64,000 nucleotides of DNA, taken from Allostella sp. ATCC 35155 (GTDB lineage: Bacteria > Pseudomonadota > Alphaproteobacteria > ATCC43930 > Allostellaceae). Of the stretch, positions 1 to 64,000 are shown piece after piece; positions within the stretch are counted from its first letter, which is position 1, and every line of letters starts with the position of its first letter. Where the stretch lies: positions 1,670,001 through 1,734,000 of the forward strand of contig AP019701.1 of the NCBI GenBank assembly GCA_006738865.1. The letters run 5' to 3'. A program made the position numbers and the translations under genes. The notes beneath the pieces are model-generated. The model was not told the origin of the DNA, did no database searches, and saw only the letters and a list, made by a program, of their open reading frames with translations.

Positions 1-563
1 CGCAAAGTGTCTTCCTCGGAAATCCCCTGCACCAAGCTCGGCACAGGCCGCAGGATTAAAATATTCGCAAGCCAATCTCTAAATATAAATAATGGATCAG
101 TTGATGACTGCTCTTGCACGATGGGCAGTGCAACTAGATGCCAGTCTATTCTAAAATTAGCTTCGGCCCCTTGTCCGGAACGAGCCAATCGCACCTGCGC
201 CAGATCACGCGAAAAAATCGGCTTTCCATCAACCAAAAGCCTTTCTTCCAAAACCCGCAGCTCCCGAAATCCACTCGGAAACTCGAAGGCGATTGAATAC
301 AAATAGTGGCGCTTCCCTAGGTCTACCGCAATTTCAAACCGAATAGGGGTATCTGTGCGCCCGCGCGTAAGATCCTTTGGTTCTACAAGATCGCTAACTC
401 GATTCGTACCGCGCGCAATCCTCTGCAGAACTTCTAGCGCCAATCCCACGGTCGACTTTCCTGCACCGTTCCTTCCGATCAGAAGGACGGACCGAAAATC
501 GCCTAGGGCTAGGTCAAAGTTCTCTAGGCATCGGAAGTTGTGGACATACAAACGGCTGATCAT
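1..563 (-). CDS. AAA family ATPase, N-terminal part (runs off the window)
   Basis: The minus frame from ATG 563 stays open to base 1 (187 codons, no stop) and is the N-terminal part of a RecF/OLD-like ABC-type ATPase. It begins MISRLYVHNFRCLENFDLAL, the usual opening strand of this class, followed by a Walker A motif GRNGAGKST at about residues 33-41. The rest of the family (ABC signature, Walker B, any nuclease or partner domain) would lie left of base 1, so its role cannot be stated. Stand-alone ATPases of this kind often belong to phage-defence or mobile-element cargo. Composition is unlike the rest of the window: about 51 percent GC over bases 1-540 with AT-rich codons, against roughly 70 percent elsewhere. 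Together with the broken acetyltransferase beside it, this suggests recent transfer. The ATPase call is firm; the subfamily is open. Confidence 0.85.
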   Translation of the reverse strand, partial: MISRLYVHNFRCLENFDLALGDFRSVLLIGRNGAGKSTVGLALEVLQRIARGTNRVSDLVEPKDLTRGRTDTPIRFEIAVDLGKRHYLYSIAFEFPSGFRELRVLEERLLVDGKPIFSRDLAQVRLARSGQGAEANFRIDWHLVALPIVQEQSSTDPLFIFRDWLANILILRPVPSLVQGISEEDTL

Positions 564-663
564 CGGTTAACCATACCCGGCTTGCCCACTTTCCACCAGC
601 AGGCTGAGAGGTCGTGCCCGTGGAGTGAGCGGGAAGGAAACATAGTTGCTCATCTGGTGGTCG

Positions 664-786
664 TGGAACCCCCGCAACGCCGGCGCCCACGCCTTCTACG
701 CCGCCATCGGCGCCCGCGAACACGAGGTGCGGGAACACGTCCTCGGGACGGCGGCGATGGCTACCCTCGCTGGCGGGCGAGGGTAG
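664..786 (+). pseudogene. C-terminal remnant of a GNAT acetyltransferase
   Basis: In the plus frame starting at 664 the codons read W-NPRNAGAHAFYAAIGAREHE and then run to a TAG at 784-786. The pattern N-x-x-A-x-x-F-Y-x-x-x-G-A is the conserved end of GNAT acetyltransferases (last helix and strand). The same frame is closed by TAG 643-645, and no start codon or acetyl-CoA-binding R/Q-x-x-G-x-G/A motif precedes it, so only about 40 residues of the tail survive. Composition is already GC-rich, like the resident chromosome. The remnant lies where the AT-richer ATPase DNA ends, so I infer that arrival of that DNA cut the gene and that its front half may lie on the far side of the island. Confidence 0.55.
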
Positions 787-788
787 CC
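759..788 (-). terminator. 12-bp stem-loop after the SDR gene
   Basis: GGCTACCCTCGC at 759-770 pairs perfectly with GCGAGGGTAGCC at 777-788 across a 6-base loop. It lies 6 bases beyond the stop of the minus-strand SDR gene and also overlaps the end of the GNAT remnant. There is no T-run after the stem on either strand, so termination may be weak or factor-assisted. Confidence 0.5.
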
Positions 789-794
789 CACACC

Positions 795-1547
795 TCACGG
801 CAGGTTCGGCAGGTAGGTCTTGTTCTTGGTCGGGCTGATCAGGATCTCGTTGATGCAGACCCGCGGCGGCAGCCGGGCGACGTAGAGGACGGCGTCGGCG
901 AGGTCCTGCGGCTTCAGGATGACCTCGCGGGTGGCCTTGCTGACCTTGACCGGGCGCTTGTCGAGGATCGGCGTGTCGACGTCGGCCGGGCAGATCGCGG
1001 TGGCGCGGATGCCGTTGCCGCATTCCTCCTGGTTGATCGATTCGTTCAGCACCAGCATCCCGTGCTTGGAGGCGCAGTAGGCGACGCCGGCACCCTTGCC
1101 GACATAGCGGCCGGCCCAGGAGCAGAGGTTGACGATCAGCCCGTCCTGCTGCCTGCGCATGGCCGGCAGCACGGCCGAGACGGTATTGTAGGCGCCGGTC
1201 AGGTTGACGTCGACCAGGAGCTTGAAATCGGGCCGCTTCAGCACGTCGAGCGTGCGGTCGGTGACGTTGAGGCCGGCATTGGCGAAGTGGAGGTCGATGC
1301 GGCCGTGGTGCGCGACGATACCGTCGGCCACCGCTTGGCAGGCATCGCCGTCGACGACGTCGAGCACCGCGACTTCGGCCTTGCCGCCGGCGGCCTTGAT
1401 CCGTGACGCGACCGCGTCCAGCGGTGCCTGGCGGCGGCCGGACAGCACGACGACCATGCCGGCCGCGGCCAGGGTCTCGGCGGTGGCCTCGCCGATGCCG
1501 GTGCCGGCCCCGGTGATCCAGGCGATCTTTCCTTCCAGCGACTGCAT
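795..1547 (-). CDS. SDR family oxidoreductase
   Basis: A 250-residue classical short-chain dehydrogenase/reductase, the usual length for the family. It has the N-terminal Rossmann dinucleotide motif TGAGTGIG (about residues 11-18), the NAG motif (FANAG), a catalytic serine in LCSWAG and the YxxxK pair in AYCASKHG. Such enzymes oxidise or reduce hydroxyl/carbonyl groups with NAD(P)H in the cytoplasm; the substrate is not predictable here. ATG 1547 is chosen because it starts just before the first Rossmann strand (MQSLEGKIAWITG); the frame stays open upstream only because of high GC. It is divergent from the AraC/GyrI regulator at 1686, with 138 bases between the two starts, so that regulator may control it. 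A perfect stem-loop follows the stop. Confidence 0.85.
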   Translation of the reverse strand: MQSLEGKIAWITGAGTGIGEATAETLAAAGMVVVLSGRRQAPLDAVASRIKAAGGKAEVAVLDVVDGDACQAVADGIVAHHGRIDLHFANAGLNVTDRTLDVLKRPDFKLLVDVNLTGAYNTVSAVLPAMRRQQDGLIVNLCSWAGRYVGKGAGVAYCASKHGMLVLNESINQEECGNGIRATAICPADVDTPILDKRPVKVSKATREVILKPQDLADAVLYVARLPPRVCINEILISPTKNKTYLPNLP

Positions 1548-1685
1548 GTTCTGGCGTTCCTTCCCTGCGGGCAATCGGAACCCGCGCGGCGCGGGCGGGG
1601 CAGGGGATCGCACCCGGCCGCCGCCCGTCAAGGGGGGCGGAGTTGCGCAAGCGCGGCAAAGCCGGGTGCGGCTATGGTCGCAGGC

Positions 1686-2579
1686 ATGACGCGAACCGAT
1701 CCGGCACGGCGGGAGGTGGGGGCGGCCAGTGCCGCCGCCCTGCGCCTCGCCCGGCGCATCGAGCGGGTGGTCGAGCATATCGGCAGCCATCTCGATGCCG
1801 ATCTCGACCTCGAGCGGCTGGCCGGCGTCGCCTGCCTGTCGCCCTTCCATTTCCATCGCATCTATCGCGGCGTGATGGGCGAGACGGTGACGGAGACGGT
1901 GCGCCGCCGCCGTCTGCACCGCGCGGCCGGCGAGCTGGTCGAAGGCCTGTTGCCGATCCCGCGCGTCGCGCGGCGCGCCGGCTATTCCGGTGTCGCCGCC
2001 TTCACCCGCGCCTTCTCCGCCAGCTACGGCATCCCGCCGGCCGCCTATCGCGCACGCGGCGCAGCCGAGCCGACGCCGGCCAACCGATCCAGGAGCGACA
2101 ACGCCATGCCCGAAGCCGAGATCCGCACGCTTGCCCCCGTGACGGTCGCCGCCGTCGCCCATCGCGGCGACTATCAGGAGATCGGCCACGCCTTCGAGCG
2201 GCTGCAGGCCTGGGCCGGGTCGGCCGGTCTGATCGGCCCGGCAACGCGCTTCTTCGGTGTCTTCTACGACGACCCGGCCTCGGTGCCGAAGGACCGGCTG
2301 ACGGCCGACGCCTGCATGACGGTGCCGGTCGGGACGGTCCTGCCGGACGGCATCCGGCAGCTGGAGATCGCCGGCGGCCGCTACGCGATGCTGCGCCACC
2401 AGGGGCCCTATGCCGAGTTGGAGCGCACCTACCGCCGGCTCTATCGCGATTGGCTGCCGGCCAGCGGCGAGGAGCCGGCCGACCGCCCCTGCATCGAGGA
2501 ATATCTCAACGACTGCCGGACGCTGCCGCCGGCGGAGTGGCTGACGGACGTGTGCCTGCCGCTGGCGGATCGCCGCTAG
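1686..2579 (+). CDS. AraC-type regulator with GyrI-like effector domain
   Basis: A 297-residue two-domain regulator. Residues 20-125 form an AraC double helix-turn-helix (FHFHRIYRGVMGETV and GVAAFTRAFSASYGIPPAAYR are recognisable AraC signatures). Residues 145-297 form a GyrI-like/AraC effector-binding domain (VAHRGDYQEIGHAFERL, ending in EYLNDCRTLPPAEWLTDVCLPL). Proteins of this layout (Rob/SoxS-like with GyrI) sense small hydrophobic compounds and activate detoxification genes. It is divergent from the SDR gene, its most likely target. An in-frame ATG at 1674 would add four residues; neither start has a strong Shine-Dalgarno. The last 74 bases overlap the convergent DUF1499 gene, which is a tight but plausible arrangement. 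Confidence 0.85.
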   Translation: MTRTDPARREVGAASAAALRLARRIERVVEHIGSHLDADLDLERLAGVACLSPFHFHRIYRGVMGETVTETVRRRRLHRAAGELVEGLLPIPRVARRAGYSGVAAFTRAFSASYGIPPAAYRARGAAEPTPANRSRSDNAMPEAEIRTLAPVTVAAVAHRGDYQEIGHAFERLQAWAGSAGLIGPATRFFGVFYDDPASVPKDRLTADACMTVPVGTVLPDGIRQLEIAGGRYAMLRHQGPYAELERTYRRLYRDWLPASGEEPADRPCIEEYLNDCRTLPPAEWLTDVCLPLADRR

Positions 2580-3096
2580 GGACGGTGTCCCGCAGCCGTC
2601 GCAGCCAACGTTCGATCCGGGCGCGGTTGACGCCGAGGTCGTCGCTGCCGAGCTGGGAGCGCGAATAGAGGATCACCGTCGATCCGCCCTCGGGCAGGTC
2701 GACGAAGCGGGCGACGATGGTGTCGGGAAAGCGCATCAGCCTTGTCCGCTGGACCCAGCGGTCCGTCATCGTGGCGTCGTCCGCGGCGACGCGCTCGGTC
2801 CGCGGCTCGTCGGCCAGAGCCGTCGCGAAGGCGCGACGCAGCTCGGCCGCCGGCATCGGCCAGTGGGGCGGTGCGATGTCGATGCGCGCGGCGCAGAGTC
2901 CGGGCGGACAGGCGAGCGCATCGTTGGGCGCGGGGCGTCGCTCCAGGGTCGCGAGATCGACCGGGCCCAGGTCCGGCGGCCCTGCGATCGCACGCCAGGC
3001 GAGGTCGGCGCCGCCGGCGAACCACAGGATGACCGCCACCGACCCGGCCACGCCGAGGCGCGCTGCGGGGCGTCGCATGCGGGGAAGTCGGGCCAT
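2506..3096 (-). CDS. DUF1499 family protein
   Basis: A 196-residue protein of the DUF1499 family. After a basic N-terminus comes one hydrophobic segment (AGSVAVILWFAGGADLAW, about residues 15-32), likely a membrane anchor or signal, then the conserved core with PPHWPMPAAELRRAF, RTERVAADDATMTDRWVQRT and RFPDTIVARFVDLPEG, and near the end YSRSQLGSDDLGVNRARI, the family hallmark. Function is unknown; members are widespread in Alphaproteobacteria. ATG 3096 is chosen because it places the hydrophobic segment at the N-terminus. The last 22 residues are proline/alanine-rich and lie over the end of the convergent regulator gene, so the tail may be an extension from a lost stop codon. It is divergent from the quinone oxidoreductase at 3173. 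Confidence 0.75.
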   Translation of the reverse strand: MARLPRMRRPAARLGVAGSVAVILWFAGGADLAWRAIAGPPDLGPVDLATLERRPAPNDALACPPGLCAARIDIAPPHWPMPAAELRRAFATALADEPRTERVAADDATMTDRWVQRTRLMRFPDTIVARFVDLPEGGSTVILYSRSQLGSDDLGVNRARIERWLRRLRDTVPSGDPPAAGTRPSATPPAAASGSR

Positions 3097-3172
3097 GGCG
3101 CTGGATAGGTGCTTTGCCGCGCGGGCCGCAAGAGCCATTCTGCGGGTCGTATTCGGCAGGAGAGCGGGCAGG

Positions 3173-4153
3173 ATGACGGAAGCGCGGGTGGTGCGGGTGA
3201 CGGCCTTCGGCGGGCCGGAGGCGATGGAACTGGTGACCGAGCGGCTGGCGTCGCCGGGGACTGGGCAGGTGCTGCTGCGCCAGACGGCGGTCGGCTTCAA
3301 CTTCATCGACATCTACCAGCGGCGCGGCGTCTACCCGCTGCCGTCACCGACGGGGCTGGGGCATGAGGCGGTCGGGGTCGTCGAGGCGGTCGGGCCGGAC
3401 GTGACGGAGTTCCGGCCGGGCGACCGCGCCGCCTACATCAATGCCGGCATCGGCGCCTATGCCGATCGCCGCATCGTCGCGGCCGACCGCCTGGTCCGGG
3501 TGCCGGACGGCCTGTCGGACGAGGCGGTGGCGGCCGTCATCTTCAAGGGCATGACGGCGCAGTATCTCGTGCGCAAGACCCATCGCGTGGCGCCGGGCGA
3601 CCTCGTGCTGGTCCATGCGGCGGCGGGCGGCGTCGGCCTCATCCTGTCGTCCTGGGCCAAGGCGCTGGGTGCCACCGTCGTCGGTGCGGTCGGGTCGGAG
3701 GGCAAGCGCGTGGCGGCGCTGGCGGCCGGCTGCGACCATGTCGTGGTGACGGCCGATCCCGAATGGCCGGCCGCCATGCTGGCCGCGACCGGCAGGCGCA
3801 AGGCCCGGGTCGTCTATGATTCGGTCGGCCGCGACACCTTCCTGAAGTCGCTCGACTGCGCGGCGCCCTTCGGCCTCGTCGTCGTCTATGGTGCCGCCTC
3901 CGGCCCGGCCCCTGCCATCGACCCCGAGCTCCTCAACAAGAAGGGCTGCCTCTTCCTGACGCGGCCGTCGGTCTTTCCCCACAACGCCGAGACGGGGATC
4001 CTGCGGGAGAATGCGGCCGAACTCTTCGACGCGGTCGCCAGGGGCTGGGTCAAACCGACCATCGGCGCCCGCTTCCCCCTGACCGCAGTCGCCGACGCCC
4101 ATCGCGCGGCCGAGGCGCGAGCGACGACGGGGGCGATCGTGCTGGTGCCTTGA
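3173..4153 (+). CDS. Quinone oxidoreductase-like, zinc-free MDR enzyme
   Basis: A 326-residue medium-chain dehydrogenase/reductase of the quinone oxidoreductase (QOR, zeta-crystallin) class. It begins with the groES-like fold (VRVTAFGGPEAMEL, FNFIDIYQRRGVYPLP, GLGHEAVGVVEAVG). The NADPH-binding Rossmann motif is HAAAGGVGLILSSWAKALGA, followed by the C-terminal TRPSVFPHNA region typical of bacterial QORs. Zinc-ligand cysteines of alcohol dehydrogenases are absent, as expected. The reaction is NADPH-dependent one-electron reduction of quinones or reduction of activated alkenes. ATG 3173 follows an AGG-rich leader (GGCAGG) and fits the family start; the longer open frame upstream is a shadow. 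The toxin-antitoxin module lies 53 bases downstream. Confidence 0.88.
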   Translation: MTEARVVRVTAFGGPEAMELVTERLASPGTGQVLLRQTAVGFNFIDIYQRRGVYPLPSPTGLGHEAVGVVEAVGPDVTEFRPGDRAAYINAGIGAYADRRIVAADRLVRVPDGLSDEAVAAVIFKGMTAQYLVRKTHRVAPGDLVLVHAAAGGVGLILSSWAKALGATVVGAVGSEGKRVAALAAGCDHVVVTADPEWPAAMLAATGRRKARVVYDSVGRDTFLKSLDCAAPFGLVVVYGAASGPAPAIDPELLNKKGCLFLTRPSVFPHNAETGILRENAAELFDAVARGWVKPTIGARFPLTAVADAHRAAEARATTGAIVLVP

Positions 4154-4179
4154 GTCGGGCGCTTCAGGGTCTGCGAATC

Positions 4180-4206
4180 TTGCCGAATTGCATTATATTG
4201 GATCGT
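4180..4206 (+). promoter_or_regulatory. AT-rich promoter/operator candidate before the TA module
   Basis: The sequence just before the antitoxin ATG is conspicuously AT-rich for this window (TTGCCG at 4180, TATATT at 4194-4199). A -10-like TATATT is present, but no well-spaced -35 is visible. Antitoxin genes usually autorepress at such sites. Weak evidence. Confidence 0.25.
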
Positions 4207-4884
4207 ATGGACGCGCGGCAGCATAGGGCTAACGCTGAACCGGACTCCGTGATCGCCGCATTCACGGAGGCGCAGGTCGAGCGGCTGACGGGACTTTCCG
4301 TGGCCCAACTGCGCTACTGGGATCGCACCGACTTCTTCAAGCCGACCTTTGCCGAGCAGAATCGCAGGGTGGCGTATTCGCGTCTCTACTCTTTCAGGGA
4401 TGTCGCGGCACTGCGAGTGCTGGGTGTGCTCCGCCGTCAGTATGGCGTGCCGTTGCAGCACCTTCGACAGGTCGCGCGTCATCTCGCCGGTCTGCCGGAG
4501 GAGCGTTGGACGAGGACCGCGCTGTATGTGCTGCAGCGGCGGGTCGTAGTGCGCGAGCAAGGTGCCGACGAAGGGTTTCGCGAAGTGGTCAGCGGTCAGT
4601 ATGTCCTGCCCAGCGTGCAGCTTGGCGAAGTGGTCGCCGACACCCGCCGTATCGTCGCGAAGATGCGGGCGCGTGACACGGCCGCGGTGGGGCAGGTTTC
4701 CACCTCTCGTCATGTCCTCGGCAACGCACCGGTCGTCGCGGGCACGCGCATTCCGGTGGCGGCGATCCGTCGCTTTGTCGAGGCGGGGCATACGGTCGAG
4801 CAGATATGCACGGAGTATCCTGGACTGACTGCCGCTGACGTGGCGGCCGCACTTGCTCACGGCGGCGAAGGCAAGGTGGCTTGA
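4207..4884 (+). CDS. Antitoxin with MerR-like HTH and DUF433 domain
   Basis: A 225-residue protein, probably the antitoxin of the pair with the next gene. Residues 15-85 resemble a MerR-type helix-turn-helix (GLSVAQLRYWDRTDFFKP, YSFRDVAALRVLGVLRRQYGVPL). Residues 165-220 are a DUF433 domain with the typical GTRIPV motif (VVAGTRIPVAAIRRFVEAGH). DUF433 proteins are classed as VapB-like antitoxins and commonly precede a DUF5615 PIN-like gene, exactly as here. ATG 4207 is preferred over an upstream TTG at 4150 that would overlap the oxidoreductase stop and place the AT-rich promoter-like stretch inside the coding region. The stop overlaps the toxin start by 4 bases, indicating coupled translation. 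Confidence 0.75.
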   Translation: MDARQHRANAEPDSVIAAFTEAQVERLTGLSVAQLRYWDRTDFFKPTFAEQNRRVAYSRLYSFRDVAALRVLGVLRRQYGVPLQHLRQVARHLAGLPEERWTRTALYVLQRRVVVREQGADEGFREVVSGQYVLPSVQLGEVVADTRRIVAKMRARDTAAVGQVSTSRHVLGNAPVVAGTRIPVAAIRRFVEAGHTVEQICTEYPGLTAADVAAALAHGGEGKVA

Positions 4885-5282
4885 CCGAGCCGCCATTGGT
4901 GCTTCGGTTCTTTCTCGATGAAGGCGTTCCGGATTCCGTCGGCCGAGTGCTGGTGCAGGCCGGCCACATGGTCATCCGGCATCGCGACGCGCTCGCTCCG
5001 GGCATGGTCGACGAGGTCGTGGCTGCGACGGCGTTGGCGAACGACGCTATCCTCGTCGCCCTGGATGCCGACATGCGGACCATCGCGCGCGGCTACGGGA
5101 TCGGGCAGAGCCGCTTCCGAACGCTCAGCCTGCTGCACCTGTCGTGCAGCGAACCACGTGCTTCCCGCCGCGTCGAGGAAGCCCTGTCACTGATCGAGCA
5201 CGAATGGCTGCGCGGATCGGAGGCAGGCCGCCGCCGACTGTTCATCGAGGTTGGAAACGATGTCATTCGGGTCTGGCGGTGA
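4881..5282 (+). CDS. PIN-like toxin (DUF5615/Mut7-C type)
   Basis: A 133-residue protein matching the DUF5615 PIN-like family. The first strand carries the acidic motif RFFLDEG, and a second acidic pair lies in LVALDADM; these are the positions of metal-binding carboxylates in PIN ribonucleases. Family members are proposed RNase toxins neutralised by DUF433 antitoxins; activity here is inferred. The TTG start at 4881 overlaps the antitoxin stop in TTGA. An in-frame GTG at 4899 would begin VLRFFLDEG and is nearly as plausible; any later start would remove the first catalytic strand. The next gene is convergent, 9 bases away. Confidence 0.7.
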   Translation: MTEPPLVLRFFLDEGVPDSVGRVLVQAGHMVIRHRDALAPGMVDEVVAATALANDAILVALDADMRTIARGYGIGQSRFRTLSLLHLSCSEPRASRRVEEALSLIEHEWLRGSEAGRRRLFIEVGNDVIRVWR

Positions 5283-5291
5283 CGGCAGGAC

Positions 5292-6272
5292 CTATCGGTG
5301 CCGGCAGGCGGCCGCTCCGGCGACAGCGAGCAGCAGCGCGCCCCAGATGGCCAATGTCAGGAAGGCGCTGAGGTCGAGCAGGTTGAAGCCGGTCGAGACG
5401 ACCTGGAGCAGGACCAGCGCCAGCACCAGGCCGCCGACCTTGCCGAAGCCGCCCATCGGGTTGATGCCGCCCAGCACCGCCGCCAGGATCGTCACCAGCA
5501 GGTAGCTCTCGCCATAGGCGGCGTTGGCCGAGTTGAAGCGGGCCATCATGACGAGGGCGGCGAGGCCGGCCAGCAGCCCGGACAGCAGGTGGACGCGCAG
5601 CAGGACGCCCGTCACGTCGATGCCGGAGAAGCGCGCCGCCTCCGGGTTGGAGCCGATGAAGGTGACGGCACCGCCGAAGGGCGTGCGGCCGAGGATGACC
5701 GACAGCACGATCGCGGCGACGGCGAAGATCAGCAGGGCGGCCGGGATGCCGGCCACGGTGCCGTTGCCGAGAAAGAGGATCGGCTCGGGGAAGCCTGACA
5801 GCACCTCGCCGCGGGTGAGCCCCAGCGCGATGCCCTTGAGCAGGGTCATCGTGCCGAGCGTCGCCAGGATCGGCGAGACGCCGAGGCGGGCGACCAGCAG
5901 CCCGTTGAGCAGGCCGGCCGCGCCGGCGACGAGGAAGCCGGCGGCGATGGCGGCCGCCTGCCACAGCAGCCAGGGCAGGGTCGCATCGGGCGCCGGCCAG
6001 GCGGTCAGGACGGCCGCCATGGCGAGCGCCGACAGGTTGGCGGTGGCGATGACCGAGAGGTTGATGCCGCCCGACAGCAGCGTGACCATCATGGCCAGGG
6101 ACAGGATGCCGAGCTCGGGCATCTGGAAGGCCATCGAGCGCAGCGCCGCCGGCGACAGCATGGCCTCGCCCGCAAGGAGCGCGAAGAGCAGGAGTGCCGC
6201 GGCGATGGCGGCCGCGAGGATGCCATTGGTGCCGCCCGCGCCCAGCGCCAGCAGCCGCTGCCATGGCGTCAT
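5292..6272 (-). CDS. Sugar ABC transporter permease (ribose class), second subunit
   Basis: A 326-residue inner-membrane permease of the RbsC/BPD_transp_2 type, with about eight to ten hydrophobic segments. Family motifs include LSGGINLSVIATANLSAL (the conserved S-G-G-I-D/N-L-S segment), NGLLVARLGVSPILATLGTM and GSNPEAARFSGI. It forms the channel with the preceding permease. ATG 6272 overlaps the stop of the first permease by 4 bases (ATGA). It is the last gene of the operon SBP - ATPase - permease - permease. Order and sequence match AI-2, rhamnose or erythritol-type importers; the sugar is unknown. Confidence 0.88.
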   Translation of the reverse strand: MTPWQRLLALGAGGTNGILAAAIAAALLLFALLAGEAMLSPAALRSMAFQMPELGILSLAMMVTLLSGGINLSVIATANLSALAMAAVLTAWPAPDATLPWLLWQAAAIAAGFLVAGAAGLLNGLLVARLGVSPILATLGTMTLLKGIALGLTRGEVLSGFPEPILFLGNGTVAGIPAALLIFAVAAIVLSVILGRTPFGGAVTFIGSNPEAARFSGIDVTGVLLRVHLLSGLLAGLAALVMMARFNSANAAYGESYLLVTILAAVLGGINPMGGFGKVGGLVLALVLLQVVSTGFNLLDLSAFLTLAIWGALLLAVAGAAACRHR

Positions 6273-7255
6273 GCGGCGGCGCCCGCAGCCCGCCGCTGCC
6301 CGGCCGCGCCGCCGGCGACCGCGAGGACGATGACGAGCCCGGTGAAGAAGGGCGACCAGTAGGAGGAGACGCCGGCCAGGACCAGCCCGTTCTGCATCAC
6401 GGCGAGCAGCGCCAGCCCGAGGATCGTCCCCGTCACCGAGCCGACGCCACCGGCGAGGCTGGCGCCGCCCAGCACGACCGCCGCCAGCACGTCGAGCTCG
6501 CGGCCGACGAGGACGGTCGGCGCCACCGACTGGGCGAGCTGGGCCTGGGCGAGCGAGGCGAGGCCCGCCATCATGCCCATCCAGCCATAGACGAAGAAAG
6601 TGAGGCGCGGCACCGGGAAGCCGACCCGGCGGGCCGCCTCGCGGTTGCCGCCGAGCGCACGCACCTGCCGGCCGAGGCTGGTCCCGCCGAGGAGGGCGGC
6701 CGTGGCGCCGAGCGCCAGGACCAGCAGCAGGATCTGCAGGTTGACCGCATAGGGGATGCCGTCGCCGTCGATGACCTCGAACCACCAGATGCCGGTCGCG
6801 AACCAGTCGGGCAGGGCGTGGATGTAGCGGCCGCCGGTCGCGAAGACGAGCAGGCCGTAGAAGAGGTTGAGCGTCGCGATGGTGACGATGATCCCGGGGA
6901 TGCGCAGGCCCTCGACCAGCGCGCCGTTGACGAGGCCGAGCGCCGTCCCGGTCGCGAGACCGACGGCGAAGACCGAGAGCCAGTCGAGGCCCCAGGCGTT
7001 GGCCGCCGTCATGGCGACGTACTGCGCGACCGACGCCGTCGCCGTGAAGGAAATGTCGATGCCGCCGGCGACCAGCACCGCCAGCAGACCGGCGGCCAGG
7101 ATCCCGGCGAAGGCGTTGACGGTCAGCAGGTCGAAGAAGTTCTGCGCCGTGAGGAAGCCGTCGGTCGTGAGGGCGAGGACGGTCGACAGGGCGAGCACCG
7201 CCAGCAGCAGGCGGAACTCGTGCGTGCGGGCCAGTCGCGCCATCCGCTCAGCCAT
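6269..7255 (-). CDS. Sugar ABC transporter permease (ribose class), first subunit
   Basis: A 328-residue paralogue of the following permease. It shows VAGGIDISFTATASVAQYVAM (the SGGIDLS-type loop), NGALVEGLRIPGIIVTIATL, GGNREAARRVGFPV and ASLAGGVGSVTGTILGL. Start choice: ATG 7255 overlaps the end of the ATPase gene by 8 bases, while an internal ATG at 7243 would leave a 4-base gap; both are possible. The longer open frame to 7348 lies inside the ATPase gene and is not real. The two permeases probably act as a heterodimer with one double-cassette ATPase. Confidence 0.87.
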   Translation of the reverse strand: MAERMARLARTHEFRLLLAVLALSTVLALTTDGFLTAQNFFDLLTVNAFAGILAAGLLAVLVAGGIDISFTATASVAQYVAMTAANAWGLDWLSVFAVGLATGTALGLVNGALVEGLRIPGIIVTIATLNLFYGLLVFATGGRYIHALPDWFATGIWWFEVIDGDGIPYAVNLQILLLVLALGATAALLGGTSLGRQVRALGGNREAARRVGFPVPRLTFFVYGWMGMMAGLASLAQAQLAQSVAPTVLVGRELDVLAAVVLGGASLAGGVGSVTGTILGLALLAVMQNGLVLAGVSSYWSPFFTGLVIVLAVAGGAAGQRRAAGAAA

Positions 7256-8732
7256 CGACGGCCGCCCGGATCTCCGCGACGCTGCTGCGCGCCGAGGCGA
7301 ACTCGCCCGCCAGCCGGCCGGCGCGCATGACGAGCACGCGGGCGGCATGGTTGCGCACCTCCTCGATCTCGTCCGAGATCATCAGGATCGCGACACCCGC
7401 GCGGGCGAGGTCGCGCACCACGGCATAGATGCCGTCTCGGGCACCGATGTCGACGCCGACGGTCGGGCTGTCGAGGATGAGGACGCGCGGGCGCGTCGCC
7501 ATCCACTTGGCGAGCACGACGCGCTGCTGATTGCCGCCGGACAGCGTCCGCGCCGCCTGTTCCGGCCGGGCGACCTTGATCGAGAGCCGCTCGATTCCGT
7601 CGCGCGCGGCGGCGGCTCGGCGCGCCGGCGGGACGAGGCCGAGCCGGCCGGCGAGGCGCGGCAGGATGGTCGCGAGCAGGTTGTCCGCGACCGGCTGTTC
7701 CAGCGCGAGGCCGCGGCTCAGCCGGTCCTCCGGGACATAGGCGATGCCGGCGGCGATGGCGGCACGGCAGTCGGAGGGTGCAAACGGATGTCCGCAGACG
7801 CGGATGGTGCCGGCGTCCGGCCGGTTCATGCCGAACAGCGAGAGCGCGAGTTCCGTTCGCCCGGCGCCAAGCAGGCCGGTCAGGCCCAGCACCTCGCCGG
7901 CATGGAGGCGGAACGAGACGTCGCGGTACTGGCCGGTGCGCGACAGCCCCTCGACCTCCAGCACCACCGGCCCTTCGACGGCCGGCGCGGAGGGCGGGTC
8001 GTAGCGGAAGGCCTGCCCGGTCATCAGCCGCGTCAGCTCCGCCTCGGTGAGCCCGTCGGGCGGCAGGGTCGCGACGCGGCGGCCGTCGCGCAGAACCGTG
8101 ATCCGGTCCGCCACTTCCAGCACCTCGTCGAGCCGGTGGCTGACGAAGAGGACGGCGATGCCGCGCACCGCCAGCTCGCGCATGCGGGCCAGCAGGGCGT
8201 CGACCTCCGTGCGGGTCAGCGAGGCGGTCGGCTCGTCCATCACCACCAGCCGGGCCTCCTCGGCCAGCGCGCGGCAGATGGCAACGAGCTGGCGCTCGGC
8301 AATCGCGAGCGCACCGACATCGCGATCGAGATCGAGCGCGATGCCGAGCCGGTCGCGAGCTGCGGCGGCGGCCTGCCGCATCGCGCGGCGGTCGACGCGA
8401 TGGATGCGGCCCAGATGCCGGCCGATGGCGATGTTCTCGGCCACGGACAGGTTCGGGAACAGCGAGAGGTCCTGATAGATGACCTGGATGCCGAGCCGGC
8501 GCCGCTCGGCCGGGCCGGCGGCGGTGACGTCCTGGCCGTCGATGGTGACGGCCCCGCCGGCCTCCGGGCGCTCGGCCCCCGTCAGGATCTTGATCAGGGT
8601 CGACTTGCCGCATCCGTTCTCGCCCACCAGCGCGTGGATCTCGCCCGCGCGGAGGTCGAGGTCGATCCCGTCCAGCGCACGCACGCCGCCATAGCGGCGG
8701 GCGATGCCGCGCAGTTCGACCAGGGGCTGCAT
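7248..8732 (-). CDS. Sugar ABC transporter ATP-binding protein (RbsA/MglA type)
   Basis: A 494-residue double nucleotide-binding-domain ATPase, the usual length for RbsA/XylG/LsrA. The first cassette has Walker A GENGCGKST (about residues 38-46), a degenerate signature LAIAERQLVAICRAL and Walker B VMDEPTASL. The second cassette has the altered Walker A expected in this family (GLTGLLGAGRTEL), signature LSGGNQQRVVLAKW and ILDSPTVGVD, with D-S rather than D-E. The second site is therefore probably catalytically weak, as in the family. It energises import through the two downstream permeases. ATG 8732 is 15 bases after the binding-protein stop. Confidence 0.92.
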   Translation of the reverse strand: MQPLVELRGIARRYGGVRALDGIDLDLRAGEIHALVGENGCGKSTLIKILTGAERPEAGGAVTIDGQDVTAAGPAERRRLGIQVIYQDLSLFPNLSVAENIAIGRHLGRIHRVDRRAMRQAAAAARDRLGIALDLDRDVGALAIAERQLVAICRALAEEARLVVMDEPTASLTRTEVDALLARMRELAVRGIAVLFVSHRLDEVLEVADRITVLRDGRRVATLPPDGLTEAELTRLMTGQAFRYDPPSAPAVEGPVVLEVEGLSRTGQYRDVSFRLHAGEVLGLTGLLGAGRTELALSLFGMNRPDAGTIRVCGHPFAPSDCRAAIAAGIAYVPEDRLSRGLALEQPVADNLLATILPRLAGRLGLVPPARRAAAARDGIERLSIKVARPEQAARTLSGGNQQRVVLAKWMATRPRVLILDSPTVGVDIGARDGIYAVVRDLARAGVAILMISDEIEEVRNHAARVLVMRAGRLAGEFASARSSVAEIRAAVDG

Positions 8733-8747
8733 CGGACGGGGCCGGCG

Positions 8748-9752
8748 TCAGAGGCCCTGGGCGATCAGCCCGTCGACCGTCTCCCTGTTGATCCGCATGA
8801 TCTTGTCGACGCGGATCTGGCGGCCGGCAACGTCGACCTCGGCGCGGCCGAGGCCGGGGATCTCGATCCCGTCGTCGATCTCGCGGCCGTCCAGCACCAT
8901 CCGGGCGACCGCGACCATGGCGTAGCCGGCCTCGGTCGGGTTCCAGAGGAAGCCCTCGCGGATCGTGCCGTCCATGATCAGGGGCTTGGCCTGGGAGGGC
9001 AGGACGGTGCCGACGATCGCGATGCGCCGGCCGAGGCGGCGCTGGCGCACCGCGTTGCCGGCCCCGATCGGGCCGTTGGAGCCGAAGGCGAGGATGCCGC
9101 GGACGTCGGGATGGGCGCGGATGACGTCGAGGGTCGTGCGCTGGGCGGTGTCGATCTCGTCGGCGCCGGGGAAGCGGTCGGCCGCCAGCGTCATGCGCGG
9201 ATAGTGCTTCTGCTGGTAGGCGATGGCGGCGTCGGCCCACTTGTTGTGCAGCGGCGTCGTCAGGGTGCCGACATAGACGACGTAGGAACCCGCTTCGCCC
9301 ATCTCGGCGGCGAGCTTCTTCATCTGCTCCTCGCCGAAGCGCACCGAATCGATCAACTCGACGTTCCAGGTCCGGCCTTGCTGCTCCGGGCCCTCGTGCG
9401 TGATGACGGCGATGCCGGCCGCCTGGGCGCGGCGCAGTACCGGCTCGGCCACCTTCACGTCGAGCGGCACCAGGCCGATGACGTCGACACGGCGCGCGAT
9501 CAGGTCTTCCAGCAGCTTCACCTGCTGGGCGGGATCGACGTTGGCGGGACCGATCATCGTCGCGGCGATGCCGAAGTCGGTGCCGGCCTTCTGCACCCCG
9601 CGTTCGAGTGCGTTGAACCACGGCACGCCGGCGATCTTGACGACGGTGACCATCGTCCGCCGCGGCTGGGCAGGGGCGGGAAGGGGGAGGGCCGCGGCCG
9701 CGCCGAGGGCCGCGAGCGACAGGAAACGGCGCCGGGAGACGGTTCGGCTCAT
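8748..9752 (-). CDS. Periplasmic sugar-binding protein of the ribose-class importer (Tat signal)
   Basis: A 334-residue periplasmic-binding-protein-like I sugar receptor. It begins with a twin-arginine signal (SRRRFLSLAALGAAAALPLP) ending near APAQP, so export by Tat rather than Sec is likely. The mature part has VTVVKIAGVPWFNALERGV, NVDPAQQVKLLEDLIARRV and VFGSNGP/GNAV-like hinge segments, resembling RhaS/LsrB-type rhamnose or AI-2 binding proteins; ligand not assignable. ATG 9752 is chosen because GGAGGA lies 6 bases upstream on the minus strand. The GTG at 9764 would put that ribosome-binding site inside the gene. It is the first gene of a four-gene operon. Confidence 0.88.
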   Translation of the reverse strand: MSRTVSRRRFLSLAALGAAAALPLPAPAQPRRTMVTVVKIAGVPWFNALERGVQKAGTDFGIAATMIGPANVDPAQQVKLLEDLIARRVDVIGLVPLDVKVAEPVLRRAQAAGIAVITHEGPEQQGRTWNVELIDSVRFGEEQMKKLAAEMGEAGSYVVYVGTLTTPLHNKWADAAIAYQQKHYPRMTLAADRFPGADEIDTAQRTTLDVIRAHPDVRGILAFGSNGPIGAGNAVRQRRLGRRIAIVGTVLPSQAKPLIMDGTIREGFLWNPTEAGYAMVAVARMVLDGREIDDGIEIPGLGRAEVDVAGRQIRVDKIMRINRETVDGLIAQGL

Positions 9753-9875
9753 GGGATCCTCCACAGCCGTCGCCGTTCCAGCGGCGCTTCGGCGACTTCC
9801 CCTCTAGGCCGAATGTCCGGTCGCGCTCAACAGGAAGTCGGTTTCAACAGCACGATGGGCCGGAATCCGGGCATG

Positions 9876-9907
9876 AAAAACGCCGCCACCCGGGTGGGTG
9901 GCGGCGT
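9876..9907 (-). terminator. Rho-independent terminator of cspA
   Basis: ACGCCGCCACCC at 9880-9891 and GGGTGGCGGCGT at 9896-9907 form a perfect 12-bp GC-rich stem with a 4-base loop. On the minus strand it is followed directly by TTTTT (complement of 9876-9880). It starts 16 bases after the cspA stop. This is the clearest intrinsic terminator in the window. Confidence 0.92.
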
Positions 9908-9923
9908 CATCACGGCAGCGGGT

Positions 9924-10133
9924 TCAGACCGCCTTCAGGTTCTCGGCCGAGGTCTTGCCGCGACGCGGGTCGCGCTGCTCCTCGTACGAAACCTTCTGGC
10001 CTTCGGCCAGGCCGCCCATGCCGGCACGCTCGACCGCCGAGATGTGCACGAACACGTCCGGCCCGCCGCTATCCGGCTGGATGAACCCGTAACCCTTGGT
10101 GCTGTTGAACCACTTGACCGTACCGACAGCCAT
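9924..10133 (-). CDS. cspA: Cold-shock protein, CspA family
   Basis: A 69-residue single cold-shock domain protein of canonical length. It has both nucleic-acid-binding motifs, KGYGFIQ (RNP1) and DVFVHIS (RNP2), plus the starting [10 protein letters not shown]. It binds single-stranded RNA/DNA and acts as an RNA chaperone. ATG 10133 gives the standard length; GGAG lies about 8 bases upstream. The gene is monocistronic: a strong terminator follows and the next gene on this strand is separated by it. The roughly 300 bases upstream up to the divergent aldolase gene may include a long leader, as in other csp genes, but I cannot define a promoter. Confidence 0.95.
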
Positions 10134-10437
10134 AACCGTAACTCCGATGACAGGCGCAACGATCGACCGCTCTGCGGCGGCGATCCCACGTCTCTGGGGT
10201 TGCGCCATCCGATCCATCGGATTTGCTGCCCGCCCGGATCACCCCGGCCGCGGCCAGTCAGAACGTAAGGCAAGTCGGCCATGCGAAGCCGAAAGCTGGA
10301 TGACGACCTATGCAACGCGCATAGTCAGCCTAGCATATCCGACTTTCTCCGCCGTCGCTCGCACTTTTTTCCGCCGCCTGCCGGGCGCGGCCCGGTTATC
10401 CTCGATCGAACCCTGCACTCCGGAGGAACCGACGGCG
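10134..10437. other. Intergenic region between cspA and the class II aldolase gene
   Basis: A 304-base divergent intergenic region. It must hold the cspA promoter and leader and the aldolase promoter. I see a Shine-Dalgarno (GGAGG) 10 bases before ATG 10438 and a small CCGGGC/GCCCGG hairpin at 10381-10395, but no convincing -35/-10 pair, conserved open frame or known RNA element. Confidence 0.4.
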
Positions 10438-11223
10438 ATGGCGCGCAAGCAGCTGCGGATCGAATCGATGCACAACCGGGTCAGCCCGGCCGAATGGGAG
10501 GCGCGGGTGGATCTCGCGGCCTGCTACCGCCTGCTCGACCTCTACGGCATGTCGGACATGGCCGCCAACCATGTCTCGATGCGGGTGCCGGACGAGGAGG
10601 GAGCCTTCCTGATCAACGCCTACGGGATGCTCTACGAGGAGATCACGGCTTCATCCCTGATCAAGGTCGACTATGACGGCAACATCCTGGCCCGGCCGTC
10701 CTACGGCGATTTCGAGTATGGGGTGAACCGCGCCGGTTTCGTGATCCATAGCGCGATCCACAAGGGGCGCCACGACGTCGCCTGCGTCATCCACACCCAT
10801 TCCTGGCCCGGCATGGCGGTGTCGTCGCTGGAGTGCGGCCTTCTGCCGATCAACCAGACGGCCATGCGCTTCGTCCATCTCGGCTATCACGAATACAAGG
10901 GCGTGGTGCTCGACCTCGCGATGCAGGACGAACTGGTGCGCGACCTCGGCACGCACAACGCCCTCATCCTGCGCAATCACGGCCTGCTGACGACCGGCAG
11001 CACCATCGCCGAAGCCTTCAACGCGATGCACCGGCTGGAGCTGTCCTGTAAGGCCCAGCTTGCCGCGCTCAATACCGGCCAGCCGCTGCGGCCGGTGCCG
11101 GCCGACGTGCTGGAGGCGACCTACAGGAACTACCAGCCCCAGACCCGCCGGCCCTACGGCGTGATGGAGTGGCCGGCGCTGCTGCGCAAGCTCGACCGGG
11201 AGATGCCCGGCTACGACAGCTGA
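10438..11223 (+). CDS. Class II aldolase/adducin family protein
   Basis: A 261-residue cytoplasmic class II aldolase/adducin fold protein. Zinc-ligand histidines are visible in VIHTHSWPGMAV and LILRNHGLLTTG, and the N-terminal region has AANHVSMRVPDEEGAFLINAYG. Family members include fuculose-phosphate aldolase, ribulose-phosphate epimerase AraD and several non-sugar decarboxylases. This longer form, ending in YQPQTRRPYGVMEWPALLRKLDRE, resembles the aldolase/adducin proteins seen in catabolic loci, not AraD itself. ATG 10438 has GGAGG about 10 bases upstream. It is convergent with the MFS gene, with only 3 bases between the stops. The substrate is unknown. Confidence 0.82.
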   Translation: MARKQLRIESMHNRVSPAEWEARVDLAACYRLLDLYGMSDMAANHVSMRVPDEEGAFLINAYGMLYEEITASSLIKVDYDGNILARPSYGDFEYGVNRAGFVIHSAIHKGRHDVACVIHTHSWPGMAVSSLECGLLPINQTAMRFVHLGYHEYKGVVLDLAMQDELVRDLGTHNALILRNHGLLTTGSTIAEAFNAMHRLELSCKAQLAALNTGQPLRPVPADVLEATYRNYQPQTRRPYGVMEWPALLRKLDREMPGYDS

Positions 11224-11226
11224 GGG

Positions 11227-12363
11227 TCAGGGCCGCCCGTGGCGCACGGCCCGGGCGGTCCACAGGGTTGCGGCCGTCAGCAGCAGCGCCATTCCGGCAT
11301 AGTAGGGGCCGATCGCGACCAGCCCGACCGTGAGGCCGGCGAGCGACGGCCCGACCGCCGCGCCCATGTCGCGCCAGGTGGCATTGCGCGACACGGCGAT
11401 CATGACCTCGCCCGTCGCCTGCTGCGCGGCGACGATCGGGGCGGTGGTGTCGACCATGGCACGGGTCACGACGACGGCGACGACGCCGGCATAGGCCGCG
11501 CCGAAGGCCACGGCGGCGAGGCCGGCGATGACCGCCCCGGAGGAGATCAGCAGCAGCCGCGTGGCGCCCCAGCGGTCGCAGAGGATGCCGCTGACTGGGG
11601 CGACCGCGACGACGACGAGGTAGCGCAGGGCCCAGGAGAGGCCGGCCGCGATCATCGCGCCCTGCGGCGAGGCGTCCTCGCCCAGCACGACGGCCATGGT
11701 CATGATGAAGCCGCCGTCGATCACCGCGCCGAAGACGAAGATGTAGACGTCGACCGGCGCCGGCCGCGTCCAGACCCGCTCCTCCGTGGCCCGGCGCGGC
11801 TCGGCCTTGGGCAGCATCAGGGCCAGGGCGAGTGCGGGCAGGGACATCAGGCCGACCAGCAGGAAGGATTCGCGCGGGCCGATGGCGACGGCCGCCCAGG
11901 CGCCGGCGGCACAGGCGAAGGCGAGCCCCGTCTGGCGCAGGCCGCGGCTGGCCCCCATGCGCGCGCCGGAGCGCCCGTCGCGGCCGTCGCCCCAGGCATA
12001 GGCCAGCGTCGTCAGGTTGAGGGCGGCGAAGGCGAGGCCCCAGGCGATGCGGGCTGCGAGCTGCAGCCACGGGCTCTCGACCAGCCCGTACATGAAGGTC
12101 GAGACGATGGCCGCCACGGCGGCGATGACGGAGAGGTTGCGCGGCCCGATCCGCACGCCCAGGCGTGCGACCTCGCCATAGAGCAGGACGCGGGCAAAGC
12201 GGTTCGCCGACAGGAGGATGCCGACCCAGAAGAGCGAGAGGCCGAAGGCCGCGCCCTCCAGCGGCAGGACGACATAGATGAGGGCGTCGCCCATCCCGGC
12301 GAAGGCGAGCACCCCGGCCGACAGCAGCGTGCTCCGCCACGCCGATTGACCGCCCGTCGCCAT
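11227..12363 (-). CDS. MFS transporter
   Basis: A 378-residue major-facilitator protein with about 11-12 hydrophobic segments (for example FAGMGDALIYVVLPLEG, GGFIMTMAVVLGEDASPQGAMIAAGLSWALRYLVVVAVAPVSGILCDRWG). The DRWGATRL loop resembles the conserved loop between helices of MFS exporters. It could export or import small solutes; the direction is not evident. It has its own promoter and an 18-bp palindrome directly upstream, so it is probably regulated separately from the Liv importer genes on the same strand. Slightly shorter than the typical 400 residues, but without an obvious gap. Confidence 0.82.
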   Translation of the reverse strand: MATGGQSAWRSTLLSAGVLAFAGMGDALIYVVLPLEGAAFGLSLFWVGILLSANRFARVLLYGEVARLGVRIGPRNLSVIAAVAAIVSTFMYGLVESPWLQLAARIAWGLAFAALNLTTLAYAWGDGRDGRSGARMGASRGLRQTGLAFACAAGAWAAVAIGPRESFLLVGLMSLPALALALMLPKAEPRRATEERVWTRPAPVDVYIFVFGAVIDGGFIMTMAVVLGEDASPQGAMIAAGLSWALRYLVVVAVAPVSGILCDRWGATRLLLISSGAVIAGLAAVAFGAAYAGVVAVVVTRAMVDTTAPIVAAQQATGEVMIAVSRNATWRDMGAAVGPSLAGLTVGLVAIGPYYAGMALLLTAATLWTARAVRHGRP

Positions 12364-12381
12364 CGCTCTGCCCCGCCCCGG

Positions 12382-12399
12382 ATTCGCCGGCCGGCGAAT
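12382..12399. promoter_or_regulatory. Perfect 18-bp palindrome, candidate operator of the MFS gene
   Basis: ATTCGCCGGCCGGCGAAT reads identically on both strands. It begins 18 bases upstream of the MFS start and overlaps the proposed -10 box, the expected position for a repressor site. No regulator gene is adjacent, so the cognate protein is unknown. Confidence 0.5.
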
Positions 12400-12425
12400 G
12401 TAGGGGCAGGGCAGTGCGTTGTCAT
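12397..12425 (-). promoter_or_regulatory. Sigma-70-type promoter of the MFS gene
   Basis: On the minus strand ATGACA (12425-12420) is followed after 17 bases by TACATT (12402-12397), matching TTGACA/TATAAT at 5 of 6 and 4 of 6 positions with ideal spacing. The -10 is 33 bases before ATG 12363. Confidence 0.5.
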
Positions 12426-12450
12426 GAAAATGTAATGAAAGCGACCGGTG

Positions 12451-13155
12451 CTATCGTCCGAGATACGACCGCAGCACCGCGGGGTTGTCGACGAGGCCGG
12501 CGGCGGGGCCGGAGAAGGCGATCTCGCCGCCCTGGAGGATATGGGCAAACTCGGCCACGGCGGCGGCGACGCCGATGTTCTGCTCGACCAGGAGGATGGT
12601 GAGGCCGCGGCGGTTGAGGGCGAGGATGGTGTCGACCATGTCGCCGACGATGGCGGGCGCGAGGCCGGCCGACGGCTCGTCCATCAGGAGGCAGCGCGGC
12701 CGGGCCATCAGCGCCCGCCCGATCGCCACCATCTGCTGCTCGCCGCCGCTGAGGCTGCCGGCGTACCGCTTCTTACGGTCCGCCAGCTTGGGGAACATCG
12801 CATAGATCTCCGCGAGGTCGGAGCGGATGCCTGGCCAGTCGCGCCGCGTGGCGGCGCCCAGTTCGAGGTTGTCGTGGACGGTCATGCCGGGCCAGACCTC
12901 ACGGCCCTGCGGCACTTGGCAGATGCCGGCGCGGACGATGGCGTCGGGCGCGAGGCCCGCGCACTCCTTGCCCTCGAAGGTGATCGACCCGGAGACCGGC
13001 TTGACCAGCCCGGTCAGGGTGTTGAGGACGGTCGTCTTGCCCGAGCCGTTGCCGCCCAGCAGCGCCACGATGCGCCCCTGCGGCACCTCGAAGGAGACGT
13101 CGCGCAGCACCTCGGTGATGCCGTAGGCGACCTTAAGATGCCGTATGGCGAGCAC
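12451..13155 (-). CDS. livF: Branched-chain amino acid-type ABC transporter ATPase LivF
   Basis: A 234-residue LivF-type ATPase of normal length. It has Walker A GGNGSGKTT, the Q-loop region CQVPQGREVWPGMTV, signature LSGGEQQMVAIGRAL and Walker B CLLMDEPSAGLAP. With LivG it powers a HAAT-family importer, which carries branched-chain amino acids but also amides, urea and aromatic acids. The best start is GTG 13155 (VLAIRHLKVAYG); this overlaps the livG stop by 23 bases. It is the last gene of the operon. Confidence 0.9.
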   Translation of the reverse strand: MLAIRHLKVAYGITEVLRDVSFEVPQGRIVALLGGNGSGKTTVLNTLTGLVKPVSGSITFEGKECAGLAPDAIVRAGICQVPQGREVWPGMTVHDNLELGAATRRDWPGIRSDLAEIYAMFPKLADRKKRYAGSLSGGEQQMVAIGRALMARPRCLLMDEPSAGLAPAIVGDMVDTILALNRRGLTILLVEQNIGVAAAVAEFAHILQGGEIAFSGPAAGLVDNPAVLRSYLGR

Positions 13156-13924
13156 GGAGTTCCTTCCCGAGATAGGCTTCGATGACGTCGGGGTCGTTGC
13201 GCACCGCGTCGGGCGTGCCGTCGGCGATGACGCGGCCGGTGCTGAGCACGGTGACCCGGTCGCAGACATCCATGACGAGGCGGATGACGTGCTCGATGAG
13301 GATCAGCGTCACGCCCTTCTCGTCGCGGATGCGCCGCAGCAGCCGGTCGAATTCGGCGAGGCGGTTGAGGCTGAGCCCGACGGCGGGCTCGTCGAGCAGC
13401 ACGACCTTGGGATCGCCGATCAGGGTGCGGGCGATCTCTATGACGCGCTGCTGGCCGAAGGAGAGGGCGGTGCCCGGCCGGTCGGCGAACTCGGCCATGC
13501 CGATGAACTCCAGCGCCTTGCGCGCCTCCGCCTCGGCCTGTTCCTCCTCCGCACGGTAGGAACCGAGATTGAACGCCGCTCCCAGCAGGCCGGTCCGCGT
13601 GCGGCGATGGAGGCCGGTCATCAGGTTCTCCAGCACCGTCATGCCGCGGAAGAGCTGCGAGGTCTGGAAGGTGCGCCCAAGTCCCTGGGCCGCGATGGCG
13701 CTCGGCTTGCGGCCGACGATCGACTTGCCGTCGAGCAGCACGTCGCCGCGATGGGGCGGATGGATGCCGCAGACGACGTTGAGCAGCGTCGTTTTGCCGG
13801 CGCCGTTCGGCCCGATCAGGCCGCGGATCTCGCCCCGGCCGACATCCAGCGTGATGCCGTCCAGGACGGTGACGCCGCCGAAGCCGACGGTGACGTCGCG
13901 CAGCGCGAGGAGGGGGCCGCTCAT
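13133..13924 (-). CDS. livG: Branched-chain amino acid-type ABC transporter ATPase LivG
   Basis: A 263-residue LivG-type ATPase: Walker A GPNGAGKTT (about residues 38-46), LGRTFQTSQLF Q-loop, signature region LSFGQQRVIEIARTL and Walker B VVLLDEPAVGLSL. The H-loop is in LILIEHVIRLVMD, and the C-terminal IADGTPDAVRNDPDVIEAYLG is the LivG hallmark. ATG 13924 overlaps livM by 4 bases. It works with livF, livH, livM and the binding protein. Confidence 0.92.
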   Translation of the reverse strand: MSGPLLALRDVTVGFGGVTVLDGITLDVGRGEIRGLIGPNGAGKTTLLNVVCGIHPPHRGDVLLDGKSIVGRKPSAIAAQGLGRTFQTSQLFRGMTVLENLMTGLHRRTRTGLLGAAFNLGSYRAEEEQAEAEARKALEFIGMAEFADRPGTALSFGQQRVIEIARTLIGDPKVVLLDEPAVGLSLNRLAEFDRLLRRIRDEKGVTLILIEHVIRLVMDVCDRVTVLSTGRVIADGTPDAVRNDPDVIEAYLGKELRARHTAS

Positions 13925-14934
13925 GGCCGCGCCGCTTCGCTTGCGGGCCGCGCGGCGGCGGCGGGGTCGGGATTGGGGGGCGGTCCGGCGCGATGCACCG
14001 GCTCGTCCCAGCCCCGCACCTTGCGGCGCAGGAAGGCCGCGATGCCGCCCGGCATGAAGAGGATGAACACGACCAGGATCGCGCCGAAGGCGATCTCCTG
14101 GACGCCCTTCACCTCGCGCAGCCCCTCGAGCAGGGCGACGACTGCGAAGGCGCCAAGGACGGAGCCACCGATCGAGGCGATGCCGCCGACGACGATCATC
14201 GCCTTGTGCAGGACCATCTGGAAGAGGTCGTAGCCCTCGGGCGAGACGTAGTTGAGCATCGCCGAGTAGAGCCCGCCGGCGATGCCGGCATAGAAGCCGG
14301 AGATGCCGAAGGCCAGCGCCTTGTAGCGCAGGAGGTCGATGCCGAGAGATTCGGCGGCGACCTCGCCGTCGCGCACCGCGACGAAGGCGCGCCCGATGCG
14401 CGAGCGCACGAGGTTCTGCGCCAGGACGACGAGGACCGTGGCCAGGATCAGGCTGAGATAGTAGAGGCCGACCGGCTTGGACACCGGCAGCGGCTCGAAG
14501 GACACGGGCGGCGTCTTGAAGCCGCCGGCGCCGAAGGTGACGCTCTCCCAGTGGAGGAAGACCCAGCGGGTGAACTCGGCGAAGGCCAGGGTCGACAATG
14601 CGAGATAGAGGCCGCTGACCCGCAATGCCGGCAGCGAGATGGCGAGCCCGACGGAGGTCGCGATCACCGCACCGAGGGGAAAGGCCATCCAGAAGGGCAG
14701 GCCGAAATGGACCTGCAGCAGCCCCGTGCCATAGGCGCCGATGCCGAACATCGCGGCATTGGCGAAGGCGAGCTGCCCCGCATAGCCGACCAGGATGTTG
14801 AGCCCGATCGAGAGCAGCACGAAGACCACGATCAGGTTGGCGACGAAAAGCTGGTAGCTGTTGACGAAGAACGGCGCGGCGGCGCCGAGCAGCAGCAGCG
14901 CCAGCAGGATGTTGCGGCGGCCGAAGAGCGCCAT
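13921..14934 (-). CDS. livM: Branched-chain amino acid-type ABC permease LivM
   Basis: A 337-residue inner-membrane permease with the LivM signatures GYAGQLAFANAAMFGIGAYGTG and LRVSGLYLALSTLAFAEFTRW, plus GRAFVAVRDGEVAAESLGID and GGIASIGGSVLGAF. The hydrophilic C-terminal tail (VHRAGPPPNPDPAAAARPAS) is proline/alanine-rich and cytoplasmic. ATG 14934 is 2 bases after the livH stop; the long frame continuing upstream is a shadow of livH. Confidence 0.92.
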   Translation of the reverse strand: MALFGRRNILLALLLLGAAAPFFVNSYQLFVANLIVVFVLLSIGLNILVGYAGQLAFANAAMFGIGAYGTGLLQVHFGLPFWMAFPLGAVIATSVGLAISLPALRVSGLYLALSTLAFAEFTRWVFLHWESVTFGAGGFKTPPVSFEPLPVSKPVGLYYLSLILATVLVVLAQNLVRSRIGRAFVAVRDGEVAAESLGIDLLRYKALAFGISGFYAGIAGGLYSAMLNYVSPEGYDLFQMVLHKAMIVVGGIASIGGSVLGAFAVVALLEGLREVKGVQEIAFGAILVVFILFMPGGIAAFLRRKVRGWDEPVHRAGPPPNPDPAAAARPASEAARP

Positions 14935-14936
14935 GG

Positions 14937-15818
14937 TCAGACCCTCCGCACCCGGCTGACGCCGAGCAGGCCGGTCGGCCGCACGATCAGCACGATCATG
15001 ATGACGACAAAGGCCGAGACCTCGATGAAGCTGGAATGGATGTAGCCGCCGGCCAGCGCCTCGATGACGCCGATGGTGAGGCCGCCCAGCACGGCGCCCG
15101 GCAGGCTGGTGAGGCCGCCCAGGACGGCCGCGGCGAAGCCCTTGATGAAGAAGGCGAAGCCCATGTCGGGATAGAGCAGCGTCAGGGGCGCCATCAGGAC
15201 GGCCGCTGCGGCGGCGATGGCCGCGCCGGTGCCGAACGACAGGGTGTAGATGCGTTCGGTGCGGATGCCGACCAGCGTCGCCGCCTTTGCGTTGTCGGCC
15301 GTCGCCTGCATCATCTTGCCGGCCCGCGTCAGCCGGAAGAAGGCGGCGAAGATCAGCATGACGACGATGGCGCCGCCCAGCACGGCGAGCTGCTGCGGGA
15401 TCACCATGATCTCGCCCAGCATCACCGGCTCCGGCGAGGTGATCGGCGGGAAGGCGAGGTAATCGGCCTTGCCGCCCCAGATCACGCGGGCGACGCCGCG
15501 CAGCACGAAGGCGATGCCGACCGTCGCCAGGACGAGGCTGATGACGTCCGCCTTCATCAGCGGACGGAAGGCGATGCGGTCGGTCGCCACGCCGAGGGCG
15601 AAGCCCGCCGCCACCGCCAGCGGCAGGGCGATCGGATAGGCGAGCCCGGCCCCGACATGCAGCGACCAGGCGACGAAACCCGAGAACATGAAGAGTTCGC
15701 CATGGGCGAAGTTGATGACGCCGGTCGCCTTGTTCACGACCACGATGCCGAGGGCGACGAGGGCGTAGAGCGCCCCCGTCGTCACTCCGCTCAGCAGCAG
15801 ATAGCTGAGCAGCAGCAA
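14937..15818 (-). CDS. livH: Branched-chain amino acid-type ABC permease LivH
   Basis: A 293-residue permease with the LivH motifs ALYALVALGIVVVNKATGVINFAHGELFM and LGGLTSLPGAVLGGLTIGVIEAL (only short pieces need match). It has about eight hydrophobic segments. The start is a TTG at 15818, 6 bases after the binding-protein stop, giving MLLLSYLLLSG. It pairs with LivM to form the channel. Confidence 0.9.
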   Translation of the reverse strand: MLLLSYLLLSGVTTGALYALVALGIVVVNKATGVINFAHGELFMFSGFVAWSLHVGAGLAYPIALPLAVAAGFALGVATDRIAFRPLMKADVISLVLATVGIAFVLRGVARVIWGGKADYLAFPPITSPEPVMLGEIMVIPQQLAVLGGAIVVMLIFAAFFRLTRAGKMMQATADNAKAATLVGIRTERIYTLSFGTGAAIAAAAAVLMAPLTLLYPDMGFAFFIKGFAAAVLGGLTSLPGAVLGGLTIGVIEALAGGYIHSSFIEVSAFVVIMIVLIVRPTGLLGVSRVRRV

Positions 15819-15824
15819 GGCCGG

Positions 15825-17012
15825 CTACTCGACCTTGGTGGCGCCGAGCACCCGCACCGGGCCGCCCGGATCCTTGGCGAGCCAGGCCGGCGTCTTGTGG
15901 CAGCGGTGGTCGGTCTCCGAGCAGGTGATCGGGCCGGGATAGACGTCCGTCTGGAAGTCCTTCAGCCCGTTCAGGGCGGCGACCAGCTTCTCGCGCGTCA
16001 GCTCCGGCCCGGCGCGGCGCAGCACCTCGACCATGACCTGGGCGCTGCCGATGCCGAAGAGGTTGAACACCGACAGGCGGTCGCCGGGGAACTTGGTCTC
16101 GATCGCCTTGCGCCACTTGTCGACGGCCGGATCCTGCGGCGTGTAGCGCACCATGGAGATGGTGCGGAACTTTGCCGTGGCGCCGGGCGAGCCGACCTGC
16201 TCCTCGAAGGCGGCGGGGTCGGCGATGCCGGTCTGGCCGATCGCCAGCGGCTTGAAGCCGAGCTTCTGGGCGTCGCGCATGAAGACCGCGGCCGGCTTCG
16301 GATAGAGCAGCATGATGACGGCGTCGGCATTCGTCATCTTCAGGCGCAGCACCTGGGCGGTGGCGTCGTTGGCGTCGGGCGAAAGCTCTTCGTCGGCGAC
16401 CGGCTTGATGTTCTTGGTCTTGAAGGCCTCGACCAGCGGGTTGTAGCGGGCGCGGCCCCAGGAATCGCGCATCGAGACGATGGCGATGCGCTTGGCGCCC
16501 TGGTCGATCGCGTACTGCAGCTGGGCCGCGCTCTCGATGCCCGAGGTCGTCGCCGTGCTGAAGATCGTCGGCGGGGTCGGGGTCGTGATGCCGTCATGGA
16601 CCGAAGCCATGACGATCAGCGGGACCTTGGCCTCGTCGATCGTCTCGCGCGCGGCGAAGGTGGCATTGCTGCAGCCGCCGCCGATCATCGCGAAGACCTG
16701 CTCCTGGTGGATCAGCTTCTTGACGGCGCCGATCGCCGAGGCCGGATCGCAGCGGTCGTCCTCGCGGACGAGCTGGAGCTTGCGGCCGTGGATGCCGCCG
16801 GCGGCGTTGATCTCGTCGAACACCACCTCGATGCCGTTCATCGGCAGCTTGCCGTAGAGATAGCCGGGGCCGGTCAGGGCCCCGAAGGTGCCGATCTTGA
16901 TCGTGTCGGCGGTCACCCCCGGCACCTGGGCCCAACCCGTCGCGGCGAAGGACGCCGCCATCAAGATTCCGGCCGTTCCGGCCTTCCACGCCTGTTGCAG
17001 AACCATCGCCAA
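15825..17012 (-). CDS. Periplasmic Leu/Ile/Val-like binding protein
   Basis: A 395-residue type I periplasmic binding protein (Peripla_BP_6) of the Liv importer. A Sec-type signal (GTAGILMAASFAATGWAQ) is followed by VPGVTADTIKIGTFGALTGPG, typical of this class. Later come GGIHGRKLQLVREDDRCDP (two cysteines, C near residue 92 and in CSNATF) and VSMRDSWGRARYNPLVEAF. A CxxTDHRC-like pair near the end (TCSETDHRCH) may form a disulfide. Ligand unknown; homologues in catabolic loci bind aromatic or aliphatic acids. The CoA-transferase gene lies 54 bases upstream on the same strand, so substrate uptake and activation appear co-transcribed. ATG 17012 or 17006 are both possible starts. Confidence 0.88.
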   Translation of the reverse strand: MAMVLQQAWKAGTAGILMAASFAATGWAQVPGVTADTIKIGTFGALTGPGYLYGKLPMNGIEVVFDEINAAGGIHGRKLQLVREDDRCDPASAIGAVKKLIHQEQVFAMIGGGCSNATFAARETIDEAKVPLIVMASVHDGITTPTPPTIFSTATTSGIESAAQLQYAIDQGAKRIAIVSMRDSWGRARYNPLVEAFKTKNIKPVADEELSPDANDATAQVLRLKMTNADAVIMLLYPKPAAVFMRDAQKLGFKPLAIGQTGIADPAAFEEQVGSPGATAKFRTISMVRYTPQDPAVDKWRKAIETKFPGDRLSVFNLFGIGSAQVMVEVLRRAGPELTREKLVAALNGLKDFQTDVYPGPITCSETDHRCHKTPAWLAKDPGGPVRVLGATKVE

Positions 17013-17066
17013 CTCCCTGCTTCGTCGGTCAACCTCTAAGCAAGAGCCGTTCCTGGCGCGGCGGGT

Positions 17067-18230
17067 CTACGCCCCCTTTGCCGGATCGGCCATTCCCACG
17101 GCGGCGAGGATCTCCGCCGTGTGCTCTCCCAGCCGCGGCGCCGGCCGCGTCACGGCTCCCGGCGTCTCGGACATCTTGACGGGCACGCCCAGCGTGCGGA
17201 ACCGGCCGGCGGTCGGGTGGTCCGTCTCGACCACCATGTCGCGGGCCAGGACGTGCGGATCGGCCAGCACCTCCTCGCAATGGAGGATCGGGCCGCACGG
17301 GATCGCGGCGGCGTCCATGGCGTCGAGCCAGTGCTGCGACGGACGCGTCCGCAGGTACGCCTGCAACACGTCGACCAGCGTGTCGTTGTTGCGCACGCGG
17401 TCGGCATTGGTGCGGAAGCGCGGATCGGCGGCCAGTTCGGGTGCGCCGAGGATCTCCGTCAGCCGCTCCCAGAAATTCTGCTGGCCGGCGCCGACCGTGA
17501 TCCAGCCGTCGGCCGTCTGGAACGCCTGATAGGGCGAGCTGCCGCGGTGGGCCTGCCCCAGGCGCTGGGGCCGCTCGCCGGTCGCGAAGACGTGGGCCGC
17601 CTCGTAGACCTCGAGCGAGAGGGCGGATTCCAGCAGCGAGGTTTCGACATGCTGGCCGCGGCCGGTGCGGTGCCGGGCCTCGACGGCGGCGAGCACGCCG
17701 ATGGCGAGGTGCATTCCGGCCGCGACATCCGAGATGGCGATCGGCAGGCGGTGCGGCGGGCCGTCGGCGGGGCCGCAGACGCTCATCAGGCCCGACATGC
17801 CCTGCGCGACGAGGTCGAAGCCGCCGCGCTCGCGGTAGGGGCCGGTCTGCCCGAAGCCGGAGATCGAGCCGAGGATGAGGCGCGGGTTGCGGGCATGCAG
17901 CACGTCCCAGCCGAGGCCGAGCCGGTCCATGGCGCCGGGGCGGTTGTTCTCGATCACGATGTCGGCGCCGTCGACGAGGCGCAGCACCGCCTCCTTGCCT
18001 TCCGGCGACTTCAGGTCCAGCGCGATGGACCGCTTGTTGCGGTTCCAGACCATGAAGGGCGCGCCTTCGCCGCCGACGAAGGGCGGCATCTTACGGGCGT
18101 CGTCGCCCGTCCCGGGGCGCTCGATCTTGATGACGTCGGCGCCGTGGTCGGCCAGCAGCATGGAGCAATACGGGCCGGAAAGATGGTTCGTGATATCGAG
18201 GACCGTGAGGCCGTCGAGGGCTCCGGGCAC
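17067..18230 (-). CDS. Family III CoA-transferase (CaiB/BaiF type)
   Basis: A 387-residue class III CoA-transferase, the normal length. It opens with PGALDGLTVLDITNHLSGPY and LADHGADVIKIERPGTGDDAR. The conserved aspartate that carries the CoA acyl intermediate is expected in SGFGQTGPYRERGGFDLVAQG. It moves CoA between carboxylic acids, activating the imported substrate. I prefer GTG 18230 over ATG 18287: the CaiB family starts at PGALDGL, a GGGGAG lies about 9 bases upstream, and the extra 19 codons would cover the palindromic operator. First gene of the CoA-transferase/Liv importer operon, divergent from the enoyl-CoA-hydratase-like gene. Confidence 0.87.
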   Translation of the reverse strand: MPGALDGLTVLDITNHLSGPYCSMLLADHGADVIKIERPGTGDDARKMPPFVGGEGAPFMVWNRNKRSIALDLKSPEGKEAVLRLVDGADIVIENNRPGAMDRLGLGWDVLHARNPRLILGSISGFGQTGPYRERGGFDLVAQGMSGLMSVCGPADGPPHRLPIAISDVAAGMHLAIGVLAAVEARHRTGRGQHVETSLLESALSLEVYEAAHVFATGERPQRLGQAHRGSSPYQAFQTADGWITVGAGQQNFWERLTEILGAPELAADPRFRTNADRVRNNDTLVDVLQAYLRTRPSQHWLDAMDAAAIPCGPILHCEEVLADPHVLARDMVVETDHPTAGRFRTLGVPVKMSETPGAVTRPAPRLGEHTAEILAAVGMADPAKGA

Positions 18231-18260
18231 GGGCTCTGCTCCCCGGTTGCTGCGAAAGAT

Positions 18261-18279
18261 CTTGTATACAGTACACGAG
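18261..18279. promoter_or_regulatory. Palindromic operator between divergent operons (GntR-like)
   Basis: CTTGTATACAGTACACGAG is an imperfect palindrome: arms CTTGTATAC and GTACACGAG around a central A, 7 of 9 base pairs matching. TTGTATAC-type half-sites are typical of FCD-class GntR regulators, and a gene for one lies at 24905 in the divergent operon. It sits 30 bases from GTG 18230 and 39 bases from GTG 18319, so it could control both directions. Confidence 0.55.
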
Positions 18280-18318
18280 ATGGCCATCCTTGCAACACGT
18301 CAACCGGAGGGAGGCCGC

Positions 18319-19110
18319 GTGGTCGGCAGCCAGCAGGGATTGGCCGTCGAGACCGATGACGGCGTCGCGATCGTGACCATCGACCGCCCCGCCCGGCGCA
18401 ATGCCGTGTCGCTCGCCATGTGGCGCGGGCTGGCGGAGATTTTCGCGGAACTCGGGCAGCGGGCCGACGTGCGGGCGGTCATCCTGACCGGTGCGGGCGG
18501 GCATTTCTGCGCCGGGGCCGACATCTCGGAATTCCCGCTGGTGCGCGCCGATTCGGCGATGGGCCTGGTCTACGAGGAGACCGCCGACGCCGCGACGCGG
18601 GCGATCCGCGACTGCCCGCGCCCGACCATCGCCGCCGTCTCCGGCTATGCGATGGGCGGCGGCTGCGGCATCGCGCTGGCCTGCGACTTCCGCGTCGGCG
18701 ACGCGACCACGCGCATGGGAATTCCCGCGGCGCGCCTCGGCATCGTCTATGGCCCGCTCGACTGCGACCTGCTGCTGCGCCAGGTCGGCCTCGCCAACGC
18801 CAAGCGCGTCCTCTACGCCGGCCGCGCGTTCGAACTCGCGGACTGCCGCGCGATGGGCCTGCTGGACGCCGTCGCCGAGACCGGTACGGCGCTGGCGGCG
18901 GCCCGCGCCTGGGCGAGGCAGTTGTCGGAGAACGCCCCGCTCTCCATCGCCGGCGCCAAGCTGGTGCTCGACGCGCTCGCCTCGGGAATGGTCGAGGCGC
19001 ACGCCCACGAGATCGAGGCGGCCATCGCGCGGGCCATGGACAGCGCCGACTATCGCGAAGGACAGGCCGCCTTCGCCGAGAAGCGCGCGCCCCGCTTCAC
19101 CGGCCGATGA
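18319..19110 (+). CDS. Enoyl-CoA hydratase/isomerase superfamily protein
   Basis: A 263-residue crotonase-fold protein. The oxyanion-hole segments are clear: GGHFCAGADISEF and SGYAMGGGCGIALACDFRV. Oddly, both catalytic glutamates of true hydratases look replaced. The usual P-E of the first is P-A-A-R in MGIPAARLGIVYG, and the second falls in RVLYAGRAFELAD without a matching E. So the reaction may be isomerisation, decarboxylation, C-C cleavage or thioester hydrolysis, not hydration. GTG 18319 is chosen: GGAGGGAGG lies 5 bases upstream at 18305-18313, whereas ATG 18280 has no ribosome-binding site and touches the operator. The stop overlaps hyuA in ATGA. First gene of a seven-gene operon. Confidence 0.85.
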   Translation: MVGSQQGLAVETDDGVAIVTIDRPARRNAVSLAMWRGLAEIFAELGQRADVRAVILTGAGGHFCAGADISEFPLVRADSAMGLVYEETADAATRAIRDCPRPTIAAVSGYAMGGGCGIALACDFRVGDATTRMGIPAARLGIVYGPLDCDLLLRQVGLANAKRVLYAGRAFELADCRAMGLLDAVAETGTALAAARAWARQLSENAPLSIAGAKLVLDALASGMVEAHAHEIEAAIARAMDSADYREGQAAFAEKRAPRFTGR

Positions 19111-21179
19111 ACCCGAACCAGCGGAGCAGCAGCGTGACTTCAGGCAGGAACTGGCTGGGCGTCGATGTCGGCGGCACCTTCACCGATCTCGTGCTCTTCG
19201 ACCGCGACAGCGGCCGGCTGCAGGTGCTGAAGACGCCGTCGACGCCGCAGGACCAGTCGGAAGGCATCCTGGCCGGGGTGCGCCGGCTCGACGTCGGTGC
19301 CGACGGGCTGGAGCGCATCGTCCACGGCACCACGGTCGCGACCAATACCGCGCTGGAAGGCGACGGGGCGCGGTTGGCGGTGGTGGCGACGGCGGGGCAC
19401 CGCGACGTGCTGGTGGTCGGCCGCGGCAACCGCATGGCCATGTACAACATCAAGGCGCCGCCGAACCGTCCGCTGGTGCCGCGCTCGCGCTGCCTGGAGG
19501 TGCGCGAGCGGCTGGCGGCCGACGGATCGGTCGCCGTACCGCTCGACGAGGACGACGTCGCGGCGGTCGGCCGGCGGCTGGCGGAGGAGGGGGTCGAGGC
19601 CGTCGCCATCTGCTTCCTCCATTCCTACGCCAACCCGGAGCATGAGCGCCGCGCGGCCGAGATCCTGGCCGAAATGCTGCCGGGCGTCGTCGTCACCGGC
19701 TCGGCCGAAGTGCTGCCCGAGTATCGCGAGTACGAACGCTTCTCGACGACCGCGCTCAACGCCTTCGTCGCGCCGCGGATGCGCCGCTATCTCGGCGAGC
19801 TGCGCAACCGGCTGGGCGCCGCCGGCATTTCGGCGCCCCTCTCGATCATGACCTCCAACGGCGGCACCCTGCCGGCCGAGCGGGTCGAGGCGATGCCGGT
19901 CCTCTCGATGCTGTCGGGGCCGGCCGGCGGCGCCATCGCCGCCTCCTATGTCGGCGCGGCTGCCGGCCATCCCGACGTCATCACCTGCGACATGGGCGGC
20001 ACCTCGACCGACGTCTGCCTCGTGCGCGGCGGCGAGTTCGCCATGACGACGGAGGGCCGCGTCGGTGCCTTCCCGGTCAAGATCCGCCAGATCGACATCA
20101 ACACCATCGGCGCCGGCGGCGGCAGCATCGCCGCCGTCCAGGCCGGCGGTTTCCTCACCGTCGGCCCGCGCTCGGCCAAGGCGTTTCCCGGCCCGGCCTG
20201 CTTCGGGCGCGGCGGCACCGAACCCACCGTCACCGACGCCAACGTCGCGCTCGGCCGGCTCGGGACCGATCGGCTGCTGGGGGGCGAGATCCGGCTCGAC
20301 CGCGACGCGGCGCTGGCCGCCGTCGCGCGCCTGGGCGGCGAGGTCGGGCTCTCGGTCGAGGCGATGGCCGAGGGCATCCTGCGCATCGCCGTCGTCTCCA
20401 TGGCCGGCGCCATCAAGGAGGTCTCCGTGATGCGCGGCATCGACCCGCGCGACTTCGCGCTCCTCCCCTATGGCGGCGCCGGTCCGCTGCAGGCGGTCGC
20501 CATCGCCGAGGAGCTCGGCATGCGCACCGTCGTCGTGCCGCCGATGCCGGGCAACTTCTCGGCCTTCGGGCTCCTCGTCGCCGACTTCCGCCGCGATCTC
20601 GTCCGCACGCGCGTCTCGGCGCTGGGCGCCCTGGCCGCGGCCGACATGCGCGCGCTGCTCGCCGAGCTGGCCGATGCCGGCCGCGACGAACTGGAGGCGG
20701 CGGGCTTCCCGGAGGAGCGGCGGCGGTTCACCGCCAGCCTCGACATGCGCTACGCCGGACAGTCGTTCGAGCTGTCGGTGCCGGCCGCCCTCGACATCGA
20801 CGACCTCGGCGCGCTCGCCCGGGCCTTCGAGGATGTCTACGTCGCGCGCTATGGCGGCACGACCACCGCGCCGATCGAGGTCGTCAGCTATCGCGTCGCC
20901 GCCTGGGGCCTGTCGGACAAGCCGGAACTGCCGGCGATCGAGGGCGCCGGCCGGAGCCTGGACGCCGCCCGCATCGGCACGCGCGACATCGTCTTCGGCG
21001 GTACGGCGCAGGCGACGCCGATCCTCGATCGTGACCGCCTGCCGGTCGGCGAGGGCGTGACGGGGCCGGTCATCATCGAGGAAGAGGGGTCGTCGACCGT
21101 GGTGCCGCCCGGCTGGTCGGCCGCGCTCGACCGGATCGGCTGCATCGTGCTGCGCCGAAGCGAAGGAGTCCTGTCGTGA
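19107..21179 (+). CDS. hyuA: Hydantoinase/oxoprolinase subunit A (HyuA type)
   Basis: A 690-residue protein of the hydantoinase A/5-oxoprolinase/acetone-carboxylase beta family, with an ASKHA ATPase fold. N-terminal phosphate-binding motif GVDVGGTFTDLVLFD, then GTTVATNTALEGDGA, the second phosphate segment TCDMGGTSTDVCLV, GAGGGSIAAV, and PYGGAGPLQA near the end. It uses ATP to phosphorylate or activate a cyclic amide, ketone or acid for the partner B subunit. ATG 19107 overlaps the previous stop; an in-frame GTG at 19134 (GGAGCAGCAGC upstream, VTSGRNWLGVD) is a credible alternative. The substrate is not predictable: oxoproline, hydantoins, acetone-like ketones and caprolactam enzymes all belong here. 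Confidence 0.88.
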   Translation: MNPNQRSSSVTSGRNWLGVDVGGTFTDLVLFDRDSGRLQVLKTPSTPQDQSEGILAGVRRLDVGADGLERIVHGTTVATNTALEGDGARLAVVATAGHRDVLVVGRGNRMAMYNIKAPPNRPLVPRSRCLEVRERLAADGSVAVPLDEDDVAAVGRRLAEEGVEAVAICFLHSYANPEHERRAAEILAEMLPGVVVTGSAEVLPEYREYERFSTTALNAFVAPRMRRYLGELRNRLGAAGISAPLSIMTSNGGTLPAERVEAMPVLSMLSGPAGGAIAASYVGAAAGHPDVITCDMGGTSTDVCLVRGGEFAMTTEGRVGAFPVKIRQIDINTIGAGGGSIAAVQAGGFLTVGPRSAKAFPGPACFGRGGTEPTVTDANVALGRLGTDRLLGGEIRLDRDAALAAVARLGGEVGLSVEAMAEGILRIAVVSMAGAIKEVSVMRGIDPRDFALLPYGGAGPLQAVAIAEELGMRTVVVPPMPGNFSAFGLLVADFRRDLVRTRVSALGALAAADMRALLAELADAGRDELEAAGFPEERRRFTASLDMRYAGQSFELSVPAALDIDDLGALARAFEDVYVARYGGTTTAPIEVVSYRVAAWGLSDKPELPAIEGAGRSLDAARIGTRDIVFGGTAQATPILDRDRLPVGEGVTGPVIIEEEGSSTVVPPGWSAALDRIGCIVLRRSEGVLS

Positions 21180-23230
21180 GCATCGATCCGATCACGCTGG
21201 AGGTCCTGACCCAGGGCCTGATCTCGATCGTCCGCGAGATGCGGGCGACCGTCTGCCGCACCGCGAGTTCGGTCGCGATCTATGACGCCAAGGACTTCTC
21301 CTGCGGCCTCTTCGCGCCCGACAGCCAGGTGGTGGCGCAGTCCGAGGATATCGGCTCGCACGTCGTGCCGCTGCCCTGGTCGGTGCGCTCGGCGATGGAG
21401 AAGCTCGGCCGCGACCTCAAGCCCGGCGACGTCATCCTCTCCAACGATCCCTATACCGGCGGCACGCACCTCAACGACGTGACGGTCATCTTCCCGGTGT
21501 TCCAGGACGGCCGCCTGATCTTCTTCCCGGCGGTCCGCGCCCACTGGGCCGACGTCGGCGGCATGGTACCCGGCAGCATGTCGGGCAAGGCGACCGAGAT
21601 CTACCAGGAAGGCGTGCGCATCCCGCCGATCAAGATCCAGGAGGGCGGCCGCTTCAACGACGCGGCGCTCGACCTCTTGCTCTCCAACATGCGGGTGCCG
21701 GAGGAGCGGCTGGGCGACCTCGAGGCCAGCCTCGCTTCCTGCCGCGTCGCCGAGAAGCGCATCCACGAACTCTGCGCCCGCTACGGCGTCGATACGCTGC
21801 TGGAGGCGGTGCGGCTCGATCTCGACCGCTCGGAGGCGCGCATGCGCGCCTGCATCGCCGAGCTGCCGGACGGCACCTACCGCTTCGAGGATTATCTCGA
21901 GACCTACATGGGCGGCCGCTTCGAGCCGCTGCTGCTGCCGCTGTCGCTGACCATCGCCGGCGACCGCATGAAGGCGGACTTCACCGGCGCCTCGCCGCAG
22001 GTGCCGTTCCCGGTCAACTCGACGGCAGCGGTGACGGCGGCGTCGGTCTTCATCGCAGTCAAGTCGATCTTCGATCCGGCGGCGCCCTTGAACCAGGGTT
22101 CGTTCCGGCCGATCGAGGTCGACGCGCCGCCCGGGACCATCGTCAACGTCCAGCGCCCGGCCCCGGCCGGCTCGCATGGCGAAATCCGCAAACGCGTCAT
22201 CGCGACCATGGTCGGCGCCCTGTCGCAGGTGGTGCCCGACCGGGTGGCGGGCGATCTCTGCCGCACCTCCTTCCACAACCTCATCGGCGGCTACGACCGG
22301 CGCACCAAGCGGGAGTGGGTCCACTACGAATGGTCGGCCGGCGGCAATGGCGGCTTCCGCGAGAATGACGGGCCGAGTGCCATGGCGACGATCGACTGGG
22401 GCGACCTCGTCACCGTGCAGTCGTCGGAGGTGATCGAGACGCGGCTGCCGCTGGTCGTCGAGACTTCGCGGCTGTCCACCGACTCCGGCGGTGCCGGCAC
22501 CACCCGCGGCGGCCTGTCGATGCAGCGATCGATGCGCGTCGTGGCGCCGGATGCGAAGTACTCGCTGCTGTCGGACGGCGCGGTGTTGCCCGCCTTCGGG
22601 GTGCTCGGCGGGCGGTCCGGCGTGCCGGTCGGCTCCTGGGTCGAGACCGATGGCGTCGTCGAGGGTTTCGATACGCCGGGCAAGATCGCCGGACATCCGG
22701 TGGACGAGGGCGGCATCGTCGTCGTGCGCTCTGCCGGCGGCGGCGGCTATGGCGACCCGCTGCTGCGCGACCCGGCGCGCGTCGCCGAGGACGTCCGCGA
22801 GGAGTACGTCTCGCGCGCGGCGGCCCACGACCTCTATGGCGTCGCGCTCGATGCCCGCGGTGGGGTCGATGCGGTCGCGACCGAGGCGCTGCGCCGCCGG
22901 CTGCGCGCCTTGCGCTTCGCGCTGCCGACCGTCGAGGTCGCCGATTCCTACGAAGCGGGCGCAGTCAGCCGGCGGCGCGTCTGCCGGCTCCATCCGAAGG
23001 ACGCGGCCGCGGCCGGCCTGGCGGCCGACGAGGTGGTGGAACTGGATGCCGGCCATGCGGCGCCGCTGCGCGCGTGGGTCCGCGTCGATCCGTCGGTGGC
23101 GCCGGGCACCCTGCCGATCGATGCCTTCGGGCTGGCCGTCCTGAAGGTGACGGCCGGCGCGCCGCTCGAAATCCGCCGCGTCGCCACCGTCGTCCCGCCG
23201 CAGGCGCGCTTCGCCGAGGCAGCGGAGTAG
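21176..23230 (+). CDS. hyuB: Hydantoinase/oxoprolinase subunit B (HyuB type)
   Basis: A 684-residue hydantoinase B family protein. Conserved elements seen: DPITLEVLTQGLISIVREM at the start, FSCGLFAPDSQVVAQSEDI, SNDPYTGGTHLNDVTV (likely metal site), GTHL/HWADVGGM and GGGGYGDPLLRDP. The C-terminal 150 residues (about 535-684) form a less conserved extension. It forms the catalytic partner of HyuA. GTG 21176 overlaps the hyuA stop by 4 bases (GTGA), which fixes stoichiometric coupling. Confidence 0.88.
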   Translation: MSIDPITLEVLTQGLISIVREMRATVCRTASSVAIYDAKDFSCGLFAPDSQVVAQSEDIGSHVVPLPWSVRSAMEKLGRDLKPGDVILSNDPYTGGTHLNDVTVIFPVFQDGRLIFFPAVRAHWADVGGMVPGSMSGKATEIYQEGVRIPPIKIQEGGRFNDAALDLLLSNMRVPEERLGDLEASLASCRVAEKRIHELCARYGVDTLLEAVRLDLDRSEARMRACIAELPDGTYRFEDYLETYMGGRFEPLLLPLSLTIAGDRMKADFTGASPQVPFPVNSTAAVTAASVFIAVKSIFDPAAPLNQGSFRPIEVDAPPGTIVNVQRPAPAGSHGEIRKRVIATMVGALSQVVPDRVAGDLCRTSFHNLIGGYDRRTKREWVHYEWSAGGNGGFRENDGPSAMATIDWGDLVTVQSSEVIETRLPLVVETSRLSTDSGGAGTTRGGLSMQRSMRVVAPDAKYSLLSDGAVLPAFGVLGGRSGVPVGSWVETDGVVEGFDTPGKIAGHPVDEGGIVVVRSAGGGGYGDPLLRDPARVAEDVREEYVSRAAAHDLYGVALDARGGVDAVATEALRRRLRALRFALPTVEVADSYEAGAVSRRRVCRLHPKDAAAAGLAADEVVELDAGHAAPLRAWVRVDPSVAPGTLPIDAFGLAVLKVTAGAPLEIRRVATVVPPQARFAEAAE

Positions 23231-23251
23231 GGCAGGGGGCGGCGCGCGGCC

Positions 23252-24181
23252 ATGACCATCCTCGTCACCGGCATCGGGGGGCTGATCGGGGCGGCCGTGC
23301 TGCGCCGCCTCGTGCGGCTGGGCCGGCCGGTCGTGGCGATGGATCGCATGGTCCCGCCGGGACTCGACCTCGAACGGCTGGGGGTGCCGTTCCTGCCGCA
23401 CGACCTGCCCGATCCGCAGCGCTGGCACGAGGCGGTCGCACGCTTCGGCATCCGCCGGGTCGTCCATGCCGGCAGCATCTCCGGCCCGATGCTGCTCGGC
23501 GACAACCCTGCCCGCATCCTCGACATCAATCTCGGCGGCCTGGCGGGCCTGTTGGAGGCGGCGCGCATCCACCGCCTCGGCCGCATCGTCTGGTTCTCCT
23601 CGATCATGGCCTATGGCGAGCGGAGCGACCTGGAGCCGGTCGGGGAGGAGGTCGCGCTGCATCCCCATACCGTCTATGGCGCGACCAAGGCCGCCGGTGA
23701 GGCGCTGCTCGACGCCTATGGGGCCGAGCAGGGCGTGGATGCGGTCGCGCTGCGCGTCGCCTCCTGCTACGGCCCCGGCCGGACGACATCCTGCCTCATC
23801 CGCACGCTGGTCGAGGATGGGCTGGCAGGCCGCATCACGCGGGTCCATCCGGCGGGCGGCCGCTCGCGCCAGCATATCTTCGTGGAGGACGTGGTCGACG
23901 CGGTCCTGGCGGCGCTCGACGCGCCCGGGCTGCCGCGCCGCGCCTACAATATCGGACCGGGCCGCTGCCAGACCCTGGACGAGATCGTGGCGGCGGTCCG
24001 CGAAGCGGTGCCGGGGGCGGCCGCCGTGACGGATCCGGCGGGCCTCGCCTGGAACACCTTCGGCGTCGGCGCCTTGCGGATCGAGGCCGCCGCGCGCGAC
24101 CTCGCGTTCCGTCCGGCGACGGGCATCGCGGCGGGGGCGGCAGCCACCCGCGACTGGGTTCTCGCGAGGACGGGCGCATGA
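23252..24181 (+). CDS. NAD-dependent epimerase/dehydratase (extended SDR)
   Basis: A 309-residue extended SDR. It has the N-terminal GGxGxxG-like TGIGGLIGAAVLRRL, the aspartate of MDRM ending the second strand, catalytic S-S in VWFSSIMAYGE and the YxxxK pair in VYGATKAAGE. Downstream are CYGPGRTTSCLIRTL and QHIFVEDVVDAV (family VxDV motif). Such proteins epimerise or dehydrate sugar nucleotides, but in catabolic operons they also act as 4-carbon acid or threonine-type dehydrogenases (DenD/LtnD relatives). In this operon a dehydrogenase of the degradation route is more likely than cell-envelope sugar synthesis. The stop overlaps the next gene in ATGA. Confidence 0.82.
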   Translation: MTILVTGIGGLIGAAVLRRLVRLGRPVVAMDRMVPPGLDLERLGVPFLPHDLPDPQRWHEAVARFGIRRVVHAGSISGPMLLGDNPARILDINLGGLAGLLEAARIHRLGRIVWFSSIMAYGERSDLEPVGEEVALHPHTVYGATKAAGEALLDAYGAEQGVDAVALRVASCYGPGRTTSCLIRTLVEDGLAGRITRVHPAGGRSRQHIFVEDVVDAVLAALDAPGLPRRAYNIGPGRCQTLDEIVAAVREAVPGAAAVTDPAGLAWNTFGVGALRIEAAARDLAFRPATGIAAGAAATRDWVLARTGA

Positions 24182-24918
24182 CACTGGCGAACGACCTCGA
24201 CCTGACCGGGCGCCGCATCCTCGTGACGGGCGCGGCCAACGGCTTCGGCGCGGCGATGGCGGAGAGCTTCCGCGCGGCCGGGGCCACGCTGGTGCTGGCC
24301 GACATCGAGGCGGAGCCGCTCGCCGCCATTTCCGGCCGGCTCGGCGCCGAGCATCATGTCTACGATCAGGCGGACCCGGCCGCGATCGACCGGCTGGCCG
24401 CCGTCGCGGGTGCGGTCGACACGCTGGTCGCCAATGCCGGCGTCCTCGTCGCCAAGCCGCTGCTGGAGACCAGCCTCGCGGAGATGCGCCGCATCGTCGA
24501 TGTCGATTTCCTCGGCACCGTCCGGCTGATCCAGCAGGTCGGCCGCGGCATGGTCGAGCGGCGGCGCGGGACGATCCTGGCGATCGGATCGCAGACGGCC
24601 TTCTCCGGCGGCGAGAACCGCGCGGTCTATGCCGCGGCCAAAGCCGGTGTCTCGCAGGTCGTGCGTGGCGCCGCGGTCGAATGGGGACCGCACGGCGTCC
24701 GCGTCCTCTGCCTCGCGCCCGGCCGCTGCATCACCCGCATGACCGAGGTCACGGCGCAGGCGGGCCTGTCCGGCGACCGCGGGCTCGCCAGGGTGGCGCT
24801 CGGCCGCTGGGGCAGCGCCGAGGAGATCGCCAAGCTCGCCCATTTCCTGATTTCGGACGCGGCCGGCTACGTCACGGGCGAGACGGTGATCGCCGACGGC
24901 GGCTATGTCCTCGGATAG
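24178..24918 (+). CDS. SDR family oxidoreductase
   Basis: A 246-residue classical SDR: coenzyme motif TGAANGFGAAMAE, NAGVLVAKPLLE, catalytic serine in AIGSQTAF, YxxxK in VYAAAKAGVSQ, and the C-terminal YVTGETVIADGGYVLG ending that is near-universal in FabG-like enzymes. D at the end of the second strand (LADIEAE) suggests NAD preference. Probably oxidises an intermediate of the same degradation route as the hydantoinase pair. The final 14 bases overlap the GntR gene. Confidence 0.86.
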   Translation: MTLANDLDLTGRRILVTGAANGFGAAMAESFRAAGATLVLADIEAEPLAAISGRLGAEHHVYDQADPAAIDRLAAVAGAVDTLVANAGVLVAKPLLETSLAEMRRIVDVDFLGTVRLIQQVGRGMVERRRGTILAIGSQTAFSGGENRAVYAAAKAGVSQVVRGAAVEWGPHGVRVLCLAPGRCITRMTEVTAQAGLSGDRGLARVALGRWGSAEEIAKLAHFLISDAAGYVTGETVIADGGYVLG

Positions 24919-25678
24919 CGCGATCCGGCCGCCGGTGCCGGCCTGGAACGTTGGGCCGGGCCTGTTGCGCGGCGGCGATTTCGCGCTGCCGTCGGTGATC
25001 GCGACGGAGATCGCGCGCGTCCTGTCCGATCGCATCGTCTTCCTCGAACTCCAGCCGGGCGAGCGCATTCCCGAGGAAGAGGTGGGGGCGAGCTTCGGTG
25101 TCAGCCGCTCGCCGATCCGCGAGGCGTTCCGCATGCTGGAGTCGGATGGGCTGGTGGTCCGCGCCGCGCGCCGCGGTGTCAGCGTCACCCCCATGAACCG
25201 GCGCGACCTCGACGAGGTCTATGCCTGCCGCGTCGGCCTGGAGGGGCTGGCGGCGGCGGAGGCGACCCGTCATCTCGACGACGAGGGCCGCGCCCTGATC
25301 GCGCAGCTGATGGGCGGCATGCGGGCCGCCTTTGAAGCCGACGACGTGCCGACCTTCTTCCAGCACAACGTCGCCTTCACCCGGGCCATCCACACCCTGT
25401 CGCGCAACCAGACCCTGATGCGCATCGTTGCCGGGATCGAGAAGCAGGCCCTGCGCTACCGCTATCTGGCGCACCTGCAGACGCGCGAGATGCTGGCCAT
25501 GACGCTGGACGGCCATGGCGGCGTCGCCGAGGCGATCCTCGCGGGCCGGCGCGACCTCGCCAAGCGGCGGGCGGGCCAGCTCATGCGCCGCTCGCACGGC
25601 GTCATCGTCCGGGCGCTCGCCGAATCCGCCTATGCCGTCCCCGGCGATGTCGGGGTCAACGAGCTCGAGGAAGCCTGA
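24905..25678 (+). CDS. GntR-family transcriptional regulator, FCD class
   Basis: A 257-residue FadR/FCD-type GntR regulator. The winged helix occupies residues 30-100 (IPEEEVGASFGVSRSPIREAFRMLESDGLVVRAARRGVSV, the diagnostic E-x-x-L/V-A-x-x-x-G-V-S-R-x-P-x-R-E stretch). An all-helical FCD ligand domain occupies 105-235, with metal-ligand positions such as D/E-x-x-R in EVYACRVGLEGLAA and H in QHNVAFTRAIHTLS. FCD domains bind organic acids. It overlaps the SDR gene, so it is co-transcribed with the enzymes it likely controls through the palindrome at 18261-18279. It probably represses both divergent operons until the substrate binds. Confidence 0.9.
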   Translation: MSSDSAIRPPVPAWNVGPGLLRGGDFALPSVIATEIARVLSDRIVFLELQPGERIPEEEVGASFGVSRSPIREAFRMLESDGLVVRAARRGVSVTPMNRRDLDEVYACRVGLEGLAAAEATRHLDDEGRALIAQLMGGMRAAFEADDVPTFFQHNVAFTRAIHTLSRNQTLMRIVAGIEKQALRYRYLAHLQTREMLAMTLDGHGGVAEAILAGRRDLAKRRAGQLMRRSHGVIVRALAESAYAVPGDVGVNELEEA

Positions 25679-25698
25679 AACCCCAGGGAGGAGCGCTC

Positions 25699-26583
25699 AT
25701 GCCCTACGCCACCGCCGACGACGGCGTCCGCCTCTACTACGAGGAGGCCGGGTCCGGCAGCCCGATCGTGTTCGTCCACGAGTTCGCGGGCGACCTCCGC
25801 TCCTGGGAGCCGCAGCTGCGGCAGTTCGCCCGGCGCCATCACTGCATCGCCTACAACGCCCGCGGCTTCGAGCCGTCCGACGTGCCGGAGACGCCGGCCT
25901 CCTATTCCCAGGCCCGCGCGGCCGACGACATTGCGGCCATCCTCGACCATTTCGGCTTCGCCAGCGCGCATATCGTCGGCCTGTCGATGGGCGGGTTCGC
26001 GACGCTGCATTTCGGCATCCGCCACCAGGAGCGCGCGCGGTCGCTGTGCATCGGCGGCTGCGGCTACGGAGCGGAGCCCGGTCAGCGCGAGCGCTTCCAG
26101 GCCGAAGCCGACGTCATCTCCGCGGCGATCCTGGAGAAGGGGATGGCGAAGTTCGCCGAGACCTATGCCTACGGGCCCTCGCGCGTCCAGTTCGAGAACA
26201 AGGATCCGCGCGGCTTCGCCGAGTTCAAGCGCATCCTCGCCGAGCATTCCTCGCTGGGCTCGGCCAACACCCAGCGCGGCGTCCAGCGCGAGCGTCCCTC
26301 GCTCTACGACCTCGTCGAGGACATGAAGCGGATCACGGTGCCGACCCTGATCCTGACCGGCGACGAGGACTGGCCCTGCCTGCAACCGGGCATCCTGCTG
26401 AAGCAGACGATCCCGAACTCGGCCCTGGCGATCATTCCCAACGCCGGGCACGCGATCAACCTCGAGGAGCCCGACGCCTACAACCGGCTGGTCGGCGACT
26501 TCCTGGCGCAGGTCGAGGCGGGGCGCTGGCCGAACCGCGACCCGCGTGCCGTCAGCGGCTCCATCACCGGCGTCGAGACCTGA
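25699..26583 (+). CDS. Alpha/beta hydrolase
   Basis: A 294-residue alpha/beta-hydrolase fold enzyme. Nucleophile elbow GLSMGGFAT (serine about residue 98), acid in LTGDEDWPCL and catalytic histidine in PNAGHAINLEEP. The start of the fold is FVHEFAGDLRSWEPQL, giving the H-x oxyanion region. Candidate roles are ring-opening, enol-lactone or ester hydrolysis in the upstream degradation operon. GGGAGGAG lies 7 bases before ATG 25699, and the gene is 20 bases after the GntR stop, so it is probably the last gene of that operon. Confidence 0.87.
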   Translation: MPYATADDGVRLYYEEAGSGSPIVFVHEFAGDLRSWEPQLRQFARRHHCIAYNARGFEPSDVPETPASYSQARAADDIAAILDHFGFASAHIVGLSMGGFATLHFGIRHQERARSLCIGGCGYGAEPGQRERFQAEADVISAAILEKGMAKFAETYAYGPSRVQFENKDPRGFAEFKRILAEHSSLGSANTQRGVQRERPSLYDLVEDMKRITVPTLILTGDEDWPCLQPGILLKQTIPNSALAIIPNAGHAINLEEPDAYNRLVGDFLAQVEAGRWPNRDPRAVSGSITGVET

Positions 26584-26608
26584 TCGACCGGGCGCATACG
26601 AACAGGCC

Positions 26609-26636
26609 TTGACCCCTTCCGGTGGGCGGATTAGAT
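26609..26636 (+). promoter_or_regulatory. Promoter candidate of the GNAT-ZIP operon
   Basis: TTGACC (26609-26614) and TTAGAT (26631-26636) are separated by 16 bases. The -35 is good (5 of 6), the -10 only fair. Its position directly before the Fur-box-like palindrome supports it. Confidence 0.45.
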
Positions 26637-26650
26637 GAGAATGATTCGCA
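26636..26650. promoter_or_regulatory. Fur-box-like palindrome (7-1-7)
   Basis: TGAGAATGATTCGCA fits the 7-1-7 Fur/iron-responsive palindrome: left arm TGAGAAT, centre G, right arm ATTCGCA whose complement is TGCGAAT (6 of 7 pairs match). It overlaps the end of the proposed -10 and precedes a GNAT gene and a ZIP metal transporter, so metal-dependent repression is expected. Whether Fur, Irr or another metalloregulator binds cannot be told from sequence. Confidence 0.6.
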
Positions 26651-26677
26651 ACTAGACCGCCGGAAGGGCGCCCTCCC

Positions 26678-27211
26678 ATGACCCGCCTCGCGACCGATCG
26701 CCTCGACCTCGTGCCGCTGGGCCGGGACCATCTCGCCGAGTACGCCGCGCTCATCGCGCAGCCGGACGTCCATCGCTACCTGTCGGCCGCGAAGGCCATC
26801 GCGGCCGATCCGGCAGGGCAGGCCGAGCGCATCGTCGACCTCGCCGAGCAGCAGTGGCGCGAGCGCGGCTACGGACCCTTCGCCGTCTTCGAGCGCGCCG
26901 GCGGCGCCTTCGTCGGGCGCGGTGGCCTATTCTGGGTCGAGCGGCTGAAGGCGGTCGAGATCAACTACATGATCGACCCGTCGGCCTGGGGCCGCGGCTA
27001 TGCGACGGAACTGGCGGAGGCCTTCCTCCGTTTCGGGTTCGGCCGGCTGGGGCTCGCGCGCATGGTGGCGACGACGAACCCGGACAACGCGGCCTCCCGC
27101 CGGGTGCTGACCAAGGTCGGCATGACGGCGGACGGGCAGCGCGACTTCGGAACCCACATGGTCGATTTCTTCCGCATCGACCGGTCGGAATGGAAGGGCG
27201 ATCCCACATGA
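26678..27211 (+). CDS. GNAT family N-acetyltransferase (RimJ/RimL-like)
   Basis: A 177-residue GNAT acetyltransferase of the Acetyltransf_3 (RimJ/RimL) type. The N-terminal TDRLDLVPLGRDHLAEYAAL is followed by VEINYMIDPSAWGRGYATELAEAFLRFGF, where WGRGYATE is the acetyl-CoA pyrophosphate-binding R-G-x-G/A loop. It ends with ATTNPDNAASRRVLTKVGM. The substrate is unknown. The stop overlaps the ZIP transporter start (ATGA), so the two are translated together. The shared metal-box promoter links it to metal homeostasis. Confidence 0.85.
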   Translation: MTRLATDRLDLVPLGRDHLAEYAALIAQPDVHRYLSAAKAIAADPAGQAERIVDLAEQQWRERGYGPFAVFERAGGAFVGRGGLFWVERLKAVEINYMIDPSAWGRGYATELAEAFLRFGFGRLGLARMVATTNPDNAASRRVLTKVGMTADGQRDFGTHMVDFFRIDRSEWKGDPT

Positions 27212-27996
27212 TCCCGGCCGACCTGTCCCCCGTCCTGATGGGGTCGCTGGGCAGCCTGGTGGCGGGCCTGGCGACCGCGGTCGGCGCGATCCCCATCCTC
27301 TTCATCGACCCCCCGTCCGAGCGTCGCGAGCGTGTCCTGCTCGGCTTCGCGGCCGGCGTGATGCTGGCGGCCTCCTTCTTCTCGCTGATCATGCCGGGCG
27401 TCGAAGTGCTGGAGGCGGGCGGCAGTTCGTCCTCCCATGCGGCGGCCGTGATGGCCATGGCGGTGCTGCTCGGCGCCGGCGGCATCGCCGCGCTCAACCG
27501 TTTCGCGCCGGTCGATCATGTCGTCATCGGCGAGTCGCGCGATCCGACGGGGATGGTCCGGCGCATCTGGCTGTTCGTCGCTGCGATCACGCTGCACAAC
27601 TTCCCCGAGGGCATGGCGGTCGGCGTCAGCTTCGGCGGCGGCGACGTCGACCAGGGGCTGGCGACGGCCATCGGCATCGGCCTGCAGAACATGCCGGAGG
27701 GGCTGGCGGTCGCCGCGTCGCTGGCGACCCTGGGCTACGGCCGCGCCTGGGCCTTCGTCGGGGCGCTTGCGACCGGCCTCGTCGAGCCGCTGGGCGGACT
27801 GCTGGGCGTGCTCGTCGTCGTCAATGTCGAGTGGCTGCTGCCCTGGGGGCTGGGCCTGTCGGGCGGCGCCATGATCTATGTCGTGACCGCCGAGATCATC
27901 CCGCTCTCTCAGCGCGAAGACGAGAACGGGCACGCCATCATGGCCCTCATGGTCGGCCTCGTCGGGATGATGTTCCTCGACATCGCGCTCGGATAG
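27208..27996 (+). CDS. ZIP family metal transporter (GufA-like)
   Basis: A 262-residue inner-membrane ZIP transporter with about eight hydrophobic helices. The metal-site helices read LHNFPEGMAVG (helix 4) and IGLQNMPEGLAVA (helix 5). The Q in place of H in the second motif is characteristic of the GufA subfamily. It probably moves Zn2+, Fe2+ or Mn2+ into the cytoplasm. A loop after helix 3 (NRFAPVDHVVIGESRDPTG) carries acidic and histidine residues. Coupling to the GNAT gene and the upstream Fur-type palindrome suggests induction on metal starvation. Confidence 0.9.
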   Translation: MIPADLSPVLMGSLGSLVAGLATAVGAIPILFIDPPSERRERVLLGFAAGVMLAASFFSLIMPGVEVLEAGGSSSSHAAAVMAMAVLLGAGGIAALNRFAPVDHVVIGESRDPTGMVRRIWLFVAAITLHNFPEGMAVGVSFGGGDVDQGLATAIGIGLQNMPEGLAVAASLATLGYGRAWAFVGALATGLVEPLGGLLGVLVVVNVEWLLPWGLGLSGGAMIYVVTAEIIPLSQREDENGHAIMALMVGLVGMMFLDIALG

Positions 27997-28031
27997 CTCC
28001 GGGCGCATCCGCCGCGACCGGTGAATTTCCC

Positions 28032-28057
28032 GGAAACCGTTCGCACAGCCCAGCGTT
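28032..28057 (+). promoter_or_regulatory. EcfG-like promoter of the small membrane peptide gene
   Basis: GGAAA (28032-28036) and CGTT (28054-28057) are separated by 17 bases. The general stress sigma factor EcfG of Alphaproteobacteria recognises GGAAC-N16/17-CGTT, so this is a one-mismatch match. It lies 55 bases before ATG 28113. Confidence 0.4.
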
Positions 28058-28112
28058 GTGGAGGCAGTTCCATCGCGCCCGAACAGTGCGGCGCAACAAA
28101 GGAGAGCGAACG

Positions 28113-28193
28113 ATGCCGATCATCCTGTGGCTGCTGGGCGTGCCGATCAGTGTGATCCTGCTGCTGATGCTGTTCGGCGTGGTCGGATTCTAG
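28113..28193 (+). CDS. Small hydrophobic membrane peptide (26 aa)
   Basis: A 26-residue open frame, MPIILWLLGVPISVILLLML followed by FGVVGF, that is almost entirely one transmembrane helix. AAAGGAGAG lies 7 bases before the ATG, an excellent ribosome-binding site, and codon use is GC-rich as in the neighbours. Similar MP-I-LWLLGVP small proteins occur in many Alphaproteobacteria; function is unknown. With an EcfG-like promoter upstream and a small hairpin after the stop it looks like a complete small gene, probably stress-induced. Confidence 0.7.
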   Translation: MPIILWLLGVPISVILLLMLFGVVGF

Positions 28194-28206
28194 CGGGCAA
28201 GCCCGC
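28193..28206. terminator. Short hairpin between convergent genes
   Basis: GCGGG (28193-28197) pairs with CCCGC (28202-28206) over a 4-base loop, immediately at the end of the small peptide gene and 9 bases from the stop of the convergent ATP-grasp gene. No T-run; weak terminator at best. Confidence 0.35.
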
Positions 28207-28214
28207 GACCGGCA

Positions 28215-29195
28215 CTATTCGAGGATCTTCCACAGTCCCGAAAGGTGCCGGTCGAAATCCGGCGGCCGGCCCATCAGGGCATTGCCCGGGCTGAGCGTGA
28301 ACTCGCTCAGGTAGATTCGGTCGCCAACAAGATAGAGGTCGACGCGCACGAAGTTGAATGGCCGCGCGAGCACGAGGACGATGTCGCGGAAGCCGGACGC
28401 GTCCTTCGGGAGTTCCGGCGACACGACGGCGTATTCGTCGGCGTCCTGAAAATCATGCACGCTCAGATCCTCGCGCAGCCACGCGATATGCGAGGTGAGG
28501 CCGATGCGCTTGACCGCGCAGACGCCGGCCAGGACGCCGTTCACCACGGTGCAGTCCCAGGTGACGATCGGGTCCGGCCCGGAGAGGCTGCGCTCCAGGA
28601 AGATCCGGCGCGGAACGAGGCTGTACCACCACTCGCCGTCGCCATAGCCATAGGCGTGGTCGAGCCAGCGCGCGGCCCGCTCGTTCAATTCCTGCCGCTC
28701 CGCCGCGCTCAGGGGGAAGCGGATCTGCGCGTTCATCCGCGAACCATGGCTGGCCTTGAGGAAGTACCAGCCCGGCTCGATCTCCCGGTTGTCGGGCAGG
28801 CGAGGGACTGCGGATCGCCACACCACCTCGGGCAGCAGGACGACCGACTTCAGTTGGCCCGGGATGAAATGCCCGTGCGCGAGCTTGTCGCCCGATTCCG
28901 GCACCTTGGTCAGGGCGAGGAACTTCCGCCAGAAAACCTTCTCCGGATAGCTGCGGGGGTCGAGCAGATCGGGATAGCGCCCGTGCGCCGCGTGGAACTT
29001 CTCCATGCCGTTGGCCATCGCGTGCAGCAGGTCGAAGCCCGAGTAGAAGTCGATTCCGCGCAGAAATCCCGGTGGCGGCCGGCGATGGAAGGGGGCGTTG
29101 AGGGTCTGCGCCAGTCCCTGGATGGCCGCCGCTGCCGCGACGAACTGCGGGGGTGCCGATCTCGGCCGATGAATGGAAAGAGGCGGGCGGGACAT
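28215..29195 (-). CDS. TupA-like ATP-grasp protein, copy 3 of the tandem array
   Basis: A 326-residue member of the TupA-like ATP-grasp family. Features: SGDKLAHGHFIPGQL, then the ATP-binding lysine in GWYFLKASHGSRMNAQ, glutamate in RRIFLERSLSG and the metal-binding end VRVDLYLVGDRIYLSEFTLSPGNAL with D, E and N in place. ATP-grasp ligases join a carboxylate to an amine or similar group through an acyl phosphate; TupA is implicated in teichuronopeptide synthesis. ATG 29195 gives exactly the same length as the two paralogues upstream. It is last in the trehalose/glucan operon after a 77-base gap. Confidence 0.8.
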   Translation of the reverse strand: MSRPPLSIHRPRSAPPQFVAAAAAIQGLAQTLNAPFHRRPPPGFLRGIDFYSGFDLLHAMANGMEKFHAAHGRYPDLLDPRSYPEKVFWRKFLALTKVPESGDKLAHGHFIPGQLKSVVLLPEVVWRSAVPRLPDNREIEPGWYFLKASHGSRMNAQIRFPLSAAERQELNERAARWLDHAYGYGDGEWWYSLVPRRIFLERSLSGPDPIVTWDCTVVNGVLAGVCAVKRIGLTSHIAWLREDLSVHDFQDADEYAVVSPELPKDASGFRDIVLVLARPFNFVRVDLYLVGDRIYLSEFTLSPGNALMGRPPDFDRHLSGLWKILE

Positions 29196-29272
29196 GGCGG
29201 TCGCAGAGGCTAGCGGCAACCCGGCTTCCGGTCGAGGCGACGCTGCGCGAGCACCGTCCAGAGGCGGGTCCG

Positions 29273-30253
29273 CTAATCCAGCACCCGCCAGGCGCGCGAG
29301 ATCGCCTGGTCGAAAGCGGGTGGACCCTGGCCGAGTGCGTTGCCGGGCGACAGTGTCAGTTCGCTGAGATAGATGTCCGGGCCGACGAGGTGGAAGTCGA
29401 CCCGTACGAAGTTGAATGGTCTGGCAATTGCCAGCGCGGCCTCGGCCACGTCGGGGAAATTGGTGGGCGGGGTGAAGGCGACCTGGGCGAGGTCATCCGC
29501 ATCCTGCCCGTCATGCACCGATAGATCGGGCCGCAGCCACGCAACATGGCTGGCCGAACCGATCCGCTTGGTCGCCAGAACCCCCGCCAGCGTCTGGTTC
29601 GCGACGACGAGGCACCAGGTGATGATGGGCGCGTCTTCGCACAGGCTGCGTTCCAGGAAGATGCGGCGCGGCACGAGGCTGTACCACCACTCGCCGTCGC
29701 CATGGCCGTAGGCATGGCCGAGCCAGCGCGCGGCGAGTTGAACGAGTGCCGGCCGCTCCTCGGGCGACAGCGGGAATCTCACCCGTGCATGGTACCGGCA
29801 GCCGTGGCTCGCCTTGAGGAAGTACCAGCCGGGCGGGATCGCGTCGTTCGCCGGCAAGGTTGCGATGGCCGAACGCCAGACGATCTCGGGCAGCAGCACA
29901 CGCGTCCGAAGCTCCGGCGGTATGAAGCCGGCCAGCGCGAGCTTGTCGCCGGCCCCCGGGATTGGCGTCAGCGCCAGGAACTTCCGCCAGAACAGCTTCT
30001 CGGCATAGGTGCGCGGCTCGAGCAGATCGGGATAGTGGCCGTGGGCCGCGTGGAACCCATGCATCCCGTTCGCCATCGCGTGCAGCAGGTCGAACCCCGA
30101 ATAGAAGTCGATCCCGCGCCGGAAGCCGGCCGGAAGGTGCCGGTGAAACGGGGAACTCGCGTGCTGCGAAAGGGCGTGGATCGCCTTGGCTGCCGCAGCG
30201 AACTGCGGCGCCACCGGCCGGGCGCGGTAGACGCTGATGGTGGGGCGGGCCAT
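29273..30253 (-). CDS. TupA-like ATP-grasp protein, copy 2 of the tandem array
   Basis: A 326-residue paralogue of its two neighbours, with the same blocks in the same order: FHRHLPAGFRRGIDFYSG, AGDKLALAGFIPPEL, GWYFLKASHGCRYHA, RRIFLERSLCED and VRVDFHLVGPDIYLSELTLSPGNAL. All predicted ATP and metal ligands are kept, so it is probably active. Differences concentrate in the segment after the LER motif (IITWCLVVANQTLAGVLATK), which in ATP-grasp enzymes borders the substrate pocket, so the copies may act on different substrates. It lies 20 bases after copy 1. Confidence 0.8.
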   Translation of the reverse strand: MARPTISVYRARPVAPQFAAAAKAIHALSQHASSPFHRHLPAGFRRGIDFYSGFDLLHAMANGMHGFHAAHGHYPDLLEPRTYAEKLFWRKFLALTPIPGAGDKLALAGFIPPELRTRVLLPEIVWRSAIATLPANDAIPPGWYFLKASHGCRYHARVRFPLSPEERPALVQLAARWLGHAYGHGDGEWWYSLVPRRIFLERSLCEDAPIITWCLVVANQTLAGVLATKRIGSASHVAWLRPDLSVHDGQDADDLAQVAFTPPTNFPDVAEAALAIARPFNFVRVDFHLVGPDIYLSELTLSPGNALGQGPPAFDQAISRAWRVLD

Positions 30254-30273
30254 CGACGGTCTGCGAAGCCTCT

Positions 30274-31254
30274 CTATTCCAGAACGCGCCAGAGCCGGTC
30301 GCGCAGTTCATCGACGACGGGGGGCAGGATGGCCAGCGCGTTGGCGGGGCTGAGGGTGAACTCGCTGAGGTAGATGCGATCGTCGACGAGGTGGAGGTCG
30401 ATGCGGACGAAGTTGAAGGGCTGCGCCAGCGCAAGCACGATCTCCAGCAACCGGTCGCGATCGGGCAGCGGCGGCGGATCGACGACCGCCAGGTCCGCCG
30501 GATCCTGGAAGTCGTGGAGCGTGAAGTCGGGGCGCATCCAGACGATGTGGGCCACGCCATCGACCCGCTTCACCGCGTTCACGCCGGCGAAGGCACCGTT
30601 CACCATCACGAACTCCCAGGTGACGATGGGGCCGCCTCCCGACAGGCTGCGCTCCAGGAAGATGCGTCGCGGAATGGTGCTGTACCACCACTCGCCGTCC
30701 CGCAAGCCGTAGCCGGTTTCCAGCCAGCCGGCGGCGAGGCCTTCCAGCCGCGTGCGCTCCGCCTCCGACAGGGGAAACCGAACCTGGGCGTTGAAGCGCG
30801 AGCCGTGATTGGCCTTGAGGAAGTACCAGCCGGGCTCGATCGCCGCGTTGTCCGGCAGGCGGGCCGTGGCGGATCGCCAGACCACATCGGGGACGGCGAC
30901 CACCCGGCGCAGGGACGGTGGCATCAGGAGCGTGTGCTTCAGCTTGTCACCGGATTCCGGCACCTTCATGTGGCCCAGGAACTTGCGCCAGAAGAGCTTC
31001 TGCTGGGTTCCGACCGGCATGATCAGATCGGGGAAGCTGCCGTGGGCCTGCTGGAACCGGAGCATGGCGAACGCCATGGCGTGCAACAGGTCGCGCCCGG
31101 AGTAGAAGTCGACGCCCCGCATATGGCCGTCCGGCGGCGCGCGATGCAGCGGCGAGGCGCCGTCCGCAGACAGGCGGGCGATGGCATCGGCGGCTGCGGC
31201 GTAGTGCGCGCCGGCACGGCTGTGCCGATGGAGGGCGATGGCGGGGCGGGGCAT
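30274..31254 (-). CDS. TupA-like ATP-grasp protein, copy 1 of the tandem array
   Basis: The first of three 326-residue TupA-like ATP-grasp paralogues, 17 bases after treY on the same strand. Motifs: RGVDFYSGRDLLHAMAFAM, SGDKLKHTLLMPPSL, GWYFLKANHGSRFNAQ, RRIFLERSLSGGG and VRIDLHLVDDRIYLSEFTLSPANAL. The last motif has A for G before N-A-L, a mild change. The nearest known relatives take part in cell-wall or surface polymer decoration. Why they sit at the end of a trehalose/glucan operon is unclear; they may modify a glucan or a stress-protective glycan. Confidence 0.8.
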   Translation of the reverse strand: MPRPAIALHRHSRAGAHYAAAADAIARLSADGASPLHRAPPDGHMRGVDFYSGRDLLHAMAFAMLRFQQAHGSFPDLIMPVGTQQKLFWRKFLGHMKVPESGDKLKHTLLMPPSLRRVVAVPDVVWRSATARLPDNAAIEPGWYFLKANHGSRFNAQVRFPLSEAERTRLEGLAAGWLETGYGLRDGEWWYSTIPRRIFLERSLSGGGPIVTWEFVMVNGAFAGVNAVKRVDGVAHIVWMRPDFTLHDFQDPADLAVVDPPPLPDRDRLLEIVLALAQPFNFVRIDLHLVDDRIYLSEFTLSPANALAILPPVVDELRDRLWRVLE

Positions 31255-31271
31255 TGGCGTCCCCGCGAACG

Positions 31272-33845
31272 TTAGCCGCGTCCGGCTCCGTGGTCGAGCA
31301 GGACGGAGAGGGGCAGTGCGTCCGCCAGACGCGCCACCGGCGTTGCCGTACCGCTGGTCGCGAACCGCCGGTCACCGAGCAGATCGCTCCAGGTGCCGGG
31401 CGGAAGCGGAAGACACCGTTCGCCGTCGCGACCGGGCTGCCAGGGATCGTCCACCGCCCGTATCGGCACGGCCACGACGAGTTGCCGGTCGTTCCAGCGG
31501 CGGGCGAAGGCGAGCATCCCCCATTCATCGGGAAGGTCCAGCGGGCGGTAGTCGCCGTGGCGGAACAGCTCGGGGTCGCGGCGTCGCGCGGCGAGTAGGC
31601 GCGCGATGATCGCCTGCTTGATCCGGCCGTCCCGCCAGGCTGGCAGCAGATCGGCCGGCGCGGACGCTTCGTCGAGCGCAGCCGCGCGGGCGGCATAGTC
31701 GACCGGGCGGCGATTGTCCGGGTCGACCAGGCTGAAGTCCCAGAACTCGGTGCCCTGGTAGGTGTCGGGAACGCCCGGCACGGTCAGCTTGAGCACCGTC
31801 TGGGCGAGGCTCGCGACGGCGCCCGCGGGGGCGATGCGGTCGGCGAAGGCCGCGATCTCGCGGCGCAGCGCGGCATCGCCGAGCAGCCGCTCCAGGTACT
31901 CCGCGGCGGCCGCCTCGTAGGCCTCGTCCGGCCTCGTCCAGTCGGTGCGCAGCTTGGCTTCGCGCAGCGCCTTGCGCTGCCACGCGCCGACCCGCTCGGC
32001 GTAGGCAGCGATGCCGGCCGCGTCATCCGGATCGAGATCGAGCGGCCAGGCGCCGACCAGGGTCTGGCACAGCATGGCGGCATCGCCGGGATCGACCGCG
32101 CCGGCCGCCGGCAGCCAGGAACGCAGCGCGGCATCCCAGTCTCCCGGCATTCCCGAGAGGACGGAGAGGCGGGCGCGGACATCCTCGCCGCGCTTGTGGT
32201 CGTGCGTCGCGGTCGCCAGCATCCCGGAGGGGAATGCGGCGGCGCGCCGTGCCTGGGCCGCGTGGAACGCCGCCGCTGTGCGGGCGAAGCGGGCCGGCGT
32301 CGAGCCCACCTCGTTGCGCGATAGCAGTCGGCCGTAGCGGTAGAAGGCGGTGTCCTCGACGGACTTGGCCGCGAGCGGGGCCGTCAGCTGCTGGAAGCGG
32401 CGGATGGCCACGCTGACCCGGTCCGCGAGGTCGGCCGGGGCCGGCTCGCCGCCGAGCCAGCGGCCGATCCGGTCCAGGGTCGCACGGTCGGCCGGCACCA
32501 GGTCGGCCGCTGCGGCCTCGGCCGCACGCCGGTAGGTGGCCGCGTCGGCCGGGCTGCGGCCGGCCGGGCCGGCATAGGTGCGGTAGGCGGGAAAATGGAC
32601 GAGCAGTGCGCGCAGGCAGCGGCGGATGGCGGCGCGGGTCCAGTCCCGCGTTGCAGGATCGTGCCGCGCGACCCGATGCAGGGCGAGGGTCGCCTGCTCG
32701 AGCTGGGCGGCGAAGGAACGGTCCAGCATCTCGCGCCGGGCGACCTGCTCCTCCGCCTCGAAGTCCGCCGGCCGGCCGGTCAGCGCCGCCCAGGCATGCG
32801 CCAGCGGCCCGGCGCCGGCGGGGTCGTGCAGCAGCGAGCCGACCTCGTCCATGAAGTCGTAGCCCGTGGTCCCGTCGACCGGCCAGTCCGATGGCAGGGC
32901 CTCGCCGTCCGCCAGGATCTTCTCGACCAGCAGCCAGGCGGGGCCGGAGGGGAGGCCGGGTGGACGCACCGGCCGGGCGGCATCGAGGGCGGCGCGCAGC
33001 TGGCGGCAATAGGCCGCCGGATCGGCGAGGCCGTCGACATGGTCGATCCGGAGCCCATCGACGAGGCCCTCGCGATAGAGCCGCAGGATCGTCGCGTGGG
33101 TGAGGTCGAAGACGGTTTCGTCCTGGACCCGGATGGAAATCAGTTCGCCGATATCGAAGAAGCGGCGCCAGTTGATCTCGTCGCCGGCGGTCCGCCACCA
33201 GGCGAGGCGGTAATGTTGCCGCTCCAGCAGGCGGTGCAGGCGCTCACGCCCGTCCGGGCGGGCCGGATCGAAGGCGCCCGCCGGCAGCCCCTCCAGCTCC
33301 GCATGATCTTCCGGGCGGATCGGGAAGGGCGTCGCGTGATGGCGGACGACCCAGCCATGCTGCGGGGCGGGCTCGACGACGAGAAGGCCGGCGGCGAGCG
33401 CCTCGCCATAGGGGCGGTCGAGGAACGGGCACAGCACGCGGCCCTTCAGCGCCGGGTCTTCGGCCGGCCAGTCGATATCGAAGACTCGCGCCCAGCGGCT
33501 GCGCTCGCCACGGGCGAGGACGTCCTGCCACCACGCATTCTCCGGCCCGACCGCCATGTGGTTCGGGACGATGTCCAGCAGGATGCCGAGGCCGGCCGCG
33601 CGGGCGGCGGCGACCAGGGCCCGCAATCCCGGCTCGCCTCCGAGCACGTCGGACACCCGGGTCGGATCGACGACATCGTAGCCGTGGGTCGAGCCCTGCC
33701 GGGCGGTGAGGACCGGCGACAGGTACAGCTGGGCGACGCCGAGACGCGCGAGATAGGGCACGATCGCACGGGCCTCGGCGAAGCCGAACTCGGCATGGAG
33801 CTGAAGGCGATAGGTCGGGCCGGGCATCGGCTGGGACCGGCTCAT
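31272..33845 (-). CDS. treY: Maltooligosyl trehalose synthase
   Basis: An 857-residue GH13 enzyme that isomerises the reducing-end linkage of malto-oligosaccharides to trehalose. It starts with PTYRLQLHAEFGFAEARAIVPYL and GVAQLYLSPVLTARQGSTHGYDVVDPTRV, both TreY hallmarks. Catalytic residues lie in GLRIDHVDGLADP (nucleophile D), WLLVEKILADGE (acid/base E) and ATHDHKRGEDVRAR (D), the last specific to TreY. ATG 33845 overlaps the malQ stop by 4 bases. Together with TreZ it forms the trehalose-from-glucan route. Length is slightly above the usual 770-830, with no sign of a domain fusion. Confidence 0.95.
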   Translation of the reverse strand: MSRSQPMPGPTYRLQLHAEFGFAEARAIVPYLARLGVAQLYLSPVLTARQGSTHGYDVVDPTRVSDVLGGEPGLRALVAAARAAGLGILLDIVPNHMAVGPENAWWQDVLARGERSRWARVFDIDWPAEDPALKGRVLCPFLDRPYGEALAAGLLVVEPAPQHGWVVRHHATPFPIRPEDHAELEGLPAGAFDPARPDGRERLHRLLERQHYRLAWWRTAGDEINWRRFFDIGELISIRVQDETVFDLTHATILRLYREGLVDGLRIDHVDGLADPAAYCRQLRAALDAARPVRPPGLPSGPAWLLVEKILADGEALPSDWPVDGTTGYDFMDEVGSLLHDPAGAGPLAHAWAALTGRPADFEAEEQVARREMLDRSFAAQLEQATLALHRVARHDPATRDWTRAAIRRCLRALLVHFPAYRTYAGPAGRSPADAATYRRAAEAAAADLVPADRATLDRIGRWLGGEPAPADLADRVSVAIRRFQQLTAPLAAKSVEDTAFYRYGRLLSRNEVGSTPARFARTAAAFHAAQARRAAAFPSGMLATATHDHKRGEDVRARLSVLSGMPGDWDAALRSWLPAAGAVDPGDAAMLCQTLVGAWPLDLDPDDAAGIAAYAERVGAWQRKALREAKLRTDWTRPDEAYEAAAAEYLERLLGDAALRREIAAFADRIAPAGAVASLAQTVLKLTVPGVPDTYQGTEFWDFSLVDPDNRRPVDYAARAAALDEASAPADLLPAWRDGRIKQAIIARLLAARRRDPELFRHGDYRPLDLPDEWGMLAFARRWNDRQLVVAVPIRAVDDPWQPGRDGERCLPLPPGTWSDLLGDRRFATSGTATPVARLADALPLSVLLDHGAGRG

Positions 33846-35857
33846 CGCCGCGCCCGGTCGACGGCCTGCAGCCGCGTGGCGACGTCCGGTGCGTCGAGCA
33901 GCGTATCGACGTGCGACGGCAGGCGGCGGCGCCAGTTCGGATGCTCGTCGATCGTGCCGGGCAGGTTCGGCTGCTCGCCCAGGGCGAGGGCATCCTCGAC
34001 CGGCAGCAGCATCAGCTGGCAACGGCTCGCGGCGACGTGGCGCAGGGCGGCATCGACGACGGGGGTCGCATCTTCCGGCTGCGGGCCGGCGGCAGTACCC
34101 GACTTCGTCATCGCCTGCCAGAGGCGGGTGCGGTCGGCCACGCGCTGCGCCGGCTCGTCCGGGTCGGCGGCGTCGCCGGCGATCTCCCGGCGCAGGCGGA
34201 CGTCCTCCGCCCGCCACCACCCGGCGACCGTCGGCAGGTCGTGCGTCGTCGTCATGGCGACCGCATCGCGCGTCCAGGTCGCGGGCGACCGCATCGTCTC
34301 GCCCCGGCGCTCGAACCAGAGGACGCGCATGCCGTGGATGCCGCGCCGGCTCAACCGGCCACGGAAGCCCGGCGCCACGGTGCCGAGATCCTCACCGATG
34401 ACGACCGCACGGTGGCGGTGCGACTCCAGCACCGCCAGTCGCAGGAGGTCGCCGACGGGGAAATGGACGTAGGCCCCGTCGCCTGCCGTCCCGCCCTCGG
34501 GGATCACCCACAGGCGGGACAGGCCCATGACATGGTCGATGCGCACGCCGCCCGCGTCCGCCATGGCCGCGCGGAGGGTCGCGAGGAAGGGCGCAAACCC
34601 GCCATTCACAAGGGCGGGCGGGGAGAAGGTCGTCAGCCCCCAGTTCTGGCCGAAGCCGTTGATCAGGTCCGGCGGAGCGCCGACCGAGAGGCCGGTCATG
34701 AGGTCCGCCGGCCGGCTCCAGGCGTGGCTGCCGTCGCCGTCCATCCCGACGGCGAGGTCGGCGATGAGCCCGATTCCCATGCCGGCGGCGCGGGCACGCG
34801 CCTGGGCGGCGGCGCGCGAGCGGTGGGCGACCCATTGCAGGAAGGCGTGAAACCGCACCTCGTCGGCATGTTCGGCGGCGAAGGCGGCGACAGCCGGGCC
34901 GCGGGCGTCCCGTAACGGGGCGGGCCAGCTCCGCCAGCTCCAGCCGCCGCCGGTGGCGAGCTGGTGCGCGTGCAGGGCCTCGAAGCGTGCGTGATCCTCC
35001 AGCGCCGGGCCGGCTGTGGCGCGGAACCGGCGGAAGTCGTCGGGCTCCGCCGGCAGGGCGGCGAAGATGCGGCGCAGTGCCGCGAGCCGCCGGGTGCCGG
35101 CCTCGCCCCAGTCGATGAGGCCGCCTGCGGGCGGGGCAGGGAGCTCGAGAGCCGATCCCAGTTCGGGGATCAGCCCCGGGTCGCCGTAGAGGACGTTGAG
35201 GAACAGCCGGCTGGACGGGCTGTAGGGGCCGGCGCGGCGCGGCTCGGCGGCAAAGAGCGCGTGGGCCGGGCTCAGCGCGACAGCCGACGCACCGTGCCGG
35301 GCGGCCGCCTCGGCCAGGATCGCGACGGCACCGAAGTCGCCCGTGCCGCCGTCGCCGTCGCGGGGCAGGGAATAGATCTGGGCGGCAAGGCCCCAGGACC
35401 GCGCGCGCCCCGTGGCCTCGACCACGCCGACGCCGCGCTCGGGCGCGACGGCGATGGCGACCGCACGACGATCGGCGACGAAGCGGTGGTACCCGGGCTC
35501 CGCCAGGCCTGGCAGTTCGCCGTTGCCGTCGGCGCCGGCCGCGATCGTGGCATCGCGGCGGCTGCCGTCCTCCAACTCGAAGGTGCCGCGCGTCCCGACC
35601 GGCAGATCTCCGCCGACGGCAATGGCGCAGCCGGCGTCGGCGGTGACGAGCGGGGGCGTGACCGAACGCGACTGCGAGCCGCCCAGCACCGCGCGCGCCT
35701 GGCGGATCTCCGCCGTCGTCTCGGCCGGCAGCCCGAAGGCGGCGAGGATGCGGCGCAGCGTCGCCGGAGCGACGCTGTGGGCGACGCTGCGATAGTCGGT
35801 CCAGTCGACCTGGACGCCGGCTCGCCGGGCGAGCCCGCGGAGCGCCCGGTCGCTCAT
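33842..35857 (-). CDS. malQ: 4-alpha-glucanotransferase
   Basis: A 671-residue GH77 amylomaltase. After a roughly 150-residue N-terminal region come LAAQIYSLPRDGDGGTGDFG and GASAVALSPAHALF. The catalytic set is in GVRIDHVMGLSRLWVIPEG (D), VVIGEDLGTV (E) and TTHDLPTVAGWW (D). It transfers glucan segments between oligosaccharides, supplying chains of the length TreY or GlgE need. ATG 35857 overlaps treZ by 4 bases. Genes on both sides belong to the same pathway, with overlapping ends throughout. Confidence 0.93.
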   Translation of the reverse strand: MSDRALRGLARRAGVQVDWTDYRSVAHSVAPATLRRILAAFGLPAETTAEIRQARAVLGGSQSRSVTPPLVTADAGCAIAVGGDLPVGTRGTFELEDGSRRDATIAAGADGNGELPGLAEPGYHRFVADRRAVAIAVAPERGVGVVEATGRARSWGLAAQIYSLPRDGDGGTGDFGAVAILAEAAARHGASAVALSPAHALFAAEPRRAGPYSPSSRLFLNVLYGDPGLIPELGSALELPAPPAGGLIDWGEAGTRRLAALRRIFAALPAEPDDFRRFRATAGPALEDHARFEALHAHQLATGGGWSWRSWPAPLRDARGPAVAAFAAEHADEVRFHAFLQWVAHRSRAAAQARARAAGMGIGLIADLAVGMDGDGSHAWSRPADLMTGLSVGAPPDLINGFGQNWGLTTFSPPALVNGGFAPFLATLRAAMADAGGVRIDHVMGLSRLWVIPEGGTAGDGAYVHFPVGDLLRLAVLESHRHRAVVIGEDLGTVAPGFRGRLSRRGIHGMRVLWFERRGETMRSPATWTRDAVAMTTTHDLPTVAGWWRAEDVRLRREIAGDAADPDEPAQRVADRTRLWQAMTKSGTAAGPQPEDATPVVDAALRHVAASRCQLMLLPVEDALALGEQPNLPGTIDEHPNWRRRLPSHVDTLLDAPDVATRLQAVDRARR

Positions 35858-37610
35858 GCCGGATCGGCCAGGAACGCCGCCGTGCAGCGCCCCGGCAGCC
35901 TGCCGGCCGCCGCATCCGCCGGCGCGACGCCGTGGGAAAGGTAGAGCGCGCGGCCCTCCGGCGCCGGCATGGTGACCGGCTCCGCCCCGAGGTTGACGGC
36001 AACCGTCAGCCGGCTGCCATCTCCGAGGCGCCAGCTGGCATGCGCGGCCGCCGCGCCGACGGCCGTCGCGCCGAGGCAGACGGCGCCGTCGAGCCGTGGC
36101 GCGATCTCCCGCGCCCGGATGGCCAGCAAGTGGCGATAGAGCCCCCGCCGGCCCTCCGCGCGCGCGGCATCGGGCTGCGGCACGGAGGCGCGAAAGGTCG
36201 CCTCGGCGTTCGGGTCGGGGATCCGCGCCCGCTTTTCGGGATCGGCGAAGTCGGGGAAGGCGGCAAACTCCCGGCGCCGGCCCTCGCGGACTGCCGCATC
36301 GAGCGGCGACCGGTGGTCGGTGAAGTAGAGGAAGGGCGTGCGGCTCGCATCCTCCTCGCCCATGAAGAGCAGGGGGATCTGCGGTGCGAGGAGTTGCAGG
36401 GCGATCGCCGCTTCCAGTGCGTCGGGATCCGCCAGCGTCGTCAGCCGGTCGCCGAAGGCGCGATTGCCGATCTGGTCGTGGTTCTGCAGGAAGACGACGA
36501 AGGAACTGGGCGGCAGGTCGGCGCTGGGCGAGCCGCGCGGCTTGCCGCCGCGATGGAGCGAGGGCTCGCCCTGGTAGACGAAGCCTTCCGAGAGGCAGCG
36601 CGCGAGACGCCCGGCCGCCCCGCCCGCATAGTCGCGGTAGTAGCCCTGGTCTTCGCCGGTCAGCAGCGTGTGCAGGACATGGTGGCCGTCGTCGTTCCAC
36701 TGGGCGTCGAAGCCGTTGCGGAGATGCTCGGCCATGTTCTCGTCATGCTCGAGGACGAGGTGGACATGGCGCCCGGCGGGCAGCGAGCGGCGGATGAAGG
36801 CCGCCGTCTCGTCCAGCCACGACGGCTCGCCGATCGCCTGGACGGCATCGAAGCGCAGGCCGTCGAAGCGATACTCGTCCAGCCACCAGAGCGCGTTCTC
36901 GGCGAAGAAGCGCCGGACCGCAGGCTGGCGGAAGTCCAGCGCCTCGCCCCATGCGGTCGAACCGTCGCGGTGGAAGAACTGCGGCGCGTAGAGCGCCAGG
37001 AAGTTCCCGTCCGGTCCGAAATGGTTGTAGACGACGTCGAGAAAGATCGAGAGCCCGTGGCCGTGGGCATCGTCGACCAGTGCCTTGAGTTCGTCGGGCG
37101 AGCCGTAGGCGGCGTCGGGGGCGTAGGGCAGAACGCCGTCATAGCCCCAGTTGCGGCGACCGGGAAACTCGTTGACCGGCATCAGCTCGACGGCGGTGAC
37201 GCCCAGCTCGGCAAGGCCGGGAAGCATGGCCCGGACGCCGGCATAGCCGCCGCAGGCGCCGACATGCAGCTCGTAGAGCACGGTTTCGCGCCACGGCCGG
37301 CCCTGCCAGTCCGGCGTGCGCCAGCGATAGGAGGCGGAATCGACGACCATGCTGGGACCGAAGACGTCGTCGGGCTGGCAGCGGGACGCGGGGTCGGGCA
37401 CCTCTGTCCCGTCCTCCAGGCGGAAGCGATAGCGCGTGCCGGGACCGCACTCGGCGGTGACGGCGAACCAACCATCGCCCTCGGCCTGCATGGGGAGTGG
37501 CGACCGGCCCTCGATCGCCAAATGGACGGCGCTCTGGGCGGGCGCCCAGAAGCGGAACCGGGTGCGACCGTCGCCGGCCGGAACCGGGCCGAAGGTAGGG
37601 TAGTCCGTCA

Positions 37611-37611
<1 letters not shown>
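35854..37611 (-). CDS. treZ: Malto-oligosyltrehalose trehalohydrolase
   Basis: A 585-residue GH13 enzyme that cleaves trehalose from maltooligosyl trehalose. An N-terminal CBM48-like beta domain (FGPVPAGDGRTRFRFWAPAQS) is followed by the barrel with ETVLYELHVGACGGYAGV, NHFGPDGNFL, nucleophile D in GLRFDAVQAIGEP, E in LVLEHDENMAEHL and D in FLQNHDQIGNRAFG. TreZ-specific features are GPDGNFLALYAP and NHDQIGNRA. Start ATG 37611 follows the glgX stop with a 1-base overlap (TGATG); a GTG just before it would add one residue. Confidence 0.95.
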
Positions 37612-39704
<2,093 letters not shown>

Positions 39705-39706
39705 AC

Positions 39707-41855
39707 TCAGTTCCCTTCGGAGACGAAATAGACCGCGGCCAGCGGCGGCAGGGTGAGCGCCAGCGACTGCGCCTCCCCGTGGGCCGGCACGGCTTCGCTG
39801 CGGACGGCGCCCTGGTTGCCGACGCCCGAACCGCCATACACCTCGGCGTCGGAGTTGAGGACTTCCCGCCAGGAGCCGGCCAGCGGGACGCCGACACGGT
39901 AGCCGTGCCGCGGTATGGGCGTCATGTTGCAGACGGCGAGCAGCGGCGGCGCATCCGCGGCGACGCGCAGGAACGCGAAGACCGAATTCTCCCGGTCGTC
40001 GCCGACGACCCAGCGGAATCCCTCGGCGACGGCATCGCCACGATGCAGTGCCGGCTGGTCGCGGTAGAGGCGGTTGATGTCGCCCAGCAGCCGGCCGACC
40101 CCGCCATGCAGCGGATCGTCCCGGAGATGACGGTCGAGCGAACCTTCGTGGTTCCACTCCCGCTCCTGGGCGAACTCCGCGCCCATGAACACCAGCTTCT
40201 TGCCGGGGTGGGCCCACATGAAGCCGAAATAGGCGCGCAGGTTCGCGAAGCGCTGCCAGCGGTCGCCCGGCATGCGGCCGATCAGCGAGCCCTTCCCGTG
40301 TACGACCTCGTCGTGCGACAGCGGCAGCAGGAAGCGCTCGGAGAAGGCGTAGACGAGCCCGAAGGTCATCTCGTCGTGATGATGCCGGCGATGGATCGGG
40401 TCGTGCGCCATGTAGTGGAGCGTGTCGTGCATCCACCCCATGTTCCACTTGTAGGCGAAACCGAGGCCACCCTCGGCGATCGGGCGGGTGACCCCGGGCC
40501 AGGCGGTGGATTCCTCCGCGATCGTGATCGCCCCCGGACAGCGCTCGGCGACGACGGCGTTGAAGTGGCGCAGGAAGCCGATCGCTTCCAAGTTCTCGCG
40601 GCCGCCATGGATGTTGGGCACCCACTCGTCCGCGCGCCGGCTGTAGTCGCGATACAGCATCGAGGCGACGGCATCGACGCGCAGCGCGTCGACATGGAAC
40701 TGCTCCAGCCAATGCACCGCGCTGGCGATGAGGAAGCCCTGCACCTCGTTGCGGCCGAAATTGTAGATGAGCGTGTTCCAGTCCTGGTGGAAGCCCTGTC
40801 GCGGATCCTCGTGCTCGTAGAGCGCCGTCCCGTCGAAGCGGGCGAGCCCGTGGGCGTCGCTCGGGAAGTGGGCCGGCACCCAGTCGACGATGACCCCGAC
40901 ACCCGCCGCATGGCACGCATCGACGAACCGCTTCAGCCCGTCCGGGTGGCCGAGGCGCGCGGTCGGGGCGAAGAGGGCCAACGGTTGATAGCCCCAGGAG
41001 CCGCCGAACGGGTGCTCGGCCACCGGCAGCAGCTCGACATGGGTGAAGCCCAACTCGACGACATGGGGCACGAGCCGGCGGGCGAGCGCATCCCAGGACG
41101 GATCCTCCAGCCCCTCGAGCCACGATGTCGCATGCACCTCATAGACCGAGATCGGTGCATCGGGCGCCTGCCGCGCCGTCCGGCTCGCCATCCAGGACGC
41201 GTCGGACCATGTGAAATCGCTGGGATCGGGGACGAGGCTGGCCGTCGCCGGCGGCGCCTCCGAGCGGGTCGCCAGCGGGTCGGCCTTCAGCGGCAGCAGT
41301 TGGCCGTCCGCGGCCGTGATGGCGTATTTGTAGCGCTCGCCCTCGCCGATGCGGGGGACGAACAGCTCCCAGACGCCGCTGCCATGGCGCAGCCGCATCG
41401 GGTGGCGGCGGGTGTCCCAGGCGTTGAAGTCGCCGACGACGGCGACGCGCGCGGCGTTCGGGGCCCAGACGGCAAAGCGCACGCCGGCGGTGCCACCAAC
41501 TTCCAGCGGGTGGCTGCCCAGCGCATCGGTCAGACGGAAGTGCCGGCCCTCGGCGATGAGGTGCAGGTCGAGATCGCCCAGTAGCGGCCCGAAAGCGTAG
41601 GGGTCTTCGGTTTCCTGCACCGAGTCCGGCCAGCGGACGCGCAGCCGGTAGGGACCGGCGACCGGCCCCGCGAACAGCCCGGGCGGATCGATCGCGTCCA
41701 ATGTGACGGTCTCCGCCGCCGTCACCGCCTCCACGCTGCGGGCACCGGGCAGGAAGGCCCGAACGATGCCGCCATGCGGCCCGAGGACGGCGAAGGGATC
41801 GGCCAGGGTTCCGGCGGCCAGCGCATCGGCCGTGGCGCGGTCGAGCGGGGTGGCG

Positions 41856-41863
<8 letters not shown>
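39707..41863 (-). CDS. glgB: 1,4-alpha-glucan branching enzyme
   Basis: A 718-residue GH13 branching enzyme with two N-terminal beta domains (N1, then CBM48 around [24 protein letters not shown]). The catalytic set is in [16 protein letters not shown] (D), [13 protein letters not shown] (E) and [15 protein letters not shown] (D). It introduces alpha-1,6 branches into linear chains made by GlgE. ATG 41863 (MSDATPLD) is chosen because GGAG is 8 bases upstream; ATG 41869 is also in frame but has that sequence too close. It overlaps the treS stop by 8 bases. Confidence 0.95.
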
Positions 41864-45073
<3,210 letters not shown>

Positions 45074-45077
<4 letters not shown>

Positions 45078-47965
45078 CGGGTCGAGGCCTCCGGCGGCGC
45101 CAGGCGCAAGATCGCAAAGGGAAGGTCGGCGGGGTCGAGGCGCAGGCGCTGCCGCTTCCCGGTCAGCAGGAACGGCCGCTCGCGCATAAGGTCGACGGCG
45201 GCGAGCGAACCGTGATCCGGCAGTCCCCATTCCCACAGGGGCAGCTCGAACTCCGCCTCGACGACGGCGTGGGGATCGAGCGAGACGATCACCAGCACCA
45301 TCTCCGCCCCCGGCCCGTCCTGCCGGCCATAGACCAGCACCCGTTCGTCGAAAGCGTTGTAGAAGCGCAGCTTGCGGTGGTCCTGCAGCGCCGGGTGGGC
45401 GCGGCGGATGGCGTTGAGGCGGGTGATCTCGTCGACGATATCGCCCGGGCTGCGCTCGGGGCGCGGCCGGATCTCGTACTTCTCGGAATCGAGATACTCC
45501 TCGCGTCCCGGCAGCGGGGTGCCCTCGCAGTGCTCGAAGCCGGAATAGACGCCCCACAGGCCCGAGAGTGTGGCCGCGAGGGCGGCCCGGATCAGGAAGC
45601 CGGGTCTTCCCGATGTCTGCAGGAAGACGGGGTTGATGTCGGGCGTGTTGACGAAGAAGTGCGGCCGGAAGAAGTCCTTCGGCTCGCCATGTGCCAGCTC
45701 CGTCATGTAGGCCGTCAGTTCGGCCTTGGTGTTGCGCCAGGTGAAGTAGGTGTAGGACTGGCTGAAGCCCAGCTTCGCAAGCCGGTTCATCATCTTCGGA
45801 CGGGTGAAGGCCTCCGACAGGAAGAGGGTGTCGGGATAGCGCGCCTGCACGTCGGCGATGAGCCACTCCCAGAAGGGTAGGGGCTTGGTGTGGGGGTTGT
45901 CGACGCGGTAGGTGCGCACGCCCTCGGCCGCCCAGAACAGCACGATGTCGCGCAGCGCCAGCCACAGCTCCGGCACGGCGGCCGAGGCATAGAAGTCGAC
46001 GTTGACGATGTCCTCGTACTTCTTGGGCGGATTTTCCGCGTAGCGCAGCGATCCGTCGGGGCGCCAGCGGAACCAGCCCGGATGGGCTTTCAGCCACGGA
46101 TGGTCCGGCGAGCACTGGATCGCGAAATCGAGCGCGATCTCCAGCCCTTCGTCGGCGGCGGCGGCGACGAGGCGCCGGAAGTCCTCGATGGTGCCGAGCT
46201 GCGGGTGGATCGCATCGTGCCCGCCCTCCGCGCTGCCGATCGCGTAGGGGCTGCCGACGTCGGCCGGTTGGGGGGTCAGGCTGTTGTTGCGGCCCTTGCG
46301 GTTGGCCTGCCCGATCGGGTGGATGGGCGGGAAATAGAGGACGTCGAAGCCCATGCGGCGGATCGCCGGCAGGCGTCCGACGACGTCGGCAAGGGTGCCG
46401 TGGCGCTGCGCATCGTCGGTGATCGAGCGCGGGAAGAGCTCGTACCAGCTGGCGAACGCCGCCTGCGGCCGCTCGACGGCAAGCGGCAGGGGCGGCTCGT
46501 GGCGGACGAGGAAGCCGCGGGCGTCGGCCGACCGGACGGCATCGCGCGTCGCCGTATCCAGCAGCACCGCGGCGTCGCCCGGATCGCGCTCCAGCCGTTC
46601 GATCGCGCCGGCCAGGACGCGGCCCGCTTCGCCCTCGGCGCGCTCGGCCGCTTCCTCGACCAGAATGCGGCCTTCCGCGATCTCGAGCGTCACGTCGCGC
46701 CCGGCCTTCAGCTTGGCGTCGAGTTCGTGATGGTAGCTGCCGAACTCGTCCCACCAGGCCTCGACCGTGAAGAGCCAGCGTCCGGGCCGATCGACCGCGA
46801 TCTCCGCTGCCCAGCGGTCGTTGCCGACCGGCTGCATCGGCCGGCTCGACCAGTCTTCGCGATCCGCCGGGCGCCAAAGGACGGCTGCCGCCAGTTTCTC
46901 GTGGCCGTCGGCGAAGATGTCGGCTTCGACGCGGATGCGGTCTCCGGCCACCGCCTTGGCGGGAAACCGGCCCGCATCGACGCTCGGCGTGAGCTTCTCG
47001 ATGGCGATGCGCGGCTGGCCGGCCGACTTGCGCGCCGCCTGTCGGCTGGGCGCGGTGCGGGCGCGGACCGGCGTCGCCGCTTCGGCCATCAGCAGGCGCA
47101 CCTGACCCGTGCCGAGTTCCATCGTGTCTGCCGACGCCAGCGGCCGCAGCGGCGCGAAGGCCCGGCCTGCGGCGGCCGGAAGCATCTCGGGAATTTCGAC
47201 GGGCCCGGAGGTGACGCCGATCGCGATCACCAGTGCGCGCGTCGCATGGCGGATGTCGGACGCGTCGGCGCGCAGGAGCAGTGCCGGCCGCCCGCGCGCG
47301 GGCGGCAGGAAGCGGACCTCGCCCCGGCATTCGAGGCGGGCAACGGTACCGGCCAACCGGTTCGCCGCAGCGATGCGCGGCCCGTCCAGCTCCGCAATGT
47401 CGGCGATTTCGAGGAAAATGCCATCGCCGGCCGCCGCCGCCAGCGCCGCCAGCCAGTCGGGCCCGTCCGAACGCAGCGTGCAGCGCACCGGAGCGATCCG
47501 GCGCAGCGCCTCGTACTCCTCCGCCAGCCACGATTCGCGGCCGTTCCACCACGCGGTGGACGCGAATGCGCTGGCGTAGCCCACCGGCGCGAGGCGGGCC
47601 AGAGCCTCGCGCGGTGCCCCCGGCGTCCAGGCATGGACGGCGAATGCACCATCGCGGGCCAGGTCGGCGACGGCGTCCGCCCACCCCTCCGCCGACATGG
47701 CCGTGCCGCGGACGCCGTCGGCGCCCGCCGCCTGTGCGCGGCGAGCGGCGTCGGGATCGGCGGCGTCGGCCAGTATGTCGATCCCGGCCGCCCGGGCCTG
47801 GTCGCGCAAGCCTGGGACATGGGTCGCATCGGGTACCAGCAGCGCCTGGAAGCCGGCGTCCGAAACGGCGCGGATGAGGGGCTCCGCCGCGGGCGGCGAG
47901 ACGAATGCGGAACGCCCCAAGGCACAGATGCCATAGGGCGACGCGTTGCGTGCGGGTCGGATCAT
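45074..47965 (-). CDS. glgE: Maltosyltransferase GlgE with long N-terminal extension
   Basis: A 963-residue alpha-1,4-glucan:maltose-1-phosphate maltosyltransferase. The canonical enzyme occupies about 318-963: [49 protein letters not shown], nucleophile D689 in [10 protein letters not shown] and acid/base E718 in FLSEAFTRP. Residues 1-315 are an extra region ([50 protein letters not shown]) that reads like a decayed barrel without obvious catalytic residues. It extends glucans by maltose units at the non-reducing end. First gene of the operon. ATG 47965 is only 9 bases after the -10 of an EcfG-type motif, so a leaderless or very short-leader mRNA is likely. Confidence 0.93.
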
Positions 47966-47974
47966 CGCCGGCCT

Positions 47975-48000
47975 AACGCCATGATTTCGACGAGGGTTCC
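47975..48000 (-). promoter_or_regulatory. EcfG-type general-stress promoter of the glgE operon
   Basis: On the minus strand GGAAC (48000-47996) and CGTT (47978-47975) are separated by exactly 17 bases, a full match to the EcfG consensus GGAAC-N16/17-CGTT. It ends 9 bases before the glgE ATG. Trehalose and glucan genes are established members of the general stress response regulon in Alphaproteobacteria, which supports the assignment. Confidence 0.65.
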
Positions 48001-48084
48001 CTCCATCGACATGAAAGTTCGATGACGCCGCGTGGACGGACGCCGCCGTTGCGCGGGGTCGCGGGCCGGAATAGGGTCCAGCCG

Positions 48085-48417
48085 ATGAAGATTCCGACGC
48101 TGCCCTTCACCGTCACCGACTGGGCCGCCATCGCCCCGACGCGCCATCCGGGCGAGCAGGGTTTCGCGCTCTGGCGGACGCTGGAGATCGGCGACATCCG
48201 CGTCCGGATGGTCGAGTACTCGCCGGGCTATCTGGCCGACCACTGGTGCGACCGGGGGCACATCCTCTTCGTCGTCGAGGGCGAGCTGGTCAGCGAACTG
48301 CGGGACGGCCGGCGCTCGGTCCTCACGGCCGGCATGAGCTACCAGGTCTCCGACCACGGCGACGCCGCCCACCGGTCGTCGACGGAGACCGGCGCCCGGC
48401 TCTTCATCGTCGACTGA
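48085..48417 (+). CDS. DHCW-type cupin fold protein
   Basis: A 110-residue single-domain cupin. The central block [21 protein letters not shown] fits the small DHCW-motif cupin family (DHWC-x-x-GH), and the second cupin motif is in [18 protein letters not shown] and D residues in these blocks could bind a metal. Function unknown; such proteins are usually cytoplasmic enzymes or sensors. Divergent from glgE, 119 bases away. ATG 48085 is the first start with the conserved [14 protein letters not shown] opening. The alpha/beta hydrolase follows after 13 bases and is probably co-transcribed. Confidence 0.78.
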
Positions 48418-48430
48418 GGTTGCCCCACGC

Positions 48431-49318
48431 ATGACGGCCGTTCTCGAAGCCCAGTCCCAGGAAGCCGCCCGGGGGCGGGTCGGCCAGGTGACCGCGCTCT
48501 ACGAGGGCGCCTATCACACCATCCACTATCTCGACTTCGGGCCGCCCGATGCCGAGCGCGTCGTCGTCTGCCTGCACAGCATGTTCCAGTGCAATGCCGA
48601 GTTCGACGGACTGGCGCAGGTGCTGGCCGCGCGTGGATTCCGCGTGGTGTGCCCCGATTTCGCCGGCCACGGGCGCAGCGGCTGGCGCCGAAATGCCGAC
48701 GACTACGGCTATCCACTCTATTCGACGGACATCATGGCCGTCATCGCACGCACCGGCGCGGCCCGGGTGGATGTCGTCGGCAGCTCGATGGGCGGCTTCA
48801 TTTCCATGAAGATGGCCCACGAGGGCGCGCCGTTCCGGACCCTGATCCTCAACGATGTCGGCGCCTACTCGCCGAAGTCGGGGCCGTTGCGGGTCCTGCA
48901 GAACCTGCCGCCGACGCGCGAGTATCCCGACCTGGCGGCGATCGAGCTGGCGCTGCGCCGCCTGCTGTCGGCGTCGGGGCCGATCTCGCGTGCGGACTGG
49001 CTGCGTTTCGTCCAGCGCAACATCGCGCGTCATGGCTCCGGATTCCGGCTGCTCTACGACCCGCGCATCCGGCGGCAGCTTCTGGCCATGACCGCCCGCG
49101 ACTACGAACTGTGGGACAAGTGGGCGCGCGTATGCTGTCCGGCCCTGGTCATCCGCGGCGAGTATTCCGATATGCTCGATGCCGAGGTGGCGCAGCGGAT
49201 GACGGAGCGTCCGGCGACGGAACTGCTGACCGTCGCCGGCTGCGGCCATCGGCCATGGCTGTGGACGGCCGACCAGGCGGCTCCCGTCGTCGACTGGCTG
49301 GAGCGACAGCCGGTCTAG
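48431..49318 (+). CDS. Alpha/beta hydrolase
   Basis: A 295-residue alpha/beta-hydrolase fold protein. HSMFQCNAEFDGLAQVL precedes the nucleophile elbow VGSSMGGFISM (serine near residue 120), the acid residue is in VIRGEYSDMLDAE and the histidine in AGCGHRPWLW. The N-terminal 35 residues are variable. The substrate is unknown. Genes on both sides are on the same strand with gaps of 13 and 59 bases. Confidence 0.83.
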   Translation: MTAVLEAQSQEAARGRVGQVTALYEGAYHTIHYLDFGPPDAERVVVCLHSMFQCNAEFDGLAQVLAARGFRVVCPDFAGHGRSGWRRNADDYGYPLYSTDIMAVIARTGAARVDVVGSSMGGFISMKMAHEGAPFRTLILNDVGAYSPKSGPLRVLQNLPPTREYPDLAAIELALRRLLSASGPISRADWLRFVQRNIARHGSGFRLLYDPRIRRQLLAMTARDYELWDKWARVCCPALVIRGEYSDMLDAEVAQRMTERPATELLTVAGCGHRPWLWTADQAAPVVDWLERQPV

Positions 49319-49377
49319 CGTTCGCCCCGGCGCGGCGCAGCGATTGCTGCGATCGGACGGGCGAAGAGGATGGCGGA

Positions 49378-50967
49378 TTGAGGGCCGAGCGAACGGGCAG
49401 GGGACTGGGCAAGCGGCTGCTGGCGGCCGCGCTTTCGGCATGGCTCGCGATTGCGCCGGTCACACCGTCGGCGCTGCGCACCGCCGCGATCGGCGGCGCC
49501 GTCATTGTCGTCTCCGTCGACGAGGCGCAGGCGCAGCGGCGCTCGTCCGGCGGCTATTCCCGCCCCTCCACCCGCACGCCGTCCTTCTCGGGCCGGAGCT
49601 ACGCGCCCCGCCGCCCGTCCACGTCCGGCGGCTACACCCGGCCTTCGGCACCCGTGTACGTGCCGCGACAGGCGCCGTCGCAGTCGCAGTCCGATCGCGC
49701 CATGCAGCGCCGCGGCTCCCAGGACGCGCTGGATCTTTTCCGCGGCCGCTCCGGAGCGTCGGGGCAGACGGGAAGCGACCGCGGCGCCATCGCGGTACCC
49801 CAGGGCCCGCTGGTGCGCGAGCGTACGCCATCGACGCGCAGCACACCGAGCTATCGCTACCGGCAGGCCCCTGCGACCGCCGGCGGCTCCGCATGGCAGC
49901 CGCCCGCCTTCGCCCAGGGCGGGCGCTTCGGGGCCTGGGACGCCATGCTGCTGTGGTTCCTGCTCGACACGCTGAACCGGCCGGGCCACGCGCGGGCGTT
50001 CCATGACAACCAGAACGATCCGGGGGTCCAGGCCTGGCGGCAGGAGGCCGACCGCCGGGCCGCCGACGATCCGGCGCTGAAGGCCAGGCTCGACGAACTC
50101 GACCGCCAGACCGCCGCCCTGGCGGGCGAAGCGCAGCAGCCGGGGCGGCTGCCGCCCGACGTGGCACGGACCGACGGCGGGTCGGGCGGCGGCTTCGGTG
50201 GCATCCTGTTGACGGTGGCGCTGCTCGGCGCCTTCGCCTTCATCACCTGGCGGTTCTTCCGCCGTCGGCGGACCGCACCCCCCACGCCGAAAGGAGCTGA
50301 GATGGGACCGATCGACGTCGCGCGCGGCATCCTGAGCCGCAAGCTCGACCAGAAATCGTACAATCCGTCCTTCTTCCGCGTCGGGATGACGTTCCCGTTC
50401 GATCCGACGCCATTCCTGATGGCGGCCGGCACCACCCAGGTGACGGGGCCGGCTGGCGGCGGCGGCAACAACCTGGTCTCGGTCGCAGCGGTCGGGCGGA
50501 TCGAAGCCGGCGACGTCGAGATGCACCGCCTCTATCTCGCGGGCAGCGACGGCTGGTTCCAGCTCTGGCTCGGCGCCGACGGCCGGCCGGAGGAATGCCG
50601 CTGGTTCCAGCCCATCGACGAGGTCCACCCGGCCGACCGCGAGGAATGGGCATTCTGGATGGACGAGCGCGAGGGCATGGTCGGCTGGCCGGAGTTCCAG
50701 ACCAAGGACGGTACGATCTACGGCCGCCACTGGCTGCCGGGCGACCGCCGCGTGGCGCCGCGCGAATGGACCGAGACGATCCAGGACGCCCGCGGCACGA
50801 CGAGCCGGCAGGTGCATGCGATGCTCTATTCGCGCGCGACCGGTGCGCCGACGCCGGCGCCGGATGCCGAGTACATCCTGGTTTCGGTGATCGAGGGGGA
50901 CGGCGAGGCCTATGTCGAGATCGCCGCCGGCATCGACGTCAATCCGGCGTCGCTGACCATCGCCTGA
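49378..50967 (+). CDS. DUF2491 family protein (YjfK-like) with exported, repeat-rich N-terminal part
   Basis: A 529-residue protein. The last 220 residues are a DUF2491 domain (FFRVGMTFPFDPTPFLM, MHRLYLAGSDGWFQLWL, EYILVSVIEGDGEAYVEIAAGID), as in E. coli YjfK. Ahead of it are a signal-like segment ending near DEAQAQ, a low-complexity region with repeats of RPST/S-G-G-Y-(S/T)-R-P and SRS-type serine/arginine residues, and a transmembrane helix (GGILLTVALLGAFAFITW, about residue 270). The DUF2491 part is therefore probably on the inner face of the membrane. The start appears to be TTG 49378, with GAGGA about 9 bases upstream and no in-frame ATG until far into the gene; this is uncertain. Confidence 0.7.
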   Translation: MRAERTGRGLGKRLLAAALSAWLAIAPVTPSALRTAAIGGAVIVVSVDEAQAQRRSSGGYSRPSTRTPSFSGRSYAPRRPSTSGGYTRPSAPVYVPRQAPSQSQSDRAMQRRGSQDALDLFRGRSGASGQTGSDRGAIAVPQGPLVRERTPSTRSTPSYRYRQAPATAGGSAWQPPAFAQGGRFGAWDAMLLWFLLDTLNRPGHARAFHDNQNDPGVQAWRQEADRRAADDPALKARLDELDRQTAALAGEAQQPGRLPPDVARTDGGSGGGFGGILLTVALLGAFAFITWRFFRRRRTAPPTPKGAEMGPIDVARGILSRKLDQKSYNPSFFRVGMTFPFDPTPFLMAAGTTQVTGPAGGGGNNLVSVAAVGRIEAGDVEMHRLYLAGSDGWFQLWLGADGRPEECRWFQPIDEVHPADREEWAFWMDEREGMVGWPEFQTKDGTIYGRHWLPGDRRVAPREWTETIQDARGTTSRQVHAMLYSRATGAPTPAPDAEYILVSVIEGDGEAYVEIAAGIDVNPASLTIA

Positions 50968-51001
50968 GGCGGACAAGCACAGAGGAAGAGGGGCACCTGC
51001 G

Positions 51002-51427
51002 ATGGACGACGCGTTCTCCCGCATCATCGGCAGCCTGGGCGCCGGGGTGCCCGTGCTGCTGCTGCACTTCGTTACCACGCTGGTGCTGCTGGCTGCGGGC
51101 GTTCTGATCTACATGGCGGTGACGCCCTTCCGCGAGCGCGCATTGATCCGCGAGGGCAACCTCGCGGCCGGGATCATGACCCTCGGCATCTTCCTCGGCG
51201 TCGCAATCCCGCTGGCGGCGACGCTCGCGACCTCGGCGGTATGGCTCGACGTCGTCCTGTGGGGCGCGATCGCCGTCGTCATCCAGGTGGCGACCTTCCT
51301 GTTCGCGACGCTGATCCTGCCGGGGCTGCGCCATGAGATCGAGCGCGGCAATACGGCGGCGGCGCTCGCCATGGTGGGCGTGCAGATCGCCGTGGCGCTG
51401 CTCAATGCCGGGGCCATGGCGGGGTAG
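51002..51427 (+). CDS. DUF350 membrane protein (YjfL-like)
   Basis: A 141-residue integral membrane protein of the DUF350 family with four predicted helices: VLLLHFVTTLVLLAAGVLIYM, AAGIMTLGIFLGVAIPLA, DVVLWGAIAVVIQVATFLFA and AALAMVGVQIAVALLNAGAM. The charged REGNLAAGI loop is the family signature. Members accompany DUF2491 and PspA-like proteins (E. coli yjfK-yjfL-yjfJ). Its role in the envelope is not established. GAGGGG is 8 bases before ATG 51002. Confidence 0.85.
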   Translation: MDDAFSRIIGSLGAGVPVLLLHFVTTLVLLAAGVLIYMAVTPFRERALIREGNLAAGIMTLGIFLGVAIPLAATLATSAVWLDVVLWGAIAVVIQVATFLFATLILPGLRHEIERGNTAAALAMVGVQIAVALLNAGAMAG

Positions 51428-51500
51428 GGCGCCGCCCTTCCAACCACCGCGGGCATCCCCATATGCTCGCTCGCAACTCGATACGGGGAGTGACACCAGA

Positions 51501-52271
51501 ATGCTGATCTTCATCCGCAACCTCCTGGGCGTGAAGGCCGACCAGGCCGTCCAGGCCGGCGTCGAGGCTCTGGTCCGGTGGGATCCCAAGGCCGCGACCG
51601 AGGCGGAGCTGCGCACCATGGAGCAGCATCTGGACCAGCTTGGCCTGGAGGTCGCGAAGGCGCGCCAGGCCTATGACCGCGAGAAGAAGGAGGCGGTGGC
51701 CATCCAGGAACTGTCGCGCCAGCGCATGGCGGCGGCCGAGCTGCTGGAGAACCAGGCGGCCGCCGAGGCCGATCCGGCGCGCAAGGCGCAGCTGGAGAAG
51801 AGCCTCGCCACCCTGGTCGGCATGCTCGAGGAGATGGCCCCGGAGGTCGATCGCGAGGCGCGCGACGCCGAGGACGCGCAGTCCTTCCTGGAGATGCTGG
51901 AGCAGTCCTATGCCGAGGCCGGCGGCAAGCTGAAGCAGGCGCGCAGCGAGCTGGAGCGGGCGCACCGCGACATGGCGCGCGCCGAGCAGCAGCGGTCGGC
52001 GGCCGAGCGCCAGGCCGAGGCCGCCCGTCGCGCGGCCGGGCTGGCCAGTTCGACCAGCGGCCTTTCGGTCGCGCTCAAGGCGATGAAGGATTCGGCCGAG
52101 CGCGACCTCGCCTCGGCCGAGGCCGCGGCCGCCAAGAGCCGGCTCCTGACGCCGACCAAGCCCGAGAAGGACGACGGCAACATCGCGGCCGCCATGGCCC
52201 AGGCGCAGGGCAAGGCGGCGCCGGCGCAGAGCCTGACGGAGCGCCTCGCGGCCTTGCGGGGACGCCACTGA
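51501..52271 (+). CDS. PspA/IM30-like protein (YjfJ-like)
   Basis: A 256-residue, almost entirely coiled-coil protein of the PspA/IM30/Vipp1 family. Heptad-like charged stretches such as EQHLDQLGLEVAKARQAYDR and ERAHRDMARAEQQRSAAERQ fill residues 40-190. A less ordered, alanine-rich C-terminal part (residues 200-256) ends in LTERLAALRGRH. PspA-type proteins form rings or rods on the inner membrane and repair it under stress. Third in a DUF2491-DUF350-PspA set matching the E. coli yjf operon, so a membrane-stress role is likely. Confidence 0.8.
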   Translation: MLIFIRNLLGVKADQAVQAGVEALVRWDPKAATEAELRTMEQHLDQLGLEVAKARQAYDREKKEAVAIQELSRQRMAAAELLENQAAAEADPARKAQLEKSLATLVGMLEEMAPEVDREARDAEDAQSFLEMLEQSYAEAGGKLKQARSELERAHRDMARAEQQRSAAERQAEAARRAAGLASSTSGLSVALKAMKDSAERDLASAEAAAAKSRLLTPTKPEKDDGNIAAAMAQAQGKAAPAQSLTERLAALRGRH

Positions 52272-52297
52272 TCGACGCCTCCCGCTCCGCCGTCTAG

Positions 52298-53494
<1,197 letters not shown>

Positions 53495-53500
53495 TGCCCT

Positions 53501-53534
53501 CCCGGGCGTCCGGCGCTACCGTCGGACGCCCGGG
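53501..53534. terminator. 12-bp stem-loop between convergent genes
   Basis: CCCGGGCGTCCG (53501-53512) pairs perfectly with CGGACGCCCGGG (53523-53534) over a 10-base loop. It lies 6 bases after the ene-reductase stop and covers the last codons and stop of the convergent glycosyltransferase gene, so it could end transcription from both sides. No T-run is present. Confidence 0.6.
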
Positions 53535-56500
53535 ATGTGGGTGACCGCGGTGCGGTAGCCGCGCGCCTCTGCCAGCAGCACCGGCAGCCGCTCGATCGCG
53601 TGCGGCAGGGTCCCGTCGAGCGGCAGCGGCTCCGGCGGGAAATCGTCCCAGCCGAGGCCGAGATCGAACAGCGGGGCCAGCGCGTCCGGCCGCCACCAGA
53701 ACATGGCGCCGGCCGGGAACTCGATGTGGCCGGGCAGCGGCCCCAGTCCGAGACGCGGCCCCAGCCGCCGGGCGATGGCGAGGTTCGATTCCGCGCCGAA
53801 GCGCTCGTCGGGCCCGGCAGTTTCGGGATCGTGCCAGTTCCAGCCGAAGAGGTGCGGGTCGTCGGCATGGACGAGGCCGAGGCGGGGATCGTCCGCGAAG
53901 CGGGAGAGGATGCGTGCGGCCATCGGCGCGAAGCCGCCGAGCAGGTTCTCCAGCAGGAACCAGCGCCAGGAGTGGCGATCGTCGTGGCCGAGATGGACGC
54001 TGCGCTTGGTGTGGAAATGGCCGACGACGTCGTAGCGGCCCGGCCACCCGGCGTCCGGGCCGCACAGCAGCGCCCCGAGGTTCCGCCCGCGGTTGGGGAC
54101 GAGGCGCATCTCCGGTTCCGGCAGGCGGGCGACCGCTGCGGCATCGCGCAGATGGCGTGCCTTGGCGTCGTCGTCGGTCGTCACCAACAGGTCGTAGGCG
54201 AGGTGGCGGACATCCGGCAGTCGGGCCAGCAGGTCGCGAGCGACATCGACGTGATGGACATGGAGATGGATGGCGACGCGCAGGCCCTGCGGAAATCGCG
54301 CCGGGCGGAGCGTCGGCCGGATGACCTCGCGCAGCCACGGTCCGGCCGGGCGGCCGGCCCGGATGAAGTGAGCGGCCGGGTTCTGCTCCGCCGCATCCGC
54401 CATGGCGGCCTCCGCATAGATTCCCGGGTGGAATCCGGGAAAGGGACGGCGCGGCGTCCCGCGGGCGGCGTCGGCCAGGACATGCAGTCGCACCGCCTCC
54501 CTGCGCGGCTCGGGTCGGGTGCCGGGCGGCACCTGGATATCCGAGTCGAACAGCTCGTCCGCGATCAGGGTCGCGATGTCGCGCTGCATTCCGGCCATCG
54601 CCGCAGCGGCCGACTGCAGCAGCTCCGACAAGGCGGCGACGTGGGCGATCATGGTCGGCCCGCCGCCCGCCAGCGCCTGCTGCCGCCGGCCCAACGGATG
54701 CCGCCGGCCGCCGCCGGCGAGGATGGCGGCCGCGAGCCGCGCGAACGCCTCCGGATCGGCGGCGACGGCCTGTGGCACCTCGGTGAGCAGCGCCGCCGCG
54801 GCGGCCTCGGCCGTGGCGAGGACGGGAATGCCGCGCGTCATGGCATCGAGCGCGAGGATCGGCAGATCTTCCGGCCCCGTCATCAGCACGAGGTCGGCCA
54901 GGCGCAGGGCCGCCTCGTAGGATCGGGTCGCCGGCAGCGTCGCCGCATCGGGGACGTCGTCGAGCGGCGCCGCTTGGACGCCCTGGCGGTCGTCCCCGAC
55001 CCATACGAAGCGGACGCGGCCGGGCGGCAGGCGCCCTGCGAGTGCGGCGGCGCAGTCGCGGAATCGCGCGCTGCCGCCGCCCGCTCCGGTCGCGCCGAAT
55101 CCCATCACGACAGCCGCCGCGCCGGGCCCTTCCGCGAGGCCGAGCGCCGCCCGCAGGCGGGGCAGTTCGGCGCGGATCTCGTCCTTCGTGCGGGCCATCG
55201 AATAGTCCGACGCGCCGACCGCGGCGGTCCGGGCGAGCGGATGGCCGGCGACGTCCAGTCCCGGCCGCGCCGCCAGGACCGCCGTCGCCGAGGCGGCGAC
55301 CGCGAGGTCGTCCGTCCGGCGCGCCACCAGGACGCTCGGCAGCAGCATCCGCTGCAGGCCGGAGTGGAAGGCATCCGGGAACGCCCCGATCGTCACCACG
55401 CCGGCCAGCGGCAGTTGGCCGTGCAGTTCTCCCACGAGGTCCGCCAGCAGCGCGGGGTCGGCCGCGCGTTGCGGGTCGGCGACGACCACCCGTCCGAATG
55501 CCGTCTGCAGCGTGTCCAGCATGCGCCCGCCGCGACGGGCGAGCAGGATGGGGGCGTAGGTCCGGCGCAGATGCCCCGCGATGTTGAGCGCGAGGATCGC
55601 GTCCGCGCCGCGATGGCATTCGTCGAGCACGACGAGGATGGGCGGCCGCCCGTCGGCATTCCCCCCGATGCGGGCCAGTGGTGCCTTCTGGCGCACACGC
55701 TGCGGCGGCAGGTCCGCGGCACCGCTGCCGCCTGAGATCTCTCGCGCGATGTGGGCGACGTCGGGTCCGGCACATGCGAGCAGCCGCTCGAACAGCGTGT
55801 CGACGTCGGCGAGCGCGGCCAGGGCGGGGTTTCGGACCTCGCCGCGCAGGATCGCCTCGACGAAGCGCCCGACCACGGCTTTGCCTTCGTCCCGGGCATC
55901 GGGTGCGAGGTCGCGGAACGAGTTGTCGCCGTGGAGGCGGTAGCCGTAGAGCGGCCGGTCGACGAACGCCGGCTCGCCCAGCCGGCATGCCGACAGCACG
56001 AAGTCCCAGTCATGGCACAGCGGCAGGTTGCGGAAGCCGCCGATCCGCCGGTGCAGGGCGCGGGTGAACACGAGGTTGCCGGTCGAAACCGCGCGGTTGA
56101 CGCCGAGAAACGCGGCGGAGACCGTCGGATGATCGCGCACGCCCGGCGGCAGGGCGGCCAGACGCGCGGCGAACGAGGTACGATCGGGTCGGCCATCGGC
56201 GTCGATGCAGGCAATGCCGGTGAAGGCCAGTTCGTGGCCGCCGCGGAGGGCTGCCACGCAGCTCGCAATGCGGTCGGAATGATAGAGGTCGTCGGAGTTG
56301 AGGATCGCCAGGATGTCGCCAGATGCGAGGCGAAGGCCCGTTTCGATGGTGGCGGCGGCACCCTGGTTCCTGTCGGCGACCTGCACGACGACGTGGCGGA
56401 AGCGCGAGGCGAACAGCGGATCGTCGGTCAGTTCCCGGAGGGCGTCGGCCGAGCCGTCGGTCGAAGCGTCGTCGATGACGATGATCTCGATATCCGCCCA

Positions 56501-56581
56501 CGTCTGGGCATGGACCGAGCGCAGCGCGCTGGCGATGAAGCGGCGGTGATTGAAGACGGGAATGACGACCGAGGCCAGCAT
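53516..56581 (-). CDS. Multidomain glycosyltransferase: GT2, GT-B-like and RgpF-like
   Basis: A 1021-residue cytoplasmic or membrane-associated polysaccharide enzyme. Residues 1-230 are a GT2 domain (VVIPVFNHRRFI, IDDASTDGS and metal-binding SDD at 96-98). Residues about 315-640 resemble a GT-B glycosyltransferase (GDDRQGVQ, ADLVLMTGPEDLPILALDAMTRGIPVLATAEA). Residues 716-750 carry an FHPGIYAEA...H-F-I-R-A-G-R-P-A-G motif common in these giant proteins. Residues 768-1015 match rhamnan synthesis F (HLHVHHVDVARDLL, YDLLVTTDDD, NRGRNLGALLCG, GHFHTKRS). It probably builds a rhamnose-rich surface glycan. Start ATG 56581 is 7 bases after the WbsX-like stop; last gene of its operon. Confidence 0.87.
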   Translation of the reverse strand: MLASVVIPVFNHRRFIASALRSVHAQTWADIEIIVIDDASTDGSADALRELTDDPLFASRFRHVVVQVADRNQGAAATIETGLRLASGDILAILNSDDLYHSDRIASCVAALRGGHELAFTGIACIDADGRPDRTSFAARLAALPPGVRDHPTVSAAFLGVNRAVSTGNLVFTRALHRRIGGFRNLPLCHDWDFVLSACRLGEPAFVDRPLYGYRLHGDNSFRDLAPDARDEGKAVVGRFVEAILRGEVRNPALAALADVDTLFERLLACAGPDVAHIAREISGGSGAADLPPQRVRQKAPLARIGGNADGRPPILVVLDECHRGADAILALNIAGHLRRTYAPILLARRGGRMLDTLQTAFGRVVVADPQRAADPALLADLVGELHGQLPLAGVVTIGAFPDAFHSGLQRMLLPSVLVARRTDDLAVAASATAVLAARPGLDVAGHPLARTAAVGASDYSMARTKDEIRAELPRLRAALGLAEGPGAAAVVMGFGATGAGGGSARFRDCAAALAGRLPPGRVRFVWVGDDRQGVQAAPLDDVPDAATLPATRSYEAALRLADLVLMTGPEDLPILALDAMTRGIPVLATAEAAAAALLTEVPQAVAADPEAFARLAAAILAGGGRRHPLGRRQQALAGGGPTMIAHVAALSELLQSAAAAMAGMQRDIATLIADELFDSDIQVPPGTRPEPRREAVRLHVLADAARGTPRRPFPGFHPGIYAEAAMADAAEQNPAAHFIRAGRPAGPWLREVIRPTLRPARFPQGLRVAIHLHVHHVDVARDLLARLPDVRHLAYDLLVTTDDDAKARHLRDAAAVARLPEPEMRLVPNRGRNLGALLCGPDAGWPGRYDVVGHFHTKRSVHLGHDDRHSWRWFLLENLLGGFAPMAARILSRFADDPRLGLVHADDPHLFGWNWHDPETAGPDERFGAESNLAIARRLGPRLGLGPLPGHIEFPAGAMFWWRPDALAPLFDLGLGWDDFPPEPLPLDGTLPHAIERLPVLLAEARGYRTAVTHIPGVRR

Positions 56582-56588
56582 GACCCGG

Positions 56589-58352
56589 TCACGCAAGCTC
56601 GCACTGGATCGTCTGGGCCAGGTAGGCCGTGCCGTCGGCAGTCGCGAGCCCGACCCGCACCTGATAGGCGCCGGGGGCGAGGTCGATGACATCGACGCGG
56701 ACGGCAAAGCCGCTGCGCTCGGCAGGTTGCGTGGAACTGCCGAACAGGGCCTCGCCGACGTCGCGGCGCTGCATCCCGTGGTCGGCGATGACGAGCAGCG
56801 GCTCCTCCTCGGACGTTCGGGTCGGGACCAGCGCGACGAGGCAGCGCGGCGGGCCGTCGGGATGCGGGTCGTCGTCGACGATCCAGCCACGGACGATCAG
56901 CGGATCGCCGATGCGGTGCGGCATTGTCGTGGCGATGGGGTACTCGATGTGGCCGTGGACGCTGCCGCGGCGCAGCCGGGCCGGCTGCCCCAGCTCGGAG
57001 GCCGGCACGGGCCGGCGGGGATCCAGCCCTCCGACGTGGCGCAGCCAGTCGGCATGGTAGCGGCCGAGATAGCCGGTCGCCGCCTCCGCCGCGCGCAGAT
57101 GCTCGTCGAGCGCCTGCATGATCTCGACGGCATGGCGCAGGAGGCCGTCCTCGCCGTCGATCCGTCGTTCCAGCTCCTGCATCGCTTCGCGGGCGCGCTC
57201 GAGCGGCATCCGCCCGACCCCCGATCCGCCCTCCATGCCCGGCCCGCCGACCGCGCGTGCGCATGCCCGCAGCCAGTTGCGGCCGAACTTCTGGTCGGGC
57301 TCCAGATGGTTGCCCTCGCCCCACTCGTTCCAGGCGTTGATGAAGACGAGCCGCCGGTTCGGCCGTTCGGTGAGGCGGGCGCGCGCGACGAGGGCGGCGA
57401 GCCAGCTTTCGAACCGCTCCGGGGTGGCGCCGAGGAAGATGCTCGCATCGGCTCCGCGACGGGCCGTGTTGTCGAAGCCGACCATCGCCGTCCGGAAGGT
57501 GGGGAAGGGCGGCTCCGGCTGGCAGAGATGGAGGGTCAGCAGTGCCTCGTAGTCATAGGCGCCACCCTGGAAGGGCTCGGTCCAGGGGACGCTGGCGGTG
57601 ATGTCGGCGGCCGTCAGCGTCAGCGGCGGGAACTCGACGGCGAAGTCGAAGCCGTCGCGCGGGGCGTCGGTGTACCCGAAGCCGAGGACGGCAGCGATGC
57701 TGAGGTCGATTCCGTGGTCGGATGCCATACGGCGCATCGCGGCCAGCGCGTCGGCGATACCGGGAATGCTGCCGGGCCGATAGATCAACAGCAATGGCCG
57801 GTCATCGACCCGCAGGTAGCGCCGATCCTCGAGGTAGGGCAGCAAGTCGACCACCAGCCGATCGAAGCAGCCGGGCGTATAGGACTGTTCGACGATGACT
57901 TCGGACTCGGCGCCGTCCCACCTCCGGGTCCAGCTCTCGTTCGCCCAGCACAGGCAGAAGGGCATGTCCGGGCGGCCCGAGGCGAGCATCGCCTCCAGTG
58001 GTCGCTCCAGCAGCCGGCGGCCGTCGAACCAGTAGAAATAGTGGCAGAAGGCGTGAATGCCGTGCTCGCGCGCGATCGCGGCCTGCTGTTCCATCACCTC
58101 GGGCAGGCGGAGGTCGTAGAAGCCGAGTTCGGCGGGCAGGTGGGGCTGGTGGTGGCCCGGGAAGAGTGGCTTCGCCCGGGCGACATTGGTCCATTCGGTG
58201 AAGCCCTTGCCCCAGGCGGCGTCGTTCTCGGGAATGGGGTGGTATTGCGGCAGGTAGAACGCGACCAGCCGGACGTCCGGCTGGGGGGGCGGCTCGGCGG
58301 GCGGCTCTTCGGTGGGCTCTCCGGCCGTCATGGTCGGATCGTGAGCATTCAC
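56589..58352 (-). CDS. WbsX-like glycoside hydrolase 99-type domain protein with C-terminal module
   Basis: A 587-residue protein. A proline-rich N-terminus (residues 9-27) is followed by the WbsX/GH99-like barrel, about 28-385: VAFYLPQYHPIPENDAAWGKGFTEWTNV, HAFCHYFYWFDGRRLLERP, LCWANESWTRRWDG (acidic active-site pair expected here) and INAWNEWGEGNHLEPD. WbsX-type proteins occur in O-antigen loci as glycosyltransferase or hydrolase partners; the exact reaction is unresolved. Residues 485-587 form the shared C-terminal module (VRGW, RDV, RSGF, GAYQVRVG). GTG 58352 overlaps the sulfotransferase stop by 4 bases (GTGA); ATG 58331 lacks a ribosome-binding site. Confidence 0.82.
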   Translation of the reverse strand: MNAHDPTMTAGEPTEEPPAEPPPQPDVRLVAFYLPQYHPIPENDAAWGKGFTEWTNVARAKPLFPGHHQPHLPAELGFYDLRLPEVMEQQAAIAREHGIHAFCHYFYWFDGRRLLERPLEAMLASGRPDMPFCLCWANESWTRRWDGAESEVIVEQSYTPGCFDRLVVDLLPYLEDRRYLRVDDRPLLLIYRPGSIPGIADALAAMRRMASDHGIDLSIAAVLGFGYTDAPRDGFDFAVEFPPLTLTAADITASVPWTEPFQGGAYDYEALLTLHLCQPEPPFPTFRTAMVGFDNTARRGADASIFLGATPERFESWLAALVARARLTERPNRRLVFINAWNEWGEGNHLEPDQKFGRNWLRACARAVGGPGMEGGSGVGRMPLERAREAMQELERRIDGEDGLLRHAVEIMQALDEHLRAAEAATGYLGRYHADWLRHVGGLDPRRPVPASELGQPARLRRGSVHGHIEYPIATTMPHRIGDPLIVRGWIVDDDPHPDGPPRCLVALVPTRTSEEEPLLVIADHGMQRRDVGEALFGSSTQPAERSGFAVRVDVIDLAPGAYQVRVGLATADGTAYLAQTIQCELA

Positions 58353-59770
58353 TGGGATCCCAGCTCGATCATGATGCGATGATCTGCGTACACGATCCCG
58401 TCGGGGCGGGGGAAGCCCAGTCGCAGTTGCCAGCGGCCCCGCGCCATGCCGCCGGTGTCGACGGCGACGCGAAAGCCGCTCTGCATCGTTGCGGCGGCCG
58501 GCAGATGCGGGTGGGCTGCGGCGACGTCCGATCGTGTCTCGGTCCGCCGCAGCCGAACCACCATGTCCGAGGCGGCGGTGCCGTCGACCGGTTGCAGGAT
58601 CGCCACAGGGCCGGCGGCAAGGCGACCGGGATAGATCGCCCAGCCGGCCAGATCCAGTTGCCGTGCGGCCTGCGCGGGCGCGCCCTGGGCACCCGGCGTG
58701 GGCGAGTCGAAATGTCCCGGCACGCGATGCGGTAGATCCGGACCCAGATTCGGCATAAGGCGGCGGGGGATCGGCGACTGCGGCGGCGATACCAAGTCGG
58801 ACACCAGCTCGGGGATCTGGAGAATGGCCCCGACGAGGCCGCCCATGCTTCGCAGCTGCCGGGCCACCGGTCGAGGCAGCCGCCCGCGGACATGCGGCGC
58901 GAGCGCCGGGTCGCTCTCGATGGCGTCGAGCTGCCGCACATATGCGGCGTCGAGCGCGGCGTCGTGCTCGGCCGTCAGGAACGTCGGCTCGTCGATGCCG
59001 GATCGGTTGATCGGCATGGCGGCGCAACGCGCCAGCCAATGACGCACGATGTCCGGCGGCGCGCCCTCGCGGCGGAGCGCGCGCGCCAGTTCGATGATCG
59101 GGGCCGGCAGGCCGGCGTTGAGGCGCGGCTCGCCGGCCGGCCGGTCGATCGTCAGCTCCGGCGCGATCCAGTGGAGGACCGAGCCGACGATATCGGCGCG
59201 CACGGGGGGATCGTCGTAGCTGCCGATGCGCAGTTCGCCGTGCGGCGACAGGTGCGACCACCGCCGAGCGATCTGGAGGTAGTCGACGTCGCGGCTGGCC
59301 AGGAATTCGTCGAAGGTCACTTCGAAGCCGGCCACGATGTGCGTCCGATAGAGGGTTTCCAGGGCGTCACCCGTGCGGCGCATGACGACCACCGCCACCG
59401 GATCGAAGGGGGCGAGGCGCTCCGCCAGATCGGCGACCGCTTCGTCCGGGAGGGACGAGAACTCCTCGGAGGACAGGATCGCGCGCTCTGCTCCGCAGCC
59501 GGCGATCTCCTCGACCAGCCGCTCCAGCATCTCCTCGCGCCCGATCGCCTGCCGGCGATCGGGGAAGCGGCCGTTGATGACCCACGGCAGCCCATGGTGG
59601 CCGCCGCCGAACTCGGCATGGCTGCCGGTGAGCGGCACGTAGAGCCCGGCCGCCGCTAGGTCGTCCCGATGCCGGATCAGGAAGGACTGAAGGCTTGTCG
59701 TGCCGGTCTTGGCGACGCCGATATGGACGAAGAGGCGGGGACCTCGCACAGGCCGATCGACCGCAGTCAT
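58349..59770 (-). CDS. Sulfotransferase-family protein with C-terminal module
   Basis: A 473-residue P-loop sulfotransferase-like protein. The 5'-phosphosulfate-binding loop is HIGVAKTGTTSLQ (residues 16-28). A later R-x-x-x-D/S region (AVVVMRRTGDALETLYRTHI) sits where 3'-phosphate-binding residues are expected. It would transfer sulfate from PAPS to a sugar hydroxyl of the glycan made by neighbouring genes. Residues 371-473 are the shared C-terminal module (LAGWAIYPG, SDVAAAH, QSGFRVAVD). It is a clear paralogue of the C-terminal half of the next gene upstream. ATG 59770 is the start closest to the family opening; the open frame to 60028 is a shadow. Confidence 0.8.
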   Translation of the reverse strand: MTAVDRPVRGPRLFVHIGVAKTGTTSLQSFLIRHRDDLAAAGLYVPLTGSHAEFGGGHHGLPWVINGRFPDRRQAIGREEMLERLVEEIAGCGAERAILSSEEFSSLPDEAVADLAERLAPFDPVAVVVMRRTGDALETLYRTHIVAGFEVTFDEFLASRDVDYLQIARRWSHLSPHGELRIGSYDDPPVRADIVGSVLHWIAPELTIDRPAGEPRLNAGLPAPIIELARALRREGAPPDIVRHWLARCAAMPINRSGIDEPTFLTAEHDAALDAAYVRQLDAIESDPALAPHVRGRLPRPVARQLRSMGGLVGAILQIPELVSDLVSPPQSPIPRRLMPNLGPDLPHRVPGHFDSPTPGAQGAPAQAARQLDLAGWAIYPGRLAAGPVAILQPVDGTAASDMVVRLRRTETRSDVAAAHPHLPAAATMQSGFRVAVDTGGMARGRWQLRLGFPRPDGIVYADHRIMIELGSQ

Positions 59771-59816
59771 TCCGTCCGCTCCGTCGCGACCGTCGATGAC
59801 GTCCCCCCGGTGCGCC

Positions 59817-62195
59817 TCATGGCGAGCCGACCTCCACCACCAGGCGGCCGGCGGCATGGACCAGCCCGGCTGTCGTTCCGCAGACCACCCGCAGGTCGTA
59901 GCGACCGCAGGGCACGGCCGCAAAGTCCAGGCTCGCCCGAAAGCCGCTTCGTGACGTGAATTCCTGTGGGACGGCGGGAAATGTCGCCGCGACATCCGGG
60001 CGTCGTGTTCCGACGTCCAGCGGCGCAATCAGTTCGGCCGCAGCCGTGCGATCCAGGGGGCGCAGCAACAGGTACCATGGCGCATCGGCCGATCCGGCAT
60101 GGAATGCCCAGCCGGCGAACATGACCCGGTCCGCGCGCTTCAGTGTGATTACGCCTTGGGTCGCCTCGGGCCGATCGACGCTGCCGGCGCATCCGGCCGG
60201 CAGGTCCGATCCCAGGCCAGGTAGGAGGCGACGCGGCAGCCAATCCGCCTCGAATGTGGGACTGGGGGTGCCGGACATGATCGACGGCAGCTCGAGCAGG
60301 GCGTCCGCCGTGCTGGAAATGGTCCGCGACCGTCGCGGCTCCGGCCGCGGCAGCCGGCCAAGGATGTGCGGTGCGAGCTGCGGGTCCGCCTCGATCTGGT
60401 CCAGCTGGCGGCAGTAGTCGACGTCGATGGTGTGCTCGAACTCTGCGGAAAGCAGCCGCGGCTCTGCGATCTGGGCGCGCGTGAAGGGCAGCTTGCCCAT
60501 CGCCTCCAGCCAGGCATCGGCCCGGGCCCGTTCGACGCCGGAGGCGCGCAGCGATCGAGCTAGCTCGATCAGGGCAGCCGGCAGACCGATGTTCAATCGG
60601 GGCTCAGCCGCGCCGGTGGGGGGCGGTGGTGTGTGGCCGAGCCATGTCAGCACGGTCCGCACGATGTCCCGACCGACTGCCGGATCATCATAGCTGCCGA
60701 CCAGCATTGACGACACGCCCGGCAGGCGGCGCCAGCGTCGAAGCAGCGAGAGGTAATCGTAGTACGGGCGTTGCCCGTGGTTCATGAACTGGCGCAGCGG
60801 AAGGTCGCCGCCGGAGACGACATGGGTGCGGTATCCGCCTTCGAGGACATCCCCCGGTCGGCGCAGAATGATGATCGGAACGATATCGAACCCGTCGAGC
60901 AGCGCGCCCAGCCGCTCGACCTGCCGGTCGTCGAGCAACGAAAAATCCTCGGACGACAGGATGGCGTTCGCGGTGCCGGCGGACTCCAGCTCGGAGCGCA
61001 ATCCATTCCAGAGCGTGTCCGGATCAATGCCGGACAGCCGCTCCGGGTACTTGGAATTCAGTGTCCACGGCAGGAGATGGTGCCCGTCGAACTGTCGGGG
61101 AACTCCCGCCCGTGGAACGGTCAACCCGGACGCGGCCAACGTGTCGCGGTTGCGGGCGAAATAGGACTGAAGGCTCGTGGTTCCGGTCTTGTGGAGACCG
61201 ATGTGCATGAAGAGCCGGGGTCGGGCGGGCGTTCGACCGGCCGAATGTCCTTCCCTCGTGGCCGCGGAGCGGGGGCGCGGCTTCGCACTCAGGAAACTGT
61301 AATAGCTCTCCAGCCGTTCCCGGCCGACATGCTCGGCGATGCGGCCGGCCATCTCCGCCATGAGTTCGCGCACCGGTGCGCTTCGCGCAGCCAGCGTGTC
61401 GTCCATGCAAGTGCTGGCAGCGCCGTCACGGACCGAAAAGAAGTCCGCGCCATACCGTCGGCTCCGCTGCTCCTGGAAAGGGGATGTGCCGCCGCCGCGC
61501 TGCCGCTTCGCATCGAACTCCTCGGCAGACTTGAGCATGTAGTGATGCAGCCGAATGTCGCTGGCGACGATTTGACTGGCGCGGCCATGGGGGGCCTCCA
61601 TCTCGACCAGATCGGAGAGGTCGGCATGTACGTAGCGACCGCCCTCGACCCCTGGGATATGGGCATGTACACGCACGATCCGCTCGGGACGAACGATCGA
61701 TTTGACGAAGTGATGCTCTTGTGAGTCGAGTGGTTTGCGGTGCGTGAAGCGGGAGACAACGAGGTCCGGCCGGTATCGGCGTTCGCCGGAAGAACCGAAA
61801 ACGAGCTGGTTGATACCGACTGCGGAGACGTCCGGATCCAGGCCCCGTAGCCATTGCGCGAGCGGACGGTTGCCAGCCGAAAACAGGAACTCGTCCAGGT
61901 CCATGGTGGCGACGAAGGAGAAGCGCCCGCGCAGTTTCGCGTAGCCGTCCTCCAGGGCCGAGTAGTGCGGCGAGCGGCCTTCGATCGACGGCCAGTACGT
62001 CACCTCGACCGGGTAGTATCGGCCGAGGGCGGACAGGATCTGCCCGGTGCCGTCGACGCTCTCGTTGTCGTAGATGCAGAAGTGCTCGACGCCGGCCAGC
62101 AGGTGGAAGGCGACCCATTCGAGGACGTAGCGGGCCTCGTCGCGGGCGATCGTGCAGATGGCGAGCGTACCGCTGCGGCTGTCGGGGTGATTCAT
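59817..62195 (-). CDS. GT92-like glycosyltransferase fused to sulfotransferase, with C-terminal module
   Basis: A 792-residue three-part protein. Residues 1-305 are a GT92/DUF23-type glycosyltransferase: CTIARDEARYVLEWVAFHLL, YDNESVDGT and the metal-binding DLD at 99-101 in ATMDLDEFLF. A short linker (RPRSAATREGHSAGRTPAR) leads to a sulfotransferase-like domain with HIGLHKTGTTSLQ (331-343), SSEDFSLLDD and IILRRPGDVLEGGYRTHV. Residues 690-792 are the shared module (FAGWAFHAG, RPDVAATFP, RSGFRASLD, CGRYDLRV). One protein could therefore add a sugar and sulfate it. ATG 62195 is 25 bases after the FkbM stop; a short tandem repeat lies between. Confidence 0.83.
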   Translation of the reverse strand: MNHPDSRSGTLAICTIARDEARYVLEWVAFHLLAGVEHFCIYDNESVDGTGQILSALGRYYPVEVTYWPSIEGRSPHYSALEDGYAKLRGRFSFVATMDLDEFLFSAGNRPLAQWLRGLDPDVSAVGINQLVFGSSGERRYRPDLVVSRFTHRKPLDSQEHHFVKSIVRPERIVRVHAHIPGVEGGRYVHADLSDLVEMEAPHGRASQIVASDIRLHHYMLKSAEEFDAKRQRGGGTSPFQEQRSRRYGADFFSVRDGAASTCMDDTLAARSAPVRELMAEMAGRIAEHVGRERLESYYSFLSAKPRPRSAATREGHSAGRTPARPRLFMHIGLHKTGTTSLQSYFARNRDTLAASGLTVPRAGVPRQFDGHHLLPWTLNSKYPERLSGIDPDTLWNGLRSELESAGTANAILSSEDFSLLDDRQVERLGALLDGFDIVPIIILRRPGDVLEGGYRTHVVSGGDLPLRQFMNHGQRPYYDYLSLLRRWRRLPGVSSMLVGSYDDPAVGRDIVRTVLTWLGHTPPPPTGAAEPRLNIGLPAALIELARSLRASGVERARADAWLEAMGKLPFTRAQIAEPRLLSAEFEHTIDVDYCRQLDQIEADPQLAPHILGRLPRPEPRRSRTISSTADALLELPSIMSGTPSPTFEADWLPRRLLPGLGSDLPAGCAGSVDRPEATQGVITLKRADRVMFAGWAFHAGSADAPWYLLLRPLDRTAAAELIAPLDVGTRRPDVAATFPAVPQEFTSRSGFRASLDFAAVPCGRYDLRVVCGTTAGLVHAAGRLVVEVGSP

Positions 62196-62198
62196 CAG

Positions 62199-62234
62199 AG
62201 GTTCAGTCGGCCCCAAAGGTTCAATCGGCCCCGG
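62199..62234. repeat. Imperfect tandem 18-bp repeat
   Basis: Two adjacent 18-base units, 62199-62216 and 62217-62234 (AGGTTCAGTCGGCCCCAA type), match at 15 of 18 positions. The second covers the FkbM stop codon. It is probably a small slippage duplication at the gene junction. Confidence 0.6.
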
Positions 62235-62961
62235 GAGATTCCAGCCGGGCATGGGCATCGAGCCAGCCGCTGACAAGAAACTCCTGCCGTCGTCGCAGAT
62301 CGAGAAATGCAGCCGCGAAGGCGGTGGCCTCGTCGAGGGAAAGCCATTCCCGCCCGGGGCTCTCGCGACCGAACGGCCCGCTTGCGTCCTTCCAGGCGGT
62401 CGTGGGGACGAAGCGGCCTTCGAGCGGCGGGTTCGGAAGGCGCACTTTCCACAGCATCGTCTGGTTGACCAGCTTGAAGGAGCGATATCCCGCCGCTGCA
62501 AGCGCGGCGAGACCCGACCCATCGTGCAGCTCGAGCGATACATAGCGGGGAAGTTCAGCCTGTCCCGCGAGCGTCGCGGCGGCCAGTGCGTCGTAGCCTT
62601 CGATATCGATCTTGGCGAAGTAGGGGACGCCGTGACGGGCGAAAAGGGTCGGCAGGGTTACCGCCTCGACCTCCAGAGGCGAGACGACAGCGCCGGCGCC
62701 GGCACCCCAGTGCGGCCGCAGCGAACCCCAGGCAGGTTGCTGCCGATTGCAGAAGAATGTCTGGCGCCCATCGCGATCGGACACGGCGCACGGAAGGATC
62801 GTCAGGCGCCCGTCCGCAATCTCCGGAGCGAACGCTTCGCGGGCGATGGCTGCGGTCGCCGGGTCGGCCTCGATCGCGATGACCCGGAAGCCCTTTGCCA
62901 GATAGAAGCGCGTGTCGGCCCCATCCGCCATGCCGACGTCGAATACGAGATCCCGATGCAT
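62221..62961 (-). CDS. FkbM family methyltransferase
   Basis: A 246-residue SAM-dependent methyltransferase of the FkbM family. The SAM site is VFDVGMADGADTRFYLAKGFRVIAIEADP (G-x-x-x-G variant with A for G, then acidic E-A-D), and the family motif PYFAKIDIEGYDALAA follows. FkbM-like enzymes O-methylate sugars or fatty-acid-like groups; here a surface-glycan sugar is likely. The C-terminal SLDEATAFAAAFLDLRRRQEFLVSGWLDAHARL is helical and not part of the core. Unlike its neighbours it does not carry the shared C-terminal module. ATG 62961 is the only good start; there is no strong Shine-Dalgarno. Confidence 0.85.
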   Translation of the reverse strand: MHRDLVFDVGMADGADTRFYLAKGFRVIAIEADPATAAIAREAFAPEIADGRLTILPCAVSDRDGRQTFFCNRQQPAWGSLRPHWGAGAGAVVSPLEVEAVTLPTLFARHGVPYFAKIDIEGYDALAAATLAGQAELPRYVSLELHDGSGLAALAAAGYRSFKLVNQTMLWKVRLPNPPLEGRFVPTTAWKDASGPFGRESPGREWLSLDEATAFAAAFLDLRRRQEFLVSGWLDAHARLESPGAD

Positions 62962-62995
62962 GGAGGCTCTGCCTGTGACCGCCGAGGGCTGGGCT

Positions 62996-63001
62996 ATTCT
63001 A
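62996..63001 (-). promoter_or_regulatory. Possible -10 box before the FkbM gene
   Basis: TAGAAT on the minus strand (5 of 6 to TATAAT) lies 34 bases before the FkbM ATG. The best -35 at 18-base spacing (TGGCGA) is poor. Otherwise the 186 bases between FkbM and the next gene show nothing but a GGGCAAC/GTTGCCC hairpin at 63116-63134. Confidence 0.25.
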
Positions 63002-63115
63002 TGTCGCCGGTGTGACGAATCGCCAGCCGGGCGAGCGGCCCGGTGCGCCGGCCAGTCGCACTCCGGCCGGTACGGCAGGCGGTGACGGAGGAGTCGCTGC
63101 CAGGTTTCGGTGGCC

Positions 63116-63134
63116 GGGCAACGCCCTGTTGCCC
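63116..63134 (-). terminator. Hairpin after the partial gene at the right edge
   Basis: GGGCAAC (63116-63122) pairs with GTTGCCC (63128-63134) over a 5-base loop, 13 bases beyond the stop of the upstream partial gene. No T-run follows on the minus strand, so this is a weak terminator or an attenuator ahead of FkbM. Confidence 0.35.
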
Positions 63135-63147
63135 CTGCGGGAGACCT

Positions 63148-64000
63148 TCAGACGATCCGCATGGGGCGGTCTACGGCGGTCCAGACGACGCCCAATTCGG
63201 ACACCACGCCAGAACGAATGCGGTACCGGCCGAGCGGTATGGACCGAACGTCGAGCACGACATCGAACCCGGAACGTCGCGTCACGGTCTCTGAAAGCCC
63301 TGGGAAATGCTGGACGATATCCGGCCTCGACCGGCTGTCGTCGACGACGACCAGATAGTCGAATATCGAAGGATGGTCGGCCGAATGCAGGCGTATGAGG
63401 CGCTCCTGGTCCGGCCGACCGTTCGCATCGAACAACCAGCCTGCGAGCCGCAACGGTGTCGCCGCAGATACCTTGATCTCGCCCTCCGACCTCGGGGGAT
63501 GATCGATCGCTCCGTGGGCACGCCTGCCGCTCGACCCGGCCATCGCTTCCCAGAGCCGCGTCGGGATCGGCACCAGTGCGGGCCTTGGCCGGTGCAATAG
63601 CGGGGTTGCGGCCCGGGTCGCGCAGGCCCGTTCGGGAAACAGTTGCCGCAGCCAGTGAAGCATGGGCCCGCGGAACCGCCGGATCGCGATGTCGTGCTCG
63701 GGCGCCAGGTCATAGGCCTGTGCGGGCCGGGTCGAGCTGCGACCCGACGAGGGGCCGGCCGGCGGATCGGGGAGGTATCGGTTGATCTGTCCCCAGCGAA
63801 AGGTCGGCGGTCGTGCGGAAAGGCCATGCCCGATCGGACGACGCAGTTCGTCCACGAGTGCCCCGGCTTCGAGCCGGGCGAGATGGCCATCGAACGAGGC
63901 CACCGCCCAAGGGCGAGCGATGATTCCACCGGGCCCGGTGCCGGTGGCGAAACGAGCGCGATCGGTCAGCAGGCGGTCGTCGTCCGGACCCGACGCGAGA
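63148..64000 (-). CDS. Partial protein ending in the shared C-terminal module
   Basis: The frame is open from the stop at 63148-63150 to the window edge, so the N-terminus lies beyond base 64000 (about 283 codons seen). The visible part starts LASGPDDDRLLTDRARFATG and has no catalytic domain I recognise. A linker (ALVPIPTRLWEAMAGSSGRR) leads to the last 102 residues, which are the shared module of this cluster: LAGWLFDANG, SRPDIVQHFP, RRSGFDVVLD, LGRYRIRSG. By position and architecture the missing part may be another glycan-modifying enzyme, possibly a sulfotransferase or glycosyltransferase, but that is a guess. A GTG at 63903 is in frame but interrupts a clearly coding stretch, so it is not the start. 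Confidence 0.7.
   Translation of the reverse strand, partial: LASGPDDDRLLTDRARFATGTGPGGIIARPWAVASFDGHLARLEAGALVDELRRPIGHGLSARPPTFRWGQINRYLPDPPAGPSSGRSSTRPAQAYDLAPEHDIAIRRFRGPMLHWLRQLFPERACATRAATPLLHRPRPALVPIPTRLWEAMAGSSGRRAHGAIDHPPRSEGEIKVSAATPLRLAGWLFDANGRPDQERLIRLHSADHPSIFDYLVVVDDSRSRPDIVQHFPGLSETVTRRSGFDVVLDVRSIPLGRYRIRSGVVSELGVVWTAVDRPMRIV

Follow-up and report, generated by a model that had tools for sequence, protein, structure and literature searches.

Among comparable arrangements the one described best is TarS, the Staphylococcus aureus wall teichoic acid glycosyltransferase, whose C-terminal end carries CBM-like domains of Ig fold that form trimers and increase both affinity and processivity on the polymer (PMC5156392). 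Another is GalS1, the plant beta-1,4-galactan synthase, where a GT92 domain is joined to a small N-terminal accessory domain, CBM95 (PMC11062476). Here we analyse a 64,000-nucleotide stretch of DNA from Allostella sp. ATCC 35155 (the window), in which four glycan enzymes end in one and the same module. As in TarS, C-terminal accessory domains of predicted Ig fold sit on polymer-decorating enzymes, and the GT-A domain of TarS is itself a structural match (5TZ8, Z 9.0). The TarS domains, however, are in tandem, whereas the window modules are single and are also found on sulfotransferase and WbsX-like enzymes; a sequence relation between the C1/C2 domains of TarS and the modules was not detected, in that no TarS chain appeared among the PDB sequence matches at E ≤ 10. 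GalS1 is the best structural match of the glycosyltransferase (GT) domain (8D3T, Z 16.4).

The glycan island and its enzymes

The enzymes lie in an island of seven genes, all in one direction on the minus strand and almost touching, which runs from 53516 to 64000 in the window and on to genome position C1:1735912, between an old-yellow-enzyme-like gene (52337-53494) and mtgA. In the congener G003 the site is empty: the same two flanking genes are only 348 bp apart, and a short non-homologous stretch (L143:18427-18774) is the counterpart of window position 53495 to genome C1:1736030. The island is thus an accessory block. Its gene types suggest that the product is a surface glycan; no transport gene was found inside it. 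Elsewhere in the window, adjacent minus-strand ORFs at 41856-47965 read as a GlgE-like protein and a trehalose synthase-maltokinase fusion, that is, as a putative GlgE-type alpha-glucan pathway.

The first island gene (53516..56581, minus strand) encodes a GT2, GT1 and RgpF-like protein of 1021 aa from its ATG, in which no module was found. The WbsX-like gene (56589..58331, minus strand) matches PF14307 at E 3.6e-124, with the first ATG at 58331 and an in-frame GTG at 58352. The gene for a 473-aa sulfotransferase (58349..59770, minus strand) comes next, and then a gene assigned from Pfam and homology to a GT92-sulfotransferase-module fusion of 792 aa (59817..62195, minus strand; 811 aa from 62252). 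An FkbM-family methyltransferase of the same operon (62221..62961, minus strand) carries no module. The right-edge gene (63148..64000, minus strand) is cut by the window and is complete at genome C1:1733148-1734707; its 519-aa product consists of an N-terminal module of a second kind (N-type, see below), which lies beyond the window, a GT92/GT2_4 domain and the C-terminal module (C-type). A module is present on five of the seven island proteins.

The GT92 model (PF01697) scores 60 bits on the GT92-sulfotransferase fusion and 26 bits on the right-edge protein, against a cut-off of 23. The 473-aa protein has no match to a Pfam sulfotransferase model, nor to any Pfam family at E ≤ 5, and we assign it as a probable sulfotransferase from the predicted fold of its homologue and from a motif. 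Specifically, the sulfotransferase domain of the G001 homologue (residues 355-649) has the same fold as NDST1, the heparan sulfate N-sulfotransferase (Z 15.4), and the bacterial 3RNL (Z 14.6), although identity to these is only about 13-17%, and the 5' P-loop-like motif KTGTTSLQ is present and aligned in three of three homologues. The catalytic parts ahead of the modules had been described in an earlier note on this DNA as unrelated, which is correct for three families on the four proteins but not for two pairs among them. Over 479 aa that include catalytic domain, linker and module, the sulfotransferase shares 42% identity with the GT92-sulfotransferase (46% in their catalytic parts), and the GT92/Glyco_tranf_2_4 domain is common to the GT92-sulfotransferase and the right-edge protein. 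These shared domains reduce the four carriers to three catalytic families, and there could be as few as two independent acquisitions of the module among them.

The shared C-terminal module

The segment common to the four proteins lies where the earlier note had placed it, at residues 485-587 of the WbsX-like protein, 371-473 of the sulfotransferase and 690-792 of the GT92-sulfotransferase, and in the final 103 residues of the frame at the right edge. All six segment pairs score above chance (Smith-Waterman Z 8.1-28.0), and we reject chance similarity because none of 300 shuffles scored as high for any of them. BLAST also links the whole proteins through the shared segment, and a search of the 5.34-Mb genome with a profile of the four sequences returned, at E ≤ 0.1, exactly these four places and no further copy of the C-type. 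Hence, from pairwise scores, matching positions and the genome profile search, the core observation stands. The length of 102-103 residues does not, since the unit is about 120 residues long and begins with a G-x-x-D/E-x-P stretch, about 18 residues ahead of the start first given, that forms the first strands of the module in the predicted structure. Likewise, the four align at fixed positions as claimed, but with indels of 1-3 residues within one loop rather than gap-free; 13 of 125 columns are invariant, and identity among the four is 25-34%. The modules correspond to minus-strand positions 56592..56951 (WbsX-like protein), 58352..58717 (sulfotransferase) and 59820..60185 (GT92-sulfotransferase fusion), each placed by alignment, profile and pairwise scores, and 63151..63513 (right-edge GT92-like protein), placed by the same three means and also modelled by AF2.

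Family and fold of the module

A named family for the module can be ruled out in the Pfam, NCBIfam and PHROG libraries, which give no match, as had been anticipated. Pfam Big_7 (PF17957, curated cut-off 24.1 bits) matched none of the four modules at E ≤ 1, and none in the search of their own genome at E ≤ 10. The module is nevertheless no orphan. An alignment of the four window modules with two from a congener (A4), whose first row is the right-edge module that was also folded by AF2, matches in hhalign an alignment of tandem RPDV modules of GT2 proteins from the same order (A3) at 97.3% (E 2.4e-11), and the A3 profile, which holds no window sequence, recovers the window modules at E 1.8e-5 to 0.05. 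A4 also matches modules from two further proteins, a PMT_2-type membrane glycosyltransferase and a GH26 protein with a signal-like N-terminus (96.5%, E 7.8e-10), and in the matching region these two exceed the Big_7 cut-off, with 26 and 44 bits, respectively. Column-shuffled hhalign controls score at most 20, versus 57-65 for real C-type pairs. Judged by these profile comparisons, the module belongs to a divergent, unnamed branch of the Big_7-related Ig modules of bacteria, without being a Big_7 member by score. The GW...G.H/Y pattern is common to both, but compared with Big_7 the window modules have a longer loop, an R-D-V/I ... S-G-F stretch is present in them, and the V-D-G turn is absent.

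The beta-sandwich that had been suggested for the module agrees with its AF2 model (pLDDT 88.9, pTM 0.79). The best structural matches of the model in VIA are Ig/Fn3-like sandwiches (Z up to 9.4), which include the Ig-like domains of a mannanase (6TN6, Z 9.4) and of the cellulosomal CbhA (3PDG, Z 7.8), and several of them are accessory domains of polysaccharide enzymes. Foldseek with the same model gave no match below E 0.001. The predicted fold is that of an Ig-like beta-sandwich.

Searches of PDB sequences with the tandem and N-type alignments gave no useful match, a literature search for enzymes of this kind with Ig-like or Big_7 modules found no paper, and no glycan-binding relative with both a solved structure and detectable sequence similarity came to light, the only weak match being the C-terminal region of the Enterococcus endolysin EfAmi1 (E 0.05). 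This match (8C4D chain residues 219-289, E 0.046-0.063) is below significance; it extends over about 70 residues, includes GWLV and RPDV-x-x-A, and falls in a region that is absent from the solved structure, in which 184 residues are modelled. That this region of EfAmi1 binds glycan is a proposal of its authors (PMC10167349).

The N-type unit, GWARD...ELFVWFDGR...R.DL..GIGDG.H.F, opens both the right-edge protein and the product of the next gene, and the genome has five copies of it. The right-edge protein and its 404-aa GT92 neighbour account for the two island copies; the remaining three belong to a glycosyltransferase, a GT2-type protein and a membrane-type protein with a coiled coil. The comparison of N-type with C-type modules was negative with few sequences and became significant with 21 and 17 sequences: the 21 N-type sequences match the C-type superfamily at 94.4% (E 8.6e-8) and the window type alone at 86% (E 4.9e-6), with shuffled controls scoring below 16. 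The profiles indicate that the two types are related as remote homologues. For CBM95 as a candidate homologue of the N-type module, the structural comparison reached only the GT domain of GalS1, the best match (8D3T chain 155-418 against the 826-aa model in VIA), and left CBM95 aligned with neither module.

Distribution, gene neighbourhood and divergence

The earlier note had suggested that the module could define a wider set of enzymes elsewhere in the genome, and relatives of it occur on further glycan enzymes, also in other genomes. Overall the carriers are WbsX, GT92, sulfotransferase, GT2, PMT_2-type membrane GT and GH26 proteins, and the N-type is also found on Bacteroidota sulfotransferases, a pyruvyl transferase and several GT2 proteins. 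What these carriers have in common is a polysaccharide substrate and apparently not a compartment. Two GT2 proteins (L018:5692-10530 and L019:1353-5915) each contain four tandem RPDV/SGF Ig-like modules, and one protein (L123, G098:C47 about 27,900-28,500) combines a signal-like N-terminus, several Ig-like modules of the superfamily and a GH26 domain. In the plasmid collection, neither single modules nor a tandem pair as queries found a match. A class-wide search of 385 genomes found the module in its own genome only, where with just 11 candidates scored per genome absence means little, and absences are likewise weak in the genome searches at n above 100, which scored about 10-45 candidates per genome.

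In each of the five WbsX clusters examined, the enzymes that carry a module lie next to one another, with five such proteins each in G000 and G001 and two each in G018, G027 and G038. The equivalent cluster of the congener G001 encodes a WbsX protein with a C-module, three GT92 proteins with N-modules and a single chain made of N-module, GT, sulfotransferase and C-module. A WbsX-like protein with a C-type end adjoins a GT2-GT4 protein with three N-type modules in three genomes that belong to a different family within the order, and the WbsX-like protein of G077 combines an N-type module with a weak C-type match (E 0.0017). A set of small proteins (L144:8851-9762, L146:8173-8952, L148:9839-10666, L149:9036-9779 and L150:3173-4039) has an N-type module followed by what reads in the sequence as a coiled-coil-like stretch and a hydrophobic C-terminal stretch, and might form a membrane hub. 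Where they lie on long contigs, they are at most about 6 kb from a module-bearing enzyme in all four cases, two of these partners being weak profile matches.

The clustering and the coiled-coil membrane-type proteins make assembly a serious rival explanation, in which the modules would join the modifying enzymes into one complex, either by pairing as homo- or hetero-oligomers or by binding a membrane protein that itself bears a module. The WbsX module is acidic and the sulfotransferase module basic, as pairing would allow, and TarS trimerises through such domains (PMC5156392). The divergence of the modules points the other way. Similarity among modules is no higher within a genome than between genomes, and the window WbsX module is 44% identical to the WbsX module of the other species but only 25-28% to its own neighbours. 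This grouping by enzyme also stands against the copying of one module onto all enzymes within the genome. Moreover, the membrane-type protein lies outside the island of the window, about 200 kb away at genome C1 about 1,933,850-1,934,760, and some carriers look secreted or membrane-bound, so that one intracellular partner cannot serve them all. We consider assembly possible but doubtful. The broader proposal, that C- and N-type modules are one Ig-like family serving as a glycan-synthesis assembly system in which the small membrane-type proteins gather module-bearing enzymes via module-module contacts, seems to us improbable.

The earlier note had also envisaged docking to a common partner or binding of a common glycan. 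A single partner or a common glycan site is not indicated by the data: besides the low identity and the kinship of the WbsX module with other WbsX modules, net charge ranges from -8 to +2 among the four (-8 and -10 for WbsX modules, +2 with pI 9.9 for that of the sulfotransferase), and no binding-site signature is conserved across them. Those columns that stay constant throughout the superfamily look related to the fold, and among the conserved aromatics, W26, F83 and Y/W97 occupy its fold positions. That the modules follow their own enzymes weakens the idea of one common partner in particular.

It is also conceivable, but we think unlikely, that the module is a structural spacer, with no role beyond keeping the enzyme stable or soluble or capping its C-terminal end, and that its recurrence reflects duplication and fusion inside the island. 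The sulfotransferase domain is indeed widespread without the module, as the matches to 80 named relatives do not extend beyond query residues 1-302 and in none of them does the sulfotransferase carry the module; the sulfotransferase and the GT92-sulfotransferase have linker and module in common by descent; and divergence is faster in the module than in the catalytic domain, WbsX being 44% identical between the two species in the module versus 66% in the catalytic part. A mere cap, however, would not usually occur on at least three catalytic families here and on others elsewhere, nor at either end of a protein and in tandem arrays of three or four.

Discussion

We tentatively propose, with somewhat less than even confidence, that the module is an accessory Ig-fold domain on the C-terminus of polymer-modifying enzymes which, by analogy with TarS, contacts the polysaccharide and is tuned to each enzyme. 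Beyond the homology, predicted fold, distribution and clustering described above, the function of the module would most likely be tethered acceptor-holding as in TarS, to which enzyme assembly is a close rival. Because the carriers share a polysaccharide substrate but apparently no compartment, contact with the glycan is favoured over one common protein partner. Ig-like domains are often mere spacers, which counts against a glycan-holding role.

In the mechanism that we put forward, the module would sit behind a poorly ordered linker (residues 652-700 of the 826-aa homologue, pLDDT 31-45 in one full-length model) and touch the growing or finished polysaccharide weakly, and it may self-associate as well. 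The sulfotransferase, glycosyltransferase and WbsX-like domains would thereby be kept near the same chain and act on it repeatedly, with each module adapted to the enzyme that carries it and not to a partner common to all.

It is largely an open question by what means bacteria hold several cytoplasmic decorating enzymes to a single polymer. As a small, easily expressed domain, the module lets glycan binding be weighed against complex formation, and it fills a gap in the annotation of these proteins, a segment to which current family libraries assign nothing. A portable module that marks glycosyltransferases, sulfotransferases, pyruvyl transferases and WbsX-like proteins provides a sequence handle for enzymes that act together.
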